Shown here: piece by piece, positions 1 through 25,436 of the stretch
Layout of the letters: each line of letters begins with the position of its first letter
How positions within the stretch are numbered: the stretch's first letter is position 1
Source of the DNA: a virus
Virus record (IMG/VR): IMGVR_UViG_3300034789_000647
Span: 1 to 25,436 of that record
Strand: one strand, 5' to 3'
DNA length: 25,436 nt
The notes under the pieces: generated by a model
What the model was told of the DNA's origin: nothing
Database searches by the model: none
Seen by the model: the letters and a program-made list of their open reading frames with translations, nothing else
Translations under genes and position numbers: made by a program

Positions 1-69
1 TGGGGATATCTAAATAGCTTGAAATTATTGGTTATAATGGCTAGGAATCAAATCACCAAGATTGACCTT

Positions 70-201
70 ATGTCAACCATCTACAAATGGAAAACTAGTT
101 TATATGACCATGGAAAATCAAATTTATCAATTGAAGCCCAAACAGGGTATCATGAGGCGCTTAATGACATTCTTGAATATCTCAAACAGTTCGGACGTTA
201 A
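70..201 (+). CDS. small hypothetical phage protein
   Basis: I do not recognise this gene. From the ATG at 70 it encodes 43 residues, starting MSTIYKWKTSLYDHGK and ending in a helical GYHEALNDILEYLKQFGR. The frame stays open to the window edge, so the start could also be the ATG at 37, the TTG at 19, or lie upstream. The +1 frame is open to position 277 and ends in a plausible peptide (SPADWEDFWYNEDGRN), so the reading frame is not certain. The next gene begins after a short gap. Confidence 0.45.
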   Translation: MSTIYKWKTSLYDHGKSNLSIEAQTGYHEALNDILEYLKQFGR

Positions 202-257
202 TAGTAACATTACGGATGTTACAAATTCACCTGCAGATTGGGAGGATTTTTGGTATA

Positions 258-506
258 ATGAAGATGGAAGAAATTAAACCTTCTCACTACGTAACGGAAG
301 AAAAGTGTCAGGAGATGATTGATGCTGCTATTACTCAGCACAATCGTAATGCGTCTATGATTAGTATGATCCTAGGGATTATATTTTTCGCACTCTTTGC
401 TGATGGATTCTTCAGAATAATTGGCATGATCCCTCCTTTCCTGGGGATCGATGTTAGTATCATCAAAGAAATTGTTCAGGAAGTTTTGGAAAAAATTCAA
501 TCATGA
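258..506 (+). CDS. small single-pass membrane protein upstream of gnd
   Basis: An 82-residue protein with a charged N-terminal half (EEIKPSHYVTEEKCQEMI) and one hydrophobic segment at about residues 33-58 (SMILGIIFFALFADGFF), then a short amphipathic C-terminus. I chose the ATG at 258 because GGAGG at 241-245 precedes it; an in-frame ATG at 216 has no such signal. The stop overlaps the gnd start as ATGA, so the two genes are probably translationally coupled. The function is unknown; the position suggests expression with the pentose phosphate genes. Confidence 0.7.
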   Translation: MKMEEIKPSHYVTEEKCQEMIDAAITQHNRNASMISMILGIIFFALFADGFFRIIGMIPPFLGIDVSIIKEIVQEVLEKIQS

Positions 507-1570
507 AAGTAGGTATTATTGGTCTGGGTCGCATGGGTGAGGGTATGTCTCGCCGCATGATGAAAGCAGACATCGAAGTTCACGGTTATAGGAGAAACTA
601 TGCTAAAGCTCAAGAACAATTTGAAAAGGGTTATATCAGTGGATGTACCACTTCTATTGAAACTCTTGTTCAAGTAGTAAAATTTAAGGAGGTTATCTAC
701 GGAGAAAAATCTGGAGAAACAATCCACACAGAACAACCAGGTGTTTTCATGATGGTTGTCCCAGCAGAACTTGTACAGGAGACTTTAGATGAGCTACTAC
801 AGTTTTGTAGCGAGGGAGATATTATTATTGATCATGGCAATAGCAATTTTAAAGACAGTCGGAAGAGAGCCGAGTACTGTGCAAAATTGGGCATCGCATA
901 TCTTGACTGTGGCACTAGTGGTGGTGTCTATGGTTTGGATCGTGGATACTGTCTTATGGTTGGTGGCGGAGGTACTGCAGTCGATGCTTGCCGCTCAATC
1001 TTTGATGCACTCTCTCCAGGCATCAATGCTGCACCAAGAACAGGTGACAAAGATTATGTGTGGTATCCAGAAGAATATGGATGGATGCACTGTGGTGGAC
1101 CAGGTGCGGGTCATTTTGTAAAGATGGTCCACAACGGTATTGAATATGGTATCATGCAAGCATATGCAGAAGGTTTTAATATTCTTCATGAGGCAAATGC
1201 AGGAAGAGCTTATGTTGCTGAAGGTGATGCCGAAGTGGCTCCCATGGAACACCCCGAAGATTATTGTTACGATATTGATGTATCTAAGGTTGCTGAGTTA
1301 TGGCGTAGGGGTTCTGTTGTTGGTAGCTGGTTACTTGACCTTACCGCTGATGTTTTACGGAGCGATCGAGAGCTTAGCAAGTTCGATGGGGGAGTATCAG
1401 ATAGTGGTGAGGGTCGTTGGACTGTTCACGCTGCTGTGGATCTCGGTGTTCCAGCCCCTGTTATTTCTTCTGCTCTCTATGAACGTTTCGGATCTAGGAG
1501 ATTAGGGAAATTTGCAAACAAAATTTTGAACGGAATGCGTGCTATGTTTGGTGGTCATGACGTTCGCTGA
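503..1570 (+). CDS. gnd: 6-phosphogluconate dehydrogenase, decarboxylating
   Basis: Converts 6-phosphogluconate to ribulose 5-phosphate and CO2 with reduction of NAD(P)+, the second oxidative step of the pentose phosphate pathway. The 355 residues start with a Rossmann nucleotide-binding motif (GLGRMG, residues 7-12) followed by HGYRRN, whose arginines suggest NADP. The substrate-binding signature DCGTSGG is mid-protein, and the catalytic-lysine helix GAGHFVKMVHNGIEYG lies near residues 196-212. The length and the GTSGG form fit the short (YqeC-like) class rather than the roughly 470-residue class. The start overlaps the upstream stop (ATGA). The C-terminus overlaps a 43-codon gene, with zwf just downstream, so NADPH-making steps are clustered. 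It is a known cyanophage auxiliary metabolic gene. Confidence 0.96.
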   Translation: MKVGIIGLGRMGEGMSRRMMKADIEVHGYRRNYAKAQEQFEKGYISGCTTSIETLVQVVKFKEVIYGEKSGETIHTEQPGVFMMVVPAELVQETLDELLQFCSEGDIIIDHGNSNFKDSRKRAEYCAKLGIAYLDCGTSGGVYGLDRGYCLMVGGGGTAVDACRSIFDALSPGINAAPRTGDKDYVWYPEEYGWMHCGGPGAGHFVKMVHNGIEYGIMQAYAEGFNILHEANAGRAYVAEGDAEVAPMEHPEDYCYDIDVSKVAELWRRGSVVGSWLLDLTADVLRSDRELSKFDGGVSDSGEGRWTVHAAVDLGVPAPVISSALYERFGSRRLGKFANKILNGMRAMFGGHDVR

Positions 1571-1688
1571 TGTCCTTCTTTGGGGAGCAATACCGTTTGT
1601 ACTTTCCACAGTATATTTCGGGTTACGAAAAGGTGAAAATGTCTACTATGAATCGGAGGATTATGACGGAAATGGAACTGCCCATTAG
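1557..1688 (+). CDS. 43-residue membrane peptide bridging gnd and zwf
   Basis: A complete short frame that overlaps the last 14 bases of gnd and the first codons of zwf. It reads MTFADVLLWGAIPFVLSTVY, then FGLRKGENVYYESEDYDGNG and a short tail: one N-terminal hydrophobic helix followed by a polar, acidic C-terminus, the same plan as the other mini-proteins here. It fills the gap left when zwf is given its best start, which supports it as real. Its function is unknown. It may couple translation of gnd to zwf. Confidence 0.6.
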   Translation: MTFADVLLWGAIPFVLSTVYFGLRKGENVYYESEDYDGNGTAH

Positions 1689-3012
1689 TAAACGTATAGT
1701 TATTTTTGGTGCTACTGGAGATCTATGCAGGAGAAAATTAATTCCAGCACTATATCAATTATGGTGTAAACATCTACTACCACAAAGTCTTTTAATTGTA
1801 GGTGCTTCTAGAAGAGAAATTGAAAGACAAACCTGGATAGATTCATTAGGAGAATATGCAGAGGAGTTTACACACTGGTTAGACTTTGTGTCTTGTGATT
1901 TATCTTGTCCAGAAAGTCTAATGAAACTGCATGATAAAAGTGCAGATACAACTTATTTTTTATCAGTTCCGCCTAATACATATGCGGATGCAATTACTAA
2001 TCTTAAATTAGCAGGATTCTTAGATGACCCAGAAAGATCGCGTGTTGTTATTGAAAAACCCTTTGGGTACGATCTTAAATCTGCTGATCATCTACAGCAT
2101 GTGGTGGAGCGAAATCTACGCGAGAAACAAGTCTATCGCATTGATCATTATCTCGGTAAAGATACTGTTAATAATATCCTTACCACCCGTTTTAGCAATA
2201 CTTTACTGGAACCACTTTGGAACCGGCAGTACATAGATGAGGTTCAGATCTTCGCTACCGAAACTATAGGGTGTGAAGGTCGTTCACAATACTATGATGG
2301 TTCGGGTGTCGTTAGAGACATGTTACAGAACCATATGCTACAGGTTCTTGCATTGATTGCTATGGAAGCGCCATGTAGGATGAATGCTACAGAGATTCGT
2401 AGAGAAAAAACAAAAGTTCTTGCTGCAACTAGATTAGGACACAAAGTAGTTTTTGGACAATATGACACATACAAATCTGAGGAAGGTGTTGATCCTGACA
2501 GTCACACTGCTACCTATATTGCTGGTGACTTATATATCGATAACTGGCGTTGGGAGGGAGTTCCTTTTCACTTTATGAGTGGAAAGAAAATGCCTTATCA
2601 ATGTGTTGAGGTAGTTATTAAACTTAAAGCACCACCACAACAATTGTTTGATGGTCATGAATATAATGACCGTATTGTAATGAGATTACAACCACATCCA
2701 CACTTTGATATTAGAATTAATATGAAAGCACCTGGATTTAAAAATGATGTTGAGACTGCAACTCTCACTCATCGATATCCAGATTGGTTAGGTGTCGATG
2801 GTTATGAAAAACTTCTATATGATGCTCTTTATAATGACCAGTCACACTTTGTTCATTCAGAAGAAGTTCTAGAATCTTGGAGGATTGTCGATGATTTACT
2901 TTGCACTGGGGATAATTGCCCCATACGTACTACTCCTTATGTCTATCGTCCTGGTTCCTGGGGACCATGGCACAAAACTCAAACAATAACCGATTGGGAT
3001 TTTCCAGCATGA
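1663..3012 (+). CDS. zwf: glucose-6-phosphate 1-dehydrogenase
   Basis: Oxidises glucose 6-phosphate to 6-phosphogluconolactone, producing NADPH and feeding the adjacent gnd product. The 449 residues carry the coenzyme motif GATGDL (16-21), EKPFGYD (131-137) and the active-site signature RIDHYLGK (159-166) with its catalytic histidine. The length is near the lower end of the bacterial family (about 450-510). The frame is open to 1570, but residues before the chosen ATG do not look like the family; GGAGG at 1655-1659 precedes ATGs at 1663 and 1672, and either may be used. The stop overlaps the next tiny gene. With gnd and talC it supplies reducing power and pentose for phage DNA synthesis. Confidence 0.95.
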   Translation: MTEMELPISKRIVIFGATGDLCRRKLIPALYQLWCKHLLPQSLLIVGASRREIERQTWIDSLGEYAEEFTHWLDFVSCDLSCPESLMKLHDKSADTTYFLSVPPNTYADAITNLKLAGFLDDPERSRVVIEKPFGYDLKSADHLQHVVERNLREKQVYRIDHYLGKDTVNNILTTRFSNTLLEPLWNRQYIDEVQIFATETIGCEGRSQYYDGSGVVRDMLQNHMLQVLALIAMEAPCRMNATEIRREKTKVLAATRLGHKVVFGQYDTYKSEEGVDPDSHTATYIAGDLYIDNWRWEGVPFHFMSGKKMPYQCVEVVIKLKAPPQQLFDGHEYNDRIVMRLQPHPHFDIRINMKAPGFKNDVETATLTHRYPDWLGVDGYEKLLYDALYNDQSHFVHSEEVLESWRIVDDLLCTGDNCPIRTTPYVYRPGSWGPWHKTQTITDWDFPA

Positions 3013-3092
3013 GTTCTTTATTTGTATTCACATTTATATTACTCCTCGTCTCGGTAATGGAGTACACATGGCCTATTAAAAACAGAAGGTAG
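3009..3092 (+). CDS. 27-residue membrane peptide
   Basis: A 27-codon frame whose ATG overlaps the zwf stop (ATGA). The peptide MSSLFVFTFILLLVSVMEYT followed by WPIKNRR is one hydrophobic helix with a basic C-terminus, typical of a single-pass membrane peptide. The tight coupling and the membrane pattern argue for a real gene, but its size makes chance possible. The function is unknown. Confidence 0.45.
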   Translation: MSSLFVFTFILLLVSVMEYTWPIKNRR

Positions 3093-3094
3093 CA

Positions 3095-3253
3095 ATGCAT
3101 TTCATTCAACTATTTGTTCGACATACCATGGAGAATCCATATTCTCTAGGACTGCTGTCTTTACTACTAATTGTAGTTCCTATTATAGGAATGGACTTAG
3201 TTCATAAATACGGCTGGGAGCATTGGGAACCTTTTACGAGGAAACATGAATGA
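3095..3253 (+). CDS. 52-residue single-pass membrane protein
   Basis: Starts two bases after the previous stop and ends in an ATGA overlap with the next gene. The translation has a short N-terminal segment, a hydrophobic helix around residues 18-32 (LGLLSLLLIVVPIIG), and a polar C-terminus rich in Trp, His and Glu (KYGWEHWEPFTRK). Both ends fit exactly between neighbours, which supports it. The function is unknown. Confidence 0.55.
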   Translation: MHFIQLFVRHTMENPYSLGLLSLLLIVVPIIGMDLVHKYGWEHWEPFTRKHE

Positions 3254-3459
3254 ATCCAATAATTTTAATTGGTTGTTTATCGCCGATAGTTATAATTTTT
3301 ATTGTGATGAAGATTGCTGTTTGGATGTCTGCTGTAAATACTGAGGCGGATTATGTCAGAAAAGAACCTTTACGAAAACGAGGACCCTACGTGGCAAATC
3401 CATATGCAGATGTTGACGAAGAGGAAGAAGAATATGGAGATCGCACAGATTATAGATGA
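3250..3459 (+). CDS. small membrane protein with acidic tail
   Basis: A 69-residue protein with an N-terminal hydrophobic helix (PIILIGCLSPIVIIFIVMKI, residues 3-22) and a hydrophilic C-terminus that is first basic (RKEPLRKRGP) and then strongly acidic (DVDEEEEE). It starts by ATGA overlap with the gene before, and its last 26 bases are shared with the next gene. No family is recognised. It belongs to a chain of membrane mini-proteins after zwf. Confidence 0.6.
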   Translation: MNPIILIGCLSPIVIIFIVMKIAVWMSAVNTEADYVRKEPLRKRGPYVANPYADVDEEEEEYGDRTDYR

Positions 3460-3583
3460 GGTTTTGTATAAATATTATACAATTGAAAATGGAAAACCTG
3501 TACCCGATTGGAAAGTGTGTAGGAATCCAGATTGGTGGAAAGAGTACCTAATCAGTCTAGGAATAGACCCTAAGAATCCATGA
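3434..3583 (+). CDS. 49-residue hypothetical phage protein
   Basis: The frame is open from 3353, but the ATG at 3434 has a purine-rich signal (GAGGAAG) about seven bases upstream and gives a compact protein: MEIAQIIDEVLYKYY, then polar sequence and a Trp-rich PDWWKEYLISLGIDPKNP ending. That C-terminal pattern looks familiar from cyanophage hypothetical proteins, which is recollection rather than a search. It overlaps the next gene as ATGA. The function is unknown. Confidence 0.6.
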   Translation: MEIAQIIDEVLYKYYTIENGKPVPDWKVCRNPDWWKEYLISLGIDPKNP

Positions 3584-3774
3584 CAGAAGATGGCGAATCG
3601 CCGAAAGACTACACATATAATTTTACAATAGAGGATGTACATCTTCTATATACCTGTGTCGCTAACAGATTAGAGACATGGGCTGGTGGACATCCAACAG
3701 AACAAGAACATTTAATTCATTTAAAAAACGAACTATATAAAGGTGTATTAGATTTTAAATTTAATCATCTATGA
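3580..3774 (+). CDS. hypothetical phage protein, 64 residues
   Basis: A soluble, mildly acidic protein with no membrane segment; much of it looks helical (TIEDVHLLYTCVANRLETW and LIHLKNELYKGVLDF). It overlaps both neighbours by ATGA. No family is recognised. It is one of the few non-membrane members of the mini-gene chain. Confidence 0.6.
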   Translation: MTEDGESPKDYTYNFTIEDVHLLYTCVANRLETWAGGHPTEQEHLIHLKNELYKGVLDFKFNHL

Positions 3775-3977
3775 ATTTATTATTGCGTCCTTTAGAAAAC
3801 GCGAATGATCCTGTATGGAGTGTAATAATTTTACTTATTATTCTTTTGATGGGAGTGACATATTACATCGTATATATAATGCGTATGGCTTTTAAAGAAT
3901 TGGAAAATGACGGATCAGATCAACACCAAAGACGCGAGTCAGGACCAAGCGATAGCCCTCCTGACACACAGGATTGA
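3771..3977 (+). CDS. small single-pass membrane protein
   Basis: A 68-residue protein with one long hydrophobic segment at about residues 16-36 (WSVIILLIILLMGVTYYIVY) and a C-terminal tail rich in Ser, Pro, Asp and Gln. It starts by ATGA overlap. Its last 71 bases are shared in another frame with the start of the next gene, so its low-complexity tail may be shaped by that overlap. The function is unknown. Confidence 0.6.
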   Translation: MNLLLRPLENANDPVWSVIILLIILLMGVTYYIVYIMRMAFKELENDGSDQHQRRESGPSDSPPDTQD

Positions 3978-4179
3978 AGATATCGAAAAAATGGCTGAAG
4001 AACTCCGTGATCGTGTTCGTAAATTAGAACGCTGGGTCTGGGGTGCTGGTGCCGTCATCACTGCCGCCATTACATTAATAGGAATAGTTACTGCAGCTGA
4101 TGCAGAGGAGATCAATTATGGGCGCAATGGTTCCACCGAGTCGGAAATCGTGTTACAATTTCCGAGTGGTAGAGATTAA
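3907..4179 (+). CDS. coiled-coil membrane protein, XhlA-like architecture
   Basis: A 90-residue protein: a polar N-terminus, a predicted coiled coil at about residues 17-46 (LLTHRIEDIEKMAEELRDRV and onward), then one transmembrane helix (VWGAGAVITAAITLIGIVTA, residues 44-63) and a short tail. This order resembles small hemolysin XhlA/holin-associated phage proteins, so a role in lysis or membrane anchoring is possible, but this rests on architecture only. It overlaps the previous gene by 71 bases and the nuclease gene by 62 bases. Confidence 0.6.
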   Translation: MTDQINTKDASQDQAIALLTHRIEDIEKMAEELRDRVRKLERWVWGAGAVITAAITLIGIVTAADAEEINYGRNGSTESEIVLQFPSGRD

Positions 4180-4579
4180 TCGAGTTCTTGATGGAGACAC
4201 TATTGATGTCACTATTGACCTCGGATTTGATCTTTATAAAAAGGAAAGAGTACGAGTTGCTGGGGTTGATACTCCAGAAAAAAGAACTAAAAATCTAGAG
4301 GAAAAAGCTCTTGGAATCGACGCAACCAACTGGCTCAAAGAGAAACTGGAGGGTGCTATCTCTGGTGACGATGAGTTGTCTGTTAGGACTGAACTTGTTG
4401 GTGGCGTGGGGAAATATGGCCGTCTTCTTGGGTGGTTATACATTGGGGATGCAGAGTTGTCCCTCAATGAACAAATGATCACCGAAGGATATGCTCACGC
4501 ATATGATGGTGGCACAAAAGATATGAATCTTGAAAAATTACGTGAAATCCGCCGTGCTCATGGCACGTTAGTAGAATGA
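4118..4579 (+). CDS. staphylococcal-nuclease-like (thermonuclease family) enzyme
   Basis: A 153-residue protein with the SNase fold signature: VLDGDTIDVTIDLGF early in the sequence (calcium-binding Asp and Thr), then RVRVAGVDTPEKRT, matching the catalytic Arg, Asp and Glu of the family, and a late GKYGRLLGWLYIG segment with the second arginine, followed by LNEQMITEGYAHAY. The frame is open to 4100, but the ATG at 4118 follows GAGGAG by seven bases. No signal peptide is visible, so it probably acts inside the cell as a Ca2+-dependent nuclease, perhaps on host nucleic acid. The stop overlaps the next gene. Confidence 0.88.
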   Translation: MGAMVPPSRKSCYNFRVVEINRVLDGDTIDVTIDLGFDLYKKERVRVAGVDTPEKRTKNLEEKALGIDATNWLKEKLEGAISGDDELSVRTELVGGVGKYGRLLGWLYIGDAELSLNEQMITEGYAHAYDGGTKDMNLEKLREIRRAHGTLVE

Positions 4580-4776
4580 AACAACGAATGATAAAAGCTC
4601 TTAAAGCAAACGCTTTGGGACAAATCGAAAAACATAAAGTAAACATTGAAATCTATATGCATAATGCTGTAGGTATTGGTGAACATTCAGATGTTATGGC
4701 TGCGGTAGAATCTGAGATTGATAAAATATCTCATTTTCATGACCAACTAGAGGTAATTGAAAAGTATTTGGAGTGA
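4576..4776 (+). CDS. small conserved phage protein, helical
   Basis: A 66-residue, all-helical-looking soluble protein with several histidines, including VGIGEHSDVMAAVESEIDKI and ISHFHDQLEVIEKYLE. It starts by ATGA overlap with the nuclease gene. It resembles small proteins I recall from other T4-like cyanophages and marine phages, but I know no function. It is the last gene of the chain that begins at zwf. Confidence 0.7.
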   Translation: MKQRMIKALKANALGQIEKHKVNIEIYMHNAVGIGEHSDVMAAVESEIDKISHFHDQLEVIEKYLE

Positions 4777-4790
4777 TAGTGATACATAAT

Positions 4791-4806
4791 GTAGTTGCAC
4801 AACTAC
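4791..4806 (+). repeat. short perfect inverted repeat in the petE leader
   Basis: GTAGTTG and CAACTAC form a perfect 7-base inverted repeat with a two-base centre (a 6-bp stem with a 4-base loop in RNA). It ends five bases before the petE start, where a ribosome binding site would be expected; no purine-rich signal is visible there. It could restrict ribosome access or serve as a protein-binding site. Confidence 0.5.
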
Positions 4807-4810
4807 TCAC

Positions 4811-5134
4811 ATGAAGTTCTTTTTTGCACTACTCGCTACACTTTTTCTTGCTGCTCCAGCGTGGGCAGTTGACGTTACAATGGGATCAAATGGCAATTTA
4901 GTATTTGAACCAAATGACATTACAATCTCGGCTGGAGAAACTGTTCATTTCGTTAATGGTATGCTCCCACCCCACAATATCATTGTGGAAGGACGTGCTG
5001 ATTTATCAAGAGAAGCATTGATGTTTTCTCCTGGAGAATCACAAGACATTAAATTTGCAGATGCAGGAGATTACGATTTCTTCTGTGGACCACACCAGGG
5101 TGCAGGCATGGTAGGGACGGTACATGTAGAATGA
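4811..5134 (+). CDS. petE: plastocyanin (phage photosynthetic electron carrier)
   Basis: A blue copper protein that carries electrons from cytochrome b6f to photosystem I in the thylakoid lumen. The 107-residue precursor has a clear signal peptide ending near residue 19 (LAAPAWA). The copper ligands are all present: His55 in LPPHNI, then Cys92, His95 and Met100 in the C-x2-H-x4-M loop FCGPHQGAGM. The mature part (about 88 residues) is somewhat shorter than typical cyanobacterial plastocyanin. The PTOX gene follows with overlapping stop and start, so two electron-sink functions are made together. Confidence 0.95.
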   Translation: MKFFFALLATLFLAAPAWAVDVTMGSNGNLVFEPNDITISAGETVHFVNGMLPPHNIIVEGRADLSREALMFSPGESQDIKFADAGDYDFFCGPHQGAGMVGTVHVE

Positions 5135-5649
5135 AACAAATCAACATTGTTGTTTTAAACTTCACTGTTGCAATACTTGATTTCTTATATCAAGGAAGAG
5201 ATTATCCACGATTCTGGGTGCTTGAAACTATTGCTAGAGCACCCTACTTCGCTTTCTTGAGTGTATTGCATTTCAGAGAAAGTTTAGGATTGAGAGGTCC
5301 AGAACACATTTACTTGATGAAGGAACACTTCTATCAATCAATAAATGAAACTGAGCACCTAGAATATATGGAAAGTAGAAATGGTAATCGTTATTGGATT
5401 GATCGTTTTATCGCCAAACACCTTGTTCTTATCTATTACTGGATTAATGTAGTATATTATTTAATATTACCTCGCTATGCATATCACCTTTCATATGAAG
5501 TAGAAGTTCATGCATCATTAACATATGCAAAGTATCTTTCTACACATAGTGGTGGTGATGACTTTGACAAAATTACAGAAATTATGAATGATGAGGTACA
5601 ACATTTTCAAGAGCTGAAAGACGCTATGGAAATGCTAGCAATCTCTTGA
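5131..5649 (+). CDS. plastoquinol terminal oxidase (AOX-like diiron oxidase)
   Basis: PTOX oxidises plastoquinol and reduces O2 to water, relieving over-reduction of the photosynthetic chain and allowing ATP synthesis without carbon fixation. The 172 residues carry the diiron ligand pattern of the alternative oxidase family: Glu32 in LETIARAPYF, Glu73 and His76 in NETEH, Glu123/Glu125 in the YEVEVH segment, and Glu155 with His158 in DEVQH. It is short for the family, as in other phages, and monotopic membrane association is expected. Its start overlaps petE. Its TGA stop lies inside the -35 box of the promoter for tRNA-Ser. Confidence 0.93.
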   Translation: MKQINIVVLNFTVAILDFLYQGRDYPRFWVLETIARAPYFAFLSVLHFRESLGLRGPEHIYLMKEHFYQSINETEHLEYMESRNGNRYWIDRFIAKHLVLIYYWINVVYYLILPRYAYHLSYEVEVHASLTYAKYLSTHSGGDDFDKITEIMNDEVQHFQELKDAMEMLAIS

Positions 5650-5674
5650 CATTCCGCCCCAGACCTCCTATAAT
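5646..5674 (+). promoter_or_regulatory. consensus sigma70 promoter before tRNA-Ser
   Basis: TTGACA (5646-5651) and TATAAT (5669-5674) are both perfect and separated by 17 bases. The TGA stop of the PTOX gene is inside the -35 box. The -10 box sits between the arms of a perfect 7-base inverted repeat, GACCTCC at 5662-5668 and GGAGGTC at 5677-5683. Transcription should begin near 5681 and cover tRNA-Ser and the genes after it. It is read by host RNA polymerase, so early expression is likely. Confidence 0.88.
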
Positions 5675-5683
5675 ATGGAGGTC
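5662..5683. repeat. inverted repeat flanking the -10 box
   Basis: Perfect 7-base arms (GACCTCC, GGAGGTC) enclose the 8-base segment TATAATAT, which contains the -10 box. It is mostly upstream of the expected transcription start, so it would act as DNA, either as an operator or as a small cruciform, rather than as an RNA hairpin. Confidence 0.75.
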
Positions 5684-5691
5684 CACCCATT

Positions 5692-5776
5692 GGAAAGGTG
5701 GTCGAGTGGTTTATGGCACTGGTCTTGAAAACCAGCGATGTGAAAGCATCCGTGGGTTCAAATCCCACCCTTTCCG
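5692..5776 (+). tRNA. tRNA-Ser (TGA)
   Basis: The 7-bp acceptor stem GGAAAGG/CCTTTCC is perfect. The anticodon stem CTGGT/ACCAG encloses loop CTTGAAA with anticodon TGA. A long variable arm (about CGATGTGAAAGCATC) marks a class II tRNA, and the T loop is GGTTCAAAT. CCA is not encoded. It reads UCA-type serine codons. Confidence 0.95.
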
Positions 5777-5796
5777 TGTCCTTCGACTGATTTCAA

Positions 5797-5967
5797 ATGA
5801 AAATCAATCTATGGTATTCTCAATCTCAACGTCAGTGGAGATGGTCATTATGTGACGACAGTGACGCTATGAGACAAGAATCTGGTCAACGACCATTCCT
5901 TCGAGATGCTATGAACGACGTTGCAGATACTGTAGAATATATGCTACAGTGTAAACAACCCGAATGA
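5797..5967 (+). CDS. small conserved phage protein, 56 residues
   Basis: A short complete frame starting MKINLWYSQSQRQWRWSL and continuing with an acidic, helical second half (RDAMNDVADTVEYML). The Trp-rich strand followed by a helix looks like a folded mini-domain. It resembles small cyanophage proteins I recall, but I know no function. It lies just after tRNA-Ser and would be read from the same promoter. Confidence 0.6.
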   Translation: MKINLWYSQSQRQWRWSLCDDSDAMRQESGQRPFLRDAMNDVADTVEYMLQCKQPE

Positions 5968-5995
5968 AGGGTTCCTCTTTGAGGATACAAATTTT

Positions 5996-6592
5996 ATGAG
6001 GATTATGATTAAATCAATTATTGGAATGAGCATTCTTGCTGCATCAGTTGCGATTACGCCCAATGCAGACAAGCATGTTTCGTCATCATCACAATCAGAA
6101 CCAATTGAAATTCCACAGGTTGCATATAAGCCTGTTTGGACGTGTCCTGATTGCACACCAGAAGAAAAATATGTTCTTGAACAACTTCAAGAACATACAC
6201 GTATTACGGATAGAAATGCCCTGGCGACAATTTTGGGAAATATTAAACAGGAAAGTCTTTTCATTCCCAACATATGCGAGGGAGGGGCTAGAGTTTCTTA
6301 CAACAATTGCCATAGTGGTGGTTATGGGCTTATTCAGTGGACCTCAGTAGGACGCTATAATAATCTCGGTAAGTTCTGTGTTAAGTACAACTGCGATCCG
6401 AGTAGTCTTGAGGGACAAACTCGTTACATGATCAATGAAAATATTTTTCAACGTTATCTTCCAGAGTTTGAAGGTAATGGAAAAACAGTTAGACAGTATA
6501 TGGTTCCTGCTTATTATTGGTTAGGGTGGGGTATTAAAGGAAACAGAGAAATTTACTCGTATGACTACACAAAAAAATTGGTGTTGACATGA
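5996..6592 (+). CDS. secreted lysozyme-like protein (phage tail lysozyme-type domain)
   Basis: A 198-residue protein with an N-terminal hydrophobic signal segment (IKSIIGMSILAASVAITPNA) and a C-terminal muramidase-like domain. The key block is ALATILGNIKQESLF, with the candidate catalytic Glu in KQES, followed by GGYGLIQWTSVGRYNNL. This is the pattern of the phage-tail-lysozyme/transglycosylase fold. Six cysteines (CPDC, NIC, NNC, KFC, YNC) suggest disulfides in the periplasm. It probably cuts peptidoglycan, at lysis or to block superinfection; since it is free rather than fused to a tail protein, lysis is my favoured role. The start at 5996 follows GAGGA about 12 bases upstream. Confidence 0.78.
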   Translation: MRIMIKSIIGMSILAASVAITPNADKHVSSSSQSEPIEIPQVAYKPVWTCPDCTPEEKYVLEQLQEHTRITDRNALATILGNIKQESLFIPNICEGGARVSYNNCHSGGYGLIQWTSVGRYNNLGKFCVKYNCDPSSLEGQTRYMINENIFQRYLPEFEGNGKTVRQYMVPAYYWLGWGIKGNREIYSYDYTKKLVLT

Positions 6593-6612
6593 TTAACGAC
6601 TGGCGTTATAGT
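6584..6612 (+). promoter_or_regulatory. probable internal sigma70 promoter
   Basis: TTGACA (6584-6589), a 17-base spacer and TATAGT (6607-6612, five of six). It lies at the junction of the lysozyme-like gene and the following gene, with the -10 inside coding sequence. If used, it would give a leaderless or truncated message for the 70-residue gene and would drive the next gene and tRNA-Arg. Confidence 0.5.
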
Positions 6613-6801
6613 GATCAAAAAATGAAAACAAGACAGCAAGCTTATTCTATTCTTCTTGCTCGCTATGGGTCACAATTAAACCCAGATGGTAGTCCCATAT
6701 ATAATATGAAGTCAATCACAGAGTGTGCTCATGATTGGGTTTCACAAGGAAATGTTAGATGCGATGGTATTGTAAAATACTTTGAAGCTTATTACACATG
6801 A
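6589..6801 (+). CDS. hypothetical phage protein, 70 residues
   Basis: A soluble protein beginning MINDWRYSDQKMKTRQQAYS. It is rich in aromatic residues and has two cysteines (TECAHDW, VRCDGI). It overlaps the upstream stop (ATGA) and the downstream start (ATGA), so it is part of an operon with the lysozyme-like gene. No family is recognised. Confidence 0.65.
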   Translation: MINDWRYSDQKMKTRQQAYSILLARYGSQLNPDGSPIYNMKSITECAHDWVSQGNVRCDGIVKYFEAYYT

Positions 6802-6998
6802 CAAATTCTTCTAAATGGGAATTTGGTGGTCTTGACAGACACCCTGTTAATGTGTTAAGGTTAATCAGTGAACTTGAGGGGTCTTCACAACTCCTCAAGT
6901 ACATGGGTTTCAAAGAAGACATGGAAACCATCAATGAGATAAAGAAAAGGTATTACAAACTTTACTTTAAACTCAACAAAGAACTTAAGACTCAGTAG
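6798..6998 (+). CDS. hypothetical phage protein, 66 residues
   Basis: A basic, helical protein. The front half has LDRHPVNVLRLISELEGS and the end is lysine-rich (KKRYYKLYFKLNKELKTQ). It starts by ATGA overlap. Its stop codon lies inside the acceptor and D region of tRNA-Arg, so the last ten bases serve both genes. The function is unknown. Confidence 0.65.
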   Translation: MTNSSKWEFGGLDRHPVNVLRLISELEGSSQLLKYMGFKEDMETINEIKKRYYKLYFKLNKELKTQ

Positions 6999-7062
6999 CT
7001 CAGCTGGATAGAGCAACTGCCTTCTAAGCAGTCGGTCGTAGGTTCAAATCCTACCTGAGTCG
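6989..7062 (+). tRNA. tRNA-Arg (TCT)
   Basis: Acceptor GACTCAG pairs with CTGAGTC, and anticodon stem ACTGC/GCAGT encloses CTTCTAA with anticodon TCT. The T arm is GTAGG TTCAAAT CCTAC. CCA is not encoded. It decodes AGA/AGG, which are common in AT-rich phage genes. The first ten bases overlap the end of the preceding protein gene. Confidence 0.95.
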
Positions 7063-7078
7063 CTAATGGGACTGGAAT

Positions 7079-7159
7079 GCATCCCGGCTCACATCTCCGA
7101 GAGAAAAAAGAATCGGAACACCAACCCATGTGAGAGAGAGGTGGGATCCCTCTTGAGCC
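7079..7159 (+). ncRNA. candidate structured RNA between tRNA-Arg and tRNA-Asn
   Basis: This stretch has no open frame but several nested complementary segments: ATCCC 7081-7085 with GGGAT 7143-7147, CTCACAT 7088-7094 with ATGTGAG 7128-7134, and TCCGA 7096-7100 with TCGGA 7113-7117 around an A-rich loop. An exclusive alternative pairs GGCTCA 7086-7091 with TGAGCC 7154-7159. A strong terminator follows directly. It may be a small stable RNA made with the tRNAs or the processed end of the tRNA-Arg transcript. No known RNA family is recognised. Confidence 0.45.
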
Positions 7160-7160
7160 T

Positions 7161-7189
7161 CCCCTGCTGACGAGCAGGGGATATTTTTA
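7161..7189 (+). terminator. rho-independent terminator in the tRNA region
   Basis: An 8-bp stem CCCCTGCT/AGCAGGGG with loop GACG (7161-7180), followed by ATATTTTTA. It should end the transcript from the tRNA-Ser/tRNA-Arg side just before tRNA-Asn. Confidence 0.75.
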
Positions 7190-7190
7190 T

Positions 7191-7263
7191 TCCTCTATAG
7201 CTCAGTTGGTAGAGCAGGTGACTGTTAATCACCCTGTCCCTGGTTCGAGTCCAGGTGGAGGAG
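7191..7263 (+). tRNA. tRNA-Asn (GTT)
   Basis: Acceptor TCCTCTA pairs with TGGAGGA (one T-G pair). Anticodon stem GGTGA/TCACC encloses CTGTTAA with anticodon GTT. The T arm is CCTGG TTCGAGT CCAGG. CCA is not encoded. Confidence 0.95.
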
Positions 7264-7266
7264 TCC

Positions 7267-7338
7267 GCTCGAATAGCTCAGCGGTAGAGCACCTCGTTTA
7301 CACCGAGGCTGTCGGGGGTTCGATCCCCTCTTCGAGCA
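7267..7338 (+). tRNA. tRNA-Val (TAC)
   Basis: Acceptor GCTCGAA pairs with TTCGAGC. Anticodon stem CCTCG/CGAGG encloses TTTACAC with anticodon TAC. The T arm is GGGGG TTCGATC CCCTC with one weak pair. It starts three bases after tRNA-Asn, so the two are probably co-transcribed and processed apart. Confidence 0.94.
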
Positions 7339-7355
7339 TTAGTATCATACATACT

Positions 7356-7616
7356 ATGAACAAAGAAAAAATCAAAGACAATCTACACGAAATCCACCTA
7401 GAACTAGCCTATTTGAGAGCTATGGTAGAAAATGTTAGTAATCAGATGCAAGAATTGCGGGATGCAATTGGAGAGTCATCCAACCAAAACCAGAAGTTGC
7501 CGTTGCCCCAACCATACGAGCATCCGTGGTACAAATATAAGCGGGAACAACTTATCGTTAGTGGAAATAGTCAGCGGGATGACTCCAAAGAAAAAGAAAT
7601 CTCAATCAATCTTTAG
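7356..7616 (+). CDS. small coiled-coil protein overlapping the zinc-finger-like gene
   Basis: From the ATG at 7356 this frame encodes 86 residues. The first half is a good amphipathic coiled coil (DNLHEIHLELAYLRAMVENV and on to LRDAIGE); the second half is polar and Pro-rich with no clear fold. It shares 185 bases in another frame with the following gene, whose sequence looks more conserved. The N-terminal 25 codons are unique to it. The upstream extension of this frame runs through tRNA genes and is not coding. The function is unknown. Confidence 0.5.
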   Translation: MNKEKIKDNLHEIHLELAYLRAMVENVSNQMQELRDAIGESSNQNQKLPLPQPYEHPWYKYKREQLIVSGNSQRDDSKEKEISINL

Positions 7617-7689
7617 CGAACAAGATCTTTTGTATCAAGAAAACAGACGCAAAAGAAAAGTTAGAAAAATAGACTTTGAAGAAAGGTAA
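7432..7689 (+). CDS. cysteine-motif conserved phage protein (DUF7695-like)
   Basis: An 85-residue protein starting MLVIRCKNCGMQLESHPTKT. Cys pairs C-x2-C and C-x-C (RCKNCG, SCRCPN) suggest a small zinc-binding knuckle near the N-terminus. The C-terminus is basic (ENRRKRKVRKIDFEER). The N-terminal pattern CKNC...ESHPT...C.C...T.RG matches a small protein I remember as widespread in T4-like cyanophages and annotated DUF7695; that name is from memory. It overlaps the upstream coiled-coil gene by 185 bases. A nucleic-acid or protein-binding role is an inference. Confidence 0.75.
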   Translation: MLVIRCKNCGMQLESHPTKTRSCRCPNHTSIRGTNISGNNLSLVEIVSGMTPKKKKSQSIFSEQDLLYQENRRKRKVRKIDFEER

Positions 7690-7737
7690 ATCAAATCTAT
7701 AGAGAGTGTTAAATATGAACAGGTTCTGAAGAACTTT

Positions 7738-7746
7738 TGTTATAAT
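7738..7746 (+). promoter_or_regulatory. extended -10 promoter before the talC operon
   Basis: TGTTATAAT is a perfect extended -10 (TG at 7738-7739, TATAAT at 7741-7746). No good -35 lies 17 bases upstream, which extended -10 promoters tolerate. Short arms TTTGT (7736-7740) and ACAAA (7753-7757) flank it. Transcription should start near 7753, shortly before the GGAGA that serves the 7769 gene. Confidence 0.6.
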
Positions 7747-7768
7747 ACTCACACAAACGGAGACACCC

Positions 7769-7969
7769 ATGATCAACTTAGATGAACGCTACCATTCTTA
7801 TCTTTCAGGACAAAAGAAGTTTCGTATCGATGATATTGAAGAATCTGTGAAAGGATATGGATATGAATGTGATGGTTCATCCATAGTTGGTTATTACGTG
7901 TTGACAGAGAACCACAAATTATACTATAATCTCAACGAGCAATTCAATCGAATGGAGAAACTTAAATGA
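7769..7969 (+). CDS. hypothetical phage protein upstream of talC
   Basis: A 66-residue mixed alpha/beta-looking protein (RFRIDDIEESVKGYGY is typical of its front half, YYVLTENHKLYYNLNEQF of its end) without membrane segments. GGAGA lies about seven bases before the ATG. Its stop overlaps the talC start (ATGA), so they form a two-gene operon behind the extended -10 promoter. No family is recognised. Confidence 0.65.
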   Translation: MINLDERYHSYLSGQKKFRIDDIEESVKGYGYECDGSSIVGYYVLTENHKLYYNLNEQFNRMEKLK

Positions 7970-8610
7970 AAATCTTTCTTGATACAGCAGACTACAGAGA
8001 GATCAAAGATCGTTATGAAACTGGATTGGTAGATGGTATTACTACCAATCCTACACTAGTACGTAAGTCGGGTGTAAATTATTTTGATTTCATCAGTCGT
8101 CTATCTCGCGATTTCTCTTTCGAGAGTATTTCTGCTGAGGTTGATGGGCAGACTGCTGATGATATGTTGGAAAATGCTCAAGAATATATTGCAATTGGTT
8201 CGGAAGTTACCATCAAACTTCCCCTGACAAAGGAGGGTCTTATTGCTTGTAGGATTCTTTCTGAACAGGGTGTGAAGACTAACGTTACTCTTTGTTTCTC
8301 TGCTGCACAAGCAGTTATGACTGCAAAAGCAGGTGCTACATATATTTCTCCTTTTGTAGGTCGCATGAATGACAACTCCTTGAGTGGTGTTGAACTTGTA
8401 CGTGCTATCTCTGGTCTATATTGTGCTCAAGGAGTTAAAACAAAAATTCTTGCTGCATCACTTCGAGATGTACATCATGTTTCTAGGTGTCTGATGTATG
8501 GTGCTGGTGTTGTAACACTACCAACTAAAGTTTTTGATAAGATGTATAACCACGTTCTGACTGATGCAGGACTTGCTATCTTTGAAGAAGACTTCAAAAA
8601 TATTACTTGA
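7966..8610 (+). CDS. talC: transaldolase, TalC type
   Basis: Transfers a dihydroxyacetone unit between sugar phosphates in the non-oxidative pentose phosphate pathway. The 214 residues match the small TalC/fructose-6-phosphate-aldolase-like class: MKIFLDTADYREIK with Asp6, GITTNPTLV, and the Schiff-base lysine at about Lys84 in VTIKLPLTKEG. The C-terminus ends KVFDKMYNHVLTDAGLAIFE, typical of the group. Together with phage zwf and gnd it would direct host carbon away from the Calvin cycle toward NADPH and ribose 5-phosphate. The start overlaps the upstream gene; the TGA stop lies inside the -35 box of the next promoter. Confidence 0.96.
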   Translation: MKIFLDTADYREIKDRYETGLVDGITTNPTLVRKSGVNYFDFISRLSRDFSFESISAEVDGQTADDMLENAQEYIAIGSEVTIKLPLTKEGLIACRILSEQGVKTNVTLCFSAAQAVMTAKAGATYISPFVGRMNDNSLSGVELVRAISGLYCAQGVKTKILAASLRDVHHVSRCLMYGAGVVTLPTKVFDKMYNHVLTDAGLAIFEEDFKNIT

Positions 8611-8635
8611 CAAGTATTTGTCCCTATACTATAAT
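8607..8635 (+). promoter_or_regulatory. consensus sigma70 promoter before tRNA-Pro
   Basis: Perfect TTGACA (8607-8612), 17-base spacer, perfect TATAAT (8630-8635). The talC TGA stop is inside the -35. The -10 lies in an 11-base segment between perfect 7-base arms TGTCCCT (8619-8625) and AGGGACA (8637-8643). Transcription should begin near 8642 and run through the Pro-Ile-Met-Thr-Leu tRNA group. Confidence 0.88.
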
Positions 8636-8643
8636 AAGGGACA
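8619..8643. repeat. inverted repeat flanking the -10 box
   Basis: Perfect 7-base arms TGTCCCT and AGGGACA enclose ATACTATAATA, which holds the -10. The arrangement is the same as at 5662-5683 but with different arm sequences, so the layout rather than the sequence recurs. Confidence 0.75.
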
Positions 8644-8649
8644 GTTCAC

Positions 8650-8723
8650 CGGGGTGTAGCGCAGTTTGGTAGCGCGCCTGCTTTGGGAGCAGGATGTCGC
8701 AGGTTCAAATCCTGTCACCCCGA
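8650..8723 (+). tRNA. tRNA-Pro (TGG)
   Basis: Acceptor CGGGGTG pairs with CACCCCG. Anticodon stem CCTGC/GCAGG encloses TTTGGGA with anticodon TGG. The T arm is GCAGG TTCAAAT CCTGT. CCA is not encoded. Confidence 0.95.
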
Positions 8724-8740
8724 TTTTTCATCTTAAAAAT

Positions 8741-8911
8741 ATGGAAGTATTCACGATTCAAGAATGGGAAGAAAACTTCGACGAACTTTTTAAGAGAGTT
8801 GAGGATGGAGAAACGATAGGTATCCTAAGGGAAGATGGTCAAGCAGCAGTAATGATGCCAGCGGATGATGAACTCATACGCATATACACAGATCATGAAG
8901 AAGCTTCCTAA
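8741..8911 (+). CDS. Phd/YefM-like antitoxin-type protein
   Basis: A 56-residue protein, MEVFTIQEWEENFDELFKRV, then EDGETIGILREDGQAAVMMP and a short acidic tail. The order helix, helix, then two strands (GETIGILREDG, QAAVMMP) is the N-terminal DNA-binding core of Phd/YefM antitoxins (compare the family pattern F...V..GE...I...G...AV..P). The usual C-terminal toxin-binding extension is nearly absent and no toxin gene is next to it; its stop abuts tRNA-Ile. It could neutralise a host toxin or act as a repressor. The frame extends upstream into tRNA-Pro, which is not coding. Confidence 0.65.
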   Translation: MEVFTIQEWEENFDELFKRVEDGETIGILREDGQAAVMMPADDELIRIYTDHEEAS

Positions 8912-8983
8912 GGGACCGTCGCCTATCGGTTAAGGCCCACTGCTTATAACGGTGTGAACTGGGTTCAACTCCCAGCGGTCCTA
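8912..8983 (+). tRNA. tRNA-Ile (TAT)
   Basis: Acceptor GGGACCG pairs with CGGTCCT (terminal G-T pair). Anticodon stem CACTG/CGGTG encloses CTTATAA, anticodon TAT. The T arm CTGGG TTCAACT CCCAG is perfect. TAT isoleucine tRNAs are uncommon in bacteria, where AUA is normally read by a lysidine-modified CAT tRNA. It begins right after the stop of the Phd-like gene. Confidence 0.85.
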
Positions 8984-8985
8984 TT

Positions 8986-9058
8986 GGGGGATTAGCAATC
9001 TGGTGAATGCACCGAACTCATAATTCGGCTAAGGTGGGTTCGATCCCCTCATCCCCCA
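8986..9058 (+). tRNA. tRNA with CAT anticodon (Met or Ile2)
   Basis: Acceptor GGGGGAT pairs with ATCCCCC. Anticodon stem CCGAA/TTCGG encloses CTCATAA, anticodon CAT. The T arm GTGGG TTCGATC CCCTC has one mismatch, and the D arm is short. I cannot tell elongator Met from lysidine-dependent Ile2 by reading. It is two bases after tRNA-Ile. Confidence 0.85.
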
Positions 9059-9060
9059 TC

Positions 9061-9078
9061 AACTAAATATTTTTAGTT
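9061..9078. repeat. AT-rich inverted repeat between tRNAs
   Basis: AACTAAA and TTTAGTT arms around TATT form a near-perfect hairpin just after the CAT tRNA. It contains CTAAATA (9063-9069), similar to the shortened late-promoter box reported for T4-like cyanophages. It may be a processing signal or a late promoter; the evidence is weak. Confidence 0.35.
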
Positions 9079-9082
9079 GTAT

Positions 9083-9155
9083 GCCATTCTAGCTCAGCTG
9101 GTAGAGCAGGGCTTTTGTAAAGCTCAGGTCGCAGGTTCAAGTCCTGTGAATGGCT
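9083..9155 (+). tRNA. tRNA-Thr (TGT)
   Basis: Acceptor GCCATTC pairs with GAATGGC. Anticodon stem GGGCT/AGCTC encloses TTTGTAA with anticodon TGT (one weak pair). The T arm is GCAGG TTCAAGT CCTGT. CCA is not encoded. Confidence 0.94.
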
Positions 9156-9389
9156 TAGTCTCGGAAAGACTCTAAAAGTGCCCTGGTCGGTGAAGGTCCC
9201 CCTTCAATCCCGAAGTCATGGAGAGACTTAAACAACCCTGGTGCGGATGGGATTACTCCCGCCCAGTTTCTTGCTTCTGGTAAAAAGTAAGTGGTGGATC
9301 CAAAAGACCCCTTCCGTGTGGTTGATTCCTATTTGCAACTAAACTAAATAGGTGGCGAGCCTGCTCTGGGGGATGACCTCCCCCTCCTC
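9156..9389 (+). other. gene-free stretch with multiple hairpins, candidate RNA
   Basis: About 230 bases between tRNA-Thr and tRNA-Leu with no convincing open frame. Its main folds are AGTCT/AGACT (9157-9171), TCGG-TGAAGG/CCTTCA-CCGA (9187-9213, three-base bulge), AAGTC/GACTT (9213-9229), GGGA/TCCC (9249-9260) within GCGG/CCGC, and GGGGGA/TCCCCC (9368-9384). AGTCTC (9157-9162) could instead pair with GAGACT (9223-9228). CCCTGGT occurs twice (9181, 9236), and CTAAATA sits at 9344-9350. It may be a stable RNA, decayed tRNA genes, or spacer RNA removed in processing. No RNA family is recognised. Confidence 0.45.
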
Positions 9390-9471
9390 GCACGTATGGC
9401 GGAATTGGTAGACGCGCTGGGTTTAGGTTCCAGTGGGGTATCCCGTGAAGGTTCAAGTCCTTTTACGTGCA
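9390..9471 (+). tRNA. tRNA-Leu (TAG)
   Basis: Acceptor GCACGTA pairs with TACGTGC. Anticodon stem CTGGG/TCCAG encloses TTTAGGT with anticodon TAG. A long variable arm (GGGGTATCCCGT region) marks class II. The T arm is GAAGG TTCAAGT CCTTT. CCA is not encoded. Confidence 0.94.
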
Positions 9472-9491
9472 TTAACAACTAAGAGAAAATT

Positions 9492-10142
9492 ATGAACAAA
9501 TTATTACTTGCTTTGATTTTAGCTGCCGCACCAGTTGCAGCTGCTCCTTCTAAGGGGTACTTTACGATGGATGCTATGGGGTGCATGCTGTTACGAGAAT
9601 GTACCGAAGATGTTAAACGAGTCAGAAGTATTCAAGATATTAAAAACCATTATCCCGATAGTGATTACAGTAGCGTTGCTACTGAGTTTAATGACATCAT
9701 CGAGTCTTTTAATCGGATCGGAGTTGGTGTCTTTTTAGCAGATACAAAATACTTCCCTCCGGGTCATCGTGGAGTCTATCATACAGTAGGAAATAACTTC
9801 TTTTTGAATAGTGCATTTATGCATCGTCAGAGCACGCTCATGTCCGTCACAAGACACGAAGGATGGCATGCTGCCCAGGATTGTATGGCTGGGACAATTG
9901 ATAACAGTTTTATTGCTATTATTAAATCTGAAGAATCTGTTCCTATGTTGTGGAGAACAATGGCAGAACGTACATATCCAAAGTCTGCTGTCCCTTGGGA
10001 AGCAGAAGCAGGTTGGGCAGGACGTACTGAAGGTATGACTGCTAAGGCATTGGATGCTTGTGCTACCGGTGAGATGTGGAAAGTTTACGAACCTACACCT
10101 AAGACTGGTGAGTGGCTTAGACAAAATGGATACATCGATTGA
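9492..10142 (+). CDS. secreted HExxH metallopeptidase-like protein
   Basis: A 216-residue protein with a clean signal peptide (MNKLLLALILAAAPVAAA, cleavage near residue 18). The motif TRHEGWHAAQDC contains HEGWH, an HExxH zinc-binding site, and a plausible third ligand lies about 45-50 residues later in PWEAEAGW. Four cysteines (MGC, REC, QDC, DAC) would suit an oxidising periplasm. These features suggest a zinc peptidase or a related zincin acting outside the cytoplasm, perhaps on envelope proteins or peptidoglycan; the family is not identified. AAGAGAAA precedes the ATG. The TGA stop is inside the -35 box of the next promoter. Confidence 0.7.
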   Translation: MNKLLLALILAAAPVAAAPSKGYFTMDAMGCMLLRECTEDVKRVRSIQDIKNHYPDSDYSSVATEFNDIIESFNRIGVGVFLADTKYFPPGHRGVYHTVGNNFFLNSAFMHRQSTLMSVTRHEGWHAAQDCMAGTIDNSFIAIIKSEESVPMLWRTMAERTYPKSAVPWEAEAGWAGRTEGMTAKALDACATGEMWKVYEPTPKTGEWLRQNGYID

Positions 10143-10167
10143 CAAACCCGGATCAATCCCCTATAAT
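10139..10167 (+). promoter_or_regulatory. consensus sigma70 promoter before the 94-residue gene
   Basis: Perfect TTGACA (10139-10144), 17-base spacer, perfect TATAAT (10162-10167). The -35 contains the TGA stop of the upstream gene. A small dyad GGAT CA ATCC lies in the spacer. Unlike the two tRNA promoters above, no inverted repeat flanks the -10. It should drive the next gene and tRNA-Gly. Confidence 0.88.
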
Positions 10168-10188
10168 ATACAAGTCTGAAACGATTCT

Positions 10189-10473
10189 ATGAAAAGTCCT
10201 ATTGTTGGTGAAGATAATACTTACGAATATCATCGTAGGTGTCGCATGGCTGATTCAATTGGTGACTATCTCTCTGATGAGAAAGTAGATGCTCGTCAAT
10301 GTTACGAAGAAATTTTAGCTGAAGTCGATGAAGTTATTGAATATCATCGAACCTACTTGTCCAAAGCGCAAAGATTTAAAGAATTGATGCTTGGTAATCG
10401 AGAGATTGATTTCTTTGATGACAAAGAACTTGCAACCAAGTGGAAATATGATAGAATTCTTTTGAACGAGTGA
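10189..10473 (+). CDS. hypothetical phage protein, 94 residues, helical
   Basis: An acidic, largely helical soluble protein (ADSIGDYLSDEKVDARQCYE, then EILAEVDEVIEYHRTYLSKA). It has its own near-perfect promoter, so it is likely made early. No conserved domain is recognised. Its stop is part of a small hairpin that precedes tRNA-Gly. Confidence 0.7.
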   Translation: MKSPIVGEDNTYEYHRRCRMADSIGDYLSDEKVDARQCYEEILAEVDEVIEYHRTYLSKAQRFKELMLGNREIDFFDDKELATKWKYDRILLNE

Positions 10474-10487
10474 TACGTCACTCTTTT
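10468..10487 (+). terminator. weak terminator-like hairpin at the gene end
   Basis: GAGTGA/TCACTC with a TACG loop (10468-10483), followed by TTTT. It includes the stop codon of the 94-residue gene and ends two bases before tRNA-Gly. The T run is short, so it may attenuate or mark a processing site rather than terminate. Confidence 0.4.
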
Positions 10488-10489
10488 CT

Positions 10490-10561
10490 GCGGATGTAGT
10501 TCAGCGGTAGAACGCTATCCTTCCAAGTTAGATGTCGTCGGTTCGATTCCGATCATCCGCT
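10490..10561 (+). tRNA. tRNA-Gly (TCC)
   Basis: Acceptor GCGGATG pairs with CATCCGC. Anticodon loop CTTCCAA gives anticodon TCC; its stem CTATC/GTTAG has one T-T mismatch. The T arm is GTCGG TTCGATT CCGAT. CCA is not encoded. It is the last tRNA of the region. Confidence 0.92.
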
Positions 10562-10563
10562 TC

Positions 10564-10583
10564 GGAAAACCGTAAAGTTTTCC
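10564..10583 (+). repeat. hairpin after tRNA-Gly
   Basis: GGAAAAC and GTTTTCC pair perfectly over 7 bp around CGTAAA. There is no T run after it, so it is not a classical terminator. It separates tRNA-Gly from the late promoter four bases downstream. Confidence 0.5.
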
Positions 10584-10586
10584 TGG

Positions 10587-10594
10587 TATAAATA
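10587..10594 (+). promoter_or_regulatory. T4-type late promoter (TATAAATA)
   Basis: An exact match to the T4 late-promoter box recognised by the gp55-type sigma factor. It is followed by a leader of about 95 bases with two small hairpins (GGGAC/GTCCC near 10633-10649 and GCGG/CCGC near 10659-10675) before the barrel-like secreted protein, pointing to late expression. Confidence 0.75.
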
Positions 10595-10695
10595 CTTAAC
10601 CTTGTGTCAATTATGACAGAAGGTAACAAACGGGACATGTCGAGTCCCTATTCATCTGCGGGTAATCACTCCGCAAGTAACTAAAGGTAATTCAA

Positions 10696-11067
10696 ATGAT
10701 CAAATCTGTATTCGCAGCGACCGCTGCTCTGTCCATGTCCGCCGGCGCTGCCCTTGCAGGTCCATACGTTAATGTCGAAGCCAACTCTGGTTGGACTGGC
10801 GATGACTATAATGGAACCGCTACCGATTTCCATGTTGGCTATGAAGGTGAACTTGGTGAGCGTGGTTCATACTATGTTCAAGGTGGTGCTACTCTGGTCA
10901 GCCCTGACGGTGGTGAGTCTGACACTGTTCCTTCCGGTAAGGCAGGTCTTGGTTTCGCTGTAACCGATGCTCTCGGTGCTTATGGTGAAGTCTCATTCGT
11001 TGGATCTGGTGATGATGACATCGATCGTGGTTATGGCACCAAGTTGGGCCTGAAGTACAACTTCTGA
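10696..11067 (+). CDS. secreted small beta-barrel-like protein
   Basis: A 123-residue precursor with a classical signal peptide (IKSVFAATAALSMSAGAALA, cleavage after ALA near residue 21). The mature part alternates polar and hydrophobic residues in strands (FHVGYEGELGERGSYYVQGG, AYGEVSFVGSG, YGTKLGLKYNF) and ends in Phe, the C-terminal signature of outer-membrane barrel proteins. Third positions are more often C or G than in neighbouring genes, as in highly expressed genes. A late promoter and a strong terminator isolate it as a single-gene unit. It might alter the host outer membrane late in infection; that is inference. Confidence 0.75.
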   Translation: MIKSVFAATAALSMSAGAALAGPYVNVEANSGWTGDDYNGTATDFHVGYEGELGERGSYYVQGGATLVSPDGGESDTVPSGKAGLGFAVTDALGAYGEVSFVGSGDDDIDRGYGTKLGLKYNF

Positions 11068-11101
11068 TAAGTAGACAAATATATATCTAGATACTAGAAT
11101 G

Positions 11102-11125
11102 GGGGTGCGACGGCACCCCTTTTTT
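11102..11125 (+). terminator. strong rho-independent terminator
   Basis: GGGGTGC/GCACCCC with loop GACG, then six T (11120-11125). It ends the transcript of the secreted barrel-like gene. The loop GACG is the same as in the terminator at 7161-7180. Confidence 0.9.
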
Positions 11126-11132
11126 AATGCTT

Positions 11133-11327
11133 ATGAAAAAGATTACTTCTGTTCTATTTCATCCAGTTACTACTCTCAATTTATTACTAGTAGGTTCTCT
11201 AGGGGTGATTCAGTTTGTTCATACTAAAGCACACTACACTTTAGAACAAGATGTACATGGTCATGTTCACCGAGCACTAAAACAAAATCCAGAACTCGCC
11301 CGGTCAGCTTGCTGGGAGTTGGACTAG
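11133..11327 (+). CDS. small membrane-anchored protein
   Basis: About 64 residues, with an N-terminal hydrophobic stretch (TTLNLLLVGSLGVIQFV) and a polar C-terminus containing several histidines (DVHGHVHRALKQNP). An ATG at 11127 would add two residues and sits immediately after the terminator T run; neither start has a clear ribosome binding site. If the terminator is efficient, expression is by read-through only. The function is unknown. Confidence 0.5.
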   Translation: MKKITSVLFHPVTTLNLLLVGSLGVIQFVHTKAHYTLEQDVHGHVHRALKQNPELARSACWELD

Positions 11328-11331
11328 GTAC

Positions 11332-11360
11332 TTGACAAAGCTTAAATTTTTATATATAAT
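11332..11360 (+). promoter_or_regulatory. consensus sigma70 promoter for hli
   Basis: Perfect TTGACA (11332-11337), 17-base spacer, perfect TATAAT (11355-11360). The surrounding AT-rich sequence is an imperfect palindrome over the -10. Transcription should start about 20 bases before the hli ATG. Confidence 0.88.
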
Positions 11361-11386
11361 ATGTAAAGTTTCTTAACAATAAGTAA

Positions 11387-11605
11387 ATGACTGTTACAAC
11401 TAACGATCGTGGACAACAAAACATGTGGGCCACAGAGCCACGCATGTACATCTCTCAGACTGATGCTGAGCGTTATGGTTATGAAACTCATGCCGAAAAG
11501 GCGGAGAAACTAAATGGACGCACTGCTATGCTTGGATTTGTTGCTGCTGTTGTCAGCTATGCTACTACTGGTAGTGTATTCTTTTTTGGTGCGTTCGGAT
11601 TCTGA
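11387..11605 (+). CDS. hli: high-light-inducible protein
   Basis: Hlips are single-helix chlorophyll-binding relatives of light-harvesting proteins; they protect photosystems from excess light and help in PSII repair in the thylakoid membrane. The 72 residues contain the signature AEKLNGRTAMLGFVAAVVSY followed by ATTGS, with the conserved Glu, Asn and Arg that bind chlorophyll, and a polar N-terminal extension of about 40 residues. It has its own consensus promoter, and ferredoxin follows after a 64-base gap with a hairpin. Confidence 0.95.
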   Translation: MTVTTNDRGQQNMWATEPRMYISQTDAERYGYETHAEKAEKLNGRTAMLGFVAAVVSYATTGSVFFFGAFGF

Positions 11606-11614
11606 TACATAGTA

Positions 11615-11962
<348 letters not shown>

Positions 11963-11963
<1 letters not shown>

Positions 11964-12121
11964 TGACGAATCCAAACGCACTTTATGAAGACATGGAAAA
12001 ACTCAACGCTCTTTATGAAGAACTTTGTTGGGACCATGACGATGAACTAGTCTTTACTCATGACGGTAAAGAAATTATTATTTACAACAAAACAAGAGAA
12101 AATGGAACAGAGTCTGATTGA
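11963..12121 (+). CDS. small conserved phage protein, 52 residues
   Basis: Starts on the last base of the petF stop. The sequence is very acidic: MTNPNALYEDMEKLNALYEE with a repeated NALYE helix, then LCWDHDDELVFTHDGKEIII and a basic tail. A helix followed by a beta hairpin is likely. It resembles a small protein I recall beside ferredoxin genes in other cyanophages. The function is unknown. Confidence 0.65.
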
Positions 12122-12338
12122 TCTTCTTATTAATACAAATTATTCATGGGCAGCAAACCATACGATTGTTGAATTTTTAGCAGGATATGTGTTTGCTGCA
12201 GCACTTATTGTAGGTGCTCCAAGTGTTTTTCTCTTGATTGCATTTATGCCTGCACTGATGAACACTAAAGGTGCAGTTGTTGGTTACAAAATTCACCGTG
12301 ATTATGGTGACACATCTATCTACTCTAAACTAAACTAA
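12102..12338 (+). CDS. membrane protein beside hli genes
   Basis: A 78-residue protein with two adjacent hydrophobic segments: EFLAGYVFAAALIVGAPSVF and LLIAFMPALMN. The ATG at 12102 follows AGAGAAA and overlaps the previous gene by 20 bases; the frame upstream to 12060 is also open. Its position between ferredoxin and a second hli suggests a thylakoid-associated role, but no family is recognised. Confidence 0.68.
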   Translation: MEQSLIDLLINTNYSWAANHTIVEFLAGYVFAAALIVGAPSVFLLIAFMPALMNTKGAVVGYKIHRDYGDTSIYSKLN

Positions 12339-12351
12339 CAGGAGAAATCAA

Positions 12352-12459
12352 ATGAACGAAACTGCAGAACGTTTTAATGGTTGGGCAGCAATGATCGGAG
12401 TAATCGCTGCTATGGGTGCTTATGCAACAACAGGACAAATCATTCCTGGTATCTGGTGA
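12352..12459 (+). CDS. hli: second, minimal high-light-inducible protein (35 residues)
   Basis: MNETAERFNGWAAMIGVIAA followed by MGAYATTGQIIPGIW is a complete core Hlip helix with the chlorophyll-binding Glu-x2-Asn pattern and the common IIPGIW ending, without the N-terminal extension of the first hli. AGGAGAAA lies about eight bases before the ATG. Thirty-five residues is about the smallest form known. It would act as a dimer in the thylakoid membrane. Confidence 0.92.
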   Translation: MNETAERFNGWAAMIGVIAAMGAYATTGQIIPGIW

Positions 12460-12524
12460 TGGGATTCATAGTAGCAGCATTGCTGGTGCTAATTCCTATT
12501 GCAGCAGTAGCAAGAAACTCATGA
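12459..12524 (+). CDS. 21-residue hydrophobic peptide
   Basis: The ATG overlaps the hli stop by one base, and the stop overlaps the next start (ATGA). The peptide MGFIVAALLVLIPIAAVARN plus Ser is a single membrane helix with a basic end, similar in size to tiny photosystem or cytochrome subunits, though I cannot match it to one. Exact coupling on both sides supports translation. Confidence 0.45.
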   Translation: MGFIVAALLVLIPIAAVARNS

Positions 12525-12670
12525 CATATGATTGGACACTATTACAAACTCTAATCTTTATCATCACTCCATTCTTTGTTATGCTCGCTTTAACGAGTGA
12601 AAATGATGAAGATGATGGTCCGCCGGATGGTGGTCTTATGACCCCAGCGTACGCACCAACCCCCTCTTAG
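12521..12670 (+). CDS. 49-residue membrane protein ending in the terminator
   Basis: From the ATG at 12521: MTYDWTLLQTLIFIITPFFV, a hydrophobic helix, then an acidic, Pro-rich tail (NDEDDGPPDGG, PAYAPTPS). The last codons and the TAG stop lie inside the stem-loop of the terminator before psbA. The frame upstream of 12521 overlaps hli and is not coding. The function is unknown. Confidence 0.6.
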   Translation: MTYDWTLLQTLIFIITPFFVMLALTSENDEDDGPPDGGLMTPAYAPTPS

Positions 12671-12683
12671 GGGGATTTTTTTT
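12660..12683 (+). terminator. terminator upstream of psbA
   Basis: CCCCCT/AGGGGG with a three-base loop, then an A and eight T (12676-12683). It closes the hli-petF operon and insulates psbA, whose -35 box starts three bases later. Confidence 0.88.
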
Positions 12684-12685
12684 GC

Positions 12686-12714
12686 TTGACAGGCACTGGA
12701 AATTGGTGTATTAT
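12686..12714 (+). promoter_or_regulatory. sigma70-type promoter for psbA
   Basis: Perfect TTGACA (12686-12691), 17-base spacer, TATTAT (12709-12714, five of six). The -10 overlaps the late box at 12712-12719. It would allow early transcription by unmodified host polymerase. Confidence 0.72.
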
Positions 12715-12719
12715 AAATA
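12712..12719 (+). promoter_or_regulatory. T4-type late promoter for psbA
   Basis: TATAAATA is an exact T4 late box. Overlapping it with the early -10 would let psbA be transcribed in both phases from nearly the same start, giving the same structured leader. Confidence 0.7.
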
Positions 12720-12721
12720 TA

Positions 12722-12823
12722 TGGACGGGTGAGGATTTCCTCACCATCCACACACGCCTCACCAGGACTAAACAGCGTGTCTAAAAAATAGTCCTTCATA
12801 CCTTCTCCTGAGGGTGGAGAAGG
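12722..12823 (+). ncRNA. structured psbA leader: hairpin, H-type pseudoknot, hairpin
   Basis: Hairpin 1: GGTGAGG (12728-12734)/CCTCACC (12739-12745) with loop ATTT, extended by TGGA/TCCA. Pseudoknot: ACACGC (12752-12757) pairs with GCGTGT (12775-12780), while GGACTA (12765-12770) in that loop pairs with TAGTCC (12789-12794); the third loop is CTAAAAAA. Hairpin 2: CCTTCTCC (12801-12808)/GGAGAAGG (12816-12823). All arms are perfect. The psbA ATG is 49 bases further. PhotoRC RNA motifs are known upstream of psbA in cyanobacteria and phages; whether this is one needs a covariance search. Confidence 0.7.
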
Positions 12824-12872
12824 AATACTATAACCAGTGTTCCCCGCACTAATACTTAACCCTTTTGTTCAA

Positions 12873-13949
12873 ATGACTACAACTCTTTCAAGGCAACAAT
12901 CATCCACTTGGGAATCTTTCTGCGAGTGGGTAACTTCAACAAACAACCGTCTTTATGTTGGTTGGTTTGGTGTTCTTATGATCCCAACCCTACTTGCTGC
13001 TACGGTATGTTTCATTACTGCGTTTGTCGCAGCACCTCCTGTCGATATCGACGGAATTCGTGAACCAGTTGCTGGTTCACTCATGTATGGAAACAACATC
13101 ATCTCTGGTGCAGTTGTTCCTTCTTCAAACGCAATTGGTCTTCACTTCTATCCCATTTGGGAAGCCGCATCACTTGATGAATGGCTCTACAACGGCGGTC
13201 CTTACCAGCTCGTTGTCTTCCACTTCCTCATTGGCATCTTCTGCTACATGGGTCGTGAGTGGGAACTTTCTTACCGTTTAGGTATGCGTCCATGGATCTG
13301 TGTTGCTTACTCTGCACCAGTTGCAGCAGCATCTGCAGTCTTCCTTGTCTATCCTTTCGGTCAGGGTTCATTCTCTGATGGTATGCCACTTGGTATCTCT
13401 GGTACGTTCAACTTCATGCTTGTCTTCCAAGCAGAACACAATATCCTTATGCACCCCTTCCATATGCTTGGAGTCGCTGGTGTATTCGGTGGTTCATTGT
13501 TCTCTGCAATGCATGGTTCACTCGTTACCTCTTCACTCGTTCGTGAAACCACTGAGACAGAATCTCAGAACTATGGTTACAAGTTCGGTCAAGAAGAAGA
13601 GACCTACAACATCGTTGCTGCTCATGGATACTTTGGTCGTCTAATCTTCCAGTATGCATCGTTCAACAACTCCCGTTCACTACACTTCTTCCTTGCAGCA
13701 TGGCCTGTAGTCGGAATCTGGTTCACTGCACTTGGTGTCAGCACCATGGCATTCAACCTCAACGGTTTCAACTTCAACCAGTCCATCCTTGCTAACGATG
13801 GTCGTGTTCTTAACACCTGGGCAGACGTACTTAACCGTGCTAACCTCGGTATGGAAGTAATGCATGAGCGCAACGCTCATAACTTCCCACTTGACCTCGC
13901 CGCTGCTGAGTCAACTCCTGTTGCACTCACCGCACCTGCTGTTGGTTGA
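12873..13949 (+). CDS. psbA: photosystem II D1 protein
   Basis: D1 is the fast-turnover reaction-centre subunit of PSII; phage copies keep photosynthesis running during infection. The 358 residues are intact and run one behind standard numbering. TyrZ is Tyr160, the P680 ligand His197, iron ligands His214 and His271, and the Mn-cluster ligands Asp169, Glu188, His331, Glu332, His336, Asp341 and Ala343 are all present. The C-terminal extension after Ala343 would be removed. The residue matching position 130 is Glu (in MGREWELS), the high-light D1 form. There is no intron. The frame extends to 12837, but [16 protein letters not shown] is the family N-terminus. Many codons end in C, unlike nearby genes, consistent with host origin. 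Confidence 0.98.
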
Positions 13950-13973
13950 CACTAAAAACTGAATAACTATGAG

Positions 13974-13998
13974 AGGGGACTTAAGTCCCCTTTCTTTT
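13974..13998 (+). terminator. psbA terminator, perfect palindrome
   Basis: AGGGGACTTAAGTCCCCT (13974-13991) is a perfect 18-base palindrome, followed by TTCTTTTTC. It ends the psbA transcript. Confidence 0.85.
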
Positions 13999-14027
13999 TC
14001 TTTACAAATATTAAGTTTTTTAAACTC

Positions 14028-14321
14028 ATGATTGGTAAACTGGATCCAGATGAACGTATTATGAATGAACCTAGTGTTCTTGAAAAAATTAATACATTGG
14101 TAGAAGCTCTCCGATGGGAGACTGGTGATGATATAGTAGTGGAGATTGGTGGAACTCAGGTATCAGGTATTGATGTTGGCGAGGAGTACAATAAGAAGTG
14201 GCAGTCTCCGATTGGCACTCGTAAGTACAACAAAGATGCTTTCATCGTTATCAAAAACCTCTCACGTTCTCCAGTCGAATCTAGTAAACCAAACCCTGAA
14301 TTGAAACAACACCATGTCTGA
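14028..14321 (+). CDS. hypothetical protein between psbA and psbD
   Basis: A 97-residue soluble protein. The front is helical and acidic (SVLEKINTLVEALRWETGDD), followed by a beta-rich core (IVVEIGGTQVSGIDVGEEYN) and a basic C-terminus. An internal ATG at 14061 is an alternative start; neither has a clear ribosome binding site. It overlaps the next gene by 8 bases. No family is recognised. Its place in the psbA-psbD interval suggests it is read with psbD. Confidence 0.65.
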   Translation: MIGKLDPDERIMNEPSVLEKINTLVEALRWETGDDIVVEIGGTQVSGIDVGEEYNKKWQSPIGTRKYNKDAFIVIKNLSRSPVESSKPNPELKQHHV

Positions 14322-14523
14322 ATACTTTACACAGACATCTGATGGTCTTTATGACCGACATAGTTATAAACTAAATTTTCCTAACAGAGACAGTGTAATC
14401 ATAGAGGACTATGAAACTCTAAGAAAAGTATGGTTTGAAAGTGTTAGAAACTACACTGGATGCACTGTTGAAGTTTTGGATTTAAAACAAAAAAAGAAAA
14501 CAAATACTGGAGGTTTTAAATAG
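14314..14523 (+). CDS. hypothetical protein directly upstream of psbD
   Basis: A 69-residue protein, [20 protein letters not shown], with a central strand-helix region ([20 protein letters not shown]) and a lysine-rich end. The pattern is familiar to me from small cyanophage proteins, function unknown. Its stop overlaps the GTG start of psbD by one base, so translation is probably coupled. Confidence 0.68.
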
Positions 14524-15581
14524 TGACAACATCAACATTATCTCAACAATACCAACGGGGGTGGTTCGATGTCCTTGATGACTGGCTTAAACGAGATCGC
14601 TTTGTCTTTGTGGGTTGGTCTGGATTATTACTTTTTCCCACTGCTTATCTGGCCATTGGCGGCTGGCTTACTGGCACGACTTTTGTCACGAGTTGGTACA
14701 CCCACGGTCTTGCTAGTTCCTATCTTGAGGGTGCTAATTTTCTCACGGCGGCTGTGTCAACGCCTGGTGATGCTATGGGTCATTCTCTTCTTTTACTTTG
14801 GGGTCCTGAAGCTCAGGGCAGTTTCGTCCGGTGGTGCCAACTTGGAGGGCTTTGGGCCTTTGTTGCTCTCCACGGTGCGTTCGCTCTGATTGGTTTCATG
14901 CTCCGCCAGTTTGAACTGGCACGTCTTATCGGTATCCGTCCCTACAATGCAATTGCTTTCTCTGGTCCTATTGCTGTCTTCGTTAGTGTCTTTCTCATCT
15001 ACCCTTTGGGTCAATCAAGCTGGTTTTTCGCTCCATCTTTTGGGGTCGCCGCAATCTTCAGATTCCTCTTATTCCTCCAAGGATTCCATAACTGGACTCT
15101 GAACCCATTTCATATGATGGGTGTTGCAGGTATCCTGGGTGGTGCTCTTCTCTCTGCTATTCATGGTGTGACTGTAGAAAATACGCTCTATCAAGATGGC
15201 GAACAAGCAAATACTTTCAAAGCTTTTGATAGTACGCAAGAGGAGGAAACTTACTCGATGGTTACTGCGAACCGTTTCTGGTCACAGATCTTCGGTGTTG
15301 CTTTTAGTAACAAGCGTTGGTTGCATTTCTTTATGCTCTTCGTTCCCGTCATGGGTCTCTGGGTCAGTTCTATCGGTATTATTGGACTCGCTCTTAATCT
15401 TCGTGCTTACGACTTTGTATCTCAGGAGATTCGTGCAGCGGAGGATCCAGAGTTTGAGACTTTCTATACCAAGAATATTCTCTTGAATGAAGGTCTACGT
15501 GCTTGGATGGCACCTGCTGACCAACCACATGAGAACTTTGTATTCCCTGAGGAGGTTCTACCCCGTGGTAACGCTCTCTAA
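14523..15581 (+). CDS. psbD: photosystem II D2 protein
   Basis: D2 pairs with D1 to form the PSII reaction-centre core. The 352 residues are full length, with TyrD at Tyr160, P680 ligand His197 and iron ligand His214 in the [14 protein letters not shown] and SAIHG segments. It starts with GTG at 14523, with GGAGG nine bases upstream. Five transmembrane helices are expected in the thylakoid membrane. Its last codons contain the ribosome binding site and GTG start of a 22-codon cysteine-rich gene in another frame. Confidence 0.98.
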
Positions 15582-15633
15582 AGGATGCTGTGGTGCTGGA
15601 TGTCCTGACTGTCCATTCAGACTGAAAAAATAA
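15565..15633 (+). CDS. 22-residue cysteine-rich peptide overlapping psbD
   Basis: In the frame different from psbD, GTG at 15565 is preceded by GAGGAGG (15549-15555) at nine bases and opens a 22-codon frame reading (M)[20 protein letters not shown] and Lys. Four cysteines in CC-x3-C-x2-C suggest a metal or cluster site; the GCCG.GC..CP pattern resembles the core of DUF5522-type small proteins, from memory. The strong, well-spaced ribosome site inside psbD makes chance unlikely. The function is unknown. Confidence 0.6.
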
Positions 15634-15647
15634 AATATATAAATTAT

Positions 15648-15676
15648 AAGGGGGGTTGCAAAGACTCCCCTTTTTT
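15648..15676 (+). terminator. psbD-operon terminator
   Basis: AAGGGGGG (15648-15655) pairs with CTCCCCTT (15665-15672, one G-T pair), followed by six T (15671-15676). It ends the psbD transcript, and its sequence also contains the -35 of the next promoter. Confidence 0.85.
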
Positions 15677-15684
15677 GGTAGAAT
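15656..15684 (+). promoter_or_regulatory. probable promoter before the speD operon
   Basis: TTGCAA (15656-15661, four of six), 17-base spacer, TAGAAT (15679-15684, five of six). The -35 is in the loop of the psbD terminator, so end and start of adjacent transcripts share DNA. Confidence 0.5.
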
Positions 15685-15701
15685 AAAAAAAACAAATTAC
15701 T

Positions 15702-15902
15702 ATGACTGAAGAAAACCTAATCGTTGATGTCGAAGCACAAGAGGTTGTTGATGAACCAGAACAACCAGTGCAACCAGAGATGTCATACCACGAAAGAAAG
15801 GCTCTTGAAAAAGCGAGAGCAACAACACTAAATAAAATGTTGAAAAATTATCGTCGTCAACAAAAGAACCCACTCTCGATTGTAAAGAAACTTAGTAAAT
15901 GA
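15702..15902 (+). CDS. hypothetical protein with acidic and basic halves
   Basis: A 66-residue protein: an acidic, Pro/Glu/Val-rich N-terminus (VDVEAQEVVDEPEQPVQPE) and a strongly basic helical C-terminus (HERKALEKARATTLNKML, KNYRRQQKN). It is probably disordered at the front and may bind nucleic acid at the back. Its stop overlaps the speD start (ATGA). No family is recognised. Confidence 0.65.
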   Translation: MTEENLIVDVEAQEVVDEPEQPVQPEMSYHERKALEKARATTLNKMLKNYRRQQKNPLSIVKKLSK

Positions 15903-16240
15903 AACATGTACTCTTCACTTTATATGGGTGTGATGCAGAGTTACTAGATGATGAAGACTATATAAGAAAGACTTTGTTTGAGGCAACTAATCACATGGGT
16001 GCCACATTTTTAAAAACACAGTCACATAAATTTTCTCCACAGGGTGTTACAGCAGTTACTCTTCTTGCAGAAAGTCACATCAGTATCCATACATGGCCTG
16101 AGAATGGAACCGCAGTTTGTGATGTATTTACATGCGGTGATACCAATCCAAGGAAGGGTGCTATTTACATGGGTAGAAAATTAAAAGCAAAAGATTTTGT
16201 AGCTAAAACTATAGACCGGAGTTTAGAATGCAAGCAGTAG
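15899..16240 (+). CDS. speD: S-adenosylmethionine decarboxylase proenzyme
   Basis: Makes decarboxylated S-adenosylmethionine, the aminopropyl donor for spermidine synthesis. The 113 residues are of the small bacterial class. The self-cleavage site is Glu58-Ser59 in LLAESHISIHTWPE, where Ser59 becomes the pyruvoyl group; His64 and Cys79 (DVFTCGDTNP) are the processing and catalytic residues. It is a known cyanophage auxiliary gene; polyamines may support DNA packaging or PSII. It overlaps both neighbours. Confidence 0.95.
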   Translation: MKHVLFTLYGCDAELLDDEDYIRKTLFEATNHMGATFLKTQSHKFSPQGVTAVTLLAESHISIHTWPENGTAVCDVFTCGDTNPRKGAIYMGRKLKAKDFVAKTIDRSLECKQ

Positions 16241-16464
16241 TTTACACAAAAGAAAATTGTCAGTGGTGCGATAGAGTTAAACAACTGTTCAATGCAGTTG
16301 ATATTGACTACCTAGAATATAAGTACAATAAAGACTTTGATAAGTCACAATTTTATAATGAATTTGGAGAAGGTGCTACCTTCCCTCAAGTATCCATTGG
16401 AATGAAACACATCGGTGGATGCAAAGAAACCCTTCAGTATTTACAGGAACAAAAAATCCTATGA
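16228..16464 (+). CDS. glutaredoxin
   Basis: A 78-residue thioredoxin-fold protein with active site CQWC (residues 11-14), the cis-proline motif TFPQV (51-55) and GGCKE near the C-terminus, all standard for glutaredoxins. It likely donates electrons to ribonucleotide reductase or other phage enzymes, like T4 NrdC, though it is not an exact NrdC match. It overlaps the end of speD by 13 bases. Confidence 0.93.
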   Translation: MQAVVYTKENCQWCDRVKQLFNAVDIDYLEYKYNKDFDKSQFYNEFGEGATFPQVSIGMKHIGGCKETLQYLQEQKIL

Positions 16465-17168
16465 CCCGCACGGAAACAATCACTCAGTTTGTAGATACTA
16501 TTCTTGATGAGTATGTAGTTACTAAAAAGAAAATTCGTGTTGACTTTTTCAAGTATCTACAATCTGAAGATATTGATAGGAAAACTATCAATGAATATAC
16601 ATCAGACAAATTTCATTTTGTCACCGATCTTTTAAATGAAGTTAATGGTGCTCTTAATGGTGATAGGTTTCTAGTGGAAGCTTATGGTTGTTATAAGAAA
16701 TCTGAACTGAAGGAATTCAAGTGCTTGTTAGAAAGGTTTATTAGTGACGTAGAGAAATATAAAGATTCTAAAAAAATTGTTCGACGCAAGAGAAAGAAGA
16801 GTCCAGCTCAACTGACGAAGGACTTGCACTTAATCCAAAAGCCTGTTATACTAGGAAAGGAAAAATACACTCCCGTTTCCAAAACGGAGATCATTGACGC
16901 TAAGTCAGTGTTTTTAATCAACGTAAAAACCAATGAACTTTTGTTTTTGACAGGCAAGAAACTCTCTTGTTCTGGTGCAAAGATCATCAACTATGATGAA
17001 GACCTATCTGGCATCAAAAAAATTAAAAAGATTGATCAAACAATCCAAACTATTATGTCAGTTACATCTCTAAATTGTTCACGATCGTTTGGTGAACTAC
17101 CAAACAAAATTAGATCTGCTCCCAAAACAGTGTCTCCAAATTACTTTCCATTAAAAATTATTAAATGA
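16461..17168 (+). CDS. hypothetical phage protein, 235 residues
   Basis: From the ATG at 16461 (ATGA overlap with glutaredoxin) the protein begins MTRTETITQFVDTILDEYVV. The N-terminal 100 residues are helical; a very basic stretch follows (KKIVRRKRKKSPAQLTK), then a beta-rich region (KSVFLINVKTNELLFLTGKK). The central basic segment suggests nucleic-acid binding. I recognise no family. The layout resembles proteins with a flexible basic linker between two domains. Confidence 0.72.
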   Translation: MTRTETITQFVDTILDEYVVTKKKIRVDFFKYLQSEDIDRKTINEYTSDKFHFVTDLLNEVNGALNGDRFLVEAYGCYKKSELKEFKCLLERFISDVEKYKDSKKIVRRKRKKSPAQLTKDLHLIQKPVILGKEKYTPVSKTEIIDAKSVFLINVKTNELLFLTGKKLSCSGAKIINYDEDLSGIKKIKKIDQTIQTIMSVTSLNCSRSFGELPNKIRSAPKTVSPNYFPLKIIK

Positions 17169-17341
17169 CTAACATCCCTGAGAAGTATCTAAATACTAAC
17201 GTAAGGGCTATGTTAGGTGGAGGCAACGTAGAAAATGAACCAGAACCAGAACCAGACTATGTTCTCCATTTAGATAAATCAATTTCTTGTTTAAAGAAAA
17301 AGTATCGGGTGGAGATCAGAATTATTAAGGAAAAACCTTAG
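17165..17341 (+). CDS. 58-residue hypothetical protein
   Basis: Starts by ATGA overlap with the preceding gene. It reads MTNIPEKYLNTNVRAMLGGG, then an acidic repeat (ENEPEPEPDYV) and a basic beta-like C-terminus (KKKYRVEIRIIKEKP). The codons for NTNVRAM include the sequence CTAAATA, which I do not take as a promoter. The stop is 10 bases before the next start, with GGAGAG between. The function is unknown. Confidence 0.55.
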   Translation: MTNIPEKYLNTNVRAMLGGGNVENEPEPEPDYVLHLDKSISCLKKKYRVEIRIIKEKP

Positions 17342-17351
17342 GAGAGAATCC

Positions 17352-17582
17352 ATGACAGAAGTAACTACACTAATGTTCAGTCTTTTGTTTTGTCTCATAG
17401 GTGTAGGCCTGGGTTTCATTTTTGGATGGTTTAGTAATGAATACTATTCAGCGTTTATGGAAGCAACTATTTCGCAGAATACAAACATTCATCCAGAAAT
17501 GTTAAACGATCAGGGTTTTATGATTGATGAAGAACTGTTATCCGTTAGGTTTATAGACGAGGAGGAATACGAAGAGGACTAA
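17352..17582 (+). CDS. small membrane protein with acidic tail
   Basis: A 76-residue protein with an N-terminal hydrophobic helix (LMFSLLFCLIGVGLGFIFGW, residues 7-26) and a long acidic C-terminus ending FIDEEEYEED. GGAGAG lies six bases before the ATG. It sits two bases upstream of rnh, so it is co-expressed with replication genes. The function is unknown; it might tether a replication component to the membrane. Confidence 0.65.
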   Translation: MTEVTTLMFSLLFCLIGVGLGFIFGWFSNEYYSAFMEATISQNTNIHPEMLNDQGFMIDEELLSVRFIDEEEYEED

Positions 17583-17584
17583 TC

Positions 17585-18439
17585 ATGATTTTAGTTGACA
17601 TGAATCAATGTATGATCAGTAATCTGATGGTACAAGTGAAAACTAGTAATGGACTTGATGAAAATCTAGTTCGTCATATGGTATTAAACTCACTGAGAAA
17701 CTACCGAAAGAAATTTGGTGGAGAATACGGCGAACTAGTTCTTTGTTATGATTCTAAATTCTATTGGAGGAAGCAAGAGTTTCCTTTCTATAAACAGAAT
17801 CGTAAAAAAGATAGAGAAAATTCAACGCATGACTGGAACGCCATCTTTGAATGTCTCAACAAAATTCGTGACGAGATTAGGAATAACTTTCCTTATGTCG
17901 TTATGGATGTATATGGTGCAGAAGCTGATGACATCATCAGTGTTCTGATCAAGAATAACTCTACTAAAGATAACCCAGAAAAAGTTCTTATCATGTCTGG
18001 TGATAAAGATTTTCTGCAACTAGGAAAGTATTCTTTTGTTTCTCAGTACAATCCTGTACAGAAAAAATACATCACTCTTGATAACCCTAAAGAATTTTTG
18101 ATGGAGCATATCATCAAAGGAGATCGAAGTGATGGTATTCCAAACTTTCTATCAGATGACGATACATTTGTATCTGGTAAAAGGCAAAAACCAATCAACA
18201 AAAAGAATCTAGTAAAATGGATTTCTGCAGATCCAAAAAGCTTTTGTACTGATGTTCAGTTAAAGAACTATGAACGTAACAAAAAACTTATTGATCTAAG
18301 TTGCATTCCAGATGAGATTCAAAGACAGATTGTCGAAGAATTTAATCGGTTAAATAGTACTGTAAAACAAGGAGTTACGATCGAGTACTTCTTAGAAAAC
18401 AAACTGACTACACTATTAAATGATATAGAGGATTTTTAA
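17585..18439 (+). CDS. rnh: T4-type RNase H (5'-3' exonuclease, FEN family)
   Basis: Removes RNA primers from lagging-strand fragments. The 284 residues carry the acidic metal-binding motifs of T4 RNase H/FEN nucleases in order: ILVDMNQ at the N-terminus, LCYDSKFYWRKQEFPFYK, GAEADDI, MSGDKDFLQL and GDRSDGIPN. The length is near that of T4 RNase H (305). It begins just after the membrane protein gene and is followed two bases later by a DUF6433-like gene. Confidence 0.93.
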   Translation: MILVDMNQCMISNLMVQVKTSNGLDENLVRHMVLNSLRNYRKKFGGEYGELVLCYDSKFYWRKQEFPFYKQNRKKDRENSTHDWNAIFECLNKIRDEIRNNFPYVVMDVYGAEADDIISVLIKNNSTKDNPEKVLIMSGDKDFLQLGKYSFVSQYNPVQKKYITLDNPKEFLMEHIIKGDRSDGIPNFLSDDDTFVSGKRQKPINKKNLVKWISADPKSFCTDVQLKNYERNKKLIDLSCIPDEIQRQIVEEFNRLNSTVKQGVTIEYFLENKLTTLLNDIEDF

Positions 18440-18441
18440 CT

Positions 18442-18894
18442 ATGGCTGAATTACCTGTAGAAAAACTATTGATCTCTGAAGTTCTTCAGAAGATTTCTAA
18501 CGCTAAAACTAAAAAAGAAAAGATCGCACTGCTCAAAAAATATAAGAGTCCTGCTCTACAATCGATTCTGATCTGGTCTTATGACGAGAGTGTGAAGAGC
18601 ATGGTTCCGTCTGGTGACGTTCCATACACCCCTAATGACACGCCAGAGGGTACAGAACACACGTTACTCTTCCATGAGTACAAGAAACTATTTCACTTCG
18701 TCAAGGGTGGTAACGACAAGCTTGCCCAGGGTCGTAGAGAGATGATGTTTATCCAAATTCTAGAAGGACTTCATGAATCTGAAGCAAAGGTTCTCTGTCT
18801 AACCAAAGATAAACAACTCAGTAAAAGATACAAAATTACTAAAGCATGTATCTCTGAAGCCTATCCAGAAATTCAGTGGGGAAATCGTTCATAG
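18442..18894 (+). CDS. conserved T4-like phage protein (DUF6433-like)
   Basis: A 150-residue soluble, helical protein (LLISEVLQKISNAKTKKEKI at the front, then GTEHTLLFHEYKKLFHFVKG and MMFIQILEGLHESEAKVL). I recognise this pattern as a protein next to rnh in many marine T4-like phages, called DUF6433 in databases to my memory. The function is unknown; the location suggests replication or recombination. Confidence 0.72.
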   Translation: MAELPVEKLLISEVLQKISNAKTKKEKIALLKKYKSPALQSILIWSYDESVKSMVPSGDVPYTPNDTPEGTEHTLLFHEYKKLFHFVKGGNDKLAQGRREMMFIQILEGLHESEAKVLCLTKDKQLSKRYKITKACISEAYPEIQWGNRS

Positions 18895-18903
18895 GAGAAA
18901 CAT

Positions 18904-19206
18904 ATGGTATTATCAAGCGCTGATGTAGCTAATTTCAAATCCGTATATAGTGTTATCTGTATTCATATAAACTGTGATCCTTCAGCCGCTAAAGATAAAA
19001 CTCTGCCTCGAAGCTCATACTTAGTAAAGTGTGACAACGGAAGTGAGGTGTGGTATGATGTGGTTATGGGATCAAAGATTGATATCTTCAATGCCTACTA
19101 CGACAAATATGGTGATGTTGTAAAGGACATCGGATGGACCGATGGTTCAGTTCCCGCTAAACTATGGGGGTACACCCAAAAAGAAGACAACAAAAAGAAA
19201 AAGTGA
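18904..19206 (+). CDS. conserved phage protein, 100 residues
   Basis: A mixed alpha/beta soluble protein (ANFKSVYSVICIHINCDPSA, then SSYLVKCDNGSEVWYDVVMG) with a very basic tail (KEDNKKKK). AGGAGAAA precedes the ATG. I recall similar proteins between rnh and thyX in cyanophages, with no known role. Confidence 0.7.
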   Translation: MVLSSADVANFKSVYSVICIHINCDPSAAKDKTLPRSSYLVKCDNGSEVWYDVVMGSKIDIFNAYYDKYGDVVKDIGWTDGSVPAKLWGYTQKEDNKKKK

Positions 19207-19208
19207 TT

Positions 19209-19880
19209 ATGACTTCAAAAATGAATGCAAAACTAGTTTCTGTTACACCTGATGCTGAACAGACAATGGCATATATTGCTAGAGTCTCTAATCCATCCAA
19301 TCAGGATAACGAAAAGTATGCAAGACTTCTCAGTTATTGTATTAAACACAATCACTGGTCTGTGTTTGAACAAAGTACAATGACTTTGGAAATTGAAACT
19401 ACCCGGGCTATTGCAGCCCAAATTTTGAGACATCGTAGCTTTACATTTCAGGAGTTTAGTCAAAGGTACGCAAGTTCTACTTTACTTGGTGAGAAAATCC
19501 CTCTCCCAGAACTCCGCCGTCAAGATAACAAGAACCGTCAGAATAGTATAGATGATCTTGATCCATTTGTTCAACAGAAACTTGAGATGCAGATGCAAAC
19601 TCTGTTTGATTCATCTATGGCACTGTATGAACAAATGCTTGGACATGGTGTTGCAAAGGAATGTGCTCGTAATGTGCTACCCCTCTGTGTACCTACAAGA
19701 ATCTACATGACTGGTTCTTGCCGTTCTTGGATCCATTACATCTCCCTGAGGTCTGCAAATGGAACACAAAAAGAACACATGCAAGTCGCAGAATCCTGTA
19801 AACAAATCTTTATCGAACAGTTCCCAACAGTTGCAGAGGCACTGGAGTGGACTGTATCGAGTGGAGATAAGAAAAAGTGA
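19209..19880 (+). CDS. thyX: flavin-dependent thymidylate synthase
   Basis: Makes dTMP from dUMP using methylenetetrahydrofolate, FAD and NADPH. The 223 residues include the diagnostic RHR-x7-S motif, RHRSFTFQEFSQRY from about residue 74, and the C-terminal catalytic region GSCRSWIHYISLRSA. The ATG at 19209 starts three bases after the previous stop; the frame open upstream to 19164 lies in that gene. It belongs with phage nucleotide metabolism and would use NADPH from zwf/gnd activity. Confidence 0.96.
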   Translation: MTSKMNAKLVSVTPDAEQTMAYIARVSNPSNQDNEKYARLLSYCIKHNHWSVFEQSTMTLEIETTRAIAAQILRHRSFTFQEFSQRYASSTLLGEKIPLPELRRQDNKNRQNSIDDLDPFVQQKLEMQMQTLFDSSMALYEQMLGHGVAKECARNVLPLCVPTRIYMTGSCRSWIHYISLRSANGTQKEHMQVAESCKQIFIEQFPTVAEALEWTVSSGDKKK

Positions 19881-19995
19881 TACTTGGATACCGTATCATC
19901 ATTCATTGACATATGAACAAGCATATGGTATCCTTAAGAAGATAAGGAAACAAAATCCTGATGACCATAGATTCAGAATTACTCCTGACTCATAA
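19861..19995 (+). CDS. small hypothetical protein overlapping the thyX end
   Basis: About 44 residues: EIRKSDTWIPYHHSLTYEQA, then YGILKKIRKQNPDDHRFRIT and PDS. The strand-turn-helix-strand pattern and the Trp/Tyr content look like a real small domain. No ATG is available: GTG at 19861 or CTG at 19852 are candidate starts, the latter nearer to GGAG at 19844. It overlaps thyX by 20 bases or more. Confidence 0.5.
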   Translation: MEIRKSDTWIPYHHSLTYEQAYGILKKIRKQNPDDHRFRITPDS

Positions 19996-20000
19996 ACATT

Positions 20001-20519
20001 ATGAACATTTTTGTTACTGACCCTGATCCAATTGAATGTGCTAAAGTTCTCCCTGATAAACACGTTGTTAAGATGCCACTTGAATGCTGTCAAATGCTAT
20101 CTATTGTTGCATCTGACAAATGGGGTCGTGGATATGGAACTCTTCCCAAAGCGAATGGTGAACCATATAAAACTGATAAAGGTGCATTCCGTCATCATCC
20201 ATGCACTGTATGGGCTAATGAAACCGTACAAAACCATAGGTGGTTAATCAGACATGGACTTGCACTATGTGCAGAATACTCTAATAGATATCAGAAAATT
20301 CATTCCTGTCTATCTACACTTGCACATGCAGACAAACTCTTTCCGATAGATGCAATTCATCTATCAAAACTAACACCATTCGTCAGAGCAATGCCCGATG
20401 AGTTTAAACTTGACACAAGCATTGATACTTTTACTGCTTACAAAATGTACATTAGCAGCAAACCTTGGGTTGCATCTAATTATCTTCGTGACCCGTCCCG
20501 CAAACCAGATTGGATTTAA
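20001..20519 (+). CDS. conserved phage protein of the DPxxCAxxLxDKHVVKM type
   Basis: A 172-residue protein with a distinctive N-terminus, MNIFVTDPDPIECAKVLPDK, then HVVKMPLECCQML; a middle HHPCTVWANETVQNHRWLIR; and a C-terminal YISSKPWVASNYLRDPSRKP. I recognise this arrangement as common in phages of many kinds, but I cannot name a proven activity. The repeated conserved His, Cys and Lys could form an active site, so an enzyme is likely. Confidence 0.75.
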   Translation: MNIFVTDPDPIECAKVLPDKHVVKMPLECCQMLSIVASDKWGRGYGTLPKANGEPYKTDKGAFRHHPCTVWANETVQNHRWLIRHGLALCAEYSNRYQKIHSCLSTLAHADKLFPIDAIHLSKLTPFVRAMPDEFKLDTSIDTFTAYKMYISSKPWVASNYLRDPSRKPDWI

Positions 20520-20521
20520 CT

Positions 20522-20761
20522 ATGCCAACATACCCAGTAATAAATAAAACCACTGGAGAGAAGAAAGAACTCTCAATGACCATGAAAGAATATTGTGTCT
20601 GGAAGGATGAAAATCCTGACTGGGACAAAGACTGGTCAGTAGGATGTGCTTCTTCTGTCAGTGAAGTTGGAGATTGGAGGAACAAAGTTCCAGGAGATCT
20701 TCAGACAAAAATTAACAACATTAAAAAAGGACATTACGGTTCTACAATTCAGGGATTCTAA
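20522..20761 (+). CDS. small conserved phage protein, FmdB-like N-terminus
   Basis: A 79-residue protein from the ATG at 20522. MPTYPVINKTTGEKKELSMT resembles the start of FmdB-type zinc ribbons, but the cysteine pairs are missing (only two scattered Cys). The middle is Trp- and Asp-rich (ENPDWDKDWSVGCASS). Similar proteins occur in other marine phages, from memory. It is followed two bases later by phoH. The function is unknown. Confidence 0.7.
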   Translation: MPTYPVINKTTGEKKELSMTMKEYCVWKDENPDWDKDWSVGCASSVSEVGDWRNKVPGDLQTKINNIKKGHYGSTIQGF

Positions 20762-20763
20762 GT

Positions 20764-21516
20764 ATGCCAAGATCGAGAAAGAAAACTACACCAGATATTA
20801 ATGGTATGTCTGCAAAACAAATGAAACGCAGGAAACCAATTAACTCTGATATGCTGGTTGGTGTTGAACCATTAACACCAGCTCAAGAAAAGGTATTTGC
20901 TGACTGGGAAGCGGATAAAAATCTTTTCATGTTCGGTGCTGCTGGTACTGGTAAAACTTTTATCGGTCTTTATCTTGCTCTAAGAGAAGTTCTAAAGGAA
21001 GATAGTCCATATGATAAAGTTTATGTGGTCAGATCTCTAGTATCCACAAGGGAGATTGGTTTCCTACCTGGTGACCATGAAGATAAGTCATCTCTTTACC
21101 AGATTCCATATAAGAATATGGTGAAGTTCATGTTTGAAATGCCAGATGATAATTCATTTGAAATGTTGTATGGTAATCTGAAGACTCAAGAGACTATCTC
21201 TTTCTGGTCTACTTCATTCATCCGTGGTACTACATTTGATCGTGCTATTATCATTGTTGATGAGTGTCAGAACCTGAACTTCCATGAACTTGATTCTATT
21301 ATCACCCGTGTTGGTGAAGATTCTAAGATCATGTTCTGTGGTGATGTTCAACAAACTGATCTTGTCAAAGCAAATGAGAAGAATGGTATCTTAGATTTCA
21401 TGAGTATCCTTCGCTTGATGGATGAGTTTGGTATGACTGAGTTTGGTGTTGATGATATTGTTCGCTCTGGTCTAATCAAGAGTTATCTTGTCAGTAAAAT
21501 TAGTCTAGGGTTCTGA
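20764..21516 (+). CDS. phoH: PhoH-like P-loop ATPase
   Basis: A 250-residue single-domain NTPase. The Walker A is GAAGTGKT (58-65), the Walker B IIIVDECQN, and a sensor-like MFCGDVQQTD follows. A basic N-terminal tail (PRSRKKTTPD) precedes the domain. PhoH-like proteins are widespread in marine phages; an RNA- or DNA-dependent helicase-type activity is suspected but the role is not established. It is not necessarily controlled by phosphate here: I see no Pho box upstream. It overlaps the exonuclease gene by one base. Confidence 0.93.
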   Translation: MPRSRKKTTPDINGMSAKQMKRRKPINSDMLVGVEPLTPAQEKVFADWEADKNLFMFGAAGTGKTFIGLYLALREVLKEDSPYDKVYVVRSLVSTREIGFLPGDHEDKSSLYQIPYKNMVKFMFEMPDDNSFEMLYGNLKTQETISFWSTSFIRGTTFDRAIIIVDECQNLNFHELDSIITRVGEDSKIMFCGDVQQTDLVKANEKNGILDFMSILRLMDEFGMTEFGVDDIVRSGLIKSYLVSKISLGF

Positions 21517-22178
21517 TGTTCAATCATGTACAGGTGAACTTACCTGATAAGTTAACAAGAGAAACTATTGATGGTAAGAGATACTACAAAGTCCCTGGTC
21601 ATGAGGATAAGAAACTAGTCTCTGTTACTACCGTGACTAGTTTCCAGTCTGCTAAATCTATTGCGGCATGGAGAAGACGTGTAGGTGAAGAAGCAGCTAA
21701 TCGAAAGTCTAGACGTGCTGCTAGTCGGGGTACTGGTATGCACACCCTTACTGAATATTATTTGAAGAATGAAGAACTGCCAAAGGTTCAACCATTATCA
21801 GAATTCTTATTTAAGTTTGCTAAACCAGAATTAAATAAGATAGATAATATTCATGCACTAGAAACTCCCCTATATAGTTTTAAGTTAGGTATTGCAGGAA
21901 CCGTTGATTGTATTGCTGAGTACAACGGTGAACTTGCAGTAATTGATTTCAAAACTTCAGAGAAACCCAAACCTGAAGAATGGATTGAGGGTTATTTTGT
22001 GCAAGCTGTTGCATACGCTTGCATGTTATACGAGTTAACTGGTATAATAGTCAAGAAACTTGTTATCATTATGTCCTGTGAAAATGGAGAATGCGTTGTC
22101 TATGAAAAGTATCACAAAAAAGAATACATTAGAAAACTTACTCAGTATATACGAGAGTGGAAGTTTGCTCATGAATAA
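21516..22178 (+). CDS. PD-(D/E)XK exonuclease
   Basis: A 220-residue nuclease of the RecB-like PD-(D/E)XK superfamily. The motif order is RGTGMH (71-76), Glu116 region, GTVDCIAEY with Asp131, then AVIDFKTS with Asp144 and Lys146, and a later QAVAYA helix with the conserved Gln. This is the pattern of phage and mitochondrial (MGME1-like) single-strand exonucleases. It probably trims DNA in recombination or host DNA degradation. It starts on the last base of phoH and overlaps gp33 by 8 bases. Confidence 0.88.
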   Translation: MFNHVQVNLPDKLTRETIDGKRYYKVPGHEDKKLVSVTTVTSFQSAKSIAAWRRRVGEEAANRKSRRAASRGTGMHTLTEYYLKNEELPKVQPLSEFLFKFAKPELNKIDNIHALETPLYSFKLGIAGTVDCIAEYNGELAVIDFKTSEKPKPEEWIEGYFVQAVAYACMLYELTGIIVKKLVIIMSCENGECVVYEKYHKKEYIRKLTQYIREWKFAHE

Positions 22179-22440
22179 AAGTAAAGAAGCTATCAACGAA
22201 GTTCTTGAAGAAAAGTTCATGACTTCCAGTAAGTTTTCTATGGAGATCGAAAACATTGTAAAGTCTAGCAATGGAGAACTGAATTACATTGAAGCTATTC
22301 TTACTTTCTGCGAAGAGAATGAGATTGAGTTTGAATCAGTACCAAAGTTGTTGTCTAAGACATTGAAAGAAAAACTTAAGTATGATGCTCAAAGGTTATC
22401 ATTTATGAAAAGATCTTCTCGGGCAAAATTGCCTATTTGA
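22171..22440 (+). CDS. 33: gp33-like late transcription coactivator
   Basis: In T4, gp33 bridges host RNA polymerase and the gp45 sliding clamp to activate late promoters. From the ATG at 22171 the product is 89 residues: MNKSKEAINEVLEEKFMTSS, KFSMEIENIVKSSNGELNYI, and a C-terminus ending LKEKLKYDAQRLSFMKRSSR. This matches my memory of cyanophage gp33 in length and pattern, and the position before gp59 and gp32 fits. The frame open upstream of 22171 lies inside the exonuclease gene. It would work on TATAAATA boxes such as those at 10587 and 12712. Confidence 0.8.
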   Translation: MNKSKEAINEVLEEKFMTSSKFSMEIENIVKSSNGELNYIEAILTFCEENEIEFESVPKLLSKTLKEKLKYDAQRLSFMKRSSRAKLPI

Positions 22441-22441
22441 T

Positions 22442-23044
22442 ATGGATGGGTACGAGGTTTACAAGATATACCTCGCTCTAAAACTACATTTCACCAAAGA
22501 TACATACAACTTCTTTACTTTTAATGGTAAGTCTAGAGCGAGTCTATCTTCATTTGAAAAAAGAAACGATAGGTATTTCTTTAAAAAACTAGGTACAAAA
22601 TTTAATAGGGAAGAGATCATAGAGTTTTTTGTAAGTCACTTTATAGAAAACGAAAATACCTGGATAGGTAATATCTCAATCCACAAATCAAAGACATACG
22701 CTGGATGGAAAAATAAAATCCAGAGTATGTCATTTAATTTTAAACAAGAATTAGAATCTTTACTTGATGATAATGACAGTTTAGATTCATTGTTCAAAGT
22801 CCATGATGGCAAACATCCAATTATATTGAGAGAACATTTATCCGGTAATGTTTGTATAGAAACCATGGTAATTCTAAACACCTTGGTTAACTACGTTCCA
22901 TATTTTACTTCTAGTATAGCTGATCCCATTGTTTGGCCGGAGATCAAAAAGAAGGTAGTAAAATACGAACCATTCCTATCAGTGGACAAGTCTAAATATA
23001 AAGGTATTCTGTTAAAGTTATGCAATTCTTCGACAATGAAATAG
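22442..23044 (+). CDS. 59: gp59-like helicase loader
   Basis: T4 gp59 loads the gp41 helicase onto gp32-coated DNA. The 200 residues align by eye with T4 gp59 in length and motif order: VYKIYLALKLHFT, EKRNDRYFFKKLGTKF, ENTWIGNIS and a helical C-terminal half (NVCIETMVILNTLVNYVPYF). It lies just upstream of gp32, its partner, with one small gene between, and overlaps that gene by 25 bases. Confidence 0.88.
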   Translation: MDGYEVYKIYLALKLHFTKDTYNFFTFNGKSRASLSSFEKRNDRYFFKKLGTKFNREEIIEFFVSHFIENENTWIGNISIHKSKTYAGWKNKIQSMSFNFKQELESLLDDNDSLDSLFKVHDGKHPIILREHLSGNVCIETMVILNTLVNYVPYFTSSIADPIVWPEIKKKVVKYEPFLSVDKSKYKGILLKLCNSSTMK

Positions 23045-23355
23045 TTCGTTCTGAAGCTGCAGAAATGATGCAAACTTATGAGGACATTGTTGACCTCATG
23101 GGATCTGCAAAGTTTAAATCTCCAGAAGGACTAGAGCTCTACTTAAACAAAGTATCTCGTATGATTGAACTACAGGAGATGATTTATTTTCGTGCTAAAT
23201 ATTCTAGTGAAGAAGACGCACAAGAATTTGTCACGTTTTTGAATATGTCATTCCCTCTTGTAGCTGTCGAGGGTGAAACAGATGTCACCGAGTCCTTTCG
23301 GCGGATGAAATCCGATATTGAAAGGATGAAACAGTCAATGCACAAAGGTGGTTGA
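23020..23355 (+). CDS. DUF1825-like protein between gp59 and gp32
   Basis: A 111-residue helical protein, MQFFDNEIVRSEAAEMMQTY, then a long amphipathic helix region (EGLELYLNKVSRMIELQEMI) and a Met-rich end (FRRMKSDIERMKQSM). The start, xFFDxEIVxxEA, is the signature I know from DUF1825, a family typical of cyanobacteria, so the gene may have been taken from a host. The function is unknown. Its TGA stop is in the -35 box of the gp32 promoter. Confidence 0.72.
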   Translation: MQFFDNEIVRSEAAEMMQTYEDIVDLMGSAKFKSPEGLELYLNKVSRMIELQEMIYFRAKYSSEEDAQEFVTFLNMSFPLVAVEGETDVTESFRRMKSDIERMKQSMHKGG

Positions 23356-23380
23356 CTGATCCCCGTCCATCTGGTATAAT
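23352..23380 (+). promoter_or_regulatory. sigma70 promoter for gp32
   Basis: TTGACT (23352-23357, five of six), 17-base spacer, perfect TATAAT (23375-23380) with an extended TG at 23372-23373. The upstream TGA stop lies in the -35. Arms CCATCT (23367-23372) and AGGTGG (23385-23390), pairing with one T-G, flank the -10. It is the third promoter here with this layout. Confidence 0.85.
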
Positions 23381-23386
23381 AACTAG

Positions 23387-23434
23387 GTGGTCAAAACCAC
23401 AAAGGCCAAATACTTACAAATACGGAGAATACAC
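23387..23434 (+). promoter_or_regulatory. gp32 mRNA leader with possible autogenous operator
   Basis: A short hairpin GTGGT/ACCAC with loop CAAA (23387-23400) near the 5' end is followed by an A-rich unstructured stretch to GGAG (23424-23427) and the ATG at 23435. T4 gp32 represses its own translation by binding a folded 5' element and spreading over unstructured leader; this leader has the same plan. A pseudoknot like that of T4 is not evident. Confidence 0.45.
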
Positions 23435-24385
23435 ATGTCTTTTGCTGCACTCAAGAAAAATTCCAATTCATCTTTTGAGAAACTGACTCGCGAACTAGAG
23501 AAAGTTGCGAGTACACAACAAGGATCATCGAGTGATGATCGTTTCTGGAAACCCGAGATGGATAAGTCTGGTAATGGTTACGCTGTGATCCGTTTCCTTC
23601 CCGCACCTGAAGGGGAAGATCTTCCTTGGGCTAAAGTTTTTAGTCACGCATTCCAAGGACCCGGAGGATGGTATATTGAAAATTCGTTGACTACGATTAA
23701 CAAGTCTGATCCTATTGGAGAACTGAATCGCGAACTCTGGAACAGTGGTCGTGACTCTGATAAAGAAATTGCACGTAAACAGAAACGCAAACTGTCTTAC
23801 TACAGCAACATCTATGTCGTTCGTGATCCTCTGCATCCAGAGAATGAAGGACAAGTGTTCTTGTACAAGTTCGGTAAGAAGATCTATGATAAGATCATCG
23901 GTGCAATGCAACCTGAGTTTGAAGATGAAACCCCAATCAATCCTTTTGATTTCTGGCAGGGTGCTGACTTCAAACTGAAGATCAAGAAAGTTGCAGGTTA
24001 CTGGAACTATGATTCTTCTGAGTTTGCATCTGTATCTACTCTTGGTAACTTTGAAGATAGTCAACTAGAGGAAATCTATTCTAAGACTCATTCTCTTTCT
24101 GCGTTCACTGATGCTTCAAACTTCAAGACTTATGAAGAACTTCAGAAACGTTTGAACACTGTGTTAAACACCAAGAAACAACCTCGTGTTGACATGGAGA
24201 CTGAAGAGAACGAACTAGAAGATATGTCTGAAGGTCGTGGATTCAATGCACCTGACATCACAATGTCTGCTCGTGTTACTCCACCAACACCAGAACCAGT
24301 TCGTGAGGAAGTTAAACCACGCGAATCAACTGATGATGACGATGCACTGAGTTTCTTTGCAAACCTTGCTGAGTTTGATGACTAA
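23435..24385 (+). CDS. 32: single-stranded DNA binding protein gp32
   Basis: Coats single-stranded DNA during replication and recombination. The 316 residues follow T4 gp32: a basic N-terminal cooperativity region (AALKKNSNSSFEKL), an OB-fold core with YYSNIYVVRDPLHPENEGQV and FLYKFGKKIYDKI, and a long acidic C-terminal tail ending DDDDALSFFANLAEFDD for partner binding. There are no cysteines at all, so the zinc site of T4 gp32 is absent. The ATG at 23435 follows GGAG by seven bases. It has its own promoter and terminator. Confidence 0.95.
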   Translation: MSFAALKKNSNSSFEKLTRELEKVASTQQGSSSDDRFWKPEMDKSGNGYAVIRFLPAPEGEDLPWAKVFSHAFQGPGGWYIENSLTTINKSDPIGELNRELWNSGRDSDKEIARKQKRKLSYYSNIYVVRDPLHPENEGQVFLYKFGKKIYDKIIGAMQPEFEDETPINPFDFWQGADFKLKIKKVAGYWNYDSSEFASVSTLGNFEDSQLEEIYSKTHSLSAFTDASNFKTYEELQKRLNTVLNTKKQPRVDMETEENELEDMSEGRGFNAPDITMSARVTPPTPEPVREEVKPRESTDDDDALSFFANLAEFDD

Positions 24386-24390
24386 TAAGA

Positions 24391-24417
24391 AGGGGGTCCT
24401 AAGACCCCCTTTTTTTA
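24391..24417. terminator. terminator between convergent gp32 and gp53
   Basis: GGGGGTC/GACCCCC with loop CTAA (24392-24409), then eight T (24410-24417). It is strong for gp32. On the - strand the same stem is followed by a T-rich but interrupted run, so it may also end the baseplate transcript. The last Ts overlap the gp53 stop codon. Confidence 0.92.
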
Positions 24418-25164
24418 TACCTTTTCTGAAATTCTATATCCGTCATCAGTAATCTTATATTCTGTACTGTATTCTAGTAACCCTGCAATTTCATCTTCCA
24501 TAATACTTATAGCAAGAGTCGTAGGTAAGTATATAAGTTTTTTCAATTCATTTAATGAGTATTCATATTCTCTGTTCGTGACCTTAGTTAAATTCTGTTG
24601 AGCTGTTACAGTAGTATCAACAAATGTAGCTGGTTCATCTTGATCATTGAACGATGTTACATCTCGATATGTAAATGACCAGGTTTCAAAAGCACCATTA
24701 CCACTATTTGCTGCTTGATTAAAAACTTTAGGATAATATCCAGACTGTTTTTGTGTAGTGCTATTGGTATACATTTCTATTACGATACCAGCTTCTAACA
24801 CTATGTTTTGTTTACTGTCTTTTATCTCTGTTGTTTCCCAGTGTCTTGGGTCGTCTGATGTAGAACCATATTTTTCATTAATATAAACATCCATCTGATC
24901 ATGATCCAGAGGCCATTCTGTATTCATATTGGTTATGTTATTCAATAACAAGATCGCCCAAAATTTTTCTGGGTCATCATATGCAGCATGAGCAATTGAA
25001 TCTGGTGTTTCACCTGGTTTAATTGTATATTGTTTGGATGATGCATACACTGCATTAAAACTATCTCTAGCTCTTACTCTACGAAATAGATTCTTAGATA
25101 GTTTAAACTTACCAGCTACTTTAAAGTCTGGATATAGAAAGTTGGGTGTTGAGTTGAATAACAT
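24415..25164 (-). CDS. 53: baseplate wedge protein gp53
   Basis: gp53 joins baseplate wedges into the star around the hub. The 249 residues open MLFNSTPNFLYPDFKVAGKF, with a LysM-like segment (YTIKPGETPDSIAHAAYDDP, about residues 46-65) followed by EKFWAILLLNNITNMNTEWP, the hallmark of phage gp53 proteins, and a variable C-terminal half. It is somewhat longer than T4 gp53 (196). It lies on the - strand with the gp48-like gene ending two bases upstream of its start. Confidence 0.88.
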   Translation of the reverse strand: MLFNSTPNFLYPDFKVAGKFKLSKNLFRRVRARDSFNAVYASSKQYTIKPGETPDSIAHAAYDDPEKFWAILLLNNITNMNTEWPLDHDQMDVYINEKYGSTSDDPRHWETTEIKDSKQNIVLEAGIVIEMYTNSTTQKQSGYYPKVFNQAANSGNGAFETWSFTYRDVTSFNDQDEPATFVDTTVTAQQNLTKVTNREYEYSLNELKKLIYLPTTLAISIMEDEIAGLLEYSTEYKITDDGYRISEKV

Positions 25165-25166
25165 TT

Positions 25167-25436
25167 TTAGAAACCGTCAGCAACGTCTGAATTTGTGATG
25201 ATAGACATTTCACCAAATGACATTGTTAAATTATATGCAATAGGTTGAGGAGTTCCATCCATCATACGTGTCGCCCACACACCATCTGGAGTATATTGAA
25301 CAGATATGTTTTTGCATACACACTGTTTTAGTCTTGGTAGAGAATCTATTTCAGACCCTTGATACTTCCATTTAAGATTGAATATATTTGGTAGTGTTAA
25401 CCATCTGTCAACTTCAGGTCTTCCAGCAAAACCTCC
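25167..25436 (-). CDS. C-terminal part of a baseplate/tube protein, gp48-like (partial)
   Basis: The gene runs out of the window; 89 C-terminal residues are visible. GRPEVDRWLTLPNIFNLKWK, then YTPDGVWATRMMDGTPQPIA and YNLTMSFGEMSIITNSDV, ending ADGF. A beta-rich fold with strands of the tail-tube type and the location upstream of gp53 point to a baseplate tube cap such as gp48, or gp54. This is inferred from context and pattern, not proven. Confidence 0.6.
   Translation of the reverse strand, partial: GGFAGRPEVDRWLTLPNIFNLKWKYQGSEIDSLPRLKQCVCKNISVQYTPDGVWATRMMDGTPQPIAYNLTMSFGEMSIITNSDVADGF

Follow-up and report, generated by a model that had tools for sequence, protein, structure and literature searches.

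A predicted pseudoknot and an additional hairpin in the PhotoRC-II leader of a cyanophage psbA gene

Phage-encoded D1, the photosystem II protein specified by psbA, keeps infected cyanobacteria photosynthesising. Among described leaders, that of T4 gene 32, whose mRNA is bound by the single-strand binding protein gp32 at an upstream pseudoknot, resembles the leader described here in being H-type, in lying well upstream of the start codon of a T4-like phage mRNA and in leaving an open A/U-rich stretch between the two; the gene and the sequence are different, however, and binding by gp32 would be by analogy only. Closer at hand is PhotoRC-II (RF01717), which was described by Weinberg et al. 2010 (PMC2864571), carries the Cis-reg annotation in Rfam, and is named in two later genome papers, without function tests. 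The Rfam model as searched pairs two hairpins only (here P1 and P3), with the strands of a further stem, P2, left single-stranded. The CaCoFold paper (PMC7657543) counts PhotoRC-II among the families whose database structure misses covarying pairs, and the 26 families that Rfam 14.9/15 revised by covariation do not include RF01717 (PMC11701678). PhotoRC-I (RF01716), also a structured element directly before psbA, is shorter (44 positions) and occurs in host cyanobacteria rather than in phage. Finally, the psbA 5'-UTR of phage S-PM2 contains an inverted repeat that, like the first hairpin (P0) of the present leader, lies just after a late promoter (PMC5931967), but S-PM2 has nothing corresponding to P1 through P4.

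The DNA analysed here (the window) is a 25,436-base IMG/VR virus record whose gene complement is that of a T4-like cyanophage. A covariance-model search of the window with Rfam found a full-length PhotoRC-II match (model positions 1-96 of 96) that scores 56.0 bits against a gathering cut-off of 39, and alignment to the model places both consensus hairpins, P1 and P3, in the leader; as in the marine T4-like cyanophages from which the family is known, the element lies before psbA, 36 nt separating the end of the match from the start codon, and its relatives are cyanophages. PhotoRC-I had no match anywhere in the window. The first-pass annotation had left it between a PhotoRC-type element and a new one; the former stands, as PhotoRC-II and not PhotoRC-I, and the element is not a new RNA class but one further PhotoRC-II member. 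From the sequence comparisons given below, we consider it very probable that the element at 12722-12823 is a PhotoRC-II member forming the 5' untranslated leader of the phage psbA mRNA, with a real pseudoknot. Where it differs from the family as published is that the searchable model contains neither the P2 pairs nor P4, the match stopping at 12836, short of the latter hairpin. The features of the locus are as follows.

12660..12683, + strand: intrinsic-terminator-like hairpin and T-run, closing the upstream unit (sequence scan)
12686..12714, + strand: sigma-70-type promoter-like site, TTGACA-17-TATTAT, 11/12 (sequence scan)
12712..12719, + strand: T4-type late promoter box TATAAATA, overlapping the sigma-70-type promoter (sequence)
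12722..12750, + strand: P0 hairpin, presumed mRNA 5' end, arms GGTGAGG (12728-12734) and CCTCACC (12739-12745), outer UGGA/UCCA (complementarity, folding)
12741..12836, + strand: RF01717 PhotoRC-II match, 56.0 bits (Rfam)
12752..12757, + strand: P1 5' strand ACACGC, pseudoknot stem 1 (complementarity, swap test)
12764..12770, + strand: P2 5' strand AGGACTA, conserved five AGGAC, pseudoknot stem 2 (complementarity, comparison of relatives)
12775..12780, + strand: P1 3' strand GCGTGT (complementarity, swap test)
12781..12788, + strand: loop 3, CTAAAAAA, containing the conserved UAAA (alignment)
12789..12795, + strand: P2 3' strand TAGTCCT, conserved five GTCCT (complementarity, comparison of relatives)
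12796..12802, + strand: P2-P3 junction TCATACC, near-invariant columns (alignment)
12801..12823, + strand: P3 hairpin, 8 bp, arms CCTTCTCC (12801-12808) and GGAGAAGG (12816-12823), loop TGAGGGT (complementarity, Rfam alignment, covariation)
12836..12850, + strand: P4 hairpin AGTGT-TCCCC-GCACT, outside the Rfam model (125/125 psbA-linked relatives, swap test)
12873..13949, + strand: psbA, photosystem II D1 protein, without a Shine-Dalgarno-like site (ORF, translation)

The leader thus runs from P0 at its 5' end through the H-type pseudoknot (P1 crossed with P2), P3 with its GGG loop and P4 with its CCC loop into an open, A/U-rich stretch of about 21 nt that leads up to the start codon. All four sets of arms reported in the initial reading of the sequence (P0 to P3) are present, perfect and correctly placed, and P1 and P2 do interleave, with loops CTCACC, AACA and the eight bases of loop 3; P2 has seven pairs, one more than had been reported. 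When the window sequence is folded to its nested energy minimum, the 3' strand of P2 goes into another pairing; this alternative was rejected on finding it unconserved in relatives (own strands 9.4, swapped 9.5). Since the element has its own promoters and an upstream terminator, it appears to be the start of a separate transcript; the same pair of sigma-70-type and T4-type late promoter motifs has been described before cyanomyoviral psbA genes (Puxty et al. 2018, PMC5931967). The late promoter box, NATAAATA, was found in 112 of 149 relatives at a median of 41 nt 5' of the element core, and most relatives have a hairpin at the position of P0.

For the comparative test of P2, 39 seed sequences were aligned without regard to structure, and a covariance model given only the P3 pairs, with no P1 or P2 pairs, was run on psbA-bearing viral loci, replacing a first descriptor search that was too loose. 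Scores of this model split cleanly, at 29 bits or more and below 17, and 153 distinct copies were collected. All five Watson-Crick pairs of the conserved P2 core were present in 126 of the 128 copies that were non-redundant and long enough to be counted, in eight sequence types, a count to be read with the knowledge that the seeds were chosen with P2 pairing in mind and that one locus-gathering pattern scan fixed the commonest P2 letters, most hits being non-seed. The types are GAGAC/GUCUC (104 copies), AAGAC/GUCUU (8), AGGAC/GUCCU (5, the window's own), GAGAU/AUCUC (3), GGGGC/GCCCC and GAGGC/GCCUC (2 each), and GGGAU/AUCCC and GGGAC/GUCCC (1 each). The two exceptions, at the divergent loci L047 and L073, were seen by eye to contain both stems with shifted boundaries and changed sequence. 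On a tree built from the psbA coding sequence, two-sided changes at P2 pairs 1, 2, 4 and 5 numbered about 8, 9, 4 and 3, counts that psbA recombination could inflate. A high pairing score was reached by 98% of own P2 strand pairs vs none of 1246 swapped pairs. On two model alignments, in which P2 is helix 1 and the pair totals include P3, to which the model was fitted, pairing counts (cells paired, two-sided change and covariation score) exceeded those of all shuffles and all slid controls. In our own stricter, phylogeny-preserving test of covariation across all column pairs, which confirmed four P3 pairs and gave false signals where P1 was misaligned, P2 did not reach E < 0.05, its four varying pairs ranking 19 to 101 of 6441; this is attributable to P2 being nearly fixed, with GAGAC/GUCUC in 81% of copies. 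Five pairs retained in 126 of 128 copies through eight sequence types argue for a genuine, conserved pseudoknot.

P1 is present in every parsed copy, in 53 distinct sequences, and its strands pair better with their own partners than with swapped ones (16.0 vs 12.6); its pairing is kept even across an insertion of about 20 nt in loop 1 (L023, L066 and L069). By the comparison of relatives, the predicted fold is an H-type pseudoknot, two interleaved stems each kept by compensatory change. The first-pass annotation had pointed to the leaders of related phages as the place where compensatory changes in both stems should be sought, and that is where they were found; element-bearing relatives, L047 and L073 included, keep complementarity in both. 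Three leaders have P1 and P2 without P3 or P4, namely L221 (1113-1200), P-RSM3 (L434) and the freshwater phage S-CRM01 (L438), the last recognised by eye only, being under both the Rfam cut-off and the threshold of our own model, and from these three we infer that the pseudoknot is a separable core. A search for further pseudoknot-only leaders like that of S-CRM01 returned a single contig of 178,563 bases, a length that is also that of S-CRM01.

Downstream of P3, a hairpin was found even when no sequence was required of it. Defined as at least four pairs with a loop containing CCC or CCUC, P4 was found in every psbA-linked copy (125 of 125), where shuffled sequence would give 15.7; its stems comprise 37 distinct sequences and score 12.6 with their own strands vs 6.1 with swapped strands, and a median of 21 nt separates its end from the first ATG in these copies. 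Judged by this conservation of pairing, P4 is part of the element, although it lies beyond the published Rfam model. The pseudoknot of PhotoRC-II may already have been drawn in earlier sources; the literature searched gave no earlier description of P4 or its constant CCC loop, of leaders reduced to the pseudoknot, or of the element's absence in S-PM2.

Our own model detected PhotoRC-II in 17 of 22 psbA regions of named isolates, spanning many Kyanoviridae genera and also S-TIM5 and S-SKS1; S-SM2 and Syn1 are among the phages that carry it. It was absent from the three T7-like podoviruses examined and, by either the Rfam or our own model, from the psbA region of S-PM2, where a P0-like hairpin stands alone without P1 to P4; since S-PM2 expresses psbA all the same, at least one phage can do without the element. 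Among cyanobacterial psbA loci it occurs in none of 80, which marks it as a phage-side element; in Synechococcus WH7803 (L408), psbA is preceded by PhotoRC-I. That the structure sits only before psbA, as first observed, holds within the window, which has a single PhotoRC-II match, and nearly holds beyond it, with two clear exceptions among the 153 copies (L240_4321 and L339_2434), both of which lack P4. Locus L240 has two copies, at 4321-4400 and 5688-5764, with a 388-aa gene (MSLSTNTVYRLFVEKLGG...) in between; P4 is missing from the copy before that gene, and the element of L339 precedes a gene of the same kind. At L226 (1081-2410), a group I intron accompanies a PhotoRC-II element of P2 type GGGGC/GCCCC in the same psbA; the two are thus compatible, in contrast to the situation in S-PM2. 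Another group of psbA leaders without PhotoRC-II, seen at several loci (e.g., L017, 1915-2000), has AGCCCTCC..GGGAGGGCT as a hairpin and, after it, AAAGTGC..GCACTTT, whose loop contains ACCC, and in the podoviruses P-GSP1 and NATL2A-133, Glutamine-II riboswitch aptamers lie right after psbA (L435, 1829-1883; L449, 1684-1739).

As an overall explanation, we favour, as probable, a PhotoRC-II leader that acts in cis on the phage psbA mRNA to stabilise it or promote its translation. Control of psbA by the leader after transcription is likely; the specific stabilising or translational role is held more tentatively, at just short of an even chance. In the mechanism that we consider likeliest, the compact folded leader would guard the 5' end of the mRNA while the fold keeps a short ribosome-landing stretch open before the start codon, and phage psbA mRNA would remain stable and translated during degradation of host mRNA, which is known to occur in infected cells (PMC10976474). 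In cyanobacteria, the A/U-rich 5'-UTR of psbA mRNA is cut by RNase E in the dark and is protected by ribosomes and antisense RNA (reviewed in PMC10989914). The fixed single-stranded letters ACC, UAAA, UCAUA and GGGU are probably contact sites, whether for a protein, for the ribosome or for some other segment of the RNA. No terminator-like site of the kind used by a transcription attenuator lies between 12684 and the psbA start. A Shine-Dalgarno site hidden or presented by the fold was considered as the main reading and dropped, none of 123 element-bearing leaders having one upstream of psbA. Such sites precede only 4 of 78 cyanobacterial psbA genes and 11 of the 39 genes in the window, and hiding of a ribosome site is thus unlikely, given that psbA without a Shine-Dalgarno site is normal in cyanobacteria and that genes without one are common in the window. 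The fuller structure, pseudoknot core plus P4, bears on how phages control psbA, and the natural variants, with S-PM2 lacking all of P1 to P4 and L221, P-RSM3 and S-CRM01 having the pseudoknot only, provide leaders that can be compared directly as they stand.

The main alternative is that the pseudoknot core is a sensor, a candidate binder of a small molecule or of a protein (e.g., D1 or phage gp32) that would turn psbA translation or decay up or down. Its stems are free to vary while the unpaired letters are near-invariant (ACC 99%, UAAA 91-100%, UCAUA 90-100%, GGG 94-99%), which is the pattern of a binding site, and P1 and P2 persist alone in the three pseudoknot-only leaders. However, the discoverers of PhotoRC-II rated it an unlikely riboswitch ('n') (PMC2864571), it serves nearly one gene, which would be unusual for a metabolite sensor, and neither an alternative terminator nor a hidden ribosome site is visible, so we regard a sensor as rather unlikely.

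One could also suppose that the GGG of the P3 loop kisses the CCC of the P4 loop, toggling the leader between closed and open states. The P3 loop contains GGG in 120 of the 125 psbA-linked copies, every one of which has the CCC or CCUC of P4, and at least four consecutive Watson-Crick pairs are possible in 91 of the 120. The loops do not covary, however (own 3.83, swapped 3.86), and 46 copies have an ACCC 3' of P4 that is able to pair with P3 instead. A GGG:CCC contact is possible almost everywhere because the loop letters are near-constant, and since there is no covariation we do not claim it; a kissing toggle is in our estimate unlikely. Equally doubtful is a two-module device, in which a stand-alone pseudoknot core would be joined by add-on hairpins with kissing GGG and CCC loops; if it were true, the folded leader, kept at a constant spacing of about 21 nt to a start codon that lacks a Shine-Dalgarno site, would control ribosome loading on phage psbA.

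The near-exceptionless linkage to psbA would also fit a light- or redox-responsive switch specific to this gene. In Puxty et al. 2018 (PMC5931967), the phage gene whose expression depended on light intensity was the psbA of S-PM2, and its structured 5'-UTR was proposed to contribute. Because S-PM2 has only the P0-like hairpin, though, the light response does not require PhotoRC-II, and the RNA shows nothing recognisable as a redox sensor. The idea of light or redox control is weakened accordingly, and we consider a switch of this kind quite improbable, although the element could add to the light response in other phages. Chance complementarity without function is practically inconceivable: when the 151-nt leader is dinucleotide-shuffled, a comparable 6+6 pseudoknot does arise in 27 of 3000 cases (0.9%), and one can be drawn at three further sites on the + strand of the window, yet the Rfam match and the compensatory changes by which about 150 relatives keep both stems already refute it.

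The leader folds well for its composition (nested folding z = -3.9). The initial impression that it holds far more structure than the rest of the window was nevertheless mistaken, since its best segment ranks only 20th of 844 by nested folding z-score and the Rfam search also found ten tRNAs and one wcaG RNA. The latter (RF01761, 61.9 bits), a second cyanophage cis-regulatory RNA in the window, lies at 9211-9305 between tRNA genes. Two hairpins that exclude each other, CATAGTATT/AATACTATG and TTTGTAATACTAT/ATAGTGTTACAAA, lie at 11608-11672, before petF (ferredoxin, 11670), whose start codon is covered by a third arm, TACTATG; these hairpins are not common to the petF-bearing relatives among the fetched loci. 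Between 503 and 16240, along with the ten tRNAs, translations show a dense set of host-like metabolic genes, namely gnd, zwf, plastocyanin, plastoquinol oxidase, talC, hli, petF, psbA, psbD and speD.
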